Part shown: one piece after another, positions 1 to 64,000 of the stretch
How the letters are laid out: every line of letters begins with the position of its first letter
How positions within the stretch are numbered: the stretch's first letter is position 1
DNA from: Chitinophaga pinensis
GTDB lineage: Bacteria; Bacteroidota; Bacteroidia; UKL13-3
Direction: 5' to 3'
DNA: 64,000 nucleotides
Assembly (NCBI GenBank): GCA_945860865.1
Contig: CAMARW010000003.1
Span: forward strand, 123,177 to 187,176
Translations under genes and position numbers: made by a program
The notes under the pieces: generated by a model
The model's input: only the letters and a program-made list of their open reading frames with translations
What the model was told of the DNA's origin: nothing
Databases searched by the model: none

Positions 1-648
1 AGCCGAAGTAGTATCTTTTTCCTCTAAATAAATATTAGCCATTTGCATGTAAATAACTGGATCATCGTAGTTTAAATCCATTAATTTCTTTAAATAGATT
101 TTAGATTTAACATTGTCGCTTGATTGCATTGCAGACAATGCCATGTATAAGTAAAGATTCTTTTCCGACAATTTATTCTTCTTTAAATCTTCGTTTTTGT
201 CGTAAGGAATAATACTCAATACAATTTCATAAAACTTAATGGCAGATTTATAGTCTTTTTGCTCGTATGCAGAAATACCCTTGTTAAAACACATGAACGC
301 GCTATTCAATATTGCTTGGTCTTTGCAATAGTATTCGTAGCGCTTTTTTACATCTGTTTCAATACACTTGATACAGCCATTGTAAAAATTGTCTGCTAAA
401 TTAGCATCCATTAAATTTTCGTAAGCTGGATTTCTGTAAATCGTATCAAGAATAGAAACATAGTAAAACCATGCTTTAGGATCTGCCTTTGTTTCTGGAT
501 GCACAATAGCTAGATCGATTGTTTTTTTAGCATCTTCTATTTCCCCATTTCTTAGGTAAATAGCGGCACTCTCTACATTGCTTTTTTGGGCCATTACTCC
601 CAAACCTAGCAAACACATGCTAGATAGAATAAGTGTTTTAATTTTCAT
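1..648 (-). CDS. TPR-like secreted protein, C-terminus cut by window edge
   Basis: The frame is open from an ATG at 648 down to base 1 (216 codons), so the C-terminus lies outside the window. The N-terminus is a typical signal peptide (MKIKTLILSSMCLLGLGVMA, then QKSN), predicting export to the periplasm. The rest is helical, with repeats of tetratricopeptide character: 'YYVSILDTIYRNPAYENL', 'CFNKGISAYEQKDYKSAIKF' and 'LYLYMALSAMQ'. The segment 'GISAYEQKDYKSAIKFYE' fits the TPR consensus best. Such proteins usually scaffold protein contacts, and no enzyme motif is visible. It lies downstream of, and co-directional with, the M16 peptidase gene, 64 bp apart. The exact function is unknown; the TPR assignment is by pattern only. 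Confidence 0.7.
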   Translation of the reverse strand, partial: MKIKTLILSSMCLLGLGVMAQKSNVESAAIYLRNGEIEDAKKTIDLAIVHPETKADPKAWFYYVSILDTIYRNPAYENLMDANLADNFYNGCIKCIETDVKKRYEYYCKDQAILNSAFMCFNKGISAYEQKDYKSAIKFYEIVLSIIPYDKNEDLKKNKLSEKNLYLYMALSAMQSSDNVKSKIYLKKLMDLNYDDPVIYMQMANIYLEEKDTTSA

Positions 649-712
649 TTTTTATCTTTTTTACAACTCTAAATTACTGCTATAAATACCCTTTAATATC
701 TCAATCTGGCAT

Positions 713-3628
713 TTATTCAACCTTTCTGCCTCCCGGACTTGTAGCAACTTCTACTTCTTTGTAATCTACAATTTTATAACCTGATTTTTCTAGCGGAGCT
801 TTTATTTTTTCTTTATCCCCTACTATTAAAATCGTCATTTTTTCTGCTTGTAATACCTCTTTTGCTAAGGTGTTAATTTCTTCTTTGGTTAAACTGTTAA
901 TGGTTTGGTTTTGCTGACGAATATAATCCTTAGGCAAATCAAACTCCACCAATCGGGCAAAGAAGCTTGCTTTTTGTGTATTCGTTTCATAACGCAAAGC
1001 ATCACTTTGGGTAATAGACTTCTTTAAAAAATCTAACTCATCATCGTTAACGCCATTCTTTACAAAGTTATTTAACTCATACATTATTTCTGTGAGCGCA
1101 CTATCTGTAGCTGAGGTTCTTACACCTGTGGCAATTTGATACATTCCTGGCCTTTCTTTGAAACCTCTATTTGACGAGCTAATTCCATAGGTAAAGCCTT
1201 TATCTTCTCTCAAGTTTAGGTTCAAACGGCTATTAAAACTGCCCCCAAATGGATAATTCATGGCATTAGTTTTAAAGTATCTGCCGTTCCAATCATATTT
1301 TTGACCCAACATACCAACTCTAATTTCTGATTGAGCAGCTTTATATTTATCTACCATCATAATTTGCTTATTGGTATTAGCTGCTACATTTGGAATAACA
1401 ACCGGTGGGAAAGAAACGCCTTTTTTCTTCCAGTTTTTTAAGAATGTTAGTTTTTCAATAATCTCCTTTTCACTAACATCACCCACTATAGTTAGGGTTG
1501 CAAAATCTGGAGCATAAAACTTATCGTAGAATGATTGTATATCTTTTAACGACATGCTTCTAATAGATTTTAAAGTTCCCATAGTTGGTTCAGCCGCAAT
1601 GGTTTTACCATAAATTAATTTAGAAAAAGCTAAGTCTGCCGTTGAGGCTGCATCAAATTTAACTGAACTCACACTCTGGTATGCCTGAGATTGGTTTAAT
1701 TTAAAGTCTTCTGCTGTAAATTTTGGATTCAATAACTTTTCTTCAACTAATTTTAAGGTAGCATCTAAATTCTTTTTCATACAAACAACCTGCATAGAAT
1801 GATTATCTGTTCCGGCTCCAAAACTAATTGAACTACCTAGCTTGTCGAGCTCATTTTCTAATGCCTCTGAAGTGTATTTTTGCGAGGCTTCTTGCATCAT
1901 GGTGGCTGTTAAAGAAGCTAAACCTGTTTTAGCAGGATCACCTGAAGCAATATTACCACCTTTCATTGTTAACAAAATAGTGATGATTGGAGATTCTTTT
2001 GTTTCTGTTCCAATTACTTTAATTCCATTTTCCCAATTAGTTGCGTAAAAGGAAGGTATTTCTGTAATTTTTGCTGCACCTGGTTGCGGGCGAACACTTC
2101 TATCAAAATTGTCTTTAGGTTTTGTGTAGCTTAAGCCTTTGTATTCTAATTCTGTCTTTACAGCAATTCCAGAACTTTTAGATTCCTTAGTTTCTTCTTT
2201 AATAGCTGCTGCATTGGCTTTCTTAGGGAAAACGTTAACAAGGGTATAATTTCTACCTTTTACATATTGGCGAAACACGCGCATAACATCTTCTTTGGTA
2301 ACTTTATTATACCTTGCTAATTCCTCAGACATATTAAAGTTAGTAGCTAATTTAGGGTTTCCATGACTCAAATACCACATTTGACTTAGAATACTAGCTC
2401 TGCTGCCTACACTTTGCATGCTTTGGATAATGCTAGTTTCATACTGGCCTTTTGCACGATTTAAATCGTCATCGTTTACACCTTTTGTATCAAATTCATC
2501 AAGCGTTGCCATCAAGCCTTTTTCAATATCATTATCTCCTTCAAAATTGGGCATCGCTAAAATAATAATACCAAATTCACCAGCTAATTCAGAACCCATA
2601 TTAAATGAAGCTAAATCAATGGCTTTTTCTGGCTTGATAAAATTTTTGTGTAAAATTGAATTACTTCCATTTCCTAAAACAAAACCCAATATATCTAAAG
2701 CGGCTTCGTCTGGGTGATATTGTTTTACAGATGGATAGGTTAATGCATACATAGGTGCAAAAACGTCATCTCCATAATTAACATATTTATTATCTGGCAA
2801 ACGAACAGCTTCCACTTTTTGTGCACGCACCTCTGGACCTCTTGGGATTGATCCAAAATACTTTTCTGTTAATTTAACAACATCTGCAGGTGTTACATCT
2901 CCTGAAACTACCACACAGGCATTATTTGGTCCGTACCAACGCATGAAGAAGTTCTTTAAATCTTCCACATTTACCCTATCTAAATCTTCTAAATACCCAA
3001 TGGTTGGCCAGCTATACGGGTGTCCTTCTGGATACAATGCCGCATCATTTACTTCGCTTCTTCTGCCATATGGTATATTATCTACATTCTGTCCTTTTTC
3101 ATTTTTTACAGTTGCACGTTGTACTTCAAATTTCTTTTGGGTAACAGAATCTAATAAAAAACCCATTCTATCTGCCTCTAGCCACAATGCCGTTTCTAAA
3201 TAATTAGCTGGCAAGGTTTGAAAATAATTGGTACGGTCGCGGTTGGTAGTTCCATTCATTTGTCCACCCGCACCTTGTACAATTTTAAAGTGCTCTTCGT
3301 CTTTTACATTCAACGACCCTTGAAACATCATGTGTTCAAAGAAATGCGCAAAACCAGACTTGCCAGGTGTTTCTCTGGCTGAACCAACGTGGTAAGTTAC
3401 TTCAACATGCACGATGGGGTCTGAATGATCTTCATGAATTATTAATGTTAATCCGTTTGGCAATAGATACTTCTCATAACTAATTTTAAGTTCGCCCGGA
3501 TTAGCGGTTACTTTTTCAAGTAAAGTGGTTTTTACAGGTATTGTGTTTGCACTTGGCACCTGCGCACTTATCTGTTTAACATTCATAAACAGTGAAAATA
3601 CGCCAGCAAATAATAAACCTTTTCTCAT
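713..3628 (-). CDS. M16 family zinc peptidase, two-domain, secreted
   Basis: A 971-residue protein with an N-terminal signal peptide ending near SAQ (residues 20-23). The inverted zinc motif HxxEH is intact (HFFEH, H95/E98/H99), and the third ligand is probably E177 in 'VKNEKGQ', about 79 residues further on as in pitrilysin-type enzymes. A second M16 half, inactive and without HxxEH, starts around residue 530. This is the usual tandem arrangement that forms the substrate chamber. Family members degrade peptides in the periplasm or outer membrane. The C-terminus has no T9SS sorting domain. The gene lies upstream of the TPR-like gene in the same direction, so the two may be co-transcribed. The family call is secure; the substrate is unknown. 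Confidence 0.93.
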   Translation of the reverse strand: MRKGLLFAGVFSLFMNVKQISAQVPSANTIPVKTTLLEKVTANPGELKISYEKYLLPNGLTLIIHEDHSDPIVHVEVTYHVGSARETPGKSGFAHFFEHMMFQGSLNVKDEEHFKIVQGAGGQMNGTTNRDRTNYFQTLPANYLETALWLEADRMGFLLDSVTQKKFEVQRATVKNEKGQNVDNIPYGRRSEVNDAALYPEGHPYSWPTIGYLEDLDRVNVEDLKNFFMRWYGPNNACVVVSGDVTPADVVKLTEKYFGSIPRGPEVRAQKVEAVRLPDNKYVNYGDDVFAPMYALTYPSVKQYHPDEAALDILGFVLGNGSNSILHKNFIKPEKAIDLASFNMGSELAGEFGIIILAMPNFEGDNDIEKGLMATLDEFDTKGVNDDDLNRAKGQYETSIIQSMQSVGSRASILSQMWYLSHGNPKLATNFNMSEELARYNKVTKEDVMRVFRQYVKGRNYTLVNVFPKKANAAAIKEETKESKSSGIAVKTELEYKGLSYTKPKDNFDRSVRPQPGAAKITEIPSFYATNWENGIKVIGTETKESPIITILLTMKGGNIASGDPAKTGLASLTATMMQEASQKYTSEALENELDKLGSSISFGAGTDNHSMQVVCMKKNLDATLKLVEEKLLNPKFTAEDFKLNQSQAYQSVSSVKFDAASTADLAFSKLIYGKTIAAEPTMGTLKSIRSMSLKDIQSFYDKFYAPDFATLTIVGDVSEKEIIEKLTFLKNWKKKGVSFPPVVIPNVAANTNKQIMMVDKYKAAQSEIRVGMLGQKYDWNGRYFKTNAMNYPFGGSFNSRLNLNLREDKGFTYGISSSNRGFKERPGMYQIATGVRTSATDSALTEIMYELNNFVKNGVNDDELDFLKKSITQSDALRYETNTQKASFFARLVEFDLPKDYIRQQNQTINSLTKEEINTLAKEVLQAEKMTILIVGDKEKIKAPLEKSGYKIVDYKEVEVATSPGGRKVE

Positions 3629-3832
3629 ATGTTTGGGTTTTGTGTTATAAATTGAATCTTATTTTTGTTTAGCTTTTAAAATTTTTTTAGCAAACGGACG
3701 CAATTTAAAGCATTTTGGTGGAGTGCGACAAGTTTTTTTATACATTTTAGCGAACTTTTTTGACATATAATGTGTTAGTAGATTTATGAAAAATTTATTT
3801 TGCACCAAAAGAAAAAGATTTACACAAGTACC

Positions 3833-3862
3833 TTGCATTCTATTAAAAGCTTATTATTTTCG
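3833..3862 (+). promoter_or_regulatory. Bacteroidota-type promoter for the DUF6580-like gene
   Basis: TTG at 3833-3835, then exactly 19 bases, then TATTTTCG at 3855-3862. This matches the phylum's TTG-N19-TAnnTTTG consensus with one substitution and leaves a leader of roughly 15 bases before the ATG at 3885. Confidence 0.6.
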
Positions 3863-3884
3863 CCACATCAAGTAAATATATATT

Positions 3885-4409
3885 ATGAACAAAAGAATAC
3901 TAGCTATATCTGCCATCGTTTTTACAGCAGCTTTCCTAAGGTTAATTCCTCACGCTCCAAATTTTAGTCCAATTGGAGCTATAGCACTCTTTGGTGGTGC
4001 CTACTTAAATAGAAAATATCTGGCCTATCTAATTCCATTTGCAGCTTTGTTGTTAAGTGACGTTTTCTTGGGCTTTTATGGTATTGGTATGTTGGTTACC
4101 TATGGTGCCTTTGCTGTAAGTATATTTTTGGGGTCTCAGTTAAAGAAGAATTTAACTTGGTACAATGTTGCTTTTGCTTCGGTGGTATCCTCTGTTAGTT
4201 TTTTCTTAATTACTAATTTAGTGTTTTTCTACCCTATCGCTTCCGGTTTGTATACCCACAACATTTCTGGGGTAATTAATTGTTACGCGGCTGGATTACC
4301 ATTTTTTCAAAACACGCTCGTTTCTGATTTAGTTTACAACGCATTGTTTTTTGGTAGTTTCTACTTGTTAAATGTAAATATTCCTGCTCTGCAAACTGAA
4401 AAGAATTAA
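3885..4409 (+). CDS. DUF6580-type integral membrane protein
   Basis: A 174-residue, very hydrophobic protein with about five membrane segments. The N-terminal stretch 'RLIPHAPNFSPIGAIALFGGAYL' is the hallmark I associate with the DUF6580 family, whose fold resembles the substrate-binding (S) component of ECF transporters; no ligand has been assigned. A good promoter sits just upstream. The stop codon overlaps the convergent subtilase gene by four bases. A transport role would be inference from the fold. The family call rests on recognising the N-terminal motif. Confidence 0.75.
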   Translation: MNKRILAISAIVFTAAFLRLIPHAPNFSPIGAIALFGGAYLNRKYLAYLIPFAALLLSDVFLGFYGIGMLVTYGAFAVSIFLGSQLKKNLTWYNVAFASVVSSVSFFLITNLVFFYPIASGLYTHNISGVINCYAAGLPFFQNTLVSDLVYNALFFGSFYLLNVNIPALQTEKN

Positions 4410-6058
4410 TGTTTTACAAATTTTGCAGTTAAATTTTTATCTGCTAATTCAACGCTCAAATGGTACATTCCGTTTGAGCGTTTTTTGTTTACCTTCATGG
4501 GTATTCGGTTCAAACCTTTTTCTAATGAAATAGTATGCTTTTCTGAGAAATCTTGGCTTGGGTATTGGATAGTTATTTTTGCTTTTTGTTTCTGATTGGC
4601 ATACATTAATAGGTGTAAAAAGTCATCATCTGAAAGGGAAACATCTATAATGCTATCTTTAACAACACTTATCATTCTGGCTGCTAAGGCTAAATCGGGA
4701 AGGCCTGCCCCTATTTCTTTATCGGGTTTGTGGTATTGATGAGCACTTAACATCAAAATAGTTTTCAATTTTTGAGCTTGCGTTTTTGGGGCTAATTGAA
4801 GCAGCTGTGCAGCCGAACTGGCAATTAATGGACAAGCATAAGAGGTTCCATTTCCTTCAAAAACCTTTCCGTTGGCAGATATAAGTACCGTATTTTTGCC
4901 TCTAGCCACTAAATCTGGTTTTATACGTTTATCTGCAGTTGGACCAATAGAACTAAAACTTACTGTATTTCCTTTTTTATCAACGGCTCCAACGCTCAAT
5001 ACTTGCTCTCCATCTGATGGAGCTGTAATTTTTCTCCAAGGATCGTTGCCCTCATTACCCGCGCTGGCCACAACCAAAATACCTTTAGAGGACGCAATCT
5101 CCGCTGCTTGGGTTACAATGGTAGTTTTACCATCCAGTTCACTGTATTTGTGACCCATAGCTTTTTCATCATGCTTGGTATATCCTAAAGACGAATTTAT
5201 AATATCTACACCTGCACTGTCTGCATATTCAGCCGCAAACAACCAAAAATATTCTTCCACCAAATATTCTGAACTTGGGTTTTCTGTGCGCAAAAGAATA
5301 TACTCACTTTTATAAGCTGAACCCATAATTAATCCTGGTTGGTTGGCAGCCAAACAACTCATTACAGATAGTCCGTGCTCATCATCTTCAAACACCTCTT
5401 CTTCTGCGTTAACAAAATCCCATGTTGCAATAATTCTTTGCTCTTCAAATAAATGTTTAAAGGCATTAAGCTTATCTAAATTTTTAAAACCTGCATCTAA
5501 AACGGCAATAAAAACCCCTGCCCCATTTAATCCTTTATTAAGTAAAATATCTGCCTTTAACTGATGCAATTGTTCGAAGCTTTTCCCTAAAGCTAAGGTA
5601 TCCAAAATCAAATCTTTTTCTGAAAAAGTTTGAGCCAATTGGTTAATCTGATTTTCTAAACTTCGTTCACTAGTTAAACCATCAGTATCAAACAAATTGG
5701 CCAAGCCAGCGTATGTTACCTTGGTTACAAAAGGAAGACTTTCTAATTGCGGCAAAATATTTTTACTATTTGCCAAAACCAAAGCGCCGTTTAACCACCT
5801 ACTTTTTCCATAAATAAGCAAAGGTAAATTGGCTAATTGAGCTAAATAAGCGCTATCAGGCGGAATGTCGTTTATATTTAAAGGCACCCTATTTCTTGTC
5901 CTTCTATCTATAGCTCTAGCAGATATATAGCTAGCTGGCTGATAAAGCTGCTCTTTAAAATTAGGTTTGTCTTTAAAGTTTACAAAGTAAAAATATTGCT
6001 GCGATTTTAGGTTCGAACCTAAAAACAACAGAAAGCACAATAGGCCAATTGACTTCAT
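4406..6058 (-). CDS. Subtilisin-like (S8) serine peptidase, secreted
   Basis: A 550-residue protein with signal peptide MKSIGLLCFLLFLGSNLKSQ. All catalytic residues of an S8 peptidase are visible: D188 in 'AVLDAGF', H228 in 'DDEHGLSV', oxyanion N335 in 'ASAGNEGN' and S406 in 'GNGTSYACP'. The C-terminal 80 residues end 'NGMYHLSVELADKNLTAKFVKH', which resembles a T9SS type A sorting domain and suggests surface display or release. It is translationally coupled to the upstream lipoprotein gene (4-base ATGA overlap). The 20-bp palindrome at 6005-6024 lies inside its signal-peptide codons. The enzyme class is secure; T9SS sorting is likely but less certain because the 'PNP' motif is missing. Confidence 0.92.
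   Translation of the reverse strand: MKSIGLLCFLLFLGSNLKSQQYFYFVNFKDKPNFKEQLYQPASYISARAIDRRTRNRVPLNINDIPPDSAYLAQLANLPLLIYGKSRWLNGALVLANSKNILPQLESLPFVTKVTYAGLANLFDTDGLTSERSLENQINQLAQTFSEKDLILDTLALGKSFEQLHQLKADILLNKGLNGAGVFIAVLDAGFKNLDKLNAFKHLFEEQRIIATWDFVNAEEEVFEDDEHGLSVMSCLAANQPGLIMGSAYKSEYILLRTENPSSEYLVEEYFWLFAAEYADSAGVDIINSSLGYTKHDEKAMGHKYSELDGKTTIVTQAAEIASSKGILVVASAGNEGNDPWRKITAPSDGEQVLSVGAVDKKGNTVSFSSIGPTADKRIKPDLVARGKNTVLISANGKVFEGNGTSYACPLIASSAAQLLQLAPKTQAQKLKTILMLSAHQYHKPDKEIGAGLPDLALAARMISVVKDSIIDVSLSDDDFLHLLMYANQKQKAKITIQYPSQDFSEKHTISLEKGLNRIPMKVNKKRSNGMYHLSVELADKNLTAKFVKH
4507..4516 (+). repeat. GGTTCRRACC motif (GGTTCAAACC)
   Basis: An exact copy near the 3' end of the subtilase gene, opposite strand. 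Confidence 0.65.
6005..6024. repeat. GGTTCRRACC motif, perfect 20-bp palindrome
   Basis: TTTTAGGTTCGAACCTAAAA is self-complementary over all 20 bases. It lies about 35 bases inside the subtilase reading frame, in the signal-peptide codons. It is the longest palindrome among the 11 copies of the motif. Confidence 0.8.
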
Positions 6059-6744
6059 AAGCGTTTAAATGAAATGAGTTGCTGGCGCACTTTATAGCCA
6101 CTAACTCCGCTTGTTTGAAAATTGAGTTGATTGTTTGTATAATCAATTAAGCCAATGTTTTTAGCATAGGTGCTACTTATTAAAATTTCTTCAATTAAAT
6201 TATTTATTCGAGCCTCCAAAACGGTAATAGTTGCTGCGTAATTAGTGTCTAAAACAACATGATTAGAATTTAATTTTTGCCAAACAAAATTACGCCTACC
6301 TTGCGTATTTAAAGCATTTCCATTCCAAGATTGTATATTACCAATTGGGAAAACTAGTTTGATTATTCTTTGATTGTCTTCCACCCATTGTAGGTTTTGC
6401 GAAGTTTTTAAAACAAAAATACTGCTTCGTGGCTCCCAATTTTGCGTGGCAGAAAATTGCGCACTTCTCTTAAGCACTTGGTGCTTATCTAAACCAGCAG
6501 CCTGCGCAAAACCAGCTGTTTCTTCTTTTAAAATAAATTGGAACGTATCCGAACTTTGGGTATTATCGTTAAAGAAAATGGAATCTACTAGGTAAGTTTT
6601 TTCCCAATTTATTTCGCTAGGGAAATAATCATATCCCAAATCTTGCACCTTATCTATAGGTTCTTTTTGTTGGCAAGCAGAAACAAGCAGTAATGCCAAT
6701 GCAAGCAAGCTAAATAAACCTCTGTAATTTATGCTCTTATTCAT
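6055..6744 (-). CDS. Lipoprotein of unknown function
   Basis: I place the start at ATG 6744, giving 229 residues (MNKSINYRG). The longer frame from 6756 would overlap the stop of mnmA. The N-terminus is a lipoprotein signal with lipobox 'LLVSAC', and the acylated cysteine is followed by QQKEP. The rest (about 200 residues) is a soluble domain with many beta-prone stretches that I do not recognise. It follows mnmA with one base between the coding regions and overlaps the subtilase gene by four bases, so mnmA, this gene and the protease probably form one transcript. Anchoring in the outer or inner membrane is inferred from the lipobox; the function is unknown. Confidence 0.8.
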   Translation of the reverse strand: MNKSINYRGLFSLLALALLLVSACQQKEPIDKVQDLGYDYFPSEINWEKTYLVDSIFFNDNTQSSDTFQFILKEETAGFAQAAGLDKHQVLKRSAQFSATQNWEPRSSIFVLKTSQNLQWVEDNQRIIKLVFPIGNIQSWNGNALNTQGRRNFVWQKLNSNHVVLDTNYAATITVLEARINNLIEEILISSTYAKNIGLIDYTNNQLNFQTSGVSGYKVRQQLISFKRL

Positions 6745-6745
6745 T

Positions 6746-7846
6746 TTAAATGTCAAAACTAGATTGAATCCAACCGCCTCCTATAACATCATCTCCCTCA
6801 TAAAATACTGCACTTTGTCCGGGTGCAATTCCCTTCACTTGCGAATGAAAATCAACTTTCATGCGCTGGTCTTCTTGCAAAATGGTAGCCATTGTGCCGG
6901 CATCTTTATATCTTACTTTAGTGAGCGATTCCATGGGAGCATTTAAGGATGCATATTTTTGCATATTAACGTTCCTTACCCACATTCCATTGCGTTGCAA
7001 TTCATTTTCTCTGCCTAGCACAACGGTATTGGTTTCTGGAATAATTTCTAGCACAAACATAGGTTCGCCCAAGGCTATTTCTAAACCTTTGCGCTGACCT
7101 ACGGTATAAAAAGGATAACCTTTGTGTTTGCCTAAAACTTTTCCTTCTTTGTTTACAAATAATCCGCCGTCTACCCGCTCTTCTAGTCCGTCTACTTTTC
7201 TTTTTAAAAAACCTCGGTAATCATTATCGGGCACAAAACATATTTCGTAGCTTTCGCTTTTTTTAGCTAACTCCAAATATCCTCTATCAATGGCCATTTG
7301 TTTGATATCGGTTTTGTGAAATCCACCTAAAGGAAACCGGGTTCTGGCAAGACTTTCCTGACTTAAACCCCAGAGTACATAGCTTTGATCTTTGTGGTGG
7401 TCTAATCCCCTACTGATAACATGCCTTCCGTTTTCTGTTCTAATTTGCGCGTAATGTCCGGTTGCAATAAATTCACAATCTAACTGATTGGCTCTTTTAA
7501 GCAATGCTTCCCATTTAATGTGTGTGTTGCATAAAACACAGGGGTTTGGCGTTCTACCAGCTAAATATTCTTCAATAAAATTATCGATTACAAAATCGCC
7601 AAATTCGTCGCGGATATCTAAAATAAGATGGTGAATGCCATTTTGAACGGCAATAGTGCGGGCATCGTTAATAGAATCTAAGCTGCAACAACCCGTTTCT
7701 TTTTTGCCTCCCCCACTGTTTTGGTAATCCCATGTTTTCATGGTTACACCTACTACTTCGTAGCCTTCTTCGGCCAACATTACGGCTGCTACGGTGCTAT
7801 CAATGCCACCGCTCATAGCCACTAAAATTCTTCCTTTTTTACTCAT
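6746..7846 (-). CDS. mnmA: tRNA 2-thiouridylase MnmA
   Basis: The 366-residue product makes the 2-thio group of U34 in Lys, Glu and Gln tRNAs in the cytoplasm. The PP-loop 'SGGIDS' that activates the tRNA with ATP is at residues 12-17. The catalytic cysteines are visible as C103 in 'NPCVLCN' and C203 in 'YEICFVP', matching the pair in E. coli MnmA. 'GHYAQ' and 'DQSYVLWG' are further family motifs. Length is normal and the start MSKKGRILVAM fits the family. It is followed immediately by the lipoprotein gene. The cysteine desulfurase at 51529 could supply its sulfur. The identification is secure. Confidence 0.97.
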   Translation of the reverse strand: MSKKGRILVAMSGGIDSTVAAVMLAEEGYEVVGVTMKTWDYQNSGGGKKETGCCSLDSINDARTIAVQNGIHHLILDIRDEFGDFVIDNFIEEYLAGRTPNPCVLCNTHIKWEALLKRANQLDCEFIATGHYAQIRTENGRHVISRGLDHHKDQSYVLWGLSQESLARTRFPLGGFHKTDIKQMAIDRGYLELAKKSESYEICFVPDNDYRGFLKRKVDGLEERVDGGLFVNKEGKVLGKHKGYPFYTVGQRKGLEIALGEPMFVLEIIPETNTVVLGRENELQRNGMWVRNVNMQKYASLNAPMESLTKVRYKDAGTMATILQEDQRMKVDFHSQVKGIAPGQSAVFYEGDDVIGGGWIQSSFDI

Positions 7847-7923
7847 AATTCAAAACAATTAAGGGTAAATAGCCCTCATGATTGATAAGGCGAAGGTACA
7901 ATTATTTTAAAATAAATAGATAC

Positions 7924-8577
7924 TTACTCTTTCCAAATAGAAGGAAACAAAATATAAGCAAGTGCAATAATAAGCACATTAAAAATCAATAAAATACCAG
8001 CATCTTTATAAATAAGGGAACTGTCTAAGCCATCTAGCGCGCGCTTGGTAGACTTTATAATAATTAGTAAAAGCGGAATAATAATAGGCAAGCTTAACAC
8101 AGGCATTAATAAATTACTATTTCCAGCTTTTGAGGCAATGGCAGAAAGCATGGTAAAAGTTGCCGCAAAGCCAGTACAACCAAGCAAAGTTATGAGTAAA
8201 TATAATCCAAAGGATTGAATTGGATTGCCCATCAATAAAATAAATGCGCCAATACAAAGTAGTGCCAACAAAATATTGAGTGCGGCATTGTATATAAATT
8301 TAGCCAATAGCAATTGTTGTGGCTGAACCAACATATGGTAGTATAAGTTTTTTCCTTTGCTTTCGCCTATAAAACTTTTGGCAATGGCATTAATAGAAAT
8401 AAACAGCATAACCACCCAAAATACGCCATTCCATGTGTTTTGGTTCAGACCTTTAACTGCTAAATAAACCACAAAAACAGAGGATAGAACCTGCAATAAA
8501 ATACCGTTTATAGCGTAGCGTTGTCGCCATTCATTTAGTAGTTCTTTATTAATAAGGTGTAGTAATGAACCTTTCAT
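7924..8577 (-). CDS. ccmB: Heme exporter protein CcmB-like ABC permease
   Basis: I use the internal ATG at 8577 (MKGSLLHLINKELLNEWRQR). This gives 217 residues, the usual CcmB length; an upstream ATG at 8634 would add 19 atypical residues. The N-terminal 'KELLNEWRQRYAINGI' and about six membrane segments match CcmB, the permease subunit of the CcmAB(CD) complex in cytochrome c maturation. No ccmA or ccmC lies beside it, which is common in this phylum where ccm genes are scattered. It is transcribed away from accC. The family call is good; its role in heme or cytochrome c handling is taken from the family. Confidence 0.85.
   Translation of the reverse strand: MKGSLLHLINKELLNEWRQRYAINGILLQVLSSVFVVYLAVKGLNQNTWNGVFWVVMLFISINAIAKSFIGESKGKNLYYHMLVQPQQLLLAKFIYNAALNILLALLCIGAFILLMGNPIQSFGLYLLITLLGCTGFAATFTMLSAIASKAGNSNLLMPVLSLPIIIPLLLIIIKSTKRALDGLDSSLIYKDAGILLIFNVLIIALAYILFPSIWKE
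8442..8451 (+). repeat. GGTTCRRACC motif (GGTTCAGACC)
   Basis: An exact copy inside the ccmB-like coding region, on the strand opposite to the gene, with AT-rich flanks (TTT on the left). Confidence 0.7.
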
Positions 8578-8719
8578 AAAAGCAAAAGTAATCCAAATTA
8601 ATAAATCACAATCGTTTTGTAAACTTTTTACCATTACGAATAGGGTAAAGTTGTATTGAGATGTTATTTTTTATGCAAAAGAAAATAGAAGCTTTTCTTT
8701 CACGCTATTATTTTTCTTT

Positions 8720-8727
8720 TAAATTTG
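8720..8727 (+). promoter_or_regulatory. -7 element TAAATTTG of accC promoter
   Basis: An exact TAnnTTTG box 19 bases before the accC ATG. Transcription would start near 8734, inside the GGTTCRRACC copy at 8730-8739, leaving a leader of about 13 bases. A clean TTG -33 element is not obvious. Confidence 0.55.
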
Positions 8728-8729
8728 TG

Positions 8730-8739
8730 GGTCTGAACC
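8730..8739 (-). repeat. GGTTCRRACC motif at the accC transcription start
   Basis: Plus-strand GGTCTGAACC, the reverse complement of GGTTCAGACC. It lies between the -7 box and the ATG of accC, covering the predicted transcription start. Confidence 0.7.
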
Positions 8740-8746
8740 TAAACTT

Positions 8747-10225
8747 ATGAAGAAAATTGTTATTGCCAATAGAGGAGAAATTGCCTTACGCGTGATGCGC
8801 ACAGCCAAAGAAATGGGTATAAAAACGGTTGCCGTATTTAGCGAAGCAGATAGGAAAGCACTACATGTAAGATACGCCGATGAAGCTGTTTGTATTGGTC
8901 CGCCGCCAAGTAACCAAAGTTATTTATTGGGAGATAAAATTATAGAAGTAGCTAAAAACACTGGCGCAGATGCCATTCATCCGGGCTACGGATTTTTAAG
9001 TGAAAATGCTCACTTTGCAAGAAAAGTAAAAGAAGCTGGTCTTATTTTTATTGGTCCTTCTGCCGAAAGTATGGAAATAATGGGCAGCAAAATTGGAGCT
9101 AAACAGGCAGTTAGTAAGTTTAATGTGCCTTTAGTCCCCGGTACTCAAGAGGCTTTAAGAGATATTGTTGAAGCCAAAAAGATTGCCAACGAAATTGGTT
9201 ATCCAGTTTTGGTAAAGGCTTCTGCGGGCGGCGGTGGAAAAGGAATGCGAATTGTAAATTCGGCAGATGAATTTGAAGAAGCTATTCGCATGGCGCAATC
9301 TGAGGCCTTAGCTTCTTTTGGCGACGATGCCGTTTTTATAGAAAAATATGTTGGTTCGCCCAAACATATTGAAATACAGTTGTTGGGCGACCAGCATGGA
9401 AACGTGGTTTATTTATTTGAAAGAGAATGTAGTATTCAACGCAGGCATCAAAAACTAGTAGAAGAAGCGCCAAGCAGTTGTTTAACCCCTGAAGTTAGAA
9501 AGAAAATGGGCGAAGCAGCGGTAAATGTGGCCAAAGCCTCTCAATATTATGGCGCTGGTACCGTGGAGTTTTTGGTAGATGATAAACTCAATTTTTACTT
9601 CCTAGAAATGAATACCCGCTTACAAGTTGAGCATCCCGTTACAGAGCAAATTGTAGGCTTAGATTTGGTTAAAGAGCAAATTAGAATTGCCCGCGGCGAA
9701 GCGCTGGGTTATAACCAAGATGACCTGAAAATACATGGGCACGCCATGGAATTACGCGTGTGCGCAGAAGATCCTATGAATAACTTTCTACCAGATATTG
9801 GAAAACTAGTTACCTATAAAACTCCTCAGGGATATGGTGTTAGAGTAGATGATAGTTTCGAAGAAGGCATGGAAATACCTATTCAATACGACCCAATGAT
9901 TGCTAAGCTAATTACTTTTGGTTCAAGCCGAGAAGAAGCTAGGCTAAGAATGATTAGGGCAATTGCCGATTATAAAATTAGCGGAATTGCTACAACATTA
10001 AGCTTTGGCAATTTTGTAATGCACCACGAAGCATTTATTAAAGGTGATTTTGATACTAAATTTATTGAAAATTATTTTGAACCAGAAATGCTTGAGTCTA
10101 AAAATGATAACCTTGGCGCTATTGCTGCATTTGGAGCGGGTAATTTATTTTTTCAACAAGCGGGTAGTAAACATGAAGTAAAAGAAGTTGGGCAAACAAA
10201 CTGGCAATTAAAACGTAAAAATTAG
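8747..10225 (+). CDS. accC: Biotin carboxylase (AccC-type)
   Basis: A 492-residue protein that carboxylates protein-bound biotin with ATP and bicarbonate. The biotin carboxylase N-domain (MKKIVIANRGEIALRVMRTAKEMG) is followed by an ATP-grasp domain with the glycine loop 'KASAGGGGKGMRIV', the 'ECSIQRRHQK' segment and the active-site 'EMNTRLQVEHPVTE', then the C-domain with 'RVCAEDP'. It is about 40 residues longer than E. coli AccC because of a C-terminal tail ending 'NWQLKRKN', as in the acyl-CoA carboxylase subunits of this phylum. No biotin carrier or carboxyltransferase gene is adjacent, so it could serve either acetyl-CoA or propionyl-CoA carboxylase. The catalytic identity is secure; the complex is not. 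Confidence 0.93.
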   Translation: MKKIVIANRGEIALRVMRTAKEMGIKTVAVFSEADRKALHVRYADEAVCIGPPPSNQSYLLGDKIIEVAKNTGADAIHPGYGFLSENAHFARKVKEAGLIFIGPSAESMEIMGSKIGAKQAVSKFNVPLVPGTQEALRDIVEAKKIANEIGYPVLVKASAGGGGKGMRIVNSADEFEEAIRMAQSEALASFGDDAVFIEKYVGSPKHIEIQLLGDQHGNVVYLFERECSIQRRHQKLVEEAPSSCLTPEVRKKMGEAAVNVAKASQYYGAGTVEFLVDDKLNFYFLEMNTRLQVEHPVTEQIVGLDLVKEQIRIARGEALGYNQDDLKIHGHAMELRVCAEDPMNNFLPDIGKLVTYKTPQGYGVRVDDSFEEGMEIPIQYDPMIAKLITFGSSREEARLRMIRAIADYKISGIATTLSFGNFVMHHEAFIKGDFDTKFIENYFEPEMLESKNDNLGAIAAFGAGNLFFQQAGSKHEVKEVGQTNWQLKRKN

Positions 10226-10398
10226 TTAACAGCGCTTTTTACTATAGCTAACCTAGTCTTTGATAAATCAATACAAAAATAAAGAAATATTAGATTGTGT
10301 TCTTTGTCATTATTTTAATTTATCTCGTTTTAATATCTATATATTCGTTTTTCAATTATTACCCTCCCCATTTTTATAAACATTAAAATATTACTACC

Positions 10399-13300
10399 AT
10401 GAATAGAAAATTTCTTTACAACTTTTTGTTTCTTGCATTATGCCTACTGGGAATTCAAAAAAACTGGGCGCAATCCATTGTAACCACTACCAATAGTTTT
10501 TTAAATAATAATGGGTCTGGAACCGTTGTTTTTAACTTTGAAAACAGCAACCCATACCCTATTTTAATTACCAGAATAGATGGGGTAACACAAACAGCAG
10601 GCACAGTACCAGTTCAGTTTTTGTACAAAACAACACCAAACGCGGGAGTTCCAGGAACGCTAGATTCTGCAAATGGATGGCAGATGGTGGCAAGCGGTTC
10701 TATTACTGGAATTGCAAATAACACCACAACCGTAACGCAGCAGTTTTTTGGAGGCTTAAGCTTTTTAATACCCGCAAACACTACCTATGCATTTGCTATT
10801 TTTGCTTCTGGACAACGCTATTTTAGTGTGCCTATTGGCACTACAACTGTTGATTCTGCAGATGGTTGTAAAATTAGAAGTGGCAATTTAATTTCATATG
10901 GTGGTGGAACCCCTCCTACTGGTCCAGCGATTAATTTAAGAGGTTGGATTGGAAGCATACATTTTTCCCCAGCTGTAACCTGCAGCGGAACACCTTTCCC
11001 AGGCAATGCAATTGCATCTGTTAGCCTAGCTTGCGCTAACCAAACTTTTCAATTAGGATTACAAAATGATTCTAATAGGCTTAATTTATCATACAGATGG
11101 ATATCATCTTCAAATGGATTACCTGGCACTTATACTTTTAGTGCAGGAGATACTACTCGGGTGCTCAATAAAACACAAACAGCTACCAAATGGTACAGAT
11201 GCATTGTAAATTGTGGCGCTAGTAGTTTTGATACATCCACCTCTGTTTTGGTGGTAACGCCATCGGGCGCAATGAATGGCAGTTATACCATTAATCCTAG
11301 CTTACCTATCTCTGCAACTAATTTTCATTCTTTGGCCAATTTTGCAGCAACTATATCTTGTGTTGGTATAACAGGCCCTGTAAATGTAACCCTTGCACCT
11401 GGCCTACCCATTATAAATGGACAAATATCCTTTGGCTCTATTTCAGGCGCATCCTCAACCAACACCATAAATATATTTGGAAATGGTAACACAGTTTCTA
11501 GCACATTGAGTCCAATTGTTTCTTTTGCAGGCACACAATTTTTAACTTGGGATAGTCTAAATATTTTGGGCGCAAGCTCTTTTGCCGGATTTGCGATGCA
11601 TATTAGCAATCAATCGAGGTATTTAATAATACAAAAAAGCAGGATTGATGCAGGTAATACTTCCATATCGGCGGGTAACGCAGGAATTGCTATTTCTGGT
11701 GCCAATAACTCTGCTACTGCTGTTGGAAACAATGCGCAATATATTACTATCAGAAACAATGTAATTGTAGGTGGCTATTTTGGATTAACCATGGTGGGCG
11801 ATGTGGGATTTGCAAACAACTTTGGACATGTTATAGAAAACAATGAGTTTACTAGTTTTTATTTTTATGGTATTTACATTCTTCATGGCGATAGTATAAT
11901 GGTTAGAAACAATGATATAAATCGTTTTAATAGGCCTGTATTATCTATTTTTTATGGCATTTTTAATAGTAATTCTCGCTACATTAAAATTCACAAAAAC
12001 AAAATTCACGATGCAGGTAACGGCGCATACTCATGTTATCCTATTTACTTTGCTAATATTAATTCAACAGCAGGTTTTGAAATAGAAGTTGTAAATAATT
12101 TGGTATATAATAATCAAACAAGTGGTACCTATTACGGAATCTATGGCGTTACGGCAATAAATGGTATAAAAATATATCACAATACGCTTTATTTAAATGG
12201 ATCAGTAGGCAACACGGCAATAAAAAGAGCTATTTTTATTGCCACTGCTCCCAATAATGTAGACGTAAAAAACAACATTATTGATTTTGTTAATGGAAGC
12301 GGCACCAAGTATGCAATCTATATAACAACCGCTTCAGCAACTTTTACAAGCAATCGCAATGTTGTATTTAATAACACAACGGGTATTAATCATTTTGGCT
12401 ATTGGGTTGCAAATAGAACAACTATAGGGGATTGGCAAACAGCCACTGCACAAGATACAAATTCATCTATTGCAAATCCAGCATTTGTAAATGTAGGTGT
12501 TGCAAACTTTATTCCGGCTTCAAATATTATAGATAATATGGGAGTAAATGTGGGTGTAACGCAGGACATTGCTGGAGTCTCTCGATCAACTACAACACCA
12601 GACCCGGGAGCACATGAGTTTACTAGTATTTCTGGTGATATAGGTATTTCTAATGCAAGAATTATAAGAACATCAATTTGTTATGGGGTAAACGATACTG
12701 TTAAGGTTTCCCTTACTAATATAGTTGGTTCAACCATAGACTTTTCAGTTAACCCAATAACTGTTGCCTATAGGATTAATGGACCAGTGGTTAGAATTGA
12801 CAGTGTTTTATTAAATACTGGAACGATACTAACAAATGGTAGTATGGATGTTACTTTTAATAATGTAGCACTTAATCAACCTGGTAGTTATTCTGTAACC
12901 GCCTATATCTCTCCAAATGCTATAAACCAATTATTAGGCAACGACACAATTTACAATCAAGGTGCAACGAATGTTTTACCAATTTTAAGTGTTATTCCTA
13001 AAACAGCTATCGCCACCTCACCATTAGACACATTTGTGCTCAATGCAAAATCACCTGTATTTCCTGCTGGCAAATTTTTCATAACTGAAGTTTCTCACTA
13101 TAAAACCGCTGTTGGCGCTCCTATTGGTGGCTGGCCTGCCTATTTAATAGCAGATGATTATATAGAAATTACAGGTGTGCCAGATTCAGATTTAGCTGGT
13201 ATAATTCTTGAACAATGGAGCACCACTGCTCTTTTAAGTACATATACCTTCCCTGCTGGTACTAAATTAAGTCCGAACGGAACTGCTATTATTGCAGTTG

Positions 13301-14346
13301 GGCAATTAGGAGCAAGTACGCCATCTCCTGCCAACTTTTATTACCATGCTAATTATACAGCAACCTTTGGCTCAACTGCCACAGCTGGTAGAATTTTGCG
13401 CAATAGCGGTACCTTTGCAATTATTGATGCCGTGGCATATGGTACATTTACTTTCCCTGTTGCTGCGGGGGTAACCGTAGCCGATTGGTCTGGCGCAACA
13501 CCAGCTGTTTCTAGCAGTGGAAATAGATTGGTAGGCCCAGATTTAAACACAGCAACCAATTGGATAAACTCAGGAACAAGTCCGCAAAACCCCAATATAT
13601 TAAATGCTGGTGTGTCTTTGCCTTCTCCGGCATCAGCTCCTGGTTTTGAATGGACATACCTAGGCTTATATTTAGATACCAATGTAAACATTACTGTTGG
13701 CCCATATACCGTGCCTGGATTATATACTTATGTAGCAAATTACACCAATGTTTGCGGAACATTCAGAGATACCGTTTTTATAACAGCTAGCAGCACGGTT
13801 CCAGTAGAATGGAGCTTTATAAATGGTTATGTATCTAATCAAGATGCCTTTATAAATTGGGGTACAGCTTCAGAAATTAATACCAGCCATTTTGAAGTAG
13901 AGCAACTACAAGCGGGTAAATTTAAAGCAATTGGAAAAGTATTAGCTGCTGGCAACACTGCCGTATCTAAAACTTATCAATTTAAAGATAATAAGGCTTT
14001 TACAGAGGATGTATCTGAGCAAACTTACCGCATTAAACAAGTAGATAAAGATGGCAAATTTAGCTTCAGTAAAATGGTTTATTTGGTTCAAACAGATAAT
14101 ACATTAAGCGATATTAGCATTTTCCCTAACCCAGGTAAAGAAAGTTTTACATTAATAGGCAGCCAGGTATCCGATGCTACCATAAGAATGTTTGACATGA
14201 CAGGTAAAGAGGTATCTGCTAATTTATTAAACATAAAATTAAATGCAGAACTTTTAGAGGTAACCAATAGCTTAAGTCCAGGTATTTATTTGGTTCAGGT
14301 TAACCTTGATAATAAAATTAAAACTATTAAGTTTATAAAGGAATAA
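10399..14346 (+). CDS. Large T9SS surface protein with beta-helix and lamin-tail domain
   Basis: A 1,315-residue protein with a signal peptide (to about residue 25, 'NWAQ'). Residues 1-170 form a beta-rich domain, then comes an Ig-like stretch with paired cysteines around 200-285. Residues 380-650 hold repeated 'N-N-x-I' turns ('ITIRNNVIVGG', 'IENNEFTSF', 'VRNNDINRF', 'VKNNIIDF') typical of a right-handed parallel beta-helix. Residues about 890-1060 look like a lamin-tail domain ('FFITEVSHYK ... DDYIEITG'). The last 80 residues are a T9SS type A sorting domain ('ISIFPNPGKESF' ... 'GIYLVQVNL' ... 'KTIKFIKE'). Beta-helix and lamin-tail modules suggest an adhesin or polysaccharide-binding protein, which is inference. 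It is transcribed alone, with a terminator at 14379. Confidence 0.88.
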   Translation: MNRKFLYNFLFLALCLLGIQKNWAQSIVTTTNSFLNNNGSGTVVFNFENSNPYPILITRIDGVTQTAGTVPVQFLYKTTPNAGVPGTLDSANGWQMVASGSITGIANNTTTVTQQFFGGLSFLIPANTTYAFAIFASGQRYFSVPIGTTTVDSADGCKIRSGNLISYGGGTPPTGPAINLRGWIGSIHFSPAVTCSGTPFPGNAIASVSLACANQTFQLGLQNDSNRLNLSYRWISSSNGLPGTYTFSAGDTTRVLNKTQTATKWYRCIVNCGASSFDTSTSVLVVTPSGAMNGSYTINPSLPISATNFHSLANFAATISCVGITGPVNVTLAPGLPIINGQISFGSISGASSTNTINIFGNGNTVSSTLSPIVSFAGTQFLTWDSLNILGASSFAGFAMHISNQSRYLIIQKSRIDAGNTSISAGNAGIAISGANNSATAVGNNAQYITIRNNVIVGGYFGLTMVGDVGFANNFGHVIENNEFTSFYFYGIYILHGDSIMVRNNDINRFNRPVLSIFYGIFNSNSRYIKIHKNKIHDAGNGAYSCYPIYFANINSTAGFEIEVVNNLVYNNQTSGTYYGIYGVTAINGIKIYHNTLYLNGSVGNTAIKRAIFIATAPNNVDVKNNIIDFVNGSGTKYAIYITTASATFTSNRNVVFNNTTGINHFGYWVANRTTIGDWQTATAQDTNSSIANPAFVNVGVANFIPASNIIDNMGVNVGVTQDIAGVSRSTTTPDPGAHEFTSISGDIGISNARIIRTSICYGVNDTVKVSLTNIVGSTIDFSVNPITVAYRINGPVVRIDSVLLNTGTILTNGSMDVTFNNVALNQPGSYSVTAYISPNAINQLLGNDTIYNQGATNVLPILSVIPKTAIATSPLDTFVLNAKSPVFPAGKFFITEVSHYKTAVGAPIGGWPAYLIADDYIEITGVPDSDLAGIILEQWSTTALLSTYTFPAGTKLSPNGTAIIAVGQLGASTPSPANFYYHANYTATFGSTATAGRILRNSGTFAIIDAVAYGTFTFPVAAGVTVADWSGATPAVSSSGNRLVGPDLNTATNWINSGTSPQNPNILNAGVSLPSPASAPGFEWTYLGLYLDTNVNITVGPYTVPGLYTYVANYTNVCGTFRDTVFITASSTVPVEWSFINGYVSNQDAFINWGTASEINTSHFEVEQLQAGKFKAIGKVLAAGNTAVSKTYQFKDNKAFTEDVSEQTYRIKQVDKDGKFSFSKMVYLVQTDNTLSDISIFPNPGKESFTLIGSQVSDATIRMFDMTGKEVSANLLNIKLNAELLEVTNSLSPGIYLVQVNLDNKIKTIKFIKE

Positions 14347-14378
14347 AGATAATTTATATAGTTTTGTTTGTTTCGTGT

Positions 14379-14410
14379 AAAAATGCCTCAGAATTACTGG
14401 GGCATTTTTA
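14379..14410 (+). terminator. Intrinsic terminator after the surface protein gene
   Basis: The stem AAAATGCCTC ... GGGGCATTTT, with a 9-base loop and a following T-rich run, begins about 30 bases after the stop codon. Confidence 0.75.
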
Positions 14411-14428
14411 TTTTAAAGCAAACCGAAT

Positions 14429-14436
14429 TACATTTG
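14429..14436 (+). promoter_or_regulatory. -7 element TACATTTG before the small membrane protein
   Basis: An exact TAnnTTTG box 15 bases before the ATG at 14452 and just after a terminator, so the small gene appears to have its own promoter. Confidence 0.5.
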
Positions 14437-14451
14437 CCTTGTTAAGTAAAC

Positions 14452-14631
14452 ATGCAATCTAGTTTAAATAAAACACAAGATAAGCCATTGGAATGCCCGG
14501 TGCCACATAAACAAAGAGGAAAAATAACTCTTTGGTTTAAGCGTATGGGTGTAATTGGATTTTTCTTCTTCCTTATTAAAGGACTATTGTGGCTAATTGT
14601 TCCCTACCTTATAGCTAAAGGAATGCTCTAA
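14452..14631 (+). CDS. Small membrane protein, 59 residues, unknown
   Basis: ATG at 14452 to TAA at 14629-14631. The peptide begins MQSSLNKTQDKPLECPVPHK, then a basic stretch (KQRGKITLWFKRMG), then one or two hydrophobic segments (VIGFFFFLIKGLLWLIVPYLIA). A basic-then-hydrophobic layout predicts a single-span or hairpin inner-membrane protein with a cytoplasmic N-terminus containing one Cys. It is too short to score on length alone. Support comes from the exact -7 box 15 bases upstream, placement right after a terminator, and a tight 4-base convergent overlap with ispD, so no sequence is wasted. I do not recognise the family. Confidence 0.6.
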   Translation: MQSSLNKTQDKPLECPVPHKQRGKITLWFKRMGVIGFFFFLIKGLLWLIVPYLIAKGML

Positions 14632-15296
14632 TCTTTGAGCAAAGCATTAGCAAATAGCAAATCTTCTGAAGTGGTTATTTTTATGTTTTTGTAATCGCCT
14701 TGAACCAATTGAATTTGCCCTCCATTGGCCTCGAAAACAGAAGCATCATCAGTAAAATTATTTACAATTGCTGCCTTATTGTAGGCATTTTTAATGTCTT
14801 CTACCTTAAATGTTTGTGGTGTTTGAACCAAAAAGTAATCAGATCTATTGATGCTTTTACTTCCATTTTCGGTTTGTTTGCGAATTGAATCTTTAAGGGC
14901 AACCACCGTTAAAGCATTTCCTTTCTCTTGCGCTAAATCAAATGATTCTTCAATAATTTTAACAGAGATAAGCGGACGAACACCATCGTGTATAGCCACC
15001 AATCCAGTATTATCCTCAATAGCTTGAAGGCCATTCTTTACAGATTGAAAGCGCGTGTCGCCACCCGCTATAATTTGATGTGGCAATTCAAATTTATAGT
15101 TAATGCAAAGTTGTTTCCAGTAAGCAATTTGATCTTTTGGCAACACCAAGATAAGTTGAATAGCCTCAATGCTTCTAAAAGCTTTGAGTGTGTGCATAAG
15201 CACAGGCATACCTTTTAAAAGAATAAATTGCTTCGGAATTTCAGTTCCCATCCGTAAACCCTTCCCTCCCGCAACTACTAAAGCATATTTATTCAT
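14628..15296 (-). CDS. ispD: 2-C-methyl-D-erythritol 4-phosphate cytidylyltransferase
   Basis: IspD joins CTP to methylerythritol phosphate in the non-mevalonate isoprenoid pathway. I start at Met3 of the longest frame (MNKYALVVAGGKG), which fits the family; 222 residues is normal. The nucleotide-binding 'VVAGGKGLRMG' and 'PKQF' are at the N-terminus, 'HDGVRPLIS' is mid-protein, and 'DDASVFEANGG' follows. It lies downstream of queA in the same direction, separated by a terminator-like hairpin. The identification is secure. Confidence 0.96.
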   Translation of the reverse strand: MNKYALVVAGGKGLRMGTEIPKQFILLKGMPVLMHTLKAFRSIEAIQLILVLPKDQIAYWKQLCINYKFELPHQIIAGGDTRFQSVKNGLQAIEDNTGLVAIHDGVRPLISVKIIEESFDLAQEKGNALTVVALKDSIRKQTENGSKSINRSDYFLVQTPQTFKVEDIKNAYNKAAIVNNFTDDASVFEANGGQIQLVQGDYKNIKITTSEDLLFANALLKD

Positions 15297-15311
15297 AAGC
15301 AATAAAAATAA

Positions 15312-15334
15312 AGGCCGAGAATAAATCTCGGCCT
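15312..15334 (-). terminator. Hairpin terminator between queA and ispD
   Basis: A perfect 8-bp stem, AGGCCGAG-AATAAAT-CTCGGCCT. Read on the minus strand it follows the queA stop and is followed by TTTATTTTTATT, so it probably ends or attenuates queA transcripts before ispD. Confidence 0.7.
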
Positions 15335-15341
15335 AAGTGTA

Positions 15342-16388
15342 TTAAATGATAATCATGGCATCACCGTAGGCCAAAAAGCGATATTTCTTTTTAATGGCTT
15401 CGTTGTATGCTTCTTCTAAAATTTCGAAACCGGCAAAGGCCGCAGTGGCCATTAGTAAGGTAGATTCTGGTGGGTGAAAATTAGAAATTAAAACATTGGC
15501 AATTTTAAAATCATGGGGTGGAAACAAGAATTTATCTGTCCAACCGCTCAAAGCATTTAACCTATCTGCAGATGAAACTGAAGTTTCAAGGGCTCTCATT
15601 ACAGAATTTCCAACGGCAACAATTTTTCTTTTTTCAACAATTGCTTGATTAACCACTTCAGTGGTTTCTTTAGGGATTTCGAAGTATTCCGAATCCATTT
15701 TATGTTTGGTTAAATCTTCTACTTCTACCGTTCTAAAAGAGCCTAAACCATTGTGTAATGTTAATTCTGGAAAGCGAATTCCTTTGATTTCAAGGCGCAT
15801 CATTAATTCTCTACTAAAATGCATACCTGCTGTAGGTGGAATAACAGCGCCTACATTCTTTGCGAAAATGGTATTAAATCTATCTTTATCTAATTTTTCA
15901 ACCTCTCTACCCATGTATTTAGGTAGCGGCATTTCGCCCAATTTGTCGATTAATTTTCTAAGTTCTTCGTCTGTACCATCAAACAAGAAACGAATGGTTC
16001 TGCCTCTACTTGTGGTATTGTCTACTACCTCTGCTACAAGGTCATCGTTTCCAAAATACAATTTATTACCAACCCTAATTTTTCTTGCTGGATCTACTAA
16101 AACGTCCCACAATTTCATTTCTTTGTTTAACTCGCGCAACAAAAAAACCTCAATTTTAGCACCTGTTTTTTCTTTGCTGCCATATAATCTTGCAGGAAAA
16201 ACTTTGGTATTATTAAGCACCATCACGTCACCATCATTGAACATGCCGAGGATATCTGAGAATTTTTTGTGTTCTATCTTTCCACTTTCCCTGTGTATCA
16301 CCATCAACTTAGACTCATCTCTGGCGTCTGTTGGGTGTTTAGCGATTAGGGCTTCATTAAAGGCAAATTTAAATTGTGATAATTTCAT
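15342..16388 (-). CDS. queA: tRNA preQ1(34) S-adenosylmethionine ribosyltransferase-isomerase
   Basis: QueA transfers and isomerises the ribosyl part of SAM onto preQ1 in tRNA to make epoxyqueuosine. The 348-residue product has the family start '[31 protein letters not shown]', the central '[14 protein letters not shown]' and '[28 protein letters not shown]', and the C-terminal '[21 protein letters not shown]'. Length and start are as expected. Upstream are an exact -7 box and the 18-bp GGTTCGAACC palindrome, both in the leader region. The identification is secure. Confidence 0.97.
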
Positions 16389-16413
16389 GTTATGGTTTTA
16401 GATAATCCATTTC

Positions 16414-16431
16414 TTTTGGTTCGAACCAAAA
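16414..16431. repeat. GGTTCRRACC motif, perfect 18-bp palindrome upstream of queA
   Basis: TTTTGGTTCGAACCAAAA is fully self-complementary. It lies between the queA -7 box and its ATG, so it would be in the 5' leader as a hairpin or act as a DNA site. Confidence 0.8.
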
Positions 16432-16443
16432 TATTTAAAATGA

Positions 16444-16451
16444 CAAAATTA
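16444..16451 (-). promoter_or_regulatory. -7 element TAATTTTG of queA promoter
   Basis: The minus strand reads TAATTTTG, an exact TAnnTTTG, 55 bases upstream of the queA ATG. No TTG at the ideal distance, so the call is moderate. Confidence 0.4.
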
Positions 16452-16560
16452 GGGCGGATAACAAAAAAAATGGAAGGCAAATGTATGTTTGAAATACGCG
16501 AAACCGACCGGTTAAATTATTTTTTTAATTAAAAAGCTCATTATATGTTACTTATAAATT

Positions 16561-16599
16561 AAAAAGACTGCTCCTAGCAAATCTAAGAGCAGTCTTTTT
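16561..16599 (-). terminator. Intrinsic terminator of the metalloprotease gene
   Basis: Long stem AAAAAGACTGCTC ... GAGCAGTCTTTTT with a 13-base loop, 20 bases after the stop codon of the gene at 16620. The A/T arms would allow termination in both directions. Confidence 0.85.
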
Positions 16600-16619
16600 A
16601 ACAAATAAATAGCAGCAAT

Positions 16620-19157
16620 CTACTTCTCTAAACCAATTTTAATTTTCTGATTAAGCAACATGCTTTGTGCTTTTGCTTCTTCGTTACCACTAATGGCAAT
16701 TCTTTCAATGGTTTTTAGTTGAGATAAAGCCGCAGCTTGCGAAACGGCATCATAATTATTGCCTTTAACAATACTAATTAGCATATCTACATAGGCATCT
16801 TGCAAATTAAATCTTTGTGTAGGCACTGGACCATTATCGCCTCTAATGATGGCATTAGTTAAATCTGTGAACATGTTTAATACCGAGTAGGTGTTGCCGT
16901 ACAAGCGAGTGTTACTCATTCTTTTTAAAACGATTGGGTTGCTTAAATGTGAAAGTATTGTGGTTTGAAAAGCAAGAATACGCTCATTAATTTTAGGGTC
17001 TTCTGTACTACTAAAAAAGCCAAATCCCCTACGCTGACTTTGAAGATACGGGTATAAATTGCTCTGAAACCCGAATGAATTAGGAGCGAAAGCATAATCT
17101 GAAAGGACTTTCATGGCTCTTTTTTGGTCGGCAATTGCTACTGGTGTATAGGCTTTTCCTTCGCCCGGCTGACCAACAAATGCTCTGTTTACATATACAC
17201 CACCAATGTATTTTACAATGACATTAGCTTGTTGAAAATATTCATTGATTAAAACAGAATGTGCTTGCTTTAATTCTTGGTAACTTTGGTTGGGTTTTGT
17301 GTACTTTCCTTTGATTTTACCCATTAAATCTAAACTCAATTGCATACGCTCTATACCATAAGAAATCGCATCTCCGCTTAAATCATTTACATTTACGCGA
17401 GGGTCTATGCCACTAAATGAACCGCGCATATCATCGGCATCGTTACCAAAAATTAACAAGGTATCATTGGCACGAGAAAGCAGTTTAATTTGTCTTTCTG
17501 TTTCAAGTTTTGGGTCAGTTAAGGATGGTGCATAACCAAATTCTATTGCCCATAAATCGTATGGACCTGGTCGGGTGGTAAAGTAATCGCCTTGTTTGTT
17601 TTTATCTTTGGCAATATTGGCTGCTGGGTAATCCATTACCGAAGCGATGAGGCCAATTTCTTGCGTGATGGTTTTGTTGTGTATTTGGCTTGGTTTTAGC
17701 ATCTGACTAGCTTTCATATTGTGGTTTAAGCCAAGTGTATGACCCATTTCGTGCAGCACCAGGTAATACAAAGACTGTTTTATGTAATCGCGTTTTTCAA
17801 TTTCTGATAGTCCTTGCACGTTTAAAACCTGCGAGCCAAATAAAGTAGTTTGGTGTAAATGATCATGTGCATCGCAGAAATTTTTGAACGAATTATTACC
17901 TATTTCATCTTGCATTCCTTCGCTTACAAATAGCTTTTCTTGACGCAACCTATTGGTAACAAAAATATACTCCAACATAATATCTGCACCTAATATTTGT
18001 CCTGTTCTAGGATCCACAAAACTAGGTCCGTAACCGCCAAAAGGTGGCTGCGGCGAGCTTGTCCAACGTAAAACATTGTACCTAATATCACCGGCATCCC
18101 AATTGGCTGTATCTGGCTGCTCTTTAACTAGCACTGCATTTTTAAAGCCTGCTTTTTCAAAAGCAATATTCCATTTTTCACCTGCTTCTTTAATGGTTGA
18201 TCTAAATTCTTGTGGCGTTGTATTTTCGATCCACCAAACAATAGGTTCAACCGGCTCTGAGATGGCTGCATTTGGATCTTTTTTTACCAAATGCCAACGG
18301 TGAATTAAATCTTTGTAAGAAACGGCCTCTGTGCTGGTCATGTCTTCAATCTGTTCAGAGAAATACCCAATTCTTGGGTCATCCGCGCGGGGCTCAAAAT
18401 TGTTATTGGGCGCTTCAATGAGGGTGTGTTGCACCATAATACTAACGGCGCGAGGGTCTGTAACTTCTTTGCCGCCACTACCCATAGGATTGGCATTATC
18501 ATATACGTATTCTACAATTAAATCGGTGTTTTTTGCGTAGTTTCTTAGGTTTACAAACTTGGTTTTGTCTTTGCTTAGCATGCCCAATTGGAAGCCCATG
18601 GCGCCCGGGCGGGCAGAAGGTTTAATTTGTTGCATAGATTCGCTTAAGAAAACGGCACTTGCATCTATTAAAATTTCGCCTGTTTTATAGTCTTCTGCTA
18701 CAATTTTCTGACTGCTAAGAATGGCTTCGCTAATATTGGCTTTGGCGGCTTTGCTTACAGGATTATTTGGGTCAAAATAAAAATTGGTATTGAGTACAAT
18801 CAGCTCAATTTTATCAAAATGACGCCTGATTGTAAATACCTTATTATCGCGGAAGCTGCCTCTAAAATGGCCAGCTGCAACTACCCCATCAACGGTGTAT
18901 GAAAAATAAATATAATCTTTATTTAATTGGTCTTTTTTTACCAACAACATCACATTTCCGTTTGCTGTGTCTTGAAACAAAGGAAATAATCCGTCGATTT
19001 TTTTGCTCGATTTGGTTTTATCCTTTATTGAAGGAGTTTTAGCAACCGCTGCGGTAGCTGTTGAGGCTGGTGTTGCTAGCTTTTTTTTTGTTTTAGAGCC
19101 TGCACACGCACCCAAAAGAAGCGAAAAGGATAGTCCGGCAAGTACAATTTTTTTCAT
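16620..19157 (-). CDS. Zinc-dependent metalloprotease lipoprotein (DUF5117/DUF4953 type)
   Basis: An 845-residue protein with lipobox 'SLLLGAC' at residues 13-18, so it should be lipid-anchored in the envelope. The extended zinc motif HExxHxxGxxH is intact at 469-479 (HEMGHTLGLNH). A Met-turn candidate, 'IASVMDYPAAN', follows as in metzincins. The N-terminal region ('LFPLFQDTANGNVMLLVKKDQLNKDYIY') and the middle ('PIVWWIENTTPQEFR', 'DIRYNVLRW') match the DUF5118/DUF5117 proteases common in this phylum. A Lys/Thr/Ala-rich linker follows the cysteine. It is a single gene with its own terminator. The substrate is unknown; the enzyme class is secure. Confidence 0.92.
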   Translation of the reverse strand: MKKIVLAGLSFSLLLGACAGSKTKKKLATPASTATAAVAKTPSIKDKTKSSKKIDGLFPLFQDTANGNVMLLVKKDQLNKDYIYFSYTVDGVVAAGHFRGSFRDNKVFTIRRHFDKIELIVLNTNFYFDPNNPVSKAAKANISEAILSSQKIVAEDYKTGEILIDASAVFLSESMQQIKPSARPGAMGFQLGMLSKDKTKFVNLRNYAKNTDLIVEYVYDNANPMGSGGKEVTDPRAVSIMVQHTLIEAPNNNFEPRADDPRIGYFSEQIEDMTSTEAVSYKDLIHRWHLVKKDPNAAISEPVEPIVWWIENTTPQEFRSTIKEAGEKWNIAFEKAGFKNAVLVKEQPDTANWDAGDIRYNVLRWTSSPQPPFGGYGPSFVDPRTGQILGADIMLEYIFVTNRLRQEKLFVSEGMQDEIGNNSFKNFCDAHDHLHQTTLFGSQVLNVQGLSEIEKRDYIKQSLYYLVLHEMGHTLGLNHNMKASQMLKPSQIHNKTITQEIGLIASVMDYPAANIAKDKNKQGDYFTTRPGPYDLWAIEFGYAPSLTDPKLETERQIKLLSRANDTLLIFGNDADDMRGSFSGIDPRVNVNDLSGDAISYGIERMQLSLDLMGKIKGKYTKPNQSYQELKQAHSVLINEYFQQANVIVKYIGGVYVNRAFVGQPGEGKAYTPVAIADQKRAMKVLSDYAFAPNSFGFQSNLYPYLQSQRRGFGFFSSTEDPKINERILAFQTTILSHLSNPIVLKRMSNTRLYGNTYSVLNMFTDLTNAIIRGDNGPVPTQRFNLQDAYVDMLISIVKGNNYDAVSQAAALSQLKTIERIAISGNEEAKAQSMLLNQKIKIGLEK

Positions 19158-19256
19158 GTATTAATTAATTTATAGGCAATAACTGAAATATTATTGAAAT
19201 AAGCGAATTATGTAAGGTAAATTTAATTAGGTTGCTTTAAATTGCAGAAAAAAATT

Positions 19257-19742
19257 ATGAGCAAACTAAACGCCATTGGGCTTAACAAAAAGAAAGCCGA
19301 CGAGCTAGCAGAGAATTTAAACGTGTTGTTAGCCAACTATTCTATTTTCTATCAAAACACCCGCGGGTTACATTGGAACATTAAAGGGGACAAATTTTTT
19401 GAATTGCATTTAAAGTTTGAAGAGCTTTATAACGATTTACTACTTAAAATAGATGAAGTTGCTGAGCGTATTTTAACTTTGGGGCATACTCCTCACCACA
19501 ATTATTCGCAGTATATTAAGGTGGCAAGTATTAAAGAAAGTAAGCAAGTAAGTAGTGGTGTATTGGCTGTTGAAGAGGTTTTAAACAACTTCCAGATTAT
19601 CCTTCCTTTGCAGCGCGCCCTATTAACATTGAGCGGCGAAGCGGAAGATGAAGGTACCAGCGCACTCATGAGTGATTACATTCGCGCGCAAGAAAAGTTA
19701 GTATGGATGTATGGCGCTTTTATGAATAGAGAAAAGCATTAA
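19257..19742 (+). CDS. dps: Dps family DNA-binding ferritin-like protein
   Basis: Dps forms 12-subunit shells that oxidise and store iron and protect DNA under stress. I start at the ATG at 19257 (MSKLNAIGL, 161 residues) rather than the TTG 15 bases upstream. The ferroxidase region is recognisable: 'NTRGLHWNIKGDKFFELHLKFEELYND' carries the ligand His and 'KIDEVAERIL' the acidic ligands. Helical content and length fit the family. The lysine-rich N-terminus could bind DNA. Its stop overlaps the convergent dnaE2-like gene by four bases. Confidence 0.92.
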   Translation: MSKLNAIGLNKKKADELAENLNVLLANYSIFYQNTRGLHWNIKGDKFFELHLKFEELYNDLLLKIDEVAERILTLGHTPHHNYSQYIKVASIKESKQVSSGVLAVEEVLNNFQIILPLQRALLTLSGEAEDEGTSALMSDYIRAQEKLVWMYGAFMNREKH

Positions 19743-22700
19743 TACCGAGGATCTGGCCGAGTGGGAAGCTTGGCCAGTTTACTTACCTCTACAGAATAAA
19801 ATCCAAACTCTTGCACCACTTTGCCTTCTATTAAATACACTCCTCTGCCCTCAAATGGGTATTTAGCAAGGGATTGAGCAAAGTGTGTGGTATCGAAAAA
19901 GTTGGATTGCACATCGTAGAATGTGCCGAAGGCCATATAATCGCCACGTACTGTTTTTACATTTTTTGCAGTTACGTAGTTGCCCAGCATTCTAACGGTT
20001 TGACCCAAATATTTACTCATATCAACGGCTACAACATCTCCCCTATAATCTGTTTGAAGCAAATCGAATTCGCTCATGCTGAGGGGAAACCCTAACAGTT
20101 CAATTTCATCGTAAGCATCTTCAATTTCGTTGTGAACCAAAGCTGGCAAGGTGAATTCTTTGTGTGATTTAGCTGGTAGTAATTCTAGCATGGTTTCCTG
20201 TACCAAGTTTTGAATGCCCTTAGGCAGGCTCAAGGAAACATCTCTGTTCAATGTAAAAGCGCTACTACTTTCATCGTTAGAATCAATTCGCCTACGCCGC
20301 ACGTCACCCTGAGCTTGTCGAATGGGCTGAACGGGTTGAAGGGAATACGCTTGCCACATCAAGTTCTTCTTCCCCATTCCACAAAACTTAAAAGCACCTA
20401 CTTTGATGAGTATTTTTATTTGAAGTACGCTAATAGGTACTCGATCTATAAAGTCGATGAAGCTTTGGAAGGGACCATTTGTGGAACGTTCAACTAAGAT
20501 GGCTTCAATAGATTTAAGCTCCAAGCTTTCAATGTGTGTAAAACCTAAATACACATCCTCGCCTTTGATATTGGTGAATTGATCCGATTCATTTACACAA
20601 GGAAGGTGCACTTTTGCGCCTGTTTTTTTGAGCTCGGTTACATAAACCCAAGTTCTATAAAAGCCGCCAAAATTATTAATCACACCCACCATAAACTCCA
20701 TGGGGTAATAGGTTTTGAGGAATAAGCTCTGAAAGCTTTCCACAGCAAATGAAGCTGAGTGCGCCTTGCTAAAAGAGTAACCCGCAAAGCTTTCAATTTG
20801 TCGCCAAACCTCTTTACTGAGTTCATCTGGATAACCCTTTTCTTTACAATTGGCGAAGAACTTATCAATAATTTTTTGGAACTCTGCTTTGGACCTAAAT
20901 TTACCGCTCATGGCTCTGCGTAACACATCGGCATCGGCCAAATCTAAACCTGCAAAATGGTGACAAACTTTCAGTACATCTTCTTGAAACACCATTACGC
21001 CATAAGTTTCTTCGAGCTGTTCCTGCATCACTGGATGCAAATAATTGATACTTTTAGGGTCGTGAAAACGTTGAATATAAGCCCTCATCATGCCCGATTT
21101 TGCTACCCCTGGTCTAATAATCGAGCTAGCTGCAACCAAGTGAATGTAAGTGTCGCATTTGAGCTTTTTTAATAACCCACGCATGCCAGGACTTTCAATA
21201 TAAAAACAACCAATGCTATTTGCCTCTTTAAGTTGTTGTTTGATGAGGGGGTCGTTTTTAAATTTTTGCACTTCATGCACATCTACTTTTATCTGTTTAT
21301 TTTGCCAAACAAGTTCTGCGGCATCTTTGATATGACCAATTCCGCGTTGCGACAAAATGTCAAATTTTTCGAAGCCAATATCCTCCGACATATACATATC
21401 CCATTGCACGGTTGGCAATCCAACGGGCGGTAAATCCAAGGCTGAATATTGAAAAATAGGTTCTTCGGAAATGAGCACGCCACCAGCATGAATGGAACGA
21501 TGATTTGGGAAATCTTGCAGTTGTGTTCCTATGTTGAGTATCTTGGCAATAACAGGCGATTTGCGATCGGCCTTATGCGGATAATCGGCTAGGATATCAA
21601 TTTCGCTTTTAGGTAAGCCATACACTTTACCCAGTTCTCTGTAGATGGAGCTACTTCTAAAAGTAGACATAGTGCCAAGCAAAGCGGTATGATCTCTACC
21701 ATAACGTTTGAAAATATAATCGTGTACTTGCGGGCGTTCTTTCCAGCTGTAATCAATATCAAAATCGGGCGGAGAGGTGCGCTTGGGGTTCAAAAAACGT
21801 TCGAAATACAGGTTCAATTCTATGGGGTCAACATCCGTAATTCGCAAGCAGTATGCCACTACACTATTGGCGCCACTCCCCCGCCCTACATGGTAAAATC
21901 CTTTCGACATAGAGTAACGAATGATATCCCAGGTGATTAAAAAATAGGCCGAAAAACCTAATTTATCTATGATGTCTAATTCCTTTTGCACCCTTTGCTT
22001 GGCGACAGTATTGTTCGATCCATAGCGGTATGTTAAACCATCATAAGCGAGGGTTTGTAGTAACTGCTTATCGTCGTACACCGAAGAAGAATATACTTTT
22101 TTGTTTTTGTGTGTTTTAAAATCGAAGCTTACACTGCAGCGATCCATGAAAGCAATGGTATTATTGAGTACATAATGATGATACCTGCATGCATGAATGA
22201 TATCGGGCTCCGACATGAAGTACTCATCTGGTGCAGCAACGGCATTTGGTTCGAGCCTACTTAATAACACATTATTATCTATAGCTCTTAGGTGCATGTG
22301 AAGTGGGTAGCTAGCGGCATTTCTAAAGGTAACAGGTTGTTGTAGAATGAGTTTATTTTTAATCTTACTCACATCTTTGCGCAGGAGTTTATTGAACTCA
22401 GAGAGGCGAATGCCAATGAGTTCATGATCTGCAAGGATGCCAGGGTAATTGTAGATTGGGTAAATTACAAAGCTATTTTGCAAATGTTTGAGCCTATCGG
22501 CGTAGGCTCGGCCATATAAATTGTAATCAGATAACAGTCGATTGATTTCTTGTATGCCAGCAGTATTTTTAGCAACAGCGGTAAACAGCAAATGGTTACC
22601 CTCTCTAAACTCAATGCCAGCAATCGGTTTGATCCCATGTTGTTCGCAGCATTTCACAAACTCAAAAATGCCCGTTGAGCAATTGATATCGGTGATACCT

Positions 22701-22798
22701 ATTGTTTGCAAACCAAGCTGCTTAGCTTGTAGTACAAGCTCCTCTACCGACAAGGTGCCGTAGCGTAAGCTGTAGTATGTGTGTATATTCCAGAGCAT
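19739..22798 (-). CDS. dnaE2: Error-prone DNA polymerase III alpha subunit (DnaE2/ImuC-like)
   Basis: A 1,019-residue C-family polymerase, shorter than replicative DnaE. The N-terminal PHP domain (residues 1-70, 'IHTYYSLRYGTLSVEEL') has weakened metal motifs. The polymerase core has 'HVGRGSGANSVVAYCLRITDVDP' and the catalytic 'PPDFDIDY' (D345, D347, D349). 'GYSFSKAHSASFA' lies in the fingers region, and the C-terminus resembles an OB fold ('LGNYVTAKNVKTVRGDYMAFGTF'). With dinB and the S24 repressor nearby, and a shared operator upstream, it looks like the polymerase of a damage-inducible mutagenesis cassette. Residues about 819-862 are encoded by an inserted REP-like repeat. The DnaE2 subclass is inferred from length and context. 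Confidence 0.9.
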   Translation of the reverse strand: MLWNIHTYYSLRYGTLSVEELVLQAKQLGLQTIGITDINCSTGIFEFVKCCEQHGIKPIAGIEFREGNHLLFTAVAKNTAGIQEINRLLSDYNLYGRAYADRLKHLQNSFVIYPIYNYPGILADHELIGIRLSEFNKLLRKDVSKIKNKLILQQPVTFRNAASYPLHMHLRAIDNNVLLSRLEPNAVAAPDEYFMSEPDIIHACRYHHYVLNNTIAFMDRCSVSFDFKTHKNKKVYSSSVYDDKQLLQTLAYDGLTYRYGSNNTVAKQRVQKELDIIDKLGFSAYFLITWDIIRYSMSKGFYHVGRGSGANSVVAYCLRITDVDPIELNLYFERFLNPKRTSPPDFDIDYSWKERPQVHDYIFKRYGRDHTALLGTMSTFRSSSIYRELGKVYGLPKSEIDILADYPHKADRKSPVIAKILNIGTQLQDFPNHRSIHAGGVLISEEPIFQYSALDLPPVGLPTVQWDMYMSEDIGFEKFDILSQRGIGHIKDAAELVWQNKQIKVDVHEVQKFKNDPLIKQQLKEANSIGCFYIESPGMRGLLKKLKCDTYIHLVAASSIIRPGVAKSGMMRAYIQRFHDPKSINYLHPVMQEQLEETYGVMVFQEDVLKVCHHFAGLDLADADVLRRAMSGKFRSKAEFQKIIDKFFANCKEKGYPDELSKEVWRQIESFAGYSFSKAHSASFAVESFQSLFLKTYYPMEFMVGVINNFGGFYRTWVYVTELKKTGAKVHLPCVNESDQFTNIKGEDVYLGFTHIESLELKSIEAILVERSTNGPFQSFIDFIDRVPISVLQIKILIKVGAFKFCGMGKKNLMWQAYSLQPVQPIRQAQGDVRRRRIDSNDESSSAFTLNRDVSLSLPKGIQNLVQETMLELLPAKSHKEFTLPALVHNEIEDAYDEIELLGFPLSMSEFDLLQTDYRGDVVAVDMSKYLGQTVRMLGNYVTAKNVKTVRGDYMAFGTFYDVQSNFFDTTHFAQSLAKYPFEGRGVYLIEGKVVQEFGFYSVEVSKLAKLPTRPDPRY
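20216..20327. repeat. REP-like inverted-repeat insertion inside dnaE2
   Basis: The right arm (20303-20327) contains CCCTGAGCTTGTCGAATGGG, and the left arm (20216-20239) is its imperfect inverse. I align 18 of 25 positions. Translated, the arms give 'RQAQG' and 'LSLPKG', recurrent signatures of this dispersed repeat in environmental bacterial genomes. The reading frame stays open through it, so it adds an unusual Arg/Ser-rich linker to the polymerase. Confidence 0.7.
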
Positions 22799-22811
22799 AG
22801 TTCGTTGGGGC

Positions 22812-22838
22812 TCACCATGACACCGCCTGTCATGGTGA
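22812..22838. repeat. Perfect 11-bp hairpin in the dnaE2 leader
   Basis: TCACCATGACA, loop CCGCC, TGTCATGGTGA. It lies 14 bases upstream of the dnaE2 start and would fold in its mRNA leader. It could be a REP-type element, a translation-control hairpin or a terminator remnant; there is no T-run on either side. Confidence 0.7.
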
Positions 22839-22842
22839 TATT

Positions 22843-22858
22843 GTTAATTTAGTTAACT
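22843..22858. promoter_or_regulatory. Operator-like site upstream of dnaE2
   Basis: GTTAATTTAGTTAACT, arms GTTAA/TTAAC. It differs by one base from the site before the S24 repressor gene (28149-28164) and by two from the site before dinB (28053-28068, minus strand). Likely bound by the S24 repressor. Confidence 0.6.
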
Positions 22859-22862
22859 TTTA

Positions 22863-22880
22863 TTAGTTAAATAAAATAAC
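22863..22880. promoter_or_regulatory. Second operator-like half-site cluster, dnaE2 side
   Basis: TTAGTTAAATAAAATAAC matches 28028-28045 at the dinB start (TTAGTTAAATATATTAAC) in 16 of 18 positions, so a second shared element accompanies the first. Confidence 0.5.
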
Positions 22881-22998
22881 AAATTAAAATGAAAGTGCAA
22901 GAATTTTTAATTTTCATTGCAGTTCTATCCTCATTATCAATCAAAAACATATTTCTTATTTGGATTAACTTAAATACCACTAAATAAAATAATAAAGG

Positions 22999-23028
22999 TA
23001 TATTTGAATACGTTATTAACTAAATAAC
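22999..23028 (+). promoter_or_regulatory. Promoter and inverted repeat before the beta-helix gene
   Basis: An exact -7 box TATATTTG at 22999-23006, followed at 23012-23028 by GTTATTAACTAAATAAC, an inverted repeat with GTTATT/AATAAC arms that would overlap the transcription start. It contains the TTAACTAAAT core of the dnaE2 operator, so the inserted gene may fall under the same repressor. Confidence 0.45.
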
Positions 23029-23040
23029 ACTCACTCAGCC

Positions 23041-24594
23041 ATGGCAACAATTAACTACTCTATTTCATTTTTAAGAAATGACCCTTCATTTGTTCCGATA
23101 GCAGCAGATTTATATTATACTACTGATATTGGACAAGAAGGTTTTTGGCGCTATGATTTGGGCGATTCAATTAGCGCAGATAATACAGGGATTGTAATAG
23201 TTACTTTTAATGACTCAAGGTTAAAACGAATATTTGATGGATTAATTAATGTAAAGTGGTTTGGAGCAAAAGGAGATGCTTTTCCTGACAATTTAACTCC
23301 CACAAATGATACTGCTAACATTCAGAATGCAATTGATTCTATGCAGCGATATTATAATAGTGCATACCCAAATGCCGTTAATCAAACTGTTTCTGAAAGT
23401 TCTGGCGGCTTATTTTTTCCAGCAGGGTTTTACCTTATTGATACCATTTCAATAAAAGCAGATAACTCTTCAGCTCAACTAAAATGGAAGGGAGAAACTT
23501 TAAGAGTAAACCTAGTAGGAAGTGGAATGCTATCAACTCTTTTTGTTGGAAACACCTCTTATTTCCCTTCTGAGGTAGAGCCTACAGCATCATCATATAT
23601 TACAACAAGAAATCTAATAGAAGTATTTAACCCATATACAAATTTAAAAGATTTTGGAATTGTTGGTAGTCCACTAATTGACGGTTCTTACTATCATAAC
23701 ATGTTAGATACAACACCTTATTATTATGGCCCAGGGTATGAGTTTATAGGTATTTACGCCGAAAAATGTGCTTTTTTAAATATAGAACGAGTTTTTGTGA
23801 GGTCGTGTGACACAGCAATAAATTTCAAAGGGGTACTTACATCCAATATAAACAACTGTATTATTGGTGGAGAAAATGTTTGGACAAATACTTCTGATCC
23901 AGATCCTGAAAGGCATACCTTTTATGATCCAAATCAGGCATGTTTAAATGGAATAATATTAGATTATGATGAAGGCTATGATGCAAACCAAATTTCCATA
24001 TTTGAATCTAGAATAGTATGGTGTAGGAATTGGGGATTGCAATATTCCAAGGGCTCCATGTTACATATTGAGAATTGCACTTTTGAAGCAAATGGATGGT
24101 ATTTAACTAATTCTGAAACTACTAAATATGTTCCGGTAGATGGAGACCCAAGTACTGGAGCTTTGAGAATATATCCGAGAAATTCTGCACAACCACCAGA
24201 AAATCCAAATCTGTCACTCACAGATGTTATAAACATTTCAAAGTCATGGTTTGAAGCCAATTTAGGGTACTCTATTTATTGCTATTATGCGATTTATGAC
24301 CAGTTAATATTTAATCTAATTGGAAATACTTTTATAGCTGCTAATAATAAAGATACCAATATAAATAAATTACATTTTGGTGTTAAAATAGATTTAAGTC
24401 CAAATTTACCATCCAATTCAAAAACAGTAAATGTGATTGGATGTGTTAGTAAAATTGACAAAATTAAAATAAGTATTACTTTTCATAATACATTTAAAAT
24501 AATATGTGCGGAAGCAAATATCATAGGATCTGACTTATTTAGTCCAGAAATTTACCCTAGTACCCAAACTAGTTTAAAAATAAATAAAATTTAG
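23041..24594 (+). CDS. Right-handed beta-helix protein (pectate-lyase superfamily, PF12708-like)
   Basis: A 517-residue protein. The segment 'VKWFGAKGDAFPDN ... TANIQNAIDSM ... GGLFFPAGFYLID' (residues about 77-140) is the start of the pectate_lyase_3/GH28-related fold, and the remaining 350 residues have beta-helix character ('LNIERVFVRSCDTAINF', 'SMLHIENCTFEANG'). No signal peptide or sorting domain is present, which is odd for a sugar-active enzyme. The first 75 residues ('FLRNDPSFVPIAADLYYTTDIGQEGFWRYD') resemble small N-terminal modules seen before this domain. It stands between dnaE2 and dinB and is followed 5 bases later by the first lipoprotein gene. Catalytic residues cannot be assigned. 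It may bind or cut polysaccharide. Confidence 0.75.
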   Translation: MATINYSISFLRNDPSFVPIAADLYYTTDIGQEGFWRYDLGDSISADNTGIVIVTFNDSRLKRIFDGLINVKWFGAKGDAFPDNLTPTNDTANIQNAIDSMQRYYNSAYPNAVNQTVSESSGGLFFPAGFYLIDTISIKADNSSAQLKWKGETLRVNLVGSGMLSTLFVGNTSYFPSEVEPTASSYITTRNLIEVFNPYTNLKDFGIVGSPLIDGSYYHNMLDTTPYYYGPGYEFIGIYAEKCAFLNIERVFVRSCDTAINFKGVLTSNINNCIIGGENVWTNTSDPDPERHTFYDPNQACLNGIILDYDEGYDANQISIFESRIVWCRNWGLQYSKGSMLHIENCTFEANGWYLTNSETTKYVPVDGDPSTGALRIYPRNSAQPPENPNLSLTDVINISKSWFEANLGYSIYCYYAIYDQLIFNLIGNTFIAANNKDTNINKLHFGVKIDLSPNLPSNSKTVNVIGCVSKIDKIKISITFHNTFKIICAEANIIGSDLFSPEIYPSTQTSLKINKI

Positions 24595-24599
24595 TAAAA

Positions 24600-25760
24600 A
24601 TGGAATGCAAGAATCGAATTAATATTAATAAAATGAACAATTTTATAGGCCCTTATAAATTCTTCACCTCACAGCTTTTGAATAATAAGTTAATTCTATT
24701 GGCATATATAACAATCGCTATTTTTGCATCCTGCAAAAAGACTTCACCAGCAAACGATCCTCCTGAACCCATTAAATCTATTGTCCTTCCTTCTTTAGAT
24801 ATGGATTTAGTATCTCCTTGTTACGCATTACCAGACAATAGTTTAGTCCTTATGGGAGGATATATTAATTCCAATAACCTTCATTTATTAAAGTTTGACA
24901 AAGACCTAAATCTTATTGATTCTGCGGTTTTAAACAACGTATCTCTAGATGTTTTCGACAATATAGTAAGAGGAGATAAGTTTTATGTAAAAACATATAA
25001 TGGTTTTTTCGAAATAAACTCAAATTTAGAAACGGTACAAATAAACCCAAAAATAGAAAAGGATATGGGTTTCGATAATTCAGCAGGTATTCATGCTATG
25101 GCCTGCTGCATAGGTCCAGGTGAAACAATTTTATTTGCTGCAAATGGACATGTAGGTGGGGTAAAAAAGTTTGTGCTTGCTGCTTATGGCCAAGATATAA
25201 CCAAGCCCTTATGGGTGGTTGATACTTTACCAATGGGTGGAGGGACTGATGTCGTTACTAATATTGGTTACTTTGATAATAAGCTTTTTGTTTGGGGTTC
25301 TCAGAGTATTAATACAAGTTCAACTAAAAATTACACGAAAATATATCAATGGGGAGGAACACTCTTATATGAAAAACTTCTTGAAACACAATTTATAAGA
25401 GGTCATAATTGCAGGGTATTGGATTCTAGCTTAGTAATTCAACCTGGAATATGTTATTGGTTAAATGATAATACAATAAAATTCACTGGTATTTATGCTG
25501 ATCAAATTTTCCCAAACCCACTTAATGGCTATACTGTTTTCTATTCATCTGAAGGAAATCGAAGTGGTGGAGGATATATTTGTAATTTGAGTAAAGATTT
25601 TCTTATTCAAAAAAAACATACACTTCCCAACGTCCCTGTCCCTTATACTCAGGTTTTTGGACCTGCCGGCCCAGATACCTGGATTTTTGCAAGTAGTTTT
25701 CATGACGATAATAATATTATGAAAATACGACTCACCAAATTAAATAAGAATTTGGAGTAA
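24600..25760 (+). CDS. Lipoprotein, paralog 1 of a tandem pair
   Basis: A 386-residue protein with lipobox 'AIFASC' (C45) followed by 'KKTSPANDPPEP'. A later start (ATG 24633) would shorten the long leader. The body (residues about 60-386) is beta-rich, with segments such as 'LLKFDKDLNLIDSAVL', 'KPLWVVDTLPMGGG' and 'YTVFYSSEGNRSGGGY', and ends 'LRLTKLNKNLE'. It is clearly related to the next gene: same lipobox, same motif order, same C-terminus. Regular repeats of about 45 residues suggest a beta-propeller-like fold, which is inference. It starts five bases after the beta-helix gene, so probably one operon. The family is not recognised. Confidence 0.8.
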   Translation: MECKNRININKMNNFIGPYKFFTSQLLNNKLILLAYITIAIFASCKKTSPANDPPEPIKSIVLPSLDMDLVSPCYALPDNSLVLMGGYINSNNLHLLKFDKDLNLIDSAVLNNVSLDVFDNIVRGDKFYVKTYNGFFEINSNLETVQINPKIEKDMGFDNSAGIHAMACCIGPGETILFAANGHVGGVKKFVLAAYGQDITKPLWVVDTLPMGGGTDVVTNIGYFDNKLFVWGSQSINTSSTKNYTKIYQWGGTLLYEKLLETQFIRGHNCRVLDSSLVIQPGICYWLNDNTIKFTGIYADQIFPNPLNGYTVFYSSEGNRSGGGYICNLSKDFLIQKKHTLPNVPVPYTQVFGPAGPDTWIFASSFHDDNNIMKIRLTKLNKNLE

Positions 25761-25807
25761 AAATTATCCAAACATTTTGTATGAAAAGTCTATGAAAAAA
25801 AGAATTT

Positions 25808-26887
25808 ATGGAAATTAAAAATTTAACTCTGTTTTTGTTGGTTACCATTTTTTTTGCCTCTTGCAAAAAGTCTACACCCAAAAATGAGCCTGATCCAGTA
25901 CCAAATTTGACGGTAATAATTCCTTTTAACAATTTGGGCTTTTATAGGAACAATTTTATCCCATTACCAGATCAAAGTTTTGCTGTATGGGCAAGCGAAG
26001 ATGTGGCAAGTAGTTATCATTTTTTTCATTTCGATAAAGACCTAAAGCTATTAGACACAGCAATCTTTAGGAATACTAAATTTAGAAATCAAAGTGTTGT
26101 TAGAGAAAAAAGCATATTTTCAATAATGGGTAAAGATTTGATTGAAACTGATTTTAATTTTAATGTGATAAATCAAAACACCCACATTGACAAAGATCTT
26201 GGACTAGACTCCAAGACTACAAATATGGTAATTTGCGATGGTCCAAATAACACGTTATTGCTTTTGGTTGCAAGTCAAATAAACGGCTTAGGAAAGTTAG
26301 TATTAGCCGTATACGATAGCAAAATAACAAAGCCACTACAGATAATTGACACTCTCTCTAATATTAGTATTCCTCCAAACCTTTATTCTATGGCTTTTTT
26401 AAACAACAAAGTTTATATTATAGGCTATAATGACTTAAGCAGCCGTATAGTATGGACAATTAAACAATATGATTTTAATGGCAAATTGAACTGGATAAAT
26501 TCTGACTATAATTTAGAGGGATATTTTGGGGTATTAGATTCCACTTTGTATTTATTAGATAACAGAAAAGTTTTAGAGGATGGAACTATTGTAAATGAAT
26601 TTAAGGGGAGTTTAATTTATCAAAATTCTTTAAATGGATTCACAACTTTTTATTCTATTTTATACAGTGATCCGTCTGGACTTAAATATACAACTGGATA
26701 CATGGCTAATTTAAGCTCAGGTTTCCAAGTTGAAAAAGAAACAAAAATAAAGGTAGACAATGGCCTATATAATACTTTCGGCCCAGTGGATAAAGACTCT
26801 TGGGTTTATATAAGTGCCTTTTTAGATGCAAACGATGGCGGGAAAAGAAAACTTCGTCTCGAAAAAATCAATAAAAATTTGGAGTAG
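25808..26887 (+). CDS. Lipoprotein, paralog 2 of a tandem pair
   Basis: A 359-residue protein with a short clean lipoprotein signal (MEIKNLTLFLLVTIFFASCKK, C at 19), then a Pro/Glu linker 'STPKNEPDPVPN'. The body repeats the pattern of the preceding gene: 'FFHFDKDLKLLDTAIF', 'HIDKDLGLDSK', 'LVLAVYDSKITKPLQIIDTL', 'NGFTTFYSILYSDPSG' and the C-terminal 'LRLEKINKNLE'. By eye, identity is moderate and spread along the whole length, so this is an old tandem duplication. It ends 3 bases before the convergent dinB stop. Envelope location is predicted; the function is unknown. Confidence 0.8.
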   Translation: MEIKNLTLFLLVTIFFASCKKSTPKNEPDPVPNLTVIIPFNNLGFYRNNFIPLPDQSFAVWASEDVASSYHFFHFDKDLKLLDTAIFRNTKFRNQSVVREKSIFSIMGKDLIETDFNFNVINQNTHIDKDLGLDSKTTNMVICDGPNNTLLLLVASQINGLGKLVLAVYDSKITKPLQIIDTLSNISIPPNLYSMAFLNNKVYIIGYNDLSSRIVWTIKQYDFNGKLNWINSDYNLEGYFGVLDSTLYLLDNRKVLEDGTIVNEFKGSLIYQNSLNGFTTFYSILYSDPSGLKYTTGYMANLSSGFQVEKETKIKVDNGLYNTFGPVDKDSWVYISAFLDANDGGKRKLRLEKINKNLE

Positions 26888-26890
26888 TAA

Positions 26891-28027
26891 CTACGTTCTC
26901 CCCTTTCCTACAGCCTTCTTCCCATACCAATGTTTAATTTGATCGAGGGCTTGATAGAGTTTGATCATTTCTTCGCTGTCTTCAAACAAATCGATTTGTT
27001 GGGAGCCATAAACGAGGTTACTTACTTTTACGCCAATGAGGCGAATGAGTAAGCGTCGGTCGTACACTTTATCAAGCAATTCTTTTGCTTTAGCCAGTAT
27101 TACATGGTCGTAAGAGGTATAGGCAACTCTGGCTTGCATGGTATGCGTTTGGAAATCTGAGTAACGAATTTTAATGGTTACAGTTGCGCACAATCGGTTT
27201 TGTTTGCGCATATCAAAGCACACATCTTGCACCATTTTGGAGAGTACACCATGCAGAAATTTCATGTCGGTGGTATCTGTTTCAAAGGTTCGTTCTGAAC
27301 CAATAGACTTTTGCTCATGGTAAGGCTGCACCGGCCTGTTGTCTATGCCATTGGCTTTTTCCCATATTACTTTCCCATTTTCGCCCATTACTCTACCTAG
27401 TAATTCAATGGGCATATTGGCTAAGGTTTCTATGTATACAATACCCATATCGCGCAGTGTATGATATGATTTATCGCCAATACCCGGTATTTTTTTGATA
27501 GAAAGCGGATTTAAAAAAGGCTTTACCTGTGGCGCTGCAACCTCTTTTTCTCCGTTTGGCTTGGCCTCTCCTGTTGCAATTTTAGAAACTGTTTTGTTTA
27601 CAGATAAACCAAAAGAAATAGGCAAACCTGTTTCTTTTATAATGCGCAAGCGCAACTCGTGCATCCATTTTTGCGTACCAAAAAAGCGGTCCATGCCTGT
27701 AACATCTAAATAATGCTCATCTATGGAGGCTTTTTCTACCAAAGGGGCTTCCGATGTAATAACCTCAGTTACCAAATGAGAAAGCTTGCTGTACTTGTCC
27801 ATATCGCCGCGTATCCAAATGGCTTGCGGGCAAATTCTGCGGGCCAACTTACCCGGCATAGCAGCATGAACGCCAAATTTACGTGCCTCATAACTGCAAC
27901 TTGCCACCACACCCCTATCCGAAAAACCTCCAATAATAACGGGCTTTCCCGCCAAATCAGCATTCTCTAAACGCTCTACCGATACAAAGAAAGTATCTAA
28001 ATCCATGTGCGCAATTACTTTGTTCAT
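26891..28027 (-). CDS. dinB: Y-family DNA polymerase IV (DinB)
   Basis: A 378-residue translesion polymerase. The catalytic acids are in place: D9 in 'HMDLDTFFVSVERL', and D103/E104 in 'SIDEHYLDVTG', where most relatives have Ala, Phe or Tyr instead of His105. 'CSYEARKFGVHAAMP' contacts the incoming nucleotide. The helix-hairpin-helix 'IKKIPGIGDKSYHTLRDMGI' and the little-finger domain follow. A beta-clamp motif 'QIDLF' is at residues 344-348. The start MNKVIAHMDLDTFF fits the family. The upstream operator is shared with the S24 repressor gene and dnaE2, so expression is probably damage-induced. Confidence 0.95.
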   Translation of the reverse strand: MNKVIAHMDLDTFFVSVERLENADLAGKPVIIGGFSDRGVVASCSYEARKFGVHAAMPGKLARRICPQAIWIRGDMDKYSKLSHLVTEVITSEAPLVEKASIDEHYLDVTGMDRFFGTQKWMHELRLRIIKETGLPISFGLSVNKTVSKIATGEAKPNGEKEVAAPQVKPFLNPLSIKKIPGIGDKSYHTLRDMGIVYIETLANMPIELLGRVMGENGKVIWEKANGIDNRPVQPYHEQKSIGSERTFETDTTDMKFLHGVLSKMVQDVCFDMRKQNRLCATVTIKIRYSDFQTHTMQARVAYTSYDHVILAKAKELLDKVYDRRLLIRLIGVKVSNLVYGSQQIDLFEDSEEMIKLYQALDQIKHWYGKKAVGKGRT

Positions 28028-28045
28028 TTAGTTAAATATATTAAC
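28028..28045. promoter_or_regulatory. Operator-like element abutting the dinB start
   Basis: TTAGTTAAATATATTAAC directly precedes the dinB ATG on the minus strand. It is 16/18 identical to 22863-22880 beside dnaE2 and overlaps the probable -7 region (TATATTTA on the minus strand). Confidence 0.5.
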
Positions 28046-28052
28046 ATTTATC

Positions 28053-28068
28053 AGGTAAGTAAATTAAC
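28053..28068 (-). promoter_or_regulatory. Operator-like site upstream of dinB
   Basis: The minus strand reads GTTAATTTACTTACCT. Together with the preceding CAAAAA and about 15 following bases it aligns with the region before the S24 repressor gene over some 37 positions with few mismatches, so the two control regions share ancestry or a binding protein. Confidence 0.6.
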
Positions 28069-28148
28069 TTTTTGAATTCAAAATTAAAAATTAAAAATTC
28101 CAAATCCGAAACTCAATGTTCTAAAGAGCCTTATCACTACTGCAAAAA

Positions 28149-28164
28149 GTTAATTTAATTAACT
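28149..28164. promoter_or_regulatory. Operator-like site upstream of the S24 repressor gene
   Basis: GTTAATTTAATTAACT; with the preceding A the arms are AGTTAAT and ATTAACT around TTA. It lies immediately upstream of the -33 element, as expected for autoregulation. Confidence 0.6.
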
Positions 28165-28169
28165 AATAC

Positions 28170-28200
28170 TTGTTATTTAAAATGTCATTATTTATATTGC
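28170..28200 (+). promoter_or_regulatory. Promoter of the S24 repressor gene
   Basis: TTG at 28170-28172, 20 bases, then TATATTGC at 28193-28200, a near match to TAnnTTTG. Confidence 0.5.
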
Positions 28201-28242
28201 GCCAGTAATTAGATGTAAAATAATTAGTCAAACAAAACCACT

Positions 28243-28956
28243 ATGTACTTATCTAGCAACGTAAAATTCCTGCGTAAAAGAAAGAATTTGAGTCAGGAAG
28301 AAATGGCTATCGCCATAGATTCTAAACGATCTGTTTTGAATAGCTATGAAAACAATATCGCCTCCCCTCCCTTGGAAATGGCCATGCGTATTTCAGACTA
28401 TTTTAAGATAAGCTTAGATACTTTATTACGCATTGATCTCATTAGATTACCAGAATATAAAGTGGGTGAATTAGAGCGCGGCTTAGAAGATTACATGAAG
28501 GGGAAATACCTCAGGGTAATTGCCACTACCACCAACCACGATAATGTAGATAATATAGAGATGGTTTCTGAAAAGGCCAGTGCTGGCTACACTTCCGGCT
28601 ATAGCGACATTCAATTTATATCGGAATTGCCCCAGTTTAGTTTGCCCTTTTTAGACAAACGCAAGAAGTATCGTAGCTTTCAAATTAGCGGCGATTCTAT
28701 GTTGCCCATACAAGATAGAACCTATGTTACCTGCGAATATGTAGAAGATTGGACAAGCCTAAAAGACGGACTATGTTATGTTATTTTAACCAAAGAAGAT
28801 GGCATTGTTTTTAAGCGCGTATACAATGATATTGCTAAAAATAAAACGCTTGCCTTGGTTTCAAACAACCCCATTTACAAGCCTTATGAGGTGAAAATTG
28901 AAGATGTATTAGAGATCTGGAAATATGTAATGGATCACAGCAAAACATTGGATTGA
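28243..28956 (+). CDS. LexA-like repressor: XRE-type HTH plus S24 autopeptidase
   Basis: A 237-residue protein. Residues 6-62 form a Cro/C1-type helix-turn-helix ('LRKRKNLSQEEMAIAIDSKRSVLNSYE'). The C-terminal half is a peptidase S24 domain with the catalytic pair S152 in 'ISGDSMLP' and K191 in 'VFKRVYN'. A114-G115 in 'KASAGY' is a plausible self-cleavage bond, as in LexA and CI. By family knowledge, RecA filaments would trigger cleavage and release the operators. It sits next to dinB and close to dnaE2, and all three carry the same operator-like site. It lacks the winged-helix domain of classical LexA. The SOS-like role is inferred. Confidence 0.9.
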   Translation: MYLSSNVKFLRKRKNLSQEEMAIAIDSKRSVLNSYENNIASPPLEMAMRISDYFKISLDTLLRIDLIRLPEYKVGELERGLEDYMKGKYLRVIATTTNHDNVDNIEMVSEKASAGYTSGYSDIQFISELPQFSLPFLDKRKKYRSFQISGDSMLPIQDRTYVTCEYVEDWTSLKDGLCYVILTKEDGIVFKRVYNDIAKNKTLALVSNNPIYKPYEVKIEDVLEIWKYVMDHSKTLD

Positions 28957-28980
28957 GCATTCAATCTGATTGATTACAAC

Positions 28981-29008
28981 AAAAAGGCGGCCTCTGTGCT
29001 GCCTTTTT
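28981..29008. terminator. Bidirectional terminator between convergent genes
   Basis: AAAAAGGCGGC-CTCTGT-GCTGCCTTTTT, an 11-bp stem with one G-T pair. It serves the S24 repressor gene and the convergent nuclease gene. Confidence 0.8.
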
Positions 29009-29017
29009 GCATATAAA

Positions 29018-30235
29018 CTAATCTATTACTAGTCGGCTGGTATGCCATGTTTGTTTGCCCCACACACGCAAAATATAAATTCCCGGCGCTAAAGCAGGCA
29101 GATTAATTTTCACGTGCTCGCTATTTTCGGATTGAACCCACATTTTTTGCCCGCTTAAGCTGTAAATTTCTACCCGCTCTATGATTGTATTGCCTTCAAT
29201 ATATAAAGCATCTCGGACTGGATTTGGATAAATGCTTAATCGTATAAATGCATGCTCTTCGGAAATATTTGCAGGCACAATGCGGGTTGTTAACTTCTTC
29301 CAATCATAAAACGCATATACCGGAAAATGATCGGACGTGTTGTTGCTAAAATTATTCACATAATCTGATGCATTATCAAACACCCTAGCGCTTCCTTTAA
29401 AATAAAAAGAATCTAGTGTTTTGCTCTGCATAACATGGTCTATCATGCTGGTGTTAAAAGCATAACTCGACTTTCCAGCATCGGTTAATTCTTTACTTGG
29501 AAACGTATATTTAGCATTTAAAAAGCCTAAGTATGGAGTTGGTAATGCATTGTATATAGACACATCTAAATCATCATTCCAATCGCCAAGCACAACAAAC
29601 TTTTTTCCTGCTAAATTAGTTTCTACATACAGCTTAAGCGCATTGGCTGCATTTTGTCGGCGCGTATACGATTCAAATCTACCGGCATCTGTGCTTTCTG
29701 TTTGGGCTTTCATGTGTAGCACAAGGATATATAAGGTATCTGTTTTTGTACCGCCCAGTGTTTTAAGGCAAACTTGTAATGGTGGGCGCGAAGCAAATGC
29801 ATAATTATCAGATGAGTTTAAAGGTATATTTAAAGATAATGTAGGCACCATCTCAAACATACTTTTACGCCAATACAAAGCTGTTTTTTGGGTTTGTGAA
29901 AACGTAGAGATAAAACCATCATATTTATTTGCAAGCGCCAAACTTAATGTATTGTATGTACTGGCATCACTCACTTCTTGCAGGGCAATAACATCTAATT
30001 CTGTTTTATTTATTAATGCCAAAACATTGTTGTATTGAGTGGCTTCATCTGCAGGACCGTTTGTAGAACTGCCAAGCCATTCAACATTCCAAGTGGCTAC
30101 ATCTAAGAGCGTGTCACTTCCTAGCTTTGGAAAATTCTGCGCGTTTAGGTTCAGGCAGGCAAAGACCAAAACAACCTGAATGGTTGCGCGAAGTTTATTT
30201 GCTCTAAAATTTTTATTTAATTGTGTAGTCAACAT
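29018..30235 (-). CDS. Secreted endonuclease/exonuclease/phosphatase family protein with T9SS domain
   Basis: A 405-residue protein with a signal peptide ending near 'LNLNAQ' (residue 33). The EEP metal-dependent hydrolase fold is seen in 'DVATWNVEWLG', 'LDVIALQEVSD', 'LYILVLHMKAQ', 'VLGDWNDDLD' and 'NTSDHFPVYAFYDW', which hold the catalytic Asn, Glu, His, Asp and the terminal SDH. The last 75 residues are a T9SS type A domain ('LSIYPNPVRDALYIEG' ... 'APGIYILRVWGKQ'). It is probably an extracellular nuclease used to scavenge DNA or degrade matrix DNA, but phosphodiesterase activity on other substrates is possible. It is transcribed alone. Confidence 0.9.
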   Translation of the reverse strand: MLTTQLNKNFRANKLRATIQVVLVFACLNLNAQNFPKLGSDTLLDVATWNVEWLGSSTNGPADEATQYNNVLALINKTELDVIALQEVSDASTYNTLSLALANKYDGFISTFSQTQKTALYWRKSMFEMVPTLSLNIPLNSSDNYAFASRPPLQVCLKTLGGTKTDTLYILVLHMKAQTESTDAGRFESYTRRQNAANALKLYVETNLAGKKFVVLGDWNDDLDVSIYNALPTPYLGFLNAKYTFPSKELTDAGKSSYAFNTSMIDHVMQSKTLDSFYFKGSARVFDNASDYVNNFSNNTSDHFPVYAFYDWKKLTTRIVPANISEEHAFIRLSIYPNPVRDALYIEGNTIIERVEIYSLSGQKMWVQSENSEHVKINLPALAPGIYILRVWGKQTWHTSRLVID

Positions 30236-30305
30236 GGCTGTTAATTGTGTTTGTTAATGAAATATTTTTTTGCGGCTATCTAAATTTTTTACATTTATCC
30301 TTGCG

Positions 30306-31271
30306 TTATCTGCTATTATCCCGTTTTTTAGAAATTAACCAAAGGTAGGAAATGGCGCCAAAAAGAAGGGTAAATACAGTTTGAAATCCATGTATTACAA
30401 TGGCTAAAGCATTGGCCACTAAATTGCCAACACCCAGCAAAACAATGGCTTTGCTAACAATAAAATGATAGGCCCCAGCAGATCCAGCTTGTATAGGTAA
30501 TGTTCTGGCAATAACACCTAAAACCATTATTAAATAAGCCTGATAAATAGTTAAGCTACGCGATTCTTTGAACAAGAAAAACCATAGGTATGTCATTAAG
30601 AAAAAACCCAACCAAATAACTCCTGTATGTATCAAAAACCAGGTTCGGTTTTCCATCTTAATTAATTTTTTAAAAGCTTCTGTAAACTGGTTGAACCAAG
30701 CGCCAAGGATATTTTTTCTAGACTTAATAAAAAAGTAAATTAACACGCCAACAACTGCCAATACTAGTAATAGCAATATTTTATTTAAACCAGGAAACTG
30801 AACGCCAGAAGAAAATTCTTGCAGTAAATGACCCTCATTTATGATTTCTAAAACAAATGCTAGTACAATGATGATGCACAAACAAATTACATCGCTTATT
30901 CTTTCGAAAACAATGGTTGATAAACTCATTGGCACTGGATAATTTAACCATCTTTTTAGTATAAGAGCCCTGCTTACTTCGCCCAAGCGAGGCACAGCAA
31001 AATTCACCAAATATCCACTTGCCAGTGATGCCAATAAGAAATTGACCGGCGCATTGTAGCCAGCAGCTTTATATAAAATTTGCCAACGTTTTACCCTAGA
31101 AACATATACTATTAAAGAAACAAAAAACACGGGAATAACTACAGAATAACTGCCCGTTTTAAATACTTCAATTAGTGCATTAAAATCAATCTTATCAAAG
31201 CTAAAGTATAGCAATGCAGCGCCCAATAACGCAAACATAACTGATTGCCAAATCATGCTTCTTGCTTGCAT
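30306..31271 (-). CDS. Flippase-like membrane protein (LPG synthase TM region/UPF0104)
   Basis: A 321-residue integral membrane protein with about eight membrane segments. 'YVSRVKRWQILYKAAGY', 'LASLASGYLVNFAVPRLGEVSRALIL' and 'LPIQAGSAGAYHFIVSKAIVLLGV' are characteristic of the lysylphosphatidylglycerol synthase transmembrane family. The cytoplasmic synthetase domain of MprF is absent, so it is more likely a lipid flippase-like protein. The start at 31271 abuts the stop of the 908-residue gene without a gap, so they are translationally coupled. The lipid handled cannot be told from sequence. Confidence 0.87.
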   Translation of the reverse strand: MQARSMIWQSVMFALLGAALLYFSFDKIDFNALIEVFKTGSYSVVIPVFFVSLIVYVSRVKRWQILYKAAGYNAPVNFLLASLASGYLVNFAVPRLGEVSRALILKRWLNYPVPMSLSTIVFERISDVICLCIIIVLAFVLEIINEGHLLQEFSSGVQFPGLNKILLLLVLAVVGVLIYFFIKSRKNILGAWFNQFTEAFKKLIKMENRTWFLIHTGVIWLGFFLMTYLWFFLFKESRSLTIYQAYLIMVLGVIARTLPIQAGSAGAYHFIVSKAIVLLGVGNLVANALAIVIHGFQTVFTLLFGAISYLWLISKKRDNSR

Positions 31272-33998
31272 TTATTTTACTTTATAGAGGTTTAATTTGT
31301 GCTGATTATCAGAAAAAATAAACCAATAATCTCCATCATTAAACAAATCTCCGATAGCGTATCTCCCATTAGTTTGTATTGGGAATGGCGGGTAATCTTT
31401 ACCGTTTATTTGGTCTGCATGTAAGGTGTTATTTATTTTATTCAAATAAACTATCTTCTTTTCCTCTCCAAGAAAAGTATATTGTGCGTTAGTAATGATG
31501 GGCTCTGTCCAAGTCTTCTTAAATAGAACATCTCCCATTTCATTTTGTAGCAAAATTTGCAGTTCGTTTTGAAATAAATAATCATACTTATATTGATCAT
31601 TCTTCACTAAACTAAATGAATTAAATCCTACTGCTGCCTGTTTGTTAATTACTGGTTTTTTATCAGATGAGTATTTTATTTTTAACAGCTCATTAGAATC
31701 TAATCCGCGAATTATAAATTCATCGGTATCTATAGCAGTAATATTTACTTGGTTAAATTTATACTGACTATCTAATATTATATCGATATTGGGTTTGGCT
31801 TCCCTATTCATAAATTGTAGCTTTCCTGCTTCATTTAAGAACCAGTACACTTGATTGCCTTTAAAATAAAAATTTCCTATGGCAGATTTTATGTTTGGCC
31901 AAACTTCCTTCGGATTCCAATAAGGTAATGGCCTGCCTTGACCATTGAAAGCGGTAATTTTGTTATGTATGCCCGAACAGAAAATTTGATAATTTCTATC
32001 TGAATTAGGGTCAAATAAACTTACTGGAAATTTAGTACCCGTTGGAATCCAAGCTGGCCAACCCTGACAATTTTCTCCGTTATCATGAATGATATAAATT
32101 TGATGACCAGTATTAAACATCCACTGCCTTTTTCCATTTCCAAATAAATCTACTTCTTGAATATTTGAGATTATTTCACCATCTAAATTTTTCTTCCAAA
32201 GCAGCATTCCTTCTTTATCTAAGGCGTATAATTTTTTGCTTTTATCTTGCACCAGTATTACTTGCATCCCCAAAGAATAATTCATCATAACCTGAGGCGT
32301 ATTAAGCAATCCAGAATCTAGTTGAATAGCCCATTCCTGCTCTGTTTTTTCTGTTTTATGACTATTTATTTGTACGCAAATTTGTGTAGCAAAAATTTTA
32401 TCACTACTTCCTGCAAATTGAATCCCTACATGTGAAACTTTTTTGATTAAACCAATATTTTGATTGATTTGACTAAACCAATTATTATTCACAAAATGCA
32501 AGGCATACTTTGCTGCATGAGCAGGATTTATATAGATTTCTAAATTGCTGTTTGGTGATAATTTTTTTTCAAAGGTTTGATAGTTTTCGTTTTTATATAA
32601 CAATTGCTCATTATCCCAATAATATTGAAGCCTATTTAAGGCTTGAGTGTTGTTAGTAAAGAAAAAATATTTGCCCTTTTGAACACAATAATTTACTGGA
32701 AAGGGACTGAGTAAATCAGTAAAATAATATTTAAATAAATTGGCAAAAGGCACTTTAGTAAAAGTATGATTGGCAGTATCTTTTTCATTATTTAAACTAT
32801 CTACAAACTCCCAGCGAGCTTGAATCTGCTGCAATAGCGCTGCAAAACTTACTTCATCAACAGATTCTATAGCAACAACATAATTACTGTCATTACTCAT
32901 GCCTGGCTCATCTAAAACAAATAAAGAAGCGTGACTGCCTAAATTGTCGCCTAAACGCTTTACAAAAGGCATATTAATTTTGGCCTCCAAACTATCTGCA
33001 TAACTTTGATACGTTTGCTGCAAGTTTTTATTGGTAAGGTATTCTTTTACGTTCTTGGAGAATGAGCGGTATCCATTATATCCTAGCGTATAAGAAAAAT
33101 GTATTCTTTCTGGCAATAATTTTCTTAGGTTATTTTCTATCGGTGCTTGTGCATGTAATAAGTCTAAGAATTCAAAATTAGCATCATGTGTTTGCGCCGC
33201 ACCTTTAAGCAATATCTGCTCATCTTCTAAAGAAATATTATAGACTGATCTCTGAGCAAAACTGCCTAAAATTGCATACTTATCAGCACTATCTGAACCT
33301 AAAGTTGTATTTAATAACCCAGCAAAATTGCCATAATTTACATGTAAGTTAAAACCAACTCCACTATTTTTAACAAAAGAAAGTTTGTCTTCCTTCAATA
33401 CTTCATTATTTACTTTGTTAATTTTAACTAACGCATTTTCTACCATGTTTCCATTTAATGAAAACAGCATTAGCTTACTTTTAAAAGCTACCGAAAAACT
33501 TGTTTGGTTTTTGAAATCAGTAAAATCATAAATATTCTCCTGCATAAATTTGCGTTTAACAAATTTGTACCTATTTGGGAAAAAACTTTGAAAAAAAACT
33601 AAAATTTCAGCCTCATTAACTTCTCTTAGGGTTTGAACCGCCATAAAAAATGACATCTCCTGGTTAGGAAGTTTGTGAAAAGAATAAACTGCTTGTCCTT
33701 GGCTAAACCAAGACAAAACAGTTTCGTTACTTTTGATGAGGCTATCGTAGAAATACAGCTCATGCATGAGTTTAGCTGTTTTTTCATTTGACATGAGTTT
33801 ATCAATAAAATTTACTGAATTTAATCTTTTAAAGTGATCTCTACTTGCATTCGACTCTAAAATAAAAGCATAGTTATCAGGCACAATGCTAATGGGTCTT
33901 AAATTTTTATCCTCAATTTGATCAAAATACAAGTAAATTGCCAATGCTAAAATCAAAGAAAAAAATAAGCTTAAAATACTTAAAAATTGCTTGTTCAT
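31272..33998 (-). CDS. Large envelope protein of unknown function with propeller-like C-terminus
   Basis: A 908-residue protein. The N-terminus has one hydrophobic segment (residues 5-23, 'FLSILSLFFSLILALAIYLYF'), so it is a signal anchor with the bulk outside the cytoplasm. The N-terminal 500 residues resemble bacterial DUF3352-type proteins in pattern ('PDNYAFILESNASRDHF', 'FFMAVQTL'). Residues about 560-900 contain repeated 'W ... YALDKEGMLLWKKNLDG', 'IYIIHDNGENCQGWPAWIPTG' and 'ITAFNGQGRPLPYWNPKE' units typical of PQQ-like beta-propellers. It is coupled to the flippase-like gene. No catalytic motif is visible. A role in envelope lipid or polymer handling is only a guess from the neighbour. 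Confidence 0.75.
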   Translation of the reverse strand: MNKQFLSILSLFFSLILALAIYLYFDQIEDKNLRPISIVPDNYAFILESNASRDHFKRLNSVNFIDKLMSNEKTAKLMHELYFYDSLIKSNETVLSWFSQGQAVYSFHKLPNQEMSFFMAVQTLREVNEAEILVFFQSFFPNRYKFVKRKFMQENIYDFTDFKNQTSFSVAFKSKLMLFSLNGNMVENALVKINKVNNEVLKEDKLSFVKNSGVGFNLHVNYGNFAGLLNTTLGSDSADKYAILGSFAQRSVYNISLEDEQILLKGAAQTHDANFEFLDLLHAQAPIENNLRKLLPERIHFSYTLGYNGYRSFSKNVKEYLTNKNLQQTYQSYADSLEAKINMPFVKRLGDNLGSHASLFVLDEPGMSNDSNYVVAIESVDEVSFAALLQQIQARWEFVDSLNNEKDTANHTFTKVPFANLFKYYFTDLLSPFPVNYCVQKGKYFFFTNNTQALNRLQYYWDNEQLLYKNENYQTFEKKLSPNSNLEIYINPAHAAKYALHFVNNNWFSQINQNIGLIKKVSHVGIQFAGSSDKIFATQICVQINSHKTEKTEQEWAIQLDSGLLNTPQVMMNYSLGMQVILVQDKSKKLYALDKEGMLLWKKNLDGEIISNIQEVDLFGNGKRQWMFNTGHQIYIIHDNGENCQGWPAWIPTGTKFPVSLFDPNSDRNYQIFCSGIHNKITAFNGQGRPLPYWNPKEVWPNIKSAIGNFYFKGNQVYWFLNEAGKLQFMNREAKPNIDIILDSQYKFNQVNITAIDTDEFIIRGLDSNELLKIKYSSDKKPVINKQAAVGFNSFSLVKNDQYKYDYLFQNELQILLQNEMGDVLFKKTWTEPIITNAQYTFLGEEKKIVYLNKINNTLHADQINGKDYPPFPIQTNGRYAIGDLFNDGDYWFIFSDNQHKLNLYKVK
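33630..33639 (-). repeat. GGTTCRRACC motif (GGTTCAAACC)
   Basis: Plus-strand GGTTTGAACC inside the coding region of the 908-residue protein, about 360 bases after its start. Confidence 0.65.
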
Positions 33999-34072
33999 AT
34001 TATAATTTCAAAATTAAATTTGGCAGTTGTATTACTAAGGTTTAAATTGTTAACAAGTTGTAAAATAATCCA

Positions 34073-34561
34073 ATGAAACATACACATCGTAAATTTGTAA
34101 AAATAGGCTTTATTATGTCTGCTTTAGGTGTCGTTTTAGGCGCCTTTGGCGCTCATTTTTTGAAAAAATATTTAGACGAGGCAGCTTTAAATACCTTTGA
34201 AATTGGCGTGCGTTATCAAATGATTCATGCTATCGCGGTTATTGTATTAGGTTTACATCATAGAAAATTTAAAGAAACTTCCTTAAATATTTCTCTCTGG
34301 CTAATGGTTATTGGGATTTTATTGTTTTCAGGTAGTTTATATGCCCTTTCTACCAAAAGTATTTGGGGAAGTGATGCATTTAATTTTATAGGAGCCATTA
34401 CCCCATTGGGCGGATTGTCATTTGTTTCAGCTTGGCTAATTTTATTTTTTAAAGGTTTTTCAAGCGCTGAAAAATATACAACTGAAAAAGAAGAGGGTAC
34501 CGAAAATTTGGTGTCAAAAAGATCTCGTTCAGGTAGATCTTCAAAAAATAATGTTGATTAA
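34073..34561 (+). CDS. DUF423 family membrane protein
   Basis: A 162-residue protein with four predicted membrane helices and the DUF423 signature 'ALGVVLGAFGAHFLKKYLDEAALNTFEIGVRYQMIHAIAVIVLG', then 'LFSGSLYAL' and 'GAITPLGGLSFVSAWLIL'. The family (E. coli YgdD) has no settled function. The last 35 residues are a hydrophilic, charged tail (EKYTTEKEEG ... RSRSGRSSKNN) not usual in the family. It is co-directional with sucC, 73 bases upstream of it, but sucC seems to have its own start region. Confidence 0.9.
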   Translation: MKHTHRKFVKIGFIMSALGVVLGAFGAHFLKKYLDEAALNTFEIGVRYQMIHAIAVIVLGLHHRKFKETSLNISLWLMVIGILLFSGSLYALSTKSIWGSDAFNFIGAITPLGGLSFVSAWLILFFKGFSSAEKYTTEKEEGTENLVSKRSRSGRSSKNNVD

Positions 34562-34634
34562 ATTTACATAATGTTTTTAAAATACTTTCAATTGTGATTT
34601 GAAAACGTATTTTCGCGACAAAATTTATAAAATA

Positions 34635-35855
34635 ATGAACATTCATGAATACCAAGCTAAGCAGATTCTAAAATCATTTGGCGTTGCCGTTCAGGAAGGC
34701 ATAGTTGCCGAAACTGCCGACGAAGCCCATGCAGCTGCTTTAAAACTAAAAGAACAATTTGGAAGTGATTTTGTGGTGGTTAAAGCTCAAATTCATGCCG
34801 GTGGTCGTGGTAAGGGTAGCATCATTGGAAAAGAACAAAGAGGTGTTGCCGTTGCTAAAAACGCAGACAAAGCCAAAGAAATTGCAAGTAATATCTTAGG
34901 TGGCACATTAGTTACCATTCAAACGGGCCCAAAAGGAAAACTCGTTAGTAAGGTTTTAGTTGCACAAGATGTATACTATCCTGGAACCGCCGAACCAAAA
35001 GAGTATTACATGAGCGTAATGTTAGATCGTGGTCAAGGTAAGAATATTATTGTTTATTCTACCGAAGGAGGAATGGATATTGAGCATGTTGCAGAAACTA
35101 CTCCGCATTTAATTCATAAAGAAACGGTTGATCCTAAAGTAGGCTTGCAAGGTTTTCAAGCGCGCAAAATAGCCTTTAACTTAGGTTGCGAAGGCGAGGC
35201 ATTTAAACAAATGGTTAAATTTGTTGGTGCTTTATATACAGCTTACGTTAAATCTGATTCGGCTATGTTTGAGATTAACCCTGTATTGCGTACCTCTGAT
35301 AACAAAATTATTGCAGTTGATGGTAAAGTAAATATTGATGACAATGCCTTGTACCGTCACCCAGATTATGAAGCCATGCGCGATACTGCTGAAGAAGATC
35401 CTACAGAAGTAGAAGCCGCTGCCTTTAATTTAAATTTTGTTAAATTAGATGGTAATGTTGGTTGTATGGTAAATGGTGCTGGTTTGGCAATGGCTACAAT
35501 GGATATTATTAAATTATCTGGTGGTGATCCAGCTAACTTTTTAGATGTTGGGGGTTCTGCTAATGCAAAAACAGTTGAGGCCGGTTTCAGAATTATACTC
35601 AAAGACCCTAATGTTAAGGCTATTTTAATTAATATTTTTGGCGGTATCGTGCGTTGCGATCGCGTTGCACAAGGTGTAGTTGATGCCTACAAAAATATTG
35701 GTGATATTCCAGTGCCTATTATTGTGCGTTTGCAAGGCACCAATGCAGAAGTTGCTAAAACACTTATTGATGAATCGGGCCTAAAAGTATACTCTGCTAT
35801 AGTACTTAAGGAAGCCGCAGACCTAGTTCAGCAAGCTGTTGCTGGAAAATTGTAA
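34635..35855 (+). CDS. sucC: Succinate-CoA ligase (ADP-forming) beta subunit
   Basis: SucC, with SucD, interconverts succinyl-CoA and succinate in the TCA cycle. I start at the ATG at 34635 (MNIHEYQAKQILKSFGV), which is the family N-terminus; the longer frame adds 12 unrelated residues. The product is 406 residues. ATP-grasp features include 'VVVKAQIHAGGRGKGSIIGK' and 'MFEINPVLRT'. The CoA-ligase domain carries 'GGSANAKTVEAGFRIIL' and 'NIFGGIVRCDRVAQG'. An insertion around 'GLQGFQARKIAFNLGCEGE' is usual in this phylum. No sucD is in the window. A hairpin terminator follows. Confidence 0.96.
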   Translation: MNIHEYQAKQILKSFGVAVQEGIVAETADEAHAAALKLKEQFGSDFVVVKAQIHAGGRGKGSIIGKEQRGVAVAKNADKAKEIASNILGGTLVTIQTGPKGKLVSKVLVAQDVYYPGTAEPKEYYMSVMLDRGQGKNIIVYSTEGGMDIEHVAETTPHLIHKETVDPKVGLQGFQARKIAFNLGCEGEAFKQMVKFVGALYTAYVKSDSAMFEINPVLRTSDNKIIAVDGKVNIDDNALYRHPDYEAMRDTAEEDPTEVEAAAFNLNFVKLDGNVGCMVNGAGLAMATMDIIKLSGGDPANFLDVGGSANAKTVEAGFRIILKDPNVKAILINIFGGIVRCDRVAQGVVDAYKNIGDIPVPIIVRLQGTNAEVAKTLIDESGLKVYSAIVLKEAADLVQQAVAGKL

Positions 35856-35871
35856 TTCTAAAATAAACCAT

Positions 35872-35909
35872 ATAAGGCCGCTCGATATTTATGTATCTTG
35901 CGGCCTTAT
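35872..35909 (+). terminator. Hairpin after sucC
   Basis: ATAAGGCCGC ... GCGGCCTTAT, a perfect 10-bp stem with an 18-base loop, followed by TTATTTA. It ends 17 bases before the next gene start at 35927, which argues for that start over the upstream ATG at 35891, inside the hairpin. Confidence 0.65.
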
Positions 35910-35926
35910 TTATTTACATAAATGCC

Positions 35927-36541
35927 ATGTTGGTAACCTTACATCCTAAAAATCCAAATCCCAGAGACTTAAAGAAAGTGCTGTCCTTGTTGGATAACGA
36001 TGGAGTAATTATTATTCCAACAGATACCATTTATGCTATGGTATGCCGCATGGATTCTAAAAAAGGGATTGAACGAATGAGTAAAATTATGGGTAAAAAA
36101 TCTGAGAAGGTGTTTTATTCTATTTTATGCTCAGACTTATCTAATATTTCTGATGTAACAGCCGCTATTGACAAGAACATTTTTAGAATGTTGAAAAACA
36201 ATCTGCCTGGCCCATTTACTTTTATCTTAAAAGCTAATAATCAGGTAAGCAAATATTTTGCGGGTAATAGAAAAACAGTAGGTGTTAGAGTGCCAGAAAA
36301 TGCAATTGCACAAGCCATTATGAAAGAATTAGGAGCTCCTTTGGTGGCTAGCACCATTCATCACGATGATGAAATTATTGAATATATGACAGATCCTCAG
36401 GAAATATTCGAGAAGTTTGAACACCAAGTAGATCTGGTTATAGATGGCGGCGCCGGTGGTAACATTCCCTCAACTATTATAGATTGCACCGGAGATAATC
36501 CTGAAATTATCAGAGAAGGAAAAGGAATCGTTAATTTTTAA
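35927..36541 (+). CDS. Sua5/YciO/YrdC family protein (tRNA t6A synthesis-like)
   Basis: From the ATG at 35927 (MLVTLHPKNPNPRDLKKVL) the product is 204 residues. The YrdC fold is shown by 'IIIPTDTIYAMVCRMDSKKGIERM', 'KSEKVFYSILCSDLSNIS', 'NNLPGPFTFILKAN' and 'KTVGVRVPENAIAQAIMKELGAPLVAST'. Members make threonylcarbamoyl-AMP for the t6A37 modification of tRNA. The YciO subgroup has the same fold but weaker activity, and size and motifs here fit YciO or short TsaC equally well. The gene follows sucC after a hairpin. Confidence 0.88.
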   Translation: MLVTLHPKNPNPRDLKKVLSLLDNDGVIIIPTDTIYAMVCRMDSKKGIERMSKIMGKKSEKVFYSILCSDLSNISDVTAAIDKNIFRMLKNNLPGPFTFILKANNQVSKYFAGNRKTVGVRVPENAIAQAIMKELGAPLVASTIHHDDEIIEYMTDPQEIFEKFEHQVDLVIDGGAGGNIPSTIIDCTGDNPEIIREGKGIVNF

Positions 36542-36550
36542 TAGGTTTAC

Positions 36551-37231
36551 CTATATTTTATTGCTCTTTATTTGAGAAAAAAGTATCCCAATCTGCAAAT
36601 TTAAATAACCACCTTTATACATGCCAGGATAATAAGAGCTCCTGTAATTGTAATTTTCAAACACTTCTTGAAACGGCGCATCTCCAGATAGTTTCATGCC
36701 TGTAGTTAAACCATATTTGAAAATTAACTTTTCGCCCAAATTAGCCCAATATGCCAATTCAATTTCTAAGCCAACATACTTGTTTTCCTCCTTTAAATAA
36801 GAATAAAAATAGCCTTTAATGGGGTCATTTTCATGTAACTGATTGAGTTTATCTCTCGAAAAACCTAATGGCAAACCAAAGGCTAACATAAAAGTTGATT
36901 TTTTTCTTTCTTTAGCATAGGCAACATATTGTGGAGTGATGTAAAAATATTCTGCGTTTCGCTCATAAATTGTTCTGCCAATTAATGTATTTCCAAACCT
37001 CTCTCCTTTAAACATTATTTCCCCACGCTCTCTCTCTCTGCCAAATCCACCTTTTAATCCCCACCCCTTATTTTTACTATTTAATTGATAATACGAAATA
37101 AAAAGTGGTGCATTTAATGAAGTTTGTAAGTGCAAACCATATACTATTTTTGGCTCATTAACTTTTAAAATTTGAGCGCTTAATTTATTGCAAACAGCAA
37201 ATAAAATAAATATAAATAAAGACTTTTTCAT
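36551..37231 (-). CDS. Secreted protein, possible outer-membrane barrel, unknown
   Basis: A 226-residue protein with signal peptide MKKSLFIFILFAVCNKLSAQ. The mature part is rich in Tyr, Gly and alternating hydrophobics ('IVYGLHLQTSLNAPLFISYYQL', 'STFMLAFGLPLGFS', 'GGYLNLQIGILFSQ'), as in small outer-membrane beta-barrels. It overlaps the upstream lipoprotein gene by four bases (ATGA), so they are translationally coupled and probably act together. I do not recognise the family. It is convergent with the Sua5-like gene. Confidence 0.7.
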   Translation of the reverse strand: MKKSLFIFILFAVCNKLSAQILKVNEPKIVYGLHLQTSLNAPLFISYYQLNSKNKGWGLKGGFGRERERGEIMFKGERFGNTLIGRTIYERNAEYFYITPQYVAYAKERKKSTFMLAFGLPLGFSRDKLNQLHENDPIKGYFYSYLKEENKYVGLEIELAYWANLGEKLIFKYGLTTGMKLSGDAPFQEVFENYNYRSSYYPGMYKGGYLNLQIGILFSQIKSNKI

Positions 37232-37689
37232 TCTATTATTAAGCTATCAATATAGTTAATTGTTCTGTAGTAATTGTATTGGCTGCCCGACTTATAATTC
37301 TCACTTCTGTTAATTCTAATTTTGCTAGCAGTGCTTTTTAACAGTTCAATCCCCTCATATTTTTTGATAAAGGTAGGCTCTGCGTATTTATCTGACTCTT
37401 CTTCCATTTTGAATTTCATTTTTACTTCAAAAGAATACTTTTTGGTGCCGTCAAATACAACAAACCTGGTATTTTCATTTGGTGAAATTCTTAAATTAGA
37501 GGCACTAGAATTGGGGGAATCAATGAGGGTACCCTCGAAATAGTTCACCTCTTTAACAATTCTATTGGTATCACCAAATCTTACCACTTGGGTGTAAGTG
37601 TAGCTGTAATAATTATAATCGTAATAATCGTAATCACATGCACTTAACAATACAATTGTAATGAAAAATAGTAAATATTTATGTCTCAT
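37228..37689 (-). CDS. Small Tyr-rich lipoprotein, unknown
   Basis: A 153-residue protein with a lipoprotein signal, 'FITIVLLSAC' (C18). Directly after the cysteine comes an unusual Asp/Tyr tract, 'DYDYYDYNYYSYTYT'. The remaining 120 residues are a soluble domain with beta pattern ('TRFVVFDGTKKYSFEVKMKFKM') that I do not recognise. It is the first gene of a two-gene unit with the barrel-like protein downstream. The envelope anchor is predicted from the lipobox; the role is unknown. Confidence 0.75.
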   Translation of the reverse strand: MRHKYLLFFITIVLLSACDYDYYDYNYYSYTYTQVVRFGDTNRIVKEVNYFEGTLIDSPNSSASNLRISPNENTRFVVFDGTKKYSFEVKMKFKMEEESDKYAEPTFIKKYEGIELLKSTASKIRINRSENYKSGSQYNYYRTINYIDSLIIE

Positions 37690-37796
37690 ATTAATACGAA
37701 TATACTAATTGTTTAAAAAATTTAAAAGTATAAATATTTGTCTATTTTATATTCTTTTTTATTTTGACAGTCTCAAAATGTATCATATTTGCAGAC

Positions 37797-38822
37797 ATGG
37801 AAAATCCAATTTTAGTTAAGGTTTTTAGAGGAGGCGTTTTAGAAAGCTTCCATAGAGGGAGTGTTTGCGTGGTAAATCAGCACAATGAAATTATTTTCCA
37901 ATTGGGCAATTCAGATCAAATTTGCTACCCTCGTTCCGCACTAAAATTAATTCAGGCCTTGCCCCTTATTGAACTAGGTGGCATAGAAAAATTTGGGTTC
38001 ACACCCGCCGAAATAGCGATTACCTGCGGCTCCCACAATGGCGAAGATGTGCATGTAAATACAGTGCAAAGCATGCTTCAAAAAATGGGACTTGAAATAA
38101 GTGATTTAGGTTGTGGAGCCCAGTACCCAAGTCACAAAGCGAGTAGTGAGACATTTGTAAAATTGGGCACAAAACCCAGTGCCATTCACAATAATTGTAG
38201 TGGCAAACACGCAGGTATGCTTGCCTTATGTTTGTTGTTAAACCATCCCATAAAAAACTATTTAGACCCAGCGCACCCCATACAGCAGCTGATTTTAAAA
38301 TACGTATCAGAGATGTATCAATACCCTAGTTCAAAAATGGTATGCGCATTAGATGGTTGTACCGCACCTATTTATAGTATACCAATTTATAACCAAGCTA
38401 TCGCTTTTAAAAATTTGGCCGAACCAAGTCAATTGCGATCAAGCTTACGATTAGCATGCAATAAAATAATTGAAATAGTTGGATCAAACCCCTATATGAT
38501 TGCTGGAGCAGACAGGTATTGTACTGAAATGATGCAAATAACCGCGCCAAAAATTATCGGCAAAACAGGTGCGGAAGGAGTTTTTTGTATGAGTTTTACC
38601 GAACAAAAATATGGCGTATGCATTAAAATAGACGATGGTAAAATGCTACCTCAGTACCAAGTGGCTCAGGCGTTAGTAGAGGCTAGCGGACTATTCACAC
38701 AAAGCAGCTTAGCGTCCATCCATAACTACGCGGTTAAAGATATTAAGAACTACAATAAACTAACAACTGGCGAAACGCTCGCCAATACTGAACTAATTAA
38801 CGCTTTCTCTGCTTTGTTTTGA
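37797..38822 (+). CDS. L-asparaginase II family protein (PF06089)
   Basis: I start at the ATG at 37797 (MENPILVKVFRGGVLES), which is the family N-terminus, giving 341 residues. Motifs: 'SFHRGSVCVVNQ', 'CYPRSALKLIQALPLIE', 'ITCGSHNGEDVHV', 'HNNCSGKHAGMLALC' and 'DGCTAPIYSIPI'. This family was named after Rhizobium asparaginase, which hydrolyses asparagine to aspartate and ammonia and is unrelated to the classical type I/II enzymes. No signal peptide, so cytoplasmic. It is upstream of gyrB but 101 bases apart and probably separate. The family call is firm; substrate specificity is not proven. Confidence 0.9.
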   Translation: MENPILVKVFRGGVLESFHRGSVCVVNQHNEIIFQLGNSDQICYPRSALKLIQALPLIELGGIEKFGFTPAEIAITCGSHNGEDVHVNTVQSMLQKMGLEISDLGCGAQYPSHKASSETFVKLGTKPSAIHNNCSGKHAGMLALCLLLNHPIKNYLDPAHPIQQLILKYVSEMYQYPSSKMVCALDGCTAPIYSIPIYNQAIAFKNLAEPSQLRSSLRLACNKIIEIVGSNPYMIAGADRYCTEMMQITAPKIIGKTGAEGVFCMSFTEQKYGVCIKIDDGKMLPQYQVAQALVEASGLFTQSSLASIHNYAVKDIKNYNKLTTGETLANTELINAFSALF

Positions 38823-38871
38823 GAGGGGAAAATTTGTGGATAAACAAATGCCTTAAAGCCGTTCAATATTT

Positions 38872-38881
38872 GGTTCAAACC
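38872..38881 (+). repeat. GGTTCRRACC motif in the gyrB promoter region
   Basis: GGTTCAAACC, flanked TT/AA, 42 bases before the gyrB ATG. The TTG at 38870-38872 is 20 bases from TATTTTTA at 38893-38900, so the motif would overlap a possible -33 element. Confidence 0.65.
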
Positions 38882-38908
38882 AACTTATAACGTATTTTTA
38901 CGCTTTGA

Positions 38909-40879
<1,971 letters not shown>

Positions 40880-40898
40880 CTCATAAGTTTCCTGTGTA

Positions 40899-40917
40899 CC
40901 CCCACAAACGATGGGGG
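40899..40917 (+). other. GC-rich hairpin after gyrB
   Basis: CCCCCA-CAAACGA-TGGGGG, 20 bases after the gyrB stop, followed by a short palindrome AACCCTTGGGTT at 40926-40937 and then the main terminator. Probably a 3'-end stability structure. Confidence 0.5.
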
Positions 40918-40950
40918 AAGGAAATAACCCTTGGGTTGTTTATATAATAC

Positions 40951-40989
40951 GAAAGTCCTACATGGTAACATGTGGGACTTTCTTTTTTA
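40951..40989. terminator. Terminator of gyrB and the convergent redoxin-like gene
   Basis: GAAAGTCC(T)ACATG-GTAA-CATGT(G)GGACTTTC then TTTTTT: a 14-bp stem with one mismatch and a T-run, two bases from the stop of the convergent gene at 40992. Confidence 0.85.
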
Positions 40990-40991
40990 GC

Positions 40992-41531
40992 TTACTTCTT
41001 CCAAATAATTGGCGTGCCTTCAGCTTTGATTTCAGGAAAATCAATTTCCATTCCATCTAAAGTTTCTTCAATGGCGTCTTCTAAATGAACCGTAGTAACC
41101 ATAGCCTCGTTCTCCCAACAATCATCTATAGCGCCTTTATAAACCAACTCCCTAGTTCTGTTAAACAAAAACACCTCTGGATTTACTTGTGCTCCAAACA
41201 TTTTAGCCACTTCTTGGGTTTCGTCTTGCAAATACAAAAAATCTACTTTACTTAACTTAAAGTGCTCTGAGGTATGAATCATTTGATGGAAGTTGTCTTC
41301 TGGTGATTGCGAAGCATCATTAGAATTGATACCAATAATACCAATACTATCCTCCTCATATTTCTCAAACAAACGAATAAGCCTATTATTATATGCTTTT
41401 GAAATTGGAGAACTATTACTGGTGAAAATTAAAGCTAAAGCGTATTTATCTGCAAAATCAAAATTAGTGTAATATTTTTCGTCTGAACCTATCAACTTAA
41501 AATCCGGTAATTTATCTCCTATTTGTAACAT
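40992..41531 (-). CDS. Thioredoxin-fold (AhpC/TSA-like) protein lacking catalytic cysteines
   Basis: I use the ATG at 41531 (MLQIGDKLPDFKLIGSDEKYY, 179 residues). The longer frame's first codons overlap a -7-like TAATTTGC. The fold is that of the redoxin family whose active site reads FTCNHCP. Here it is 'FTSNSSP' (residues 36-42), so both cysteines are Ser (S38, S41). The usual C-terminal Cys motif before 'IKW' is also gone ('EGTPIIWKK'). Other family landmarks remain ('AYNNRLIRLFEKY', 'NSNDASQSPEDNFHQM', 'YLQDETQEVAKMFGAQVNPEVFLF'). No signal peptide. It cannot do dithiol chemistry at this site and may be a binding or chaperone-like relative. Confidence 0.85.
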   Translation of the reverse strand: MLQIGDKLPDFKLIGSDEKYYTNFDFADKYALALIFTSNSSPISKAYNNRLIRLFEKYEEDSIGIIGINSNDASQSPEDNFHQMIHTSEHFKLSKVDFLYLQDETQEVAKMFGAQVNPEVFLFNRTRELVYKGAIDDCWENEAMVTTVHLEDAIEETLDGMEIDFPEIKAEGTPIIWKK

Positions 41532-41624
41532 ATTTTTATTTTTATAGCCGCAAATTAATGAATTCAATCAAATGTAAAAATACTTATTTGAAAAATTCAA
41601 AATCAATGCAGAAATTCGCCAAGT

Positions 41625-42734
41625 ATGCAGCTATTTGAAGTAACCAATTTAAACACAGAAAAAGAATTTATTCATTGTTCAAAACTCCTATATAAAGATG
41701 ATGTAAATTGGATTTCACCGCTTGATAAAGATATTGAATCCGTATTTAACAGGCAGAAAAACAACTACTTTCAATTGGGTGATGCCAAACGTTGGATACT
41801 TAAAGATAAAAATGTTTTAATAGGGAGAATTGCCGCTTTTTACAAAAAAGAGGGCAATAAACTCAGCGGAGGTGTAGGTTTTTTTGAATGCATAAATAAC
41901 CAAGAAGCCGCTAATTTACTTTTTAATACCGCTCAAAATTGGCTGCAACAGCATGAATGTAAGCAAATGGATGGGCCCATAAATTTTGGTGAGAAGGATA
42001 AATATTGGGGATTATTGGTGCAGGGCTTTAAGAACCCTTCATACCAAGAAAACTATAATTTCCCATACTACCAACAGTTATTTGAAAGCTTTGGGTTTAA
42101 AAAAATATTTGAGCAAACAACTTCAGAAATTAGTTCTGATGGATTTAAATTTGAGCGTTTTTATAAGCTTTCTGAGCGCGTTTTCCGAAATCCTCAATAC
42201 CATTATGCGCATTTTAAAATGGCCGAATTACCAAAGTTTGCATCAGATTTTATTCATATTTATAATAAAGCTTGGGCTAGCAGGCCAGATTTTATTCCCA
42301 TTACTGCACAAAAAGTTGAAAGCACTTTGCAATCTTTAAAGCCAATTATGATTGAGGAGGCCATCTGGTTTGTATATGCCAACAATGAACCAGCTGGATT
42401 TTATGTAAATGTGCTAGATGTTAATCAAATATTTAAGCACCTAAACGGCAAAATGAATTGGATAAACAAAATAAAATTTTTGTATTACCGCCATTTTGGT
42501 AAAATAAATAGGGTGCGTGGAATCGTATTTGGCGTAATCCCAGAATACCAAAATTTAGGGCTAGAAACTGGCTTAATCATCAAGTTTTATGAGGCCATAC
42601 GTGAAGTTTACCCCCAATTTACTCATGCAGAACTTTCATGGATTGGCGATTTTAATCCAAAAATGCACAGTCTTTTTGAAGCAATAGGCGCCAAAACCAC
42701 TAAAATTCACTATACTTACAGCTATTCTTTTTGA
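41625..42734 (+). CDS. GNAT-like acyltransferase family protein
   Basis: A 369-residue cytoplasmic protein. 'YKDDVNWISPLDKDIESVFNRQKNNYFQLGDAKRWIL', 'NVLIGRIAAFYKKEGNK', 'GVGFFECINNQEAANLLFNTAQNWL' and 'MDGPINFGEKDKYWGLLVQGF' match a phylum-wide family annotated as GNAT N-acetyltransferase (YghO-like). The C-terminal 120 residues look like a second GNAT half ('RGIVFGVIPEYQNLGLETGLIIKFYEAIRE'), with 'PEYQNLGLETGL' in the place of the acetyl-CoA loop. The substrate is unknown. It precedes the LVIVD gene pair in the same direction, 40 bases away. Confidence 0.8.
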   Translation: MQLFEVTNLNTEKEFIHCSKLLYKDDVNWISPLDKDIESVFNRQKNNYFQLGDAKRWILKDKNVLIGRIAAFYKKEGNKLSGGVGFFECINNQEAANLLFNTAQNWLQQHECKQMDGPINFGEKDKYWGLLVQGFKNPSYQENYNFPYYQQLFESFGFKKIFEQTTSEISSDGFKFERFYKLSERVFRNPQYHYAHFKMAELPKFASDFIHIYNKAWASRPDFIPITAQKVESTLQSLKPIMIEEAIWFVYANNEPAGFYVNVLDVNQIFKHLNGKMNWINKIKFLYYRHFGKINRVRGIVFGVIPEYQNLGLETGLIIKFYEAIREVYPQFTHAELSWIGDFNPKMHSLFEAIGAKTTKIHYTYSYSF

Positions 42735-42774
42735 ACCTATTTGCTCTAATAAAGCACTTATTATAAAAAAATAC

Positions 42775-44166
42775 ATGAACAAACACATTGGTTTTTATTT
42801 AGCCTTTTTATTAATTACCAATATAGCTATGGCCCAAGATTCATTTCGAATTAGGTTGTTGGCTAAATACAATAACCCAAACTTGCCCAAAGTAGATGGC
42901 AATGATATCTGGAACGATTTAACGGGTTATTACGATCCTATTAAAAATAAAGAATACATTATTTGTGGTAGCACCGATAGTGTTTATTTCTTTGATATTA
43001 CAGAACCCAAAACAATTAAGTTGGTGGATGTGGCTCACGGTAAATCTATTTTTGCTCGAAACCGCGATTTTGAAGTCTACAAACACTACGCCTACTGTGT
43101 TTCAGATCAGGCCAGTGGCATTGGCGCCTTGCAGGTTTTCGATTTACAGTACCTCCCCGATTCGGTTCATAAAGTTTATGAAAGCAATGTGTTAGGAACG
43201 TTTACTCATACCATTTTTATAGATACCAGCCTAGCCAAAATGTATATGTGCACCAATATTGGCTCGTTTGGTATTTCGGCAATGGATGTTATATCTCTGG
43301 CTAATCCTGAAAACCCTGTGCTGCACACCCGCTTAAAGGTTCCTGTTCGTCCCGATGGATTTCCTATTTTTAACAGAGTTCATGAGATGTATGCCCGGAA
43401 AGATACCGTTTACCTTAGTTGTGAGCAAAGTGGCTTATTTATTTTTGACTTGCAAGATACAGCAAAGCATATTTTATTGGGATCTATAACTAGCTACCCA
43501 GACCAAGGGTATAACCACAGTAGTTGGTTAAATGAAAATGGCGATTATATTCTCTTTACAGATGAAAATATGGGTCTCGACATGAAAATTTTTGACATTA
43601 AAAACTTGGCCGAACCCAAATTTGTGAGTCAGTTTAATAGCAACCCACTTGCCACGCCGCACAATGCCTTTTGGCACGGCGATTTTGCTTACGTTTCCTC
43701 TTACCACGATGGCTTGCGGGTTTACAATTTAAAAGATCCTTCTAAGCCCACCGAGGTTGCTTGGTATGATACACACCCCGTGGTGCCAGAACAATATGGT
43801 GGGTACAAGGGTTGCTGGGGAGTGTTTCCGTTTTTACCCAGTAAAAGAATTATTGCCAGCGATTTAACAGCAGGTATATTTGTTTTTGAAATAGATTCTA
43901 ATTTGGTTAGCACACCTAAAATTATGGCTGAACCTATTTATTTTAACCTTTACCCCAACCCAGTTACGGATGAGTTATGCATTCATAAAAATGGAAACGA
44001 AAGTGCCGTAATACGAATTTATGATAGTCATGGGCAATTGGTTTTACACCAAAATACTGTTGAAAACAAAAGCTACATAAACTTGTCGCAATACCCTGAA
44101 GGCGTTTATTTAATTAACCTAAGCACAGAAAATAGCATTTCAAATAAGAAGTTTATAAAGCAATGA
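42775..44166 (+). CDS. LVIVD-repeat 'choice-of-anchor B' protein with T9SS domain, copy 1
   Basis: A 463-residue protein with signal peptide to about residue 20 ('NIAMAQ'). Repeats of the LVIVD type ('EYIICGSTDSVYFFDITEPKTIKLVDV', 'GALQVFDLQYLPDSVHKVY', 'LKIFDIKNLAEPKFVSQF', 'GLRVYNLKDPSKPTEVAWYDT') form a probable beta-propeller. The C-terminus is a T9SS type A domain ('FNLYPNPVTDELCIHKNG' ... 'YPEGVYLINLSTEN' ... 'KKFIKQ'). The next gene is a close paralog and overlaps its stop by four bases. Secreted or surface-held; probably binds a ligand or mineral/polymer surface, but no activity is known. Confidence 0.88.
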   Translation: MNKHIGFYLAFLLITNIAMAQDSFRIRLLAKYNNPNLPKVDGNDIWNDLTGYYDPIKNKEYIICGSTDSVYFFDITEPKTIKLVDVAHGKSIFARNRDFEVYKHYAYCVSDQASGIGALQVFDLQYLPDSVHKVYESNVLGTFTHTIFIDTSLAKMYMCTNIGSFGISAMDVISLANPENPVLHTRLKVPVRPDGFPIFNRVHEMYARKDTVYLSCEQSGLFIFDLQDTAKHILLGSITSYPDQGYNHSSWLNENGDYILFTDENMGLDMKIFDIKNLAEPKFVSQFNSNPLATPHNAFWHGDFAYVSSYHDGLRVYNLKDPSKPTEVAWYDTHPVVPEQYGGYKGCWGVFPFLPSKRIIASDLTAGIFVFEIDSNLVSTPKIMAEPIYFNLYPNPVTDELCIHKNGNESAVIRIYDSHGQLVLHQNTVENKSYINLSQYPEGVYLINLSTENSISNKKFIKQ

Positions 44167-45572
44167 AACATGTATTTAAAATAGCTTTCGGAATTATACT
44201 TGTTGGGTATTCACTTTTGGGTTCGGCCCAAAGTGTTTCTAAAAATATTGAATTGTTAGGCAAGTGGAATAACCCTCAATTACCCAAACTAAATGGCTAT
44301 CAAATTTGGAGCGATTTAACTACGTATTATGATAGCTTAAATAAACGTGAATATGTAATTGCCGGAAGTACAGATAGTATTTACTTTTTTGATATTACCA
44401 ATCCAGCTAATATTGTTTTGTGTGCAGTAGAAAGTGGAAATTCTCGTGGTATGGTAAACCGCGATTTTGAATGTTATAGCCATTATGTTTACTGTGTTAG
44501 TGATAATGGAGCGAGAGGAAGTTTGCAGGTTTTTGATATGCGCTACCTCCCCGATTCTGTGCACAAGGTTTATGATAGCGATTCGTTGGCTTTTAATACC
44601 CACAGCATTTTTATTGAAGCCAAAAGCAAACGTTTATATATGTGCATAAACAGGCTCAGTTCTGGTGGTGTAGCGGGAATGGATATTCTTAGTTTAGAAA
44701 ATCCAGAAAAGCCAAAGTGGGTTTCTCGCTTAAAGGTTCCAACATTTGGAGATGGGGCGCCTTATTTTAGGAATGTCCATGAAGTGTTTGTAAAAAACGA
44801 TACCGCTTATTGTTCTGTAGAATACCATGGAATATGGATTTTTGATTTAAGGGATTTAAATAAACAACGTTGGCTTACTGCCATTAGAGAATATCCAGAA
44901 AATGGCTATAACCACAGCAGTAGTTTAGACCCAACCGGTAGATATTTAATGTTCACAGATGAAATTCCTAAAGGTATGGCCATAAAAATATTTGATATTC
45001 AAAATATATTTGAACCTAAATTGCTAAGTTTATTTCGCTCCAATCCAGTGGCAACGGCCCATAATGCGCATTGGGTTGGCAACTTTGCCTATGTTTCTTA
45101 TTACCATGATGGTGTTTACGTTTTTGACTTAAGCAACCCAGCAGAACCAATTGTAGCAGGTTATTACCACACCCCCGCCACTTGGCCTCCAGAATCTTAT
45201 GATGGATATAAAGGATGTTGGGGTGTAAATACTTGGCTTCCATCTGGGAACATAGTGGCAACAGACATGACAGAAGGTATATTTGTTTTAAAACCAGATC
45301 CAAGTATCACCCATTTGCCTAAAACTAAACTTCCTCAACCTATTTCAGTGTTTCCAAATCCTTTCACTAATCAATTTCAAACAAGCATACCCATTAAATT
45401 AAGCAATCCGGCTCAAATCAAAATACACAATCTACGTGGAGAATTGCTTTTGCAAAAGATAAGCCTTGAACCTACATTTGAAACCGAAACAAATGATTGG
45501 CCTGCGGGTATCTATACGCTGCAAGTTCAAACTTTGGATGGCGTTTGGGTTCAGAAAATAATCAAACAATAG
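44163..45572 (+). CDS. LVIVD-repeat 'choice-of-anchor B' protein with T9SS domain, copy 2
   Basis: A 469-residue paralog of the preceding gene, with the same order of segments: signal peptide to 'GSAQ', 'EYVIAGSTDSIYFFDITNPANIVLCAV', 'GSLQVFDMRYLPDSVHKVYDS', 'NGYNHSSSLDPTGRYLMFTDE', 'GVYVFDLSNPAEPIVAGYYHT' and a T9SS end ('ISVFPNPFTNQFQTS' ... 'WPAGIYTLQVQTLDGV' ... 'KIIKQ'). By eye nearly half of the residues match. The ATGA overlap with copy 1 means coupled translation, so the two are made in similar amounts and may form a heteromer. The downstream barrel gene starts five bases after its stop. Confidence 0.88.
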   Translation: MKHVFKIAFGIILVGYSLLGSAQSVSKNIELLGKWNNPQLPKLNGYQIWSDLTTYYDSLNKREYVIAGSTDSIYFFDITNPANIVLCAVESGNSRGMVNRDFECYSHYVYCVSDNGARGSLQVFDMRYLPDSVHKVYDSDSLAFNTHSIFIEAKSKRLYMCINRLSSGGVAGMDILSLENPEKPKWVSRLKVPTFGDGAPYFRNVHEVFVKNDTAYCSVEYHGIWIFDLRDLNKQRWLTAIREYPENGYNHSSSLDPTGRYLMFTDEIPKGMAIKIFDIQNIFEPKLLSLFRSNPVATAHNAHWVGNFAYVSYYHDGVYVFDLSNPAEPIVAGYYHTPATWPPESYDGYKGCWGVNTWLPSGNIVATDMTEGIFVLKPDPSITHLPKTKLPQPISVFPNPFTNQFQTSIPIKLSNPAQIKIHNLRGELLLQKISLEPTFETETNDWPAGIYTLQVQTLDGVWVQKIIKQ

Positions 45573-45577
45573 GTAAT

Positions 45578-47470
45578 TTGATACATAAAAATAGCGTATT
45601 TATCTGGATTACAGCAGGCTTATGCAGCTTGCCTTTCTTGGCGTTTGCTCAAACAGATAGTCTCTCCAAAAGCAAGTTTCCAACCACTTACCTCAGCGAA
45701 TATGATATAGATAGAAATTTGCCCGAGCATTTGGAAGATACAACCATCAACCATAATGAAATCTACCATCCCTATTATCGAAATTTTGGCATTTTTCAAG
45801 ATTTAGGAAATATTGGAACACCCGGTAGAAGTCAGTTTTTTGATTTTAACAGACCTAGCGATTTTGTGCTTGGATTTAATCCTTATCAAATTTTTTATAA
45901 AAAAGCAGAAAATACTCGTTACTACAAAACTAAACTCCCCTACACAGATTTTAATTATACGCAAGGGCAAAGAGAACTGCTTTTATTAGCAGCAAAATTC
46001 TCCTATAACCTCACTCCCCGTCTTAATGTTGGTGTTGATTTTAACCGTGTAACTTCGGAAGGGTTTTATCCGCGACAATATACTAGTGGGTATTTCACAA
46101 AATTATTCGGAAGCTATCAAAGTAAAAACAATAGATATTCATTGCTCGGTAATATTATTTGGAACAGAGGGTTACTAGATGAAAATGGCGGTATTAGAAG
46201 CGATTCTTTATTCGAAACCTTACGTGGCGCCAATAAAGCTGCCCCTGTGCAGTTAAATGCAAGTCAGAGTAGGTTTAAAAACAGCGTAATTTACGCCAAG
46301 CAGTATTACTATTTGGGTAAAATGGAGCCGCAAGTAAAAGATGAAGATACAAGCTACAGATTAAGCAGAGCCGGTTTTATTGCACACACTTTTAAATATG
46401 AAAGAGACAATTATTTCTTTGATAATCCAACAGGCGATACCAGCTCTTTGTTGTTTCCAGCCAATAGCGGTATAGATACTACAGGCATATTTTACGATTC
46501 TATAAGCAGCTTTTCTGTGATGAACCGAATAGCGTATGCTTATTATACCAAAAGCAATGAACGTCAGCAGAGTTTTATAGAATTTGCCCTTTCTCACAGA
46601 TATATTGAGGTGCAGCAAATGGATGAAAAGCGTAATTTTAATAATGTTTGGACAGAGGCAAGAATGGAGCGCATTCCTAAAAATGAACAAAACATTGGGG
46701 TGAAATTAGCGGGTAGCTATTGTTTTACAGGCTATAATCAAAATGATTTTAAACTTAGCGGCGAGTTATTATTTGCCACTAAAAAGTTTAATATAATCGG
46801 AGCTTTTAACAACCAATTTTATACTCCAGATTATACACAGGTGCATTACCGATCGGCGCCATTTAGTTGGAATAATAATTTTTCCAAAATAAATGTCACT
46901 CATTGGCGCGCTGCAGCTCAAACCAAGCAATTTAAACACAATATTTACCTCTCTTTAAACCAATATTTAATTGCCAATTTTGTATACAACGGCTTAAACA
47001 TTGCCCCCGAACAAAGCAATAAAATATTAGTCATAAACACCTTAGAGGCTAGTAAAACATTTCAAGCAAGTATATTATATTTAGAACATAAAATTTGGCT
47101 TCAGCAAGCTAATTTAGACCTAGTGCGCTTGCCAACTTTTGGAGGTTTTGCCAGGTATTATTTGTCGGGTAAAATATTCAAAAAAGTACTCGAATTGCAA
47201 GTTGGTGCTGAGGTTTTTTACAATACTGCGTTTTATGGAAATGCTTATCACCCTTCTGCACGCGTATTTCATTTGCAAAACCAAACACAAATTGGCAATT
47301 ACCCTATGTTAGACTTTTTTTTAACGGGAAAAGTGATGACAGCCATCATTTATGCGAAATACGAGCATGCCAATATGGATTGGATGAATACCGGTTTTTA
47401 TAATACGCCGCATTATCCCCTACCAGTGCGCATATTTAGATTGGGAATGAGGTTACGTTTATACAATTAA
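45578..47470 (+). CDS. Outer-membrane putative porin (Porin_10 type)
   Basis: I start at the TTG at 45578 (read as fMet-IHKNSVFIWITAGLCSLPFLAFAQ), which puts a clean signal peptide at the N-terminus; the ATG at 45497 would overlap the previous gene by 76 bases and bury that peptide. This gives 630 residues. 'KTKLPYTDFNYTQGQRELLLLAAKFSYNLTPRLNVGVDFNR' and many amphipathic strands ending in aromatics ('FEVALSHRY'-like, 'MRLRLYN' at the C-terminus) fit the phylum's Porin_10 barrels. Immediate linkage to the two LVIVD genes suggests a shared envelope function. Confidence 0.82.
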   Translation: MIHKNSVFIWITAGLCSLPFLAFAQTDSLSKSKFPTTYLSEYDIDRNLPEHLEDTTINHNEIYHPYYRNFGIFQDLGNIGTPGRSQFFDFNRPSDFVLGFNPYQIFYKKAENTRYYKTKLPYTDFNYTQGQRELLLLAAKFSYNLTPRLNVGVDFNRVTSEGFYPRQYTSGYFTKLFGSYQSKNNRYSLLGNIIWNRGLLDENGGIRSDSLFETLRGANKAAPVQLNASQSRFKNSVIYAKQYYYLGKMEPQVKDEDTSYRLSRAGFIAHTFKYERDNYFFDNPTGDTSSLLFPANSGIDTTGIFYDSISSFSVMNRIAYAYYTKSNERQQSFIEFALSHRYIEVQQMDEKRNFNNVWTEARMERIPKNEQNIGVKLAGSYCFTGYNQNDFKLSGELLFATKKFNIIGAFNNQFYTPDYTQVHYRSAPFSWNNNFSKINVTHWRAAAQTKQFKHNIYLSLNQYLIANFVYNGLNIAPEQSNKILVINTLEASKTFQASILYLEHKIWLQQANLDLVRLPTFGGFARYYLSGKIFKKVLELQVGAEVFYNTAFYGNAYHPSARVFHLQNQTQIGNYPMLDFFLTGKVMTAIIYAKYEHANMDWMNTGFYNTPHYPLPVRIFRLGMRLRLYN

Positions 47471-47513
47471 AAATGCTTAACTTTGGTTCAATAAAATTTG
47501 TAAAATAGATATC

Positions 47514-48272
47514 ATGGAAAATTTTAAAACCACTCGAAAAAACTTCATAAAAGCATCTGCCTTAATAGGAATTGGCTCCTTAACCCTAGGAGCAAAAGCC
47601 AGTTCTTTTCTGTCTGAACCAAACCTCAACGCGCCCTTAATATTGCCCCAAACGGATGGTAAATTTACATTACCAGCCCTACCATATGCCTATAACGCTT
47701 TGGAGCCATTCATTGATGCGCAAACCATGGAAATTCACCATACTAAACACCACCAAGCATACATTAACAAATTAAATGAGGCCATCACTTTAGAAAGCAC
47801 TTTGCAAGGAAAGAGTTTAGAAGATCTGTTGTTGGGATTATCAGCTGTTCCAGAAAAAGTAAGGTCAATGGTACGCAATCATGGCGGCGGACATTGGAAT
47901 CATAGTTTTTTCTGGAAGAGCATGAAATTAGGAACGCAAATGGGAACAAAATTCTCAACTTTAGCAACTAGTTCATTTGGCAGCATAGACCAATTTAAGG
48001 CCAATTTTGAAAAAGTTTCAATGGGTGTTTTTGGGTCGGGCTGGGCTTGGGTTGTGTTGCAAGACAAACAACTTAAAATAATGACCAGCGCTAATCAAGA
48101 TAATCCGCTAATGGATGCAAATAAAGACAATAAACGCGTACCAATCATTTTATTCGGGATTGATTTATGGGAGCATGCTTATTACTTAAAACACAAAAAT
48201 AAGCGCGCAGATTATGTTTCCAATTTTTGGAACGTGGTTAATTGGGATGAAATTGAGATACTTCTGAAGTAA
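47514..48272 (+). CDS. Fe/Mn superoxide dismutase with export signal
   Basis: A 252-residue SOD. The first 40 residues 'KTTRKNFIKASALIGIGSLTLGAKASS' look like a Tat signal with R-K in place of the R-R pair, so the folded metalloenzyme is probably sent to the periplasm; cytoplasmic SODs lack this. The metal ligands are H75 ('MEIHHTKHHQAY'), H130 ('GHWNHSFFW') and Asp/His in 'DLWEHAYYLKHKNKRADYVSNFWNVVNW'. The N-domain 'FTLPALPYAYNALEPFID' is standard. Metal choice (Fe or Mn) cannot be settled by eye. It stands alone, upstream of tRNA-His. Confidence 0.93.
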   Translation: MENFKTTRKNFIKASALIGIGSLTLGAKASSFLSEPNLNAPLILPQTDGKFTLPALPYAYNALEPFIDAQTMEIHHTKHHQAYINKLNEAITLESTLQGKSLEDLLLGLSAVPEKVRSMVRNHGGGHWNHSFFWKSMKLGTQMGTKFSTLATSSFGSIDQFKANFEKVSMGVFGSGWAWVVLQDKQLKIMTSANQDNPLMDANKDNKRVPIILFGIDLWEHAYYLKHKNKRADYVSNFWNVVNWDEIEILLK

Positions 48273-48285
48273 TTTAAAATTATTT

Positions 48286-48315
48286 TTGTATTTAACCCAG
48301 CAATTAATACATTTG
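48286..48315 (+). promoter_or_regulatory. Perfect Bacteroidota promoter for tRNA-His
   Basis: TTG at 48286-48288, 19 bases, TACATTTG at 48308-48315. It places the transcription start about 8 bases before the tRNA 5' end. Confidence 0.85.
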
Positions 48316-48330
48316 CACTCCCCAAAAAAC

Positions 48331-48405
48331 GGTGGTTTTAGCTCAGTTGGTTAGAGCGCCTGATTGTGGTTCAGGAGGTCGCCGGTTCGAGCCCGGTATT
48401 CCACC
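48331..48405 (+). tRNA. tRNA-His (GTG)
   Basis: Anticodon stem CCTGA/TCAGG around loop TTGTGGT gives anticodon GTG. The D arm is GCTC ... GAGC and the T arm CCGG/CCGG with loop TTCGAGC. The encoded G at 48331 can pair with C73 (48405), the G-1:C73 identity of tRNA-His. The acceptor stem GTGGTTT/ATTCCAC has two U-U oppositions at positions 5-68 and 6-67. No CCA is encoded. Confidence 0.93.
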
Positions 48406-48407
48406 CC

Positions 48408-48439
48408 AAAGTCCTTGAGAAATCAAGGACTTTTTTTTT
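48408..48439 (+). terminator. Terminator of tRNA-His
   Basis: AAAGTCCTTGA-GAAA-TCAAGGACTTT followed by T's: a perfect 11-bp stem with a GNRA-like loop three bases after the tRNA. Confidence 0.9.
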
Positions 48440-48451
48440 GATTGCAACGAA

Positions 48452-48743
48452 ATTTTTGCCACGAATGCACTAATGATTTTTTTTATGCAGGTATTTTGCC
48501 ACGAATGTGCGAATGTTCAAGTTATTATTTTAACAGATATATAGATTACTCTTTTGTTTTAGAAATTACATAGTAAAAGATTTTTACTACTAGTATTTGC
48601 AGTTTAGGTCAAAAAATGAACGTAAATACCTGAGCAAAAAAGTTTATGTCATTTCAATGAGACTATTTCAAATTGCATCATTGGTAAAATCATTAGTGCA
48701 TTAGTGGCAAAAATTCGTGTATTCGTGGCAAAAAATTCGTGGT
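48452..48743. repeat. MITE-like inverted-repeat element between tRNA genes
   Basis: The left end 48452-48478 and right end 48688-48714 are inverted copies over 27 bases with one mismatch. The core unit TTTGCCACGAAT recurs twice in direct orientation on the left (48457, 48495) and twice inverted on the right (to 48733). A nested pair, CAGGTATTT (48488) and AAATACCTG (48624), lies inside. No ORF is present. This fills the roughly 350-base gap between tRNA-His and tRNA-Leu. It resembles a non-autonomous transposable or REP-type element. Confidence 0.7.
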
Positions 48744-48753
48744 CAAATAAAAA

Positions 48754-48779
48754 AAGCCCTCACGATAACGAGAGGGCTT
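48754..48779 (-). terminator. Terminator of tRNA-Leu
   Basis: AAGCCCTC ... GAGGGCTT, an 8-bp stem. On the minus strand a run of T's follows (TTTTTTT with the flanking A tract). Confidence 0.75.
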
Positions 48780-48792
48780 CAATCCTACTTTG

Positions 48793-48872
48793 TACCCAGT
48801 GCCGGAGTCGAACCGGCACAGTTTCCTACTGGTGTTTGAGACCAGCGCGTCTACCAATTCCGCCAACTGGGC
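48793..48872 (-). tRNA. tRNA-Leu (CAA)
   Basis: Minus strand: acceptor GCCCAGT/ACTGGGT, anticodon stem CTGGT/ACCAG with loop CTCAAAC (anticodon CAA), a longer variable arm as in class II tRNAs, T arm GCCGG/CCGGC with loop TTCGACT, and discriminator A. About 80 bases without CCA. Confidence 0.92.
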
Positions 48873-48875
48873 AAA

Positions 48876-48909
48876 AAAAGCCACTTAGTTTTGAGGCTAA
48901 GTGGCTTTT
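48876..48909 (-). terminator. Terminator-like hairpin between tRNA-Arg and tRNA-Leu
   Basis: AAAAGCCACTTAG-loop-CTAAGTGGCTTTT. On the minus strand it has a T-run and ends three bases before tRNA-Leu, leaving no room for a promoter. It may be a leaky terminator or an RNA-processing site. Confidence 0.65.
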
Positions 48910-48910
48910 G

Positions 48911-48984
48911 TGGTCTCGACAGGATTCAAACCTGTAACCTTCTGATCCGTAGTCAGATGCTCTATTCAATTGAGCTACGAAACC
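48911..48984 (-). tRNA. tRNA-Arg (ACG)
   Basis: Minus strand: acceptor GGTTTCG/CGAGACC (with G-U pairs), D stem GCTC/GAGC, anticodon stem TCTGA/TCAGA with loop CTACGGA (anticodon ACG, A34 normally converted to inosine by TadA), T arm ACAGG/CCTGT with loop TTTGAAT, discriminator A. 74 bases. Confidence 0.92.
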
Positions 48985-48996
48985 CTTAGTGGGCTG

Positions 48997-49026
48997 CAAA
49001 TGTAGATAAAGTAAGCGTAAATACAA
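48997..49026 (-). promoter_or_regulatory. Perfect promoter for tRNA-Arg (and tRNA-Leu)
   Basis: Minus strand: TTG (49026-49024), 19 bases, TACATTTG (49004-48997). Spacing and sequence equal the tRNA-His promoter. Confidence 0.85.
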
Positions 49027-49054
49027 ATGGGTTTAGAAAAAAATCTAAACCCAT
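49027..49054 (-). terminator. Hairpin after the peroxiredoxin gene
   Basis: ATGGGTTTAGA ... TCTAAACCCAT, a perfect 11-bp stem 23 bases after the stop at 49078. It directly abuts the tRNA-Arg -33 element, insulating the tRNA promoter. Confidence 0.7.
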
Positions 49055-49077
49055 CTGTATTACAGCCACAAATAAAA

Positions 49078-49545
49078 TTACAAGCTAGCTAAAGTTTCGT
49101 TGATTGCCGTAAAATTAGGCAAATCTCCAGCACTTTCTAATACTTCTGCGTATTGTATTACGCCATTTCCGTCAATAACAAAAGCTGCGCGCTTGCTAAC
49201 ACCTTTTAAACCTAAAATCCAGTTTTCGTAAATTGCATCATAAGCTGTTGAAGCTTCTTTGTTGAAATCTGAAAGTAAAGTGAAATTCAAGTTTTGCAAT
49301 TCCTTAAATTTATCCAATGTAAATGGGAGGTCTACAGATATGGCTACAACATCGCATGTGCTGTTATGATAGGTAGCAATAGCATCTCTAACTGTACATA
49401 ATTGAGTGGTACAAACACCTGTAAACGATGCAGGAAAGAAATGAACAATTAGATTTTTTCCGTTAAAATCTGATAAAGAAACCTCTTTTTTATCAGAGCT
49501 AATTAGTTTGAATGATGGAGCTATGTCTCCTACTTTTAATTTCAT
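49078..49545 (-). CDS. Peroxiredoxin (AhpC/TSA redoxin family)
   Basis: A 155-residue cytoplasmic thiol peroxidase that reduces hydroperoxides. The start MKLKVGDIAPSFKLISSDKKEVSLSDF fits the family. The peroxidatic cysteine is C45 in 'FPASFTGVCTTQLCTVRD', with C50 as a possible resolving residue. The later 'DLPFTLDKFKELQNLNFTLLSDFNKEASTAYDA' and 'GVSKRAAFVIDGNGVIQYAEVLESAGDLPNF' match AhpE/Tpx-like peroxiredoxins. The usual peroxidatic motif PxxxT/SxxC is satisfied by P38 ... T42 ... C45. It is transcribed alone with a terminator. Confidence 0.93.
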   Translation of the reverse strand: MKLKVGDIAPSFKLISSDKKEVSLSDFNGKNLIVHFFPASFTGVCTTQLCTVRDAIATYHNSTCDVVAISVDLPFTLDKFKELQNLNFTLLSDFNKEASTAYDAIYENWILGLKGVSKRAAFVIDGNGVIQYAEVLESAGDLPNFTAINETLASL

Positions 49546-49610
49546 GATTGAGTGATTTATTTAATAATTAATTACAATAATAAATTTTAACAAGCCAATT
49601 ACAATTTTGT

Positions 49611-50378
49611 TTATAAAATACGTTTAACAAACTTCAATTTATGTGAGTATTTGCCTTCAGTTTTATTGAATATGCCATGATTGTCTATTATATCTATCCT
49701 AACATTTCCGCTGGCATGTATTAATTTTCCATCGCCAATAATCAAACCTACATGAGTTATTTTATCAGAGTCATTACAAAAAAAGGCTAAATCGCCCAAT
49801 TTAAATTCACTCAGCGAATCAATATTAGTGCCCATTTCAGCTTGTTCAAAGGCATCTCGCGGGAGTTGAATGCCAATTAACTTGAAAATTAGTTGGGTAA
49901 AGCCAGAGCAATCTATTCCTAAAAATGTTCTACCACCCCATAGGTATGGTGCATTTTCAAATAAATGTGCCCAATCCAATAATGTATTACTTGTATTTGT
50001 TTCATTATTACCTGAAACAAAACTTAGTTGAAATGGAGTTTTATTTAATTTGAAATTCGCGTCTGAAAAATCATAATCATATAAAATACTACCTGCAAGC
50101 AAATAACTTTTTTCATTGGTTAATAAATTCAAACCAATAGCAAAAGGAAAAACCTTCAATACTGTAGTACTTTCAAACTGTTCATCCCAAATTGCAAACT
50201 GATTAAAGCTTATCCAAGCCTCGTAGTTATCAGAATCTGTTTTTATCTTAACCCATTCTGTCGTTTTTTCGATAACAGTATAAGTTTCTCCAAATAATAA
50301 CTGACTAACAAGTTCGCTCCTACTATTGGGTTCAGACCTTAGTGGAATAACACTTAAATGACAAATTCCCTTAATCAT
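49611..50378 (-). CDS. NlpC/P60 (C40) peptidase with SH3-like domains
   Basis: A 255-residue protein. The start 'MIKGICHLSVIPLRSEPNSRSELVSQLLFGE' is the SH3b module found in this phylum's C40 peptidases. The catalytic triad is C157 in 'GIDCSGF', H209 in 'ITHVGLIIGDG' and H221 in 'LIHASGNV'. Such enzymes cut D-Glu-meso-DAP bonds in peptidoglycan peptides. No signal peptide is present, so it probably recycles muropeptides in the cytoplasm. A GGTTCAGACC motif sits within its first 50 bases. The identification is secure; the exact substrate is inferred. Confidence 0.92.
   Translation of the reverse strand: MIKGICHLSVIPLRSEPNSRSELVSQLLFGETYTVIEKTTEWVKIKTDSDNYEAWISFNQFAIWDEQFESTTVLKVFPFAIGLNLLTNEKSYLLAGSILYDYDFSDANFKLNKTPFQLSFVSGNNETNTSNTLLDWAHLFENAPYLWGGRTFLGIDCSGFTQLIFKLIGIQLPRDAFEQAEMGTNIDSLSEFKLGDLAFFCNDSDKITHVGLIIGDGKLIHASGNVRIDIIDNHGIFNKTEGKYSHKLKFVKRIL
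50329..50338 (+). repeat. GGTTCRRACC motif (GGTTCAGACC)
   Basis: An exact copy about 40 bases inside the NlpC/P60 gene, opposite strand to the gene. Confidence 0.65.
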
Positions 50379-50656
50379 TGCATTTAAAAATTTTATGCAA
50401 TTAAAAGAAAAATTTGTATAGTTAAATATAATTAAACATAATGTTAAATACCTTAAATTTATTTATCACCTCAAGGTAAATTGAGGACATTTGCAAATGG
50501 GGCGGAAATCTTAAATTAATGCCTATATCTATTTAAAATATTATTAGAATGATAGAGATTAGTAGTGGAAGTAAAATTGCTTCTTTAAATTTAAACACAG
50601 TATTTAAAACAAATTTGTAATGTGTTCGATGTTTTTTTAACCAAACCAAATGCACG
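50379..50656. other. AT-rich intergenic region upstream of map
   Basis: The 324-base gap between the divergent NlpC/P60 and map genes. It holds a small inverted repeat, CCTCAA-GGTAAA-TTGAGG (50469-50486), and a possible short GAAG/CTTC hairpin near 50570. No ORF, tRNA or clear RNA structure was seen apart from the map promoter at its right end. Confidence 0.5.
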
Positions 50657-50686
50657 TTGATTTTCAAACAAAAATTCTTAATTTTG
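50657..50686 (+). promoter_or_regulatory. Perfect promoter for map
   Basis: TTG at 50657-50659, 19 bases, TAATTTTG at 50679-50686. The predicted start of transcription lies about 10 bases before the TTG start codon at 50703. Confidence 0.85.
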
Positions 50687-50702
50687 GACAAAATAAAATA
50701 TC

Positions 50703-51521
50703 TTGGCATTTCGCGACACTAAAAGTAAAATCATAATTAAAACCCCCGAGCAAATTATGGGCATCAGGGCTAGTAGTATTTTAGCTGCAGAAACATTAAA
50801 GATTGTAGAGCCCTTTGTAAAACCAGGTACTTCCACTCAGTTTCTGAACAAAGTATGTGCAGATTTTATGTTAGAAAAACAAGCTAAACCTGCCACCCTT
50901 GGTTACCATGGATACCCAAAGGAGTCTTGTATTTCAGTTAATGATGTAATTTGTCATGGTATTCCTGGCGCCTACGAACTGCGAGATGGTGATATCGTAA
51001 ATATTGACATTACTACTATTTACAAAGGTTTTTATGGAGATACTTCTAAAACTTACTTAGTAGGTGATGTAAACGAGCATGCCAAAAAACTTGTTAAAAC
51101 TGCCAAAGAATGCTTAAACCTTGGAATAGCTCAATGTTTTGCAGGTAATTACCTTAATAATATTGGTTACCACATTAATAAGCACGCCGTTGCTTTTGGG
51201 TACTCTACTGTTTATGAGTTTTGTGGGCATGGTGTAGGTATTCGTTTTCATGAAGAACCTGAAGTTTGCCACATCGCAGACAAAAATACAGGTCCAATTT
51301 TAGCTCCTGGAATGGTTTTTACTATCGAACCAATGATTAATGCAGGTAAAGCGAGATCTAAAATTGACAAAAAAGATGGCTGGACAGCCAGAACCATTGA
51401 TGGTAAATTATCTGCTCAGTTTGAACATACCATTTGCATTACAGAAGATAAACCATTTGTTTTAACAGACATAGACAACGAATTTGAAATACCAACTTCC
51501 ATTTTTAATATAAAAATATAA
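50703..51521 (+). CDS. map: Methionine aminopeptidase type I
   Basis: A 272-residue enzyme that removes N-terminal Met from new proteins. The start is a TTG (fMet-AFRDTKSKIIIKTPEQIMGIRAS), supported by the perfect promoter 16 bases upstream and the lack of an in-frame ATG before residue 19. The five metal ligands are visible: Asp in 'DGDIVNIDITTIYKGFYGDTSKT' (two), His in 'GHGVGIRFHEEPEV', Glu in 'FTIEPMIN' and Glu in 'SAQFEHTICIT'. The first 10 residues are slightly unusual. It is followed 7 bases later by the cysteine desulfurase gene, so likely co-transcribed. Confidence 0.95.
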   Translation: MAFRDTKSKIIIKTPEQIMGIRASSILAAETLKIVEPFVKPGTSTQFLNKVCADFMLEKQAKPATLGYHGYPKESCISVNDVICHGIPGAYELRDGDIVNIDITTIYKGFYGDTSKTYLVGDVNEHAKKLVKTAKECLNLGIAQCFAGNYLNNIGYHINKHAVAFGYSTVYEFCGHGVGIRFHEEPEVCHIADKNTGPILAPGMVFTIEPMINAGKARSKIDKKDGWTARTIDGKLSAQFEHTICITEDKPFVLTDIDNEFEIPTSIFNIKI

Positions 51522-51528
51522 ACTACTC

Positions 51529-52668
51529 ATGAATATATATTTAGATAATGCTGCCACAACACCTATGCATCCAGAAGTTATTTCTGTTATGACAACAATG
51601 ATGCAAGAGGAATTTGGCAACCCTTCTTCCACGCATGCACATGGTAGAATTGTGAGAACACATATTGAAGAAGCACGTAAAAAAATTGCTAGCTATTTAA
51701 ATTGCACTCCAAGCGAGATTTTTTTTACTAGCGGAGGTACCGAAGCGGATAATATGGCAATCAGAAAATCTGTTAGCGATTGCGGTGTAAAAAATATTAT
51801 CAGTTCTGTTATTGAACACCATGCAGTATCTCATACTATCGAAGAATTAGTTAAAGAAGGTTTAGTTAAAAGCCATTATGTAAATATACTTTCAAACGGA
51901 CATATAGACTTAAAACACCTAGAAGAATTATTAAGCCAGTTTCCAAATGCATTGGTTAGTTTAATGCATGCAAATAACGAAATTGGTAATCTGCTAGATA
52001 TAGACAAAGTGGGCGAACTCTGCCATCAACACAATGCTTTATTTCATTGCGACACTGTGCAAACTATGGGTCATTTAACATTTGACTTAAACAAAACACA
52101 TGTAAACTTCTTGGCCTGTGGTGCCCATAAATTTAATGGTCCGAAAGGAGTAGGTTTTATATACATTAAGCATCAAACAAAGATTAGTCCATACCTTACC
52201 GGAGGATCGCAAGAAAGAAACATGAGGGGCGGTACAGAAAATGTATATGGAATTGTGGGCATGGCCAAAGCTTTATCATTGGCTTATGATCATTTAGAAG
52301 CAGAAAAAAAACAGATATTAGGCGTTAAAACATACATGATAGATCAATTAAAGAAACATGTACCAGGCGTTTTATTTAATGGCGATCCTATAGAATCTTC
52401 TTTATACACCGTTTTAAATGTTAGTTTCCCTCCCGCTCCATTTGGAGAAATGCTCTTATTTAAATTGGACATTGCGGGTATTTCTGCTTCAGGTGGCAGT
52501 GCATGCTCATCTGGGTCAAGTATTGGCTCACATGTTTTAGCAGCTTTAAAACCAGATCCAGCTCGCCCCAATGTGCGTTTTTCCTTTGGGCGACAAAACA
52601 CCAACGAAGAAATTGATTACGTGGTTAGCAAATTGGCTGAAATGTTTAATAGTCTTCAAAGTGCTTAA
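51529..52668 (+). CDS. Cysteine desulfurase (IscS/NifS family)
   Basis: A 379-residue PLP enzyme that takes sulfur from cysteine for Fe-S clusters, thio-tRNA or Moco. 'YLDNAATTPMHPEV' begins the protein; 'GGTEADNMAI' and 'HANNEIGNLLDI' are cofactor-binding regions; the PLP lysine is K201 in 'CGAHKFNGPKG'; the active-site Cys is C326 in 'SGGSACSSGSS'. The short loop after the Cys fits group I (IscS/NifS) enzymes. No iscU or suf genes are adjacent. In this window mnmA and the Moco operon are candidate sulfur users. Confidence 0.93.
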   Translation: MNIYLDNAATTPMHPEVISVMTTMMQEEFGNPSSTHAHGRIVRTHIEEARKKIASYLNCTPSEIFFTSGGTEADNMAIRKSVSDCGVKNIISSVIEHHAVSHTIEELVKEGLVKSHYVNILSNGHIDLKHLEELLSQFPNALVSLMHANNEIGNLLDIDKVGELCHQHNALFHCDTVQTMGHLTFDLNKTHVNFLACGAHKFNGPKGVGFIYIKHQTKISPYLTGGSQERNMRGGTENVYGIVGMAKALSLAYDHLEAEKKQILGVKTYMIDQLKKHVPGVLFNGDPIESSLYTVLNVSFPPAPFGEMLLFKLDIAGISASGGSACSSGSSIGSHVLAALKPDPARPNVRFSFGRQNTNEEIDYVVSKLAEMFNSLQSA

Positions 52669-52761
52669 TAATATAAGCGAGTAAACCATCCTTTCAAGCA
52701 TATTTTCAAGTTTTCTGGGTTCTACCTAAACTGATAGCTATAAAATTGCTCTAATGCCCAT

Positions 52762-52806
52762 AAATAACATGAATTTCTAAACTATTTTTAGAAATTTATG
52801 TTATTT
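52762..52806. other. Long AT-rich hairpin before the adenosyltransferase gene
   Basis: An 18-bp stem with one mismatch between 52762-52779 and 52789-52806 (AAATAACATGAATTTCTA and its inverse), loop AACTATTTT. It ends 31 bases before the next ATG. It may terminate the map-desulfurase transcript or regulate the next gene. It is not a recognisable cobalamin riboswitch. Confidence 0.5.
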
Positions 52807-52837
52807 AAAATAATTACAAAATCAATAAAGCATTTTT

Positions 52838-53392
52838 ATGACATATAAAATTTATACAAAAACTGGCGATTTAGGCGAAACATCTCTTATAGGAGGAGTT
52901 AGAGTATCCAAATCTCATATCAGAATAGAATCTTACGGAACCGTAGACGAGTTAAACTCTTATTTAGGTTTAATAAAAGATCAATTATCAGAGGCAGAAA
53001 CATCCGATTTAATCTATGAAATACAAGATAGATTATTCACTATAGGGTCTGTTTTGGCTAGCGATCCTGAAAAATCTAAAATGAAAATTCCAGATTTGCA
53101 TGATACAGATGTGGTAGTTTTAGAAAATGCCATAGACAAAATGAATGAAGTTCTACCAGAATTAAAAAGTTTTGTTTTACCTGGAGGCAACATCCTCGCC
53201 TCTCACTGTCATGTTTCAAGATGTATTTGCAGAAGAGCAGAAAGATTGGTGGTTTTATTAGCACAAAATGCTCCGGTTCCAGAACTGATTGTAACCTATT
53301 TAAATCGTTTAAGCGATTACTTATTTGTATTAGCTCGTTACATTGTATTTAAAAACAATTGTATTGAGGTTGCTTGGCGCCCAAGAATGTAA
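52838..53392 (+). CDS. Corrinoid adenosyltransferase (PduO type)
   Basis: A 184-residue enzyme that transfers the adenosyl group of ATP to cob(I)alamin to make coenzyme B12. 'KIYTKTGDLGETSLIGGVRVSK' is the N-terminal ATP-binding loop; 'ESYGTVDELNSYLGLIKD', 'CHVSRCICRRAERLVV' and 'VTYLNRLSDYLFVLARYI' are the family helices with the ATP-contacting Arg residues. Length and start match the family. The cytosolic role would support B12-dependent enzymes such as methylmalonyl-CoA mutase, which are not in the window. The identification is secure. Confidence 0.94.
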   Translation: MTYKIYTKTGDLGETSLIGGVRVSKSHIRIESYGTVDELNSYLGLIKDQLSEAETSDLIYEIQDRLFTIGSVLASDPEKSKMKIPDLHDTDVVVLENAIDKMNEVLPELKSFVLPGGNILASHCHVSRCICRRAERLVVLLAQNAPVPELIVTYLNRLSDYLFVLARYIVFKNNCIEVAWRPRM

Positions 53393-53393
53393 T

Positions 53394-54785
53394 TTAGTAA
53401 GCACAATAAACCCATATTGAAGGATCTATTTTTTCCTTCAAATTATATTGTTTAAGGGCATTATTTAAACTCTCATTTTTACGATAACTAACGAGATAAT
53501 ACGGATATCTACTAGGCTTTATAATTACCGCCTCACTATCACCATTATTTACTAAACTTTTTCTATAATTAATGGCGTTGGCTTCTATTTTAAATGCCCC
53601 AGCAATTACATAAAACCCAGTGCCAATATCATTAATCTGTGCTTCCACATTCACAATATAGGGTAGTTCGGGTATTTCTATGGATGTGTTATTTTTCTCA
53701 ATATTAACTGATTTGGCCTTTTCTGTTATTAACTTATCTGAGGTGTTTGAAGTATATAAGTTTTTATCTACAGAATTATTGATTTGGGCCTCTAATGGCT
53801 CAAGTAATATGACATCCATACTATAAATTGAGCTATCAAATTCAAAAGTGCCCTTAAACATATATCTTCCGATTGAAGCTGCGCCCGCTACTTCTCCAAC
53901 TAAAGAATTCGCTAGTTCGAGGTTTTGTTCAGAGAGTGCAACTTTTTCAGCTTCATTGCTTTTCGACTCAATAATTTCAACGGGCTCATCAATTATTATT
54001 TCACTCTCCTTTGCCAATACTTCAACATTTACAGGCTCTTGTTTGTGATTTTCTATTTTTTGAGAATCAAGAATATTGCTTGGATTTCCAAACACATTCA
54101 TTTGAGAAATCTGGTTCTTTAAAGTATCTACAGGACCTTTATACAAAAAAAGCGCAAGATTTATGAAAAGTATAAGTGTAAGTACAGAAGCTAAAATAGG
54201 AAAAGCTTTAGTGGATTTTTGAGATTGATTGCTTTCAGAAATTCTGGCATTATCTAGTAGTAATTTTAAATCTTTTAAAGCACTTTGGCGCATTTCTAGC
54301 AATGCTGCATCTTCTTCTTCAGGAAGCTCCACAACAATTCGTTTAGTTTTTAAAAGATTGGCGGCAAATTGAATAGGTTGCAATCCAAAAGAACTATCCA
54401 AAAATGGGTTATTCACCTGAGATTCAAATTCAATTTCCCCGAGCGAATTAAACTTAAAAGTGCCAAAATATTCAACCTCTATTCGGTTAGATTTTTGCAA
54501 TTCAAATTTAAAATCCTTAAAAAATTTATTTAAGTTATCTACATTATTCTCAATTGACGCAGAAGATATTTCGGAATAAAATTTTAAAAAATCCTTTGAA
54601 TTTTCAAATACACCCGGCTGAAAATGGATTTTTTGGCTAGAGGGTGTTATTTTTTTTGCAATTGGATCAACAGAGAAATAATTAGATTGCGCTGCAAATC
54701 TTCCAAAATTAGCTATACATAACTCGCTATTTTTGTGCAAGTAATGCCTAATTAATTCCCAAATTTGATGATTTACCGCTTTCAA
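53394..54785 (-). CDS. HU-SPOR domain membrane protein
   Basis: A 463-residue protein. The N-terminal 150 residues ('ELIRHYLHKNSELCIANFGRFAAQSN', 'VEYFGTFKFNSLGEIEFESQVNNPF') match the HU/CCDC81-like domains annotated in Bacteroidota SPOR proteins. A single membrane segment lies at about 195-214 ('FPILASVLTLILFINLALFLY'). An acidic linker (220-380) leads to a C-terminal SPOR domain ('GFYVIAGAFKIEANAINYRKSLVNNG ... YPYYLVSYRKNES'), which binds denuded glycan at division sites. It would connect cytoplasmic DNA or protein binding to septal peptidoglycan; this link is inferred from the domain order. Confidence 0.85.
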   Translation of the reverse strand: MKAVNHQIWELIRHYLHKNSELCIANFGRFAAQSNYFSVDPIAKKITPSSQKIHFQPGVFENSKDFLKFYSEISSASIENNVDNLNKFFKDFKFELQKSNRIEVEYFGTFKFNSLGEIEFESQVNNPFLDSSFGLQPIQFAANLLKTKRIVVELPEEEDAALLEMRQSALKDLKLLLDNARISESNQSQKSTKAFPILASVLTLILFINLALFLYKGPVDTLKNQISQMNVFGNPSNILDSQKIENHKQEPVNVEVLAKESEIIIDEPVEIIESKSNEAEKVALSEQNLELANSLVGEVAGAASIGRYMFKGTFEFDSSIYSMDVILLEPLEAQINNSVDKNLYTSNTSDKLITEKAKSVNIEKNNTSIEIPELPYIVNVEAQINDIGTGFYVIAGAFKIEANAINYRKSLVNNGDSEAVIIKPSRYPYYLVSYRKNESLNNALKQYNLKEKIDPSIWVYCAY

Positions 54786-54921
54786 TTTTTATTATTTAAT
54801 AGTTACAAATTAAGCAGATGTAACTATGTCTGTTTCCACAAGCTTTCCACATAAAAAAAATACTTGTGAGTAAAACATTTAAATTATATTTGGATTCTAA
54901 ATTAATAAATATTTTAAATTT

Positions 54922-56505
54922 ATGAAAATAAAACTACTCATAACACTTTTGCTTACTTCTATTTATGTTAAAGCACAAATTAACATAATAAACTCGGATA
55001 TGCCAAGGGTAAATGATACTTTGCGTTATAGCAACAGTAATTTACTTGTTTCTTCAGCACCTTTTGCTTTAACTGGCGCAAATTATACTTGGAACTTTGC
55101 CAACCTTAGCATTGAAAATCAAGAAGTTCAAAGGTATTTTGCTCCAACAGCTACACCATACATATTACAATTCTTTCAAGCCTCATATGGCATTCCAGAG
55201 GGCAATTTAGCTTTAGGTCCAATTGGTGGTGGCGCAGCAAGTAATGTGTTTAGCTTTTATAGGGCCAATGCACAAGCCAATGTAATTGTGGGTAGAGGCG
55301 CTACTTTACAAAGCCTTCCACTAGGAATTGTATATTCGAGCAGAGATACTGTTTTTAAATATCCGCTAAATTACCAAGATGCATATTCAGGTAATTATGC
55401 AGGCGAGGCAAGTTTTCAAGGCTTAGGCGCCTTAAAGCAGGTTGGAAGTAGAAGTACTATTGTTGATGGATGGGGAACTATTACTACTCCCTACGGAACT
55501 TTTACTTGTTTACGAGTAAAATCTACTATTGTTGGCACAGATTCTATTGTTTTTGGTGGATTTGGTATTCCTATTCCATCAGAACGAACTGAATATACTT
55601 GGTTGGCCAAGGGAGAAAAATACCCCATCTTAGAAGTAGTTGTGAATAACTTAACCAATCAAATTTCAAGTATTAAATTTAAAGATAAAAATAGACCAGA
55701 AGCTTATTTAAACAATGCTAATTTTATAGCCAATAGAACCCTTGCAACACCTGGAGATACCATTACGCTAAATAGTACTTCGGTAGGCACACCCACTGCG
55801 TTTAATTGGCAAATTAGTCCAAATAAATTTGTATTTGCAGCTGGCTCAAATGCCTCCAGCGCCTCACCAAGATTAATTTTTACTGATACAGGTAATTTTA
55901 CCGTTCGTTTATTGGTAAATTATTTGGGTGGTTCAGATGATACTATAAAAGTTAACTACATCAGAATTAGAAAAGGTGCAACAGCTGCTTTTTCAATTAA
56001 TAATAATCAACCAAAAATTAGCGAAATTGTTACATTAAATGATGAAAGTATAGGAGATGTTTTAACATGGCAATGGACAATTATTCCAAATAATGGGGTA
56101 TTATATGTAAACGGAACAAGTGCCACAAGTAAAAATCCTGCTTTACAATTTAACCAGCCCGGAAATTTTGCTGTGCAATTGAGGATTACCCATTCTGCAG
56201 GCAACAATACCTTGCGCAAAAACGACTACGTGCAAGTATGGCCAACCAACATTAAAGAGATAAGTGAAAAACATGATTTAAATTTTTTCCCAAATCCTGC
56301 ATTTAATTTTATTCATATAAATACAATTATGCCTGAACCCATTCAAGTTTCAATTAACAACTTTTTGGGTCAAACCATACTATCCAAAACCATTACAACT
56401 GATGAGGCCAAACATTTTTCGGTTGGCTTTTTACCGAGAGGTATTTACCTTATTAACTTGGTTCAAAACGAAAAAATAACGAGCAAACGTTTAGTTTTAG
56501 AGTAA
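54922..56505 (+). CDS. Secreted T9SS protein with PKD-like domains
   Basis: A 527-residue protein with signal peptide ending 'IYVKAQ' (about residue 19). Residues 20-255 form a beta-rich domain found in this phylum ('FALTGANYTWNFANLSIENQEVQRYF'). Residues about 265-350 and 352-440 look like PKD domains ('GTPTAFNWQISPN ... FTDTGNFTVRLLVNY' and 'DVLTWQWTIIPN ... FNQPGNFAVQLRITH'). The end is a T9SS type A domain ('LNFFPNPAFNFIHINT' ... 'PRGIYLINLVQNEKITSKRLVLE'). Surface-attached or released; PKD domains usually mediate protein or sugar contacts. No enzyme motif. Confidence 0.85.
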   Translation: MKIKLLITLLLTSIYVKAQINIINSDMPRVNDTLRYSNSNLLVSSAPFALTGANYTWNFANLSIENQEVQRYFAPTATPYILQFFQASYGIPEGNLALGPIGGGAASNVFSFYRANAQANVIVGRGATLQSLPLGIVYSSRDTVFKYPLNYQDAYSGNYAGEASFQGLGALKQVGSRSTIVDGWGTITTPYGTFTCLRVKSTIVGTDSIVFGGFGIPIPSERTEYTWLAKGEKYPILEVVVNNLTNQISSIKFKDKNRPEAYLNNANFIANRTLATPGDTITLNSTSVGTPTAFNWQISPNKFVFAAGSNASSASPRLIFTDTGNFTVRLLVNYLGGSDDTIKVNYIRIRKGATAAFSINNNQPKISEIVTLNDESIGDVLTWQWTIIPNNGVLYVNGTSATSKNPALQFNQPGNFAVQLRITHSAGNNTLRKNDYVQVWPTNIKEISEKHDLNFFPNPAFNFIHINTIMPEPIQVSINNFLGQTILSKTITTDEAKHFSVGFLPRGIYLINLVQNEKITSKRLVLE

Positions 56506-56545
56506 GCATGGTTAAAACTGTGGAAAAACGAAGCGGGGCAATGAT

Positions 56546-56553
56546 TATATTTG
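56546..56553 (+). promoter_or_regulatory. -7 element TATATTTG directly before recN
   Basis: An exact TAnnTTTG only 10 bases before the recN ATG (56564), predicting a leader of about 4 bases. No clean TTG at -33 (TGG at 56521). Confidence 0.5.
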
Positions 56554-56563
56554 CTCCTGAACC

Positions 56564-58234
56564 ATGTTAAAAAGTTTAAAAATTAGGAATTATGCCATTA
56601 TCCGTGAAACAGAAATTAAGTTTCATGCGGGCTTAACTATCATAACCGGTGAAACGGGTGCGGGTAAATCTATATTAATGGGCGCGCTGGGCTTAATACT
56701 GGGAGAGCGAGCCGATTCAAAAGTTATTTTAGAAGGTACAGATAAGTGCATTGTTGAGGCTAATTTTGAAATTGAATCTTACCATTTGCAAGATTTTTTT
56801 GGACAACTAGAGCTCGATTACGAGGCTACATGCATTGTAAGAAGAGAATTAACAAGTGCAGGTAAATCGAGGGCTTTTATTAACGATACACCAGTAAATT
56901 TACCTGTACTTAAAGCATTGGGATTAAAACTTATTGATATTGTGTCGCAACACGAAACTTTAGAGCTTAATGAAGCACAATTTCAACTCTCTGTTATAGA
57001 CGCAATTGCCAATAAGCAAGAAGCTAAAAATGCCTTTCAAAAAAGTTTTAAAACCTTTAAAAGCAAACAAGCAGAATATAACCAACTTCTTAATAAAGAA
57101 CTAAAAGCCCGGCAAGATGAGGATTACCTTCGTTTTATTTTGAACGAATTGCAAGAACTTAACCCACTGCCAGACGAACAAGAAGAGTTGGAAAAAAAAT
57201 TGGATGAATTAAGTCATGCCGAAACCATTCAGCAAGCTAGCTTAGCTGCCTTTAATGCATTAGAAGGTGCAGAATCATCACTATTAAACCAATTAAGAAA
57301 CATTCAGCAAAGTTTAAGCATTGCTGCTAAATACCAGCATGGCCTTCAAAATTTATTACCGCGTTTAGAAAGTAATTTTTTAGATTTAAGGGATATCTCT
57401 CAAGAATTAGAGCAAATTGCAGAGAAAACACTAGCTGACCCTAACACCCTATTGCAAATTGAACAACGATTAAAAACCATTTATGCGCTCCAAAAAAAGC
57501 ACCGAGTTCAACATAATAAAGATTTAATTGCTTTAAAAGAACAGTTTGATAAACAACTTACAGAAATTGGCTCACTGGAAAGTCAGTTGATTCAGGCCGA
57601 AGAATCCGTATTACAATGGAAAGCAAAATGTATTGAAGATGGGCTAAGTTTAAGGTTAACCCGACAAGCAACTTTGCCTCAAATTTGTAAACAGGTTAAC
57701 GATTTGTTGAAAGAAGTAGCTATGCCCAGCGCTCATTTTGAGATCTTGATGCAAGAATTACCTTTCGAAAAAGCGCAACCAAATGGCATGGATGAAGTAA
57801 TATTTTTATTCTCTGCCAATAAAGGATTTAAGCCACAAGCTATTAATAAAGTGGCCAGCGGTGGCGAGTTAAGTAGGTTAATGCTTTGCATACAATCGCT
57901 TATCGCTAATCAAGTTCAATTACCAAGCGTAGTTTTTGATGAAATTGATACGGGTATTTCTGGTGAAGCGGCTCAAAAAGTGGCTGGTGTAATGCGCAAA
58001 TACGCGCAATCACATCAGGTAATTGCCATTTCTCATTTGCCACAAATTGCGGCCAAAGCCGACGAACATTTATACGTTTACAAAAGTTCTGGAGAGGCGC
58101 AAACACAAACCGCTATTAAGCGTTTAAACAACCAAGAGCGTGTAGTAGAAATAGCCCGCATGCTTAGCGGAGAAAATCCTTCTGAGAAGGTATTAGCTGC
58201 AGCAAGTGAGCTAATTGGAATTTCTAGTAATTAA
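56564..58234 (+). CDS. recN: DNA repair protein RecN
   Basis: A 556-residue SMC-like ATPase acting in double-strand break repair. The N-terminal 'MLKSLKIRNYAIIRETEIKFHAGLTIITGETGAGKSILMGAL' contains the Walker A (residues 30-38). A long coiled-coil middle (about 160-370, many E/K/Q heptads) is followed by the signature 'ASGGELSRLMLCIQ' and Walker B 'VVFDEIDTGISGEAAQKVA'. Length matches E. coli RecN. The start codon is just downstream of an exact -7 box. DUF4290 follows at 22 bases and then the Moco genes, so one transcript may cover all. Confidence 0.96.
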   Translation: MLKSLKIRNYAIIRETEIKFHAGLTIITGETGAGKSILMGALGLILGERADSKVILEGTDKCIVEANFEIESYHLQDFFGQLELDYEATCIVRRELTSAGKSRAFINDTPVNLPVLKALGLKLIDIVSQHETLELNEAQFQLSVIDAIANKQEAKNAFQKSFKTFKSKQAEYNQLLNKELKARQDEDYLRFILNELQELNPLPDEQEELEKKLDELSHAETIQQASLAAFNALEGAESSLLNQLRNIQQSLSIAAKYQHGLQNLLPRLESNFLDLRDISQELEQIAEKTLADPNTLLQIEQRLKTIYALQKKHRVQHNKDLIALKEQFDKQLTEIGSLESQLIQAEESVLQWKAKCIEDGLSLRLTRQATLPQICKQVNDLLKEVAMPSAHFEILMQELPFEKAQPNGMDEVIFLFSANKGFKPQAINKVASGGELSRLMLCIQSLIANQVQLPSVVFDEIDTGISGEAAQKVAGVMRKYAQSHQVIAISHLPQIAAKADEHLYVYKSSGEAQTQTAIKRLNNQERVVEIARMLSGENPSEKVLAAASELIGISSN

Positions 58235-58255
58235 CAGTATATTGCCAAACATAAC

Positions 58256-58945
58256 ATGAGTTTAAGTTTAGAATACAATACAGAAAGAGGCAAGTTGCAT
58301 ATTTCTGAATATGGAAGAATTATACAGCGCCTAATTGCGGTTGCTGTGGCCGAACCAAATCGCGAACGCCGTCAAATAATTGCAAATGACATAATTAAAT
58401 TAATGGGGCAGCTTAATCCGCATCTGCGTGATGTGGCAGATTACAAACACAAATTGTGGGATCACCTATTTGTAATGAGCGATTTTAAATTGGATGTGGA
58501 TTCGCCCTACCCTATTCCAACCACAGAAACGATTAAAGCTAAACCTGGTCCGCTTTCCTATCCGCAATCTAAAATCAAGTTTAGATTCTATGGTAAAATT
58601 GTACCTAAAATGATTGAGAAAATCTCAGACTTTGAGGAAGGTCCTTCAAGAACAGCTTACATCAACGCTATCGGGTCTTTCATGAAAATGAGTTCTAAAG
58701 CATGGAACCTAGAAATGCTAAACGACGAAGAGGTAATGAACCACCTAGAAAGTTTGAGCCAAGGTAAAATTAGTGTTAATGAAAGCGACGATTTGCAGTT
58801 TAAAAACATGCAACAAAGAAAAGTTACTGCCATTGGTGAAGATAAATTTACCAACCATAGAAACAATAACAATAACCAAAATAGAAATAAATTCAATAAA
58901 AATAAAAATAGAAATTTCAAAAATTTCAAAAATAGTGGTCGTTAA
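58256..58945 (+). CDS. DUF4290 family protein
   Basis: A 229-residue cytoplasmic protein. The N-terminal 180 residues ('LEYNTERGKLHISEYGRIIQRLIAVAVAEPNRERRQIIANDIIKLMGQLNPHLRDV...') are characteristic of DUF4290, a conserved family confined to this phylum, with unknown role. The last 40 residues are a low-complexity Asn/Lys/Arg tail ('NHRNNNNNQNRNKFNKNKNR'), which suggests RNA or nucleic-acid binding, as inference. Its stop codon overlaps the moaA start by one base (TAATG), so translation may be coupled. Confidence 0.88.
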   Translation: MSLSLEYNTERGKLHISEYGRIIQRLIAVAVAEPNRERRQIIANDIIKLMGQLNPHLRDVADYKHKLWDHLFVMSDFKLDVDSPYPIPTTETIKAKPGPLSYPQSKIKFRFYGKIVPKMIEKISDFEEGPSRTAYINAIGSFMKMSSKAWNLEMLNDEEVMNHLESLSQGKISVNESDDLQFKNMQQRKVTAIGEDKFTNHRNNNNNQNRNKFNKNKNRNFKNFKNSGR

Positions 58946-59925
58946 TGCTAGTAGATTCATTTGGCAGAAAACATGATTATTTGCGCATTTCTCTTACTGA
59001 TCAGTGTAATTTTCGTTGTTTATACTGTATGCCGCAAGAGCATATGGAATTTATGCCACCTAATGAATTAATGCAAGCAAATGAAATCTTCCAAATTGCT
59101 AAGATTTTTGTTGAACTAGGTGTAAATAAAATCAGATTAACCGGTGGTGAACCGTTAATTAGAAAAGATATTATCCAAATTGTTTCCCAACTAGCTACTT
59201 TACCTGTTAATTTAACCCTTACCACTAATGGATATCTTATAGAAAAACATTTACCTCTTTTATTAGAGGCAGGTATTCAATCTATTAATATTAGCCTCGA
59301 TACCCTACAAGCAAATAAGTTTAAGCAAATTACCCAAAGAGATGGTTTTCAAAAAGTGTGGAATGCCATTCAATTATTATTGCAAAATAATAGGCATGTA
59401 AAGGTAAATACCGTGCTAATGAAAGATAAAAATTATGATGAAATCCTAGATTTTGTAAACTTATCAATCCATCATCCATTGCATATTAGGTTCATAGAAT
59501 TTATGCCATTTACGGGTAATGAATGGGAACATAAACAAGTGGTAACTCAGCAAGAAATTCTAGATTTGGTTCGAACCAATTATGATTTAGAAAAGCTAAC
59601 AGACGAAAAGCACGATACTGCCAAGAAATATAAAATTAAAGGCGCACAAGGAACTTTTGCCATAATAACTACCATGAGTGAGCCGTTCTGCGGCGATTGT
59701 AACCGATTGCGACTTACCGCAGATGGTAAAATAAAGAACTGTTTGTTTGCTGCAGAAGAGTCGCATTTATTGCAAAACCTGCGCAATGGAAAAGATATTT
59801 TGACAATTATAAAACAATCTATTTGGCAGAAAAAAGCCCGTCAAGGAGGACAATTTCCAGATAATTTTAAAGAAGCAGAATCTGATAAAATTATAAACAG
59901 AAGCATGATTAGTATCGGAGGATAA
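58945..59925 (+). CDS. moaA: GTP 3',8-cyclase MoaA
   Basis: MoaA, a radical SAM enzyme, starts molybdenum cofactor synthesis by cyclising GTP. The 326-residue protein has the SAM cluster cysteines C21, C25 and C28 ('CNFRCLYCMP') and the C-terminal cluster 'CGDCNRLRLTADGKIKNC' near residues 250-266. It ends in the conserved Gly-Gly ('MISIGG') that enters the active site. 'RLTGGEPLIRKDI' and 'NISLDTL' are standard. It overlaps DUF4290 by one base and is followed after 3 bases by moeA. A GGTTCGAACC palindrome is inside the gene (59568). Confidence 0.97.
   Translation: MLVDSFGRKHDYLRISLTDQCNFRCLYCMPQEHMEFMPPNELMQANEIFQIAKIFVELGVNKIRLTGGEPLIRKDIIQIVSQLATLPVNLTLTTNGYLIEKHLPLLLEAGIQSINISLDTLQANKFKQITQRDGFQKVWNAIQLLLQNNRHVKVNTVLMKDKNYDEILDFVNLSIHHPLHIRFIEFMPFTGNEWEHKQVVTQQEILDLVRTNYDLEKLTDEKHDTAKKYKIKGAQGTFAIITTMSEPFCGDCNRLRLTADGKIKNCLFAAEESHLLQNLRNGKDILTIIKQSIWQKKARQGGQFPDNFKEAESDKIINRSMISIGG
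59568..59577. repeat. GGTTCRRACC motif (GGTTCGAACC) in moaA
   Basis: An exact palindrome; with flanks TT/AA it extends to 14 bp. Confidence 0.7.
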
Positions 59926-59928
59926 TGA

Positions 59929-61119
59929 ATGATAAGTGTTACCGAAGCCAGAACAATCATTGATCAAAACACTTTCGTTTTAGGAACAGAATGGGTGCCT
60001 TTAAATGCTATGCTTGGAAGAGTAATAGCCGAAGATATTTTTGCACCCACAGATACTCCGCCATTTAAACAATCTGCAATGGATGGCTATGCTTGCAATA
60101 CCCAAAACACAAATTGCTTAAACGGTATCATTTTAGATGGCTTGTCTGAAGCAGGGAACAAAATACAAACTACTCTTAAACAAGGTACTGCACAACGAAT
60201 TTTTACCGGCGCTCCGCTCCCTCTAGGTGCTAATACGGTTATAGCACAGGAGAAAATAAGGGTTGAAGATGGTTTTATTTGGGTTGATCCAATTGATTTT
60301 TTAGCAAATTTAAATATCAGAGAACAAGGTTCGCAATTGGCAAAAGGTGCTTTGGCCATTCCTGCAAATACATTAATAAATGCTGGTATGTTGGGCTTTT
60401 TGGCCGGTTTAGGAATTACAAATGTTTTGGCATATAGATTACCTAAAATTGGGCTATTAATTGCGGGAAAAGAACTTGTGAAACCTGGAAATGAATTAGC
60501 CTTTGGTCAAATTTATGAAAGCAATTCTTTGTTGTTGCATGCCGCCTTAAAGGAAGGAAATTTAAGTGTAGCACAAACTTTAATTATTGGTGATAATTGG
60601 GAAGAAACGGTTGAATCTGTAAAGCATTTAACTAGTTCATGCGATATTGTGCTAGCCACGGGTGGAATATCTGTAGGCGATTTTGATTTCGTTGGTAAAG
60701 CATTTGTGTTTACAGGTGTAGAAACCTTGTTTTATAAAGTAAAGCAAAAGCCCGGAAAGCCTTTGTTTTATGGTAAAAATGGTAATACTCATGTATTTGG
60801 CTTACCCGGAAACCCAGGTTCTGTTTTAAATTGCTTTTACCAATTCGTAGTGCCTTGTATAAGAAAAATGACTGGATTAAAACCCTTGTCTTTTAAAGAA
60901 GCATTTCTTCAAAAACCTTGGCAAAAAAAATCTGGCATAAGTCATTTTTTAAAAGGCTTTGCCGAAGCTAATCTGGTTAAAATTCTAGAATCGCAGGAAT
61001 CTTATAAATTAAATGCTTTTGTGGAAGCCAATTGTTTGGTTGAAATACCAGAAGAGATTACTGAAATTAATACCAAAAATTCTGTGCAGGTATTCTATTT
61101 TAGAGATGCCTGGCTTTAG
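59929..61119 (+). CDS. moeA: Molybdopterin molybdenumtransferase MoeA
   Basis: MoeA inserts molybdate into adenylated molybdopterin. The 396-residue protein starts MISVTEARTIIDQNTFVLGTE, with 'DTPPFKQSAMDGYACNTQN' in domain 1, 'RIFTGAPLPLGANTVIAQEKI', then the MoCF-binding domain 'CDIVLATGGISVGDFDFV' and 'KQKPGKPLFYGKNGNTHVFGLPGNPGSVLNCF'. The C-terminal beta domain is short. It follows moaA by 3 bases. All landmark motifs are intact. Confidence 0.96.
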   Translation: MISVTEARTIIDQNTFVLGTEWVPLNAMLGRVIAEDIFAPTDTPPFKQSAMDGYACNTQNTNCLNGIILDGLSEAGNKIQTTLKQGTAQRIFTGAPLPLGANTVIAQEKIRVEDGFIWVDPIDFLANLNIREQGSQLAKGALAIPANTLINAGMLGFLAGLGITNVLAYRLPKIGLLIAGKELVKPGNELAFGQIYESNSLLLHAALKEGNLSVAQTLIIGDNWEETVESVKHLTSSCDIVLATGGISVGDFDFVGKAFVFTGVETLFYKVKQKPGKPLFYGKNGNTHVFGLPGNPGSVLNCFYQFVVPCIRKMTGLKPLSFKEAFLQKPWQKKSGISHFLKGFAEANLVKILESQESYKLNAFVEANCLVEIPEEITEINTKNSVQVFYFRDAWL

Positions 61120-61166
61120 GTAAATAAAGATAAAATACTAAAATAAATTCCTTTATTTTGTGAGGT

Positions 61167-61418
61167 ATGAATGTATCTAATCCAATTCAAATTAAGCTTG
61201 TCGCGTTTGGCGTTTTGCAAGAAATAATAGGTGCACCAAGCATTTTTATAAGTTGCGATCCTAACTTAGAATCTTGTAAAGAAAACTTAATAAAACAATA
61301 TCCTGCGCTAGCTAAGCAGGCAATACAATACGCCATAAACCACCAACTAGCTTCTGAAAATATTGCCTTAACTAATGGAAGTGAAATAGCGCTTCTACCA
61401 CCCTTTTCTGGAGGCTAA
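61167..61418 (+). CDS. moaD: Molybdopterin synthase sulfur carrier subunit MoaD
   Basis: An 83-residue ubiquitin-like protein ending in 'LLPPFSGG'; the C-terminal Gly-Gly is adenylated by MoeB and thiocarboxylated. 'IKLVAFGVLQEIIGAPSIFI' is the first strand pair. Length is typical. It comes 47 bases after moeA and one base before moeB. It works with MoaE to add the dithiolene sulfurs. The identification is secure from the tail and the context. Confidence 0.93.
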   Translation: MNVSNPIQIKLVAFGVLQEIIGAPSIFISCDPNLESCKENLIKQYPALAKQAIQYAINHQLASENIALTNGSEIALLPPFSGG

Positions 61419-61419
61419 A

Positions 61420-62148
61420 ATGAGTGATATGTTTGTCAATTATCAACGCCAAATAATACTGCCAGAGATTGGCTTGGCGGGTCAACAAAAATTGCAGCAA
61501 TCTCGCGTGCTATTTGTTGGTGCAGGTGGCCTTGCCTGCCCTGCCCTCCTGTATTTGGCCGCCTGCGGTATTGGCACCATTGGCATCATAGATTTTGATA
61601 GCATAGAACCTAGCAATTTACACCGACAAATTTTATACGGACAAAATGATATTGGTAAACTTAAAGCCATTGTAGCTAAAGATAAACTGCAAACACTGCA
61701 TCCAAACTGTCATGTTAATGCATACACTAGCATGCTCCAAAACAGCAATGCGCTAACTATTTGCCAGGAATATAATTTAATTATAGATGCTTCAGATAAT
61801 ATAGAAACCAGGTATATAATTGAAACTGCGTGCTTGCAACTTAAATTGCCTTGGGTATTTGCTGCTATCCATAAATTTGAAGCCCAAATAAGTGTTTTTA
61901 ATTATGGCAACACCAAAACGCAATATACTGATATTTTTCCAAAAAACATTGATAACCAAGCTGTTTTAAATTGCGCTGAGACTGGAGTTTTGGGTGTTTT
62001 ACCGGGTATTGTTGGTAGTTTACAAGCCAACGAAGCCTTAAAAATAATACTGCAACTGGGGAATGTTTTATCGGGCACATTGCTTTGCTATAACGCCCTT
62101 ACCAATGCGTTTTACTCCATAAAAACACAAAATAATTCTCCTCAATAA
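61420..62148 (+). CDS. moeB: MoaD adenylyltransferase MoeB (HesA/MoeB/ThiF family)
   Basis: A 242-residue E1-like enzyme that adenylates the MoaD C-terminus. 'YQRQIILPEIGLAGQQKLQQSRVLFVGAGGLACPALLYLAACGIGTIGIIDFDSIEPSNLHRQILYG' holds the nucleotide-binding glycines and catalytic Arg; 'IIDASDNIETRYIIETACL' contains the family's Asp. 'CAETGVLGVLPGIVGSLQANEALKIILQ' replaces the usual zinc-binding region. There is no CxxC pair, so zinc is probably lost. No rhodanese domain is fused. Placement next to moaD supports MoeB over ThiF. Confidence 0.92.
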   Translation: MSDMFVNYQRQIILPEIGLAGQQKLQQSRVLFVGAGGLACPALLYLAACGIGTIGIIDFDSIEPSNLHRQILYGQNDIGKLKAIVAKDKLQTLHPNCHVNAYTSMLQNSNALTICQEYNLIIDASDNIETRYIIETACLQLKLPWVFAAIHKFEAQISVFNYGNTKTQYTDIFPKNIDNQAVLNCAETGVLGVLPGIVGSLQANEALKIILQLGNVLSGTLLCYNALTNAFYSIKTQNNSPQ

Positions 62149-62158
62149 ATCTGTAACT

Positions 62159-62602
62159 ATGGAAGAAAAAAAGAAAAAAAAAGTATTTATAGACGGGCCC
62201 ATTTCTGCGCAGTTTATAGCAGATAGCATAAGCAAACACAGCAGCAAAAAAAACATTGGTGCGCATAATATTTTTTTAGGTCAGATAAGGCAAGATAAGA
62301 TAAACGACGAGCAAGTAATTGCCATAGAATATACTTGTTACAAAGAAATGGCTGAACCCATTTTGGATGCCATTAGGGAAGATTGTTTTGTAAAATACCC
62401 ACTAACTTGTTTACACATTTACCATAGTCTAGGCCTTGTTAATGCTGGAGAAATATGCCTATTTGTGTTTACCTCTTCTGCGCACAGGCAAGCCGCAATT
62501 GAAGCATGCAGTTATTTGGTGGAAAGAATAAAAAAAGAAGTTCCTATATGGGGCAAAGAAATACTAAGTGATACTTCCAGTGTTTGGAAAAATAACCAAT
62601 AA
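62159..62602 (+). CDS. moaE: Molybdopterin synthase catalytic subunit MoaE
   Basis: A 147-residue large subunit of molybdopterin synthase. 'FIDGPISAQFIADSISKHSSKKNIGAHNIFLGQIR', 'AIEYTCYKEMAEPILDAIREDCF', 'HSLGLVNAGEICLFVFTSSAHRQAAIEAC' and 'LVERIKKEVPIWGKEIL' contain the conserved His-Arg and Lys of the active site. The N-terminus is a lysine run (MEEKKKKKVF) coded by 'gaaaaaaagaaaaaaaaag', a possible slippage site just after the start. It sits between moeB and moaCB. Confidence 0.94.
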   Translation: MEEKKKKKVFIDGPISAQFIADSISKHSSKKNIGAHNIFLGQIRQDKINDEQVIAIEYTCYKEMAEPILDAIREDCFVKYPLTCLHIYHSLGLVNAGEICLFVFTSSAHRQAAIEACSYLVERIKKEVPIWGKEILSDTSSVWKNNQ

Positions 62603-62607
62603 GTTAG

Positions 62608-63519
62608 ATGATAGATATTACACATAAATCGCCAACCTACCGAAAAGCAATAGCAAGTGCCATTGTTAAATTCGGTTCGAACCAAACCATTGAGGCTATT
62701 ATACAAAAGCGCGTTCCCAAGGGAGATGTTTTAGAAATGGCTAAAACTGCTGGATTATTTGCTGTAAAAAAAACCAGTGAGCTGATTCCAGATTGTCACC
62801 CCATACCCATTGAGTATACAGCTATTTCATACGAGTTAGGTTCAGACCAAATAACTATTTTTGTTGAAATTGCTACTGTTTACAAAACAGGTGTGGAGGT
62901 TGAAGCCATGCATGGAGCCTCGGTGGTGGCTTTAACGATGTATGATATGCTGAAGCCAATTGATAAAAATATTAGCATTGAACACATAGCTTTGGTATCG
63001 AAAAAAGGGGGCAAATCTGATTATAAAAACGAAATTGGAGATAGTTTAAAAGCAGCTGTAATTGTTTGTTCTGATAGTATTTCTGCAGGTAAAAAAGAAG
63101 ATAAAGCAGGCAAAGAGATAATGTTTCGTTTGGAGAAAATGCTGTTTCAAAACACAGATTATTTGGTTATACCCGACCATGTGGAGACGATTCAAAAGGA
63201 AGTGAAGCAATTTTGTAATGCAAAAGTTGATCTACTAATTTTAACAGGAGGCACAGGACTATCTCCTACAGATTTTACGCCAGAAGCTTTAGCGCCAATG
63301 ATAGAAAAAGAGATTCCGGGCATTACAGAAGCCATTAGAAGCTACGGGATGCAGCGAATGCCTTATGCTATGTTATCCAGAAGCGTTTGCGGATTAATTG
63401 GAAACACTTTAGTGCTTGCCTTACCGGGCAGCACACGTGGTGCTGCCGAATCTATGGATGCTGTATTTCCAGCCTTATTGCATATTTTTAAGATGATGCA
63501 AGGTGGAAAACACCTGTAG
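62608..63519 (+). CDS. moaCB: Bifunctional MoaC-MoaB fusion
   Basis: A 303-residue fusion. Residues 1-150 are MoaC, cyclic pyranopterin monophosphate synthase ('DCHPIPIEY', 'TGVEVEAMHGASVVALTMYDMLKP', 'KKGGKSDYK'). Residues 155-303 are a MoaB/Mog domain ('AAVIVCSDSISAGKKEDKAGKEIMFRLEK', 'LLILTGGTGLSPTDFTPEAL', 'SRSVCGLIGNTLVLALPGSTRGAAESMDAVFPALLHIF'), which adenylates molybdopterin. Both active centres look complete. Such fusions are known in this phylum. It closes the Moco operon; two GGTTCRRACC sites occur inside. The stop lies in a 13-bp hairpin shared with convergent dapD. Confidence 0.95.
   Translation: MIDITHKSPTYRKAIASAIVKFGSNQTIEAIIQKRVPKGDVLEMAKTAGLFAVKKTSELIPDCHPIPIEYTAISYELGSDQITIFVEIATVYKTGVEVEAMHGASVVALTMYDMLKPIDKNISIEHIALVSKKGGKSDYKNEIGDSLKAAVIVCSDSISAGKKEDKAGKEIMFRLEKMLFQNTDYLVIPDHVETIQKEVKQFCNAKVDLLILTGGTGLSPTDFTPEALAPMIEKEIPGITEAIRSYGMQRMPYAMLSRSVCGLIGNTLVLALPGSTRGAAESMDAVFPALLHIFKMMQGGKHL
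62674..62683. repeat. GGTTCRRACC motif (GGTTCGAACC) in moaCB
   Basis: An exact palindrome, 66 bases after the moaCB start codon. Confidence 0.7.
62839..62848 (+). repeat. GGTTCRRACC motif (GGTTCAGACC) in moaCB
   Basis: A second exact copy in the same gene, 165 bases after the first. Confidence 0.7.
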
Positions 63520-63544
63520 AGACGCAATTTATTGCGTTTCTACA
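63515..63544. repeat. Palindromic hairpin at the moaCB/dapD junction
   Basis: TGTAGAGACGCAA-TTTA-TTGCGTTTCTACA, a 13-bp stem with one G-T pair. It contains the stop codons of both convergent genes. The sequence resembles a dispersed palindrome ('GTAGAGACGC...GCGTCTCTAC') known from several bacterial phyla. It could also act as a bidirectional terminator, although it has no T-run. Confidence 0.65.
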
Positions 63545-64000
63545 CGGCCACTTCGTGGTCGCGTAATGCCTGATTTAAAGATGTTTTTAAATCTGTACTC
63601 TCTTTGCGTTTCCCGATTATCAAAGCACATGGTACTTGAAACGAACCTGAAGGAAATTCTTTGGTATAAGAACCTGGAATTACAACAGACCTAGCCGGTA
63701 CTTTTCCTTGATAAGTTATGGGTTCTGCACCTGTAACATCTATAATTTTTGTACTCATAGTTAAGGTAACACCTGCGCCTAAAACTGCCTCTTTCTCTAC
63801 ATGCACGCCCTCTACCACAATACAACGAGAACCAATAAAACAATTATCTTCTATAATAACTGGTGCTGCTTGCACAGGCTCTAAAACGCCGCCAATACCA
63901 ACGCCACCAGATAAATGCACATGTTTACCAATTTGCGCGCAACTGCCCACAGTTGCCCAAGTATCTACCATTGTTCCTTCATCTACATAAGCGCCAATGT
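63540..64000 (-). CDS. dapD: Tetrahydrodipicolinate N-succinyltransferase, N-terminus beyond window edge
   Basis: The open frame runs from the stop at 63540 to the end of the window, with the N-terminus outside. The visible 153 residues are the left-handed beta-helix and C-terminus of DapD ('[41 protein letters not shown]', '[39 protein letters not shown]'). DapD succinylates tetrahydrodipicolinate in lysine and diaminopimelate synthesis. The C-terminal '[16 protein letters not shown]' is natural for the family. It is convergent with the Moco operon. Confidence 0.95.

Follow-up and report, generated by a model that had tools for sequence, protein, structure and literature searches.

A phage CI-like repressor of the S24 type very probably controls, as judged from sequence, an SOS regulon composed of its own gene, recA, dinB and dnaE2 through the operator GTTAA-N5-TTAAC in the Chitinophaga pinensis genome studied here. 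Computation established that the boxes exist, are conserved within the genus and go with repressor class, and it established the domains and residues of the proteins. All coordinates refer to the window, a 64,000-nucleotide stretch of contig CAMARW010000003.1, unless another contig is named. The repressor gene (28243..28956, plus strand) encodes 237 amino acids, with matches to Pfam HTH_3 at residues 8-61 (PF01381, E 1.4e-11) and Peptidase_S24 at residues 111-226 (PF00717, E 4.2e-9). The residues of self-cleaving repressors that the first-pass annotation had read in this protein are all present, namely the predicted cleavage bond Ala114-Gly115 (codons 28582..28587, plus), the predicted nucleophile Ser152 (28696..28698, plus) and the predicted general base Lys191 (28813..28815, plus), and none of them varies among the 28 aligned proteins, the window's own included. 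Orthologues were identified in 18 of the 19 genus genomes, and the search of the window's own genome returned this one match and no second; two further S24-domain matches there belong to much longer open frames (738 and 1150 amino acids). The NCBIfam search gave the repressor no specific name. A structure model of moderate confidence (pLDDT 77, below 50 in the cleavage region; pTM 0.49) retrieved lambda/186 repressors and LexA in a fold search, with loose full-length matches (TM 0.3-0.5).

The neighboring dinB gene (26891..28027, minus strand) encodes a Y-family polymerase (Pfam IMS/IMS_C; NCBIfam DNA polymerase IV) containing the catalytic motifs DLD at residue 9 and SIDE at 101 and a clamp-type QIDLF at 344. 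The gene called dnaE2 here (19739..22798, minus strand) encodes a second DnaE-type C-family polymerase of 1019 amino acids (Pfam DNA_pol3_alpha/finger/PHP), which matches the NCBIfam error-prone polymerase model PRK05672 below its cut-off; another DnaE was located at G000:C7. The 16-mer GTTAATTTAnTTAmCT, reported in the first-pass annotation before dnaE2 (22843-22858, plus), dinB (28053-28068, minus) and the repressor gene (28149-28164, plus), occurs at all three places with zero mismatches, and a search of the genome (2,587,429 bases) returned three exact matches, all within the cassette. With three mismatches allowed, 25 matches were observed in the window against 18.7 +/- 5.0 expected from shuffles; since this is background level, what sets the 16-mer apart is its exactness, where it stands and how well it is conserved, and such raw counts were dropped as evidence. 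Two one-mismatch copies outside the cassette and recA were also rejected, one being inside an unrelated ORF (C6:98102) and the other in a 33-bp gap whose flanking genes do not look like repair genes (C7:87086).

A supposed second element, TTAGTTAAATA...TAAC, had been placed correctly at 22863 and 28028 but is not separate: it repeats the GTTAA-N5-TTAAC dyad (copies at 22866-22880 and 28031-28045), so that each polymerase gene carries two boxes 23 bp apart. The window contains five such dyads, listed without strand. At dnaE2, a perfect proximal putative operator (22843..22857) is accompanied by a distal one with one mismatch (22866..22880); at dinB, the perfect proximal box (28031..28045) ends 4 bp before the ATG and the distal box (28054..28068) again has one mismatch; and a single perfect dyad, GTTAATTTAATTAAC (28149..28163), is positioned 80-94 bp upstream of the repressor ATG. 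The noted resemblance between the control regions of dinB and the repressor gene was borne out at 30 of 37 identical bases (28040-28076 versus 28141-28177), whereas the best likeness in 200 mononucleotide shuffles averaged 20.9 and reached at most 25.

In the genus genomes read, the dyad is kept upstream of the orthologous cassettes at the repressor gene, dinB and separately promoted dnaE2. Allowing one mismatch in ten positions, it was identified in 17/17 repressor, 13/13 dinB, 18/18 recA and 7/7 own-promoter dnaE2 regions (55/55), the dnaE2 figure reflecting a choice made after the boxes were seen, because five box-free genus loci (L042, L044, L045, L047, L053) were left out, while the other three sets were not so chosen; the sister-genus locus L054 and the cut repressor locus L048 were also omitted from these counts. 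GTTAA ranked first among 1024 pentamer dyads in each of the four promoter sets, the runner-up reaching 21/55. The exact dyad was less common than the reversed pattern in 19/19 genus genomes, a comparison that says little, the latter being a different palindrome. The pair of boxes 23 bp apart, with up to two mismatches in 20 positions, is present in 10 of 13 genus dinB promoters; a clear pair is absent at L043 and L051 and weak at L050. For dnaE2, the pair occurs in 7/7 loci where the gene lies at least 126 bp from dinB and in 0/6 where it lies 109 bp or less behind it (6 of 13 loci: the five box-free loci and L054). A tandem model (R1) searched against the 19 genus genomes gave matches with E < 0.01 at cassette genes only, as judged by contig and position, nine of which were verified by tblastn; its best match in the window's own genome is the dnaE2 pair (E 3.2e-10), itself a training row. 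Set A1 excluded dinB of L043, L050, L051 and L054, and set A3 consists of 48 boxes chosen from the sets.

The regulon proposed in the first-pass annotation (the repressor, dinB and dnaE2) is supported by these data with three corrections: its two elements are a single palindrome in tandem, recA, which lies outside the window and also carries a box, had been overlooked, and a circuit of this kind was already known. The dyad is found at recA in 18/18 genus genomes with a recA match and in 0/28 relatives outside the genus, where exact CTAA is found in 3/28. Identity within the genus is 0.94 in the dyad columns, 0.72 in the spacer, 0.46 in the 60 bp upstream and 0.74 downstream. With a box at recA too, a RecA-repressor loop would close. 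The repressor and recA boxes sit further upstream, making the direction of regulation there less sure.

The genome contains 15 perfect dyads, 10 within ORFs and five outside, of which four precede dnaE2, dinB, the repressor gene and recA and the fifth (C2:26069) lies between convergent genes. The best places of a single-box model (R2) in this genome were recA, the repressor gene, C2:26068, dnaE2 and dinB, followed by an intragenic site; training of R1 and R2 partly used the window's own boxes, so these ranks are no independent proof. The first scan scored 150 candidates per genome. For the extra R2 sites in this genome (C2:26068 and weaker ones), the four neighborhoods inspected hold no repair gene recognizable by sequence. 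From the longer lists of matches for nine of the 18 other genus genomes, four sites beyond the cassette and recA were inspected: three fall in ORFs, and the fourth is intergenic with no repair gene beside it.

Across genomes, box type tracks repressor class. Exact CTAA boxes were found in 0/55 genus promoters, whereas class B repressor promoters contain GTTAA in 0/15 and exact CTAA in 9/15. A genus member, G018, possesses both repressor classes together with two umuDC operons, one per box type. Outside the genus, the nearest orthologue (G027/L054; 62% identical, likewise with dinB-dnaE2 neighbors) has no GTTAA dyad upstream and carries a different palindrome, TTATTGTCAAATAATTGACAATAA; among 14 class A side repressors outside the genus, a perfect GTTAA dyad was found in 0/14 and a one-mismatch dyad in 2/14 (L033, L077), little above chance.

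Look-alike palindromes arising from AT-rich upstream DNA could in principle produce such boxes, and shuffling one promoter does yield one-mismatch single boxes at a rate of up to 7%, while three-mismatch matches in the window are at background; chance is nevertheless extremely unlikely, given the first rank of GTTAA in all four promoter sets and the clear pairs of 10 dinB and 7 dnaE2 promoters, which none of 300 shuffles of each equalled. It is very unlikely that the boxes serve another regulator, such as a global AT-rich DNA binder, which the repressor adjoins by coincidence: the dyad is AT-rich, two-thirds of its perfect genomic copies are intragenic and the 68% complete genome G016 has the recA box with no repressor found, but box type follows repressor class even within G018, and the window's genome holds no second repressor match. 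The repressor might instead regulate these genes in response to something other than DNA damage, self-cleavage having been lost or being differently signaled. The cleavage region is poorly modeled, and both cleavage and contact with RecA are predictions; we consider this reading very unlikely, however, because the Ala-Gly, Ser and Lys residues are invariant, recA itself carries the box and homologues are mitomycin-inducible (PMC8565304).

For the favored SOS repressor, we infer binding, cooperativity, cleavage and induction as follows. The product of the gene at 28243 would be a non-canonical LexA-type repressor whose dimer binds the dyad, occupying in the undamaged cell the single boxes at its own gene and recA and the pairs immediately upstream of dinB and dnaE2, whose 23-bp spacing (about two helical turns) would place both boxes on the same face, thereby keeping the mutagenic polymerases off. 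Upon DNA damage, a RecA filament would prompt the repressor to cut itself at Ala114-Gly115 by means of its Ser152/Lys191 dyad, and the falling repressor level would induce recA, dinB, dnaE2 and the repressor gene. Tandem boxes on the mutagenic polymerases, compared with the lone boxes of recA and, for the most part, of the repressor gene, predict tighter and later polymerase expression.

Canonical LexA shares with this protein the S24 domain and probable RecA-induced self-cleavage, but the repressor has no LexA winged-helix match (Pfam), and TIGR00498 is absent from its NCBIfam matches. Consistent with the earlier remark that the motif is not a classical LexA box, the familiar E. coli-type (one mismatch allowed) and Gram-positive-type (two mismatches) forms occurred in 0/55 genus promoters. 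Lambda operator pairs lie about two helical turns apart, and CI of the lambda/186 type resembles the repressor in this paired arrangement, in its N-terminal helix-turn-helix fold and in its S24 C-terminal domain; the boxes here, in contrast, precede DNA-repair genes, and a Pfam scan of nine window proteins, in which three matched nothing, gave no phage family.

Phage-like S24 proteins that act as SOS repressors in Bacteroidetes through different motifs have been described as 'non-canonical LexA', with gel shifts and mitomycin induction, with WP_075324850.1 and WP_025606010.1 as reference proteins and in two clusters set by CTAA-N5-TTAG or GGA-N5-TCC, divergent motifs being accepted in the family (Sanchez-Osuna et al., 2021; PMC8565304). 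With HTH_3 and Peptidase_S24 domains, Ala-Gly and Ser-Lys residues and, by sequence, shared putative operators at the repressor, polymerases and recA, the window repressor fits this family, so the type of system is already known; neither published motif occurs exactly in any of the 55 genus promoters, and the repressor is therefore placed in neither sub-group. The CTAA group is alike in its phage-like HTH (PF01381) and S24 domain with Ala-Gly, Ser and Lys, its targets (the repressor itself, dinB, a DNA polymerase III alpha gene and recA), its 13-bp dyad core with a 5-bp spacer and the presence of at least two boxes in several promoters (PMC8565304). The system here differs from that group in its outer C:G pair replaced by T:A with G...C added outside, in the roughly four promoters found here and in tree position: in a tree made up of the relatives found here, a supported branch separates it from the CTAA-type proteins that occur within its bacterial family. 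The divergent repressor of Elizabethkingia anophelis (TTAC-AAATT-GTAA) shares the dyad-spacer layout and lies opposite an error-prone polymerase gene, but its half-site is TTAC and its family comprises several paralogues rather than the single repressor of the window's genome (PMC8565304); exact TTAC-N5-GTAA occurs in 5/55 genus promoters, all of recA, at one conserved place off the dyad. Neither GTTAA-N5-TTAAC nor TTAA-N5-TTAA was found in the literature searched, the supplements of PMC8565304, which hold divergent palindromes, being excepted. New here are the operator, which differs from both CTAA-N5-TTAG and GGA-N5-TCC, the 23-bp tandem, which CTAA-type relatives have as well, and the two repressor classes with two umuDC operons of G018; the whole appears to be a lineage-specific variant of an SOS circuit already described in Bacteroidota.

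Elsewhere in the bacterial family, the commonest repressor is of the CTAA-N5-TTAG class (8 of 18 genomes). In G015 and G018, a CTAA-class repressor still adjoins dinB-dnaE2, and boxes of the second, GTTAA-N5-TTAAC repressor are present at that repressor's gene, at recA and, in G018, at one of the two umuDC operons. No CTAA repressor was found in the remaining genus members, where the GTTAA repressor has the whole box set and, where contigs show it, adjoins a different dinB-dnaE2 cassette. The genus may tentatively be regarded, at somewhat less than even chances, as a LexA operator switch caught midway, and the tandem in both classes suggests that DNA geometry is retained while half-site sequence turns over. 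The operators of SOS repressors change unusually often in evolution, and a route in which two repressors coexist and one takes over has been proposed, inferred after the fact (PMC8565304). One- and two-repressor members with mixed boxes at recA, umuDC and dinB-dnaE2 within one genus would allow this switch route to be tested directly.

The regulatory regions of the cassette formed by the S24 repressor gene (28243–28956, plus strand), dinB and dnaE2 contain five boxes of the palindromic type GTTAA-N5-TTAAC. Two are located upstream of dnaE2 (22843–22857 and 22866–22880) and two upstream of dinB (28031–28045 and 28054–28068), each pair being 23 bp apart, and a single box precedes the repressor gene (28149–28163). 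The 16-mer that the first-pass annotation had placed at 22843, 28053 (minus strand) and 28149 was confirmed at these positions, and a search of the 2.59 Mb genome identified no further exact match; the second element that it described is present too, but as one more GTTAA-N5-TTAAC box rather than a separate motif.

The repressor is present in 18 of the 19 genomes of the genus, missing from one that is 68% complete (G016), and dinB/dnaE2 cassettes are syntenic as far as the contigs reach, save in genomes G015 and G018. When each of the 1024 possible pentamer dyads was scored at a spacer of 5 bp, allowing at most one mismatch, GTTAA ranked first upstream of the repressor (17/17), dinB (13/13) and recA (18/18), as well as of those dnaE2 genes that have a promoter of their own (7/7), a set picked after the boxes had been seen; over all 55 genus promoters, which include those of near relatives and are not all independent, the second-best dyad reached 21. 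Within the genus, the motif is conserved upstream of orthologous cassettes, a point on which the first-pass annotation had made its proposal depend. The 23-bp pair, with at most 3/20 mismatches, was identified at all seven of the 13 loci in which dnaE2 lies at least 126 bp from dinB (between match ends), and at none of the six in which this distance is at most 109 bp, as would be expected if the latter genes are read from the dinB promoter. Among the dinB promoters, 10/13 contain a 23-bp pair with at most two mismatches; the remainder show a weak pair with four mismatches (L050), a better fit at 27 bp (L043) and a single box (L051). The repressor promoters have one good box; in 7/17, another lies 23 bp away, the two together having at most three mismatches. 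The operators of phage lambda have a similar centre spacing.

The recA gene of the same genome (contig C1) carries a perfect box beginning 164 bp upstream of the start codon, and each of the 18 genus genomes in which recA was matched (G009 gave no match) has a box, mismatched at no more than one position, that begins 149–187 bp upstream. Constancy in this region is 0.94 for the dyad, 0.72 for the spacer, and 0.46 and 0.74 for the upstream and downstream flanks. The proposed link of the repressor, dinB and dnaE2 through a shared operator is upheld by comparison but left out recA, and inclusion of recA in the SOS circuit is supported by the promoter sequences. Outside the genus, 30 genomes were queried; none of the 28 with recA has a GTTAA box upstream of it, and three (G019, G031 and G036) have the exact published Bacteroidetes motif CTAA-N5-TTAG, the sole match to the repressor in G036 being a weak HTH match. 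In the window's genome, recA is immediately preceded by a co-oriented ssb gene (PF00436), and the recA box lies between the two. Downstream of the box, the genus recA regions (L100–L117) share a strongly conserved stretch near GGTAAAACTTGTGGATA, and a similar stretch precedes recA in two genomes from other genera, G024 and G035.

The repressor harbors HTH_3 and Peptidase_S24 domains, and the Ala-Gly bond, Ser and Lys noted in the first-pass annotation are invariant in 28/28 aligned proteins. Its AlphaFold model (pLDDT 77, pTM 0.49) retrieved, at full length, a lambda-186 hybrid repressor, LexA and CI in loose superposition (TM 0.3–0.5, probability 1.0); the C-terminal domain matched the corresponding domains of LexA, some of them in RecA-bound form (TM to target ≤0.71), and the N-terminal domain matched P22 c2 and SinR (≤0.89). 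Used as a query, the repressor has one match in its own genome, which contains two more S24-domain matches, both inside long open frames. The dinB product contains IMS and IMS_C domains and retains the catalytic motifs and one of clamp type; DinB as the query detects no second Y-family polymerase in this genome, and does detect UmuC-type genes in G018 and G015. The third gene encodes a DnaE-type polymerase of 1019 aa with a PHP domain, and because its score against the NCBIfam error-prone polymerase model is under the cut-off, the name dnaE2 rests on the neighbouring genes; another DnaE is encoded on contig C7. Between dnaE2 and dinB (23041–26887) lie three genes without Pfam matches (517, 386 and 359 aa), the latter two resembling paralogous lipoproteins; relatives occupy the corresponding position in L046 and were seen in no other cassette read. 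Inserts of 1.6–4.2 kb separate dinB from the repressor in L039, L042, L046 and L053, and genes appear to have inserted into the cassette repeatedly.

The genome contains 15 perfect dyads, 10 within mechanically called ORFs and five outside; four of these five precede dnaE2, dinB, the repressor and recA, and the fifth lies between convergent genes. A tandem-box model placed every pair with E < 0.01 in the 19 genomes at cassette genes; a single-box model added no repair gene at the places read, a umuDC operon in G018 excepted; both models were trained partly on the window's boxes. Judging from this placement and these searches, the set looks small, comprising the repressor, recA, dinB and dnaE2, and weak boxes upstream of other genes may remain among the 258 sites with at most one mismatch, part of which were listed.

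Another repressor, 36–40% identical to that of the window, occurs in 8/18 genomes from the rest of the bacterial family; adding the members found in G015, G018 and further families gives 15 class B repressors. In a quick tree with several long branches and SH-aLRT support only, a branch with support 95 parts 31 rows including the window protein (class A side) from 17 with class B. Box type follows the same division: GTTAA occurs in 55/55 and exact CTAA in 0/55 genus promoters, against 0/15 and 9/15 class B repressor promoters. In the class B promoters, 23 bp is the best two-box spacing in 11/15 (two tied with another spacing), with a clear pair (at most 2/16 mismatches) in 9/15. The recognition-helix stretch KRSVLNSYE is identical in 17/17 aligned genus proteins, whereas the nine repressors whose promoters hold an exact CTAA box have the RxR(I/L)GSYE type, a difference that we infer may be linked to the changed outer base pair of the operator. 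The closest orthologue from beyond the genus, that of G027, lacks a GTTAA dyad and carries another palindrome. In this sister-genus cassette (L054/L027), a 24-bp palindrome, TTATTGTCAAATAATTGACAATAA, replaces the dyad upstream of dinB and the repressor and is possibly a further operator type. Of the 14 class A side repressors from beyond the genus, a second one in G027 and that of G035 have a GTTAA dyad with one mismatch, and the remaining 12 have none.

This repressor family of the Bacteroidetes was described by Sanchez-Osuna et al. (2021; PMC8565304), who reported induction by mitomycin, gel shifts with CTAA-N5-TTAG and with GGA-N5-TCC and, in E. anophelis, a divergent TTAC-N5-GTAA site, and who tied paralogy to motif change and small regulons. 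They mention promoters with two or more boxes; where they treat tandem boxes or spacing, no 23-bp rule is stated. Both repressor classes are present in two genus members, G015 and G018, in which the CTAA repressor adjoins its own dinB-dnaE2 and the GTTAA repressor stands without them. G018 has two umuDC operons (L222 and L223, with S24 and IMS domains), one umuD being closely preceded by a perfect GTTAA dyad, whereas an exact CTAA box lies at the start of the other; neither box was found within the stretch read at umuDC of G015. The comparisons support a small SOS circuit, recA included, that belongs to a known family and would have its own operator and tandem layout; most interesting is that both repressor-box systems occur together in two genus members.
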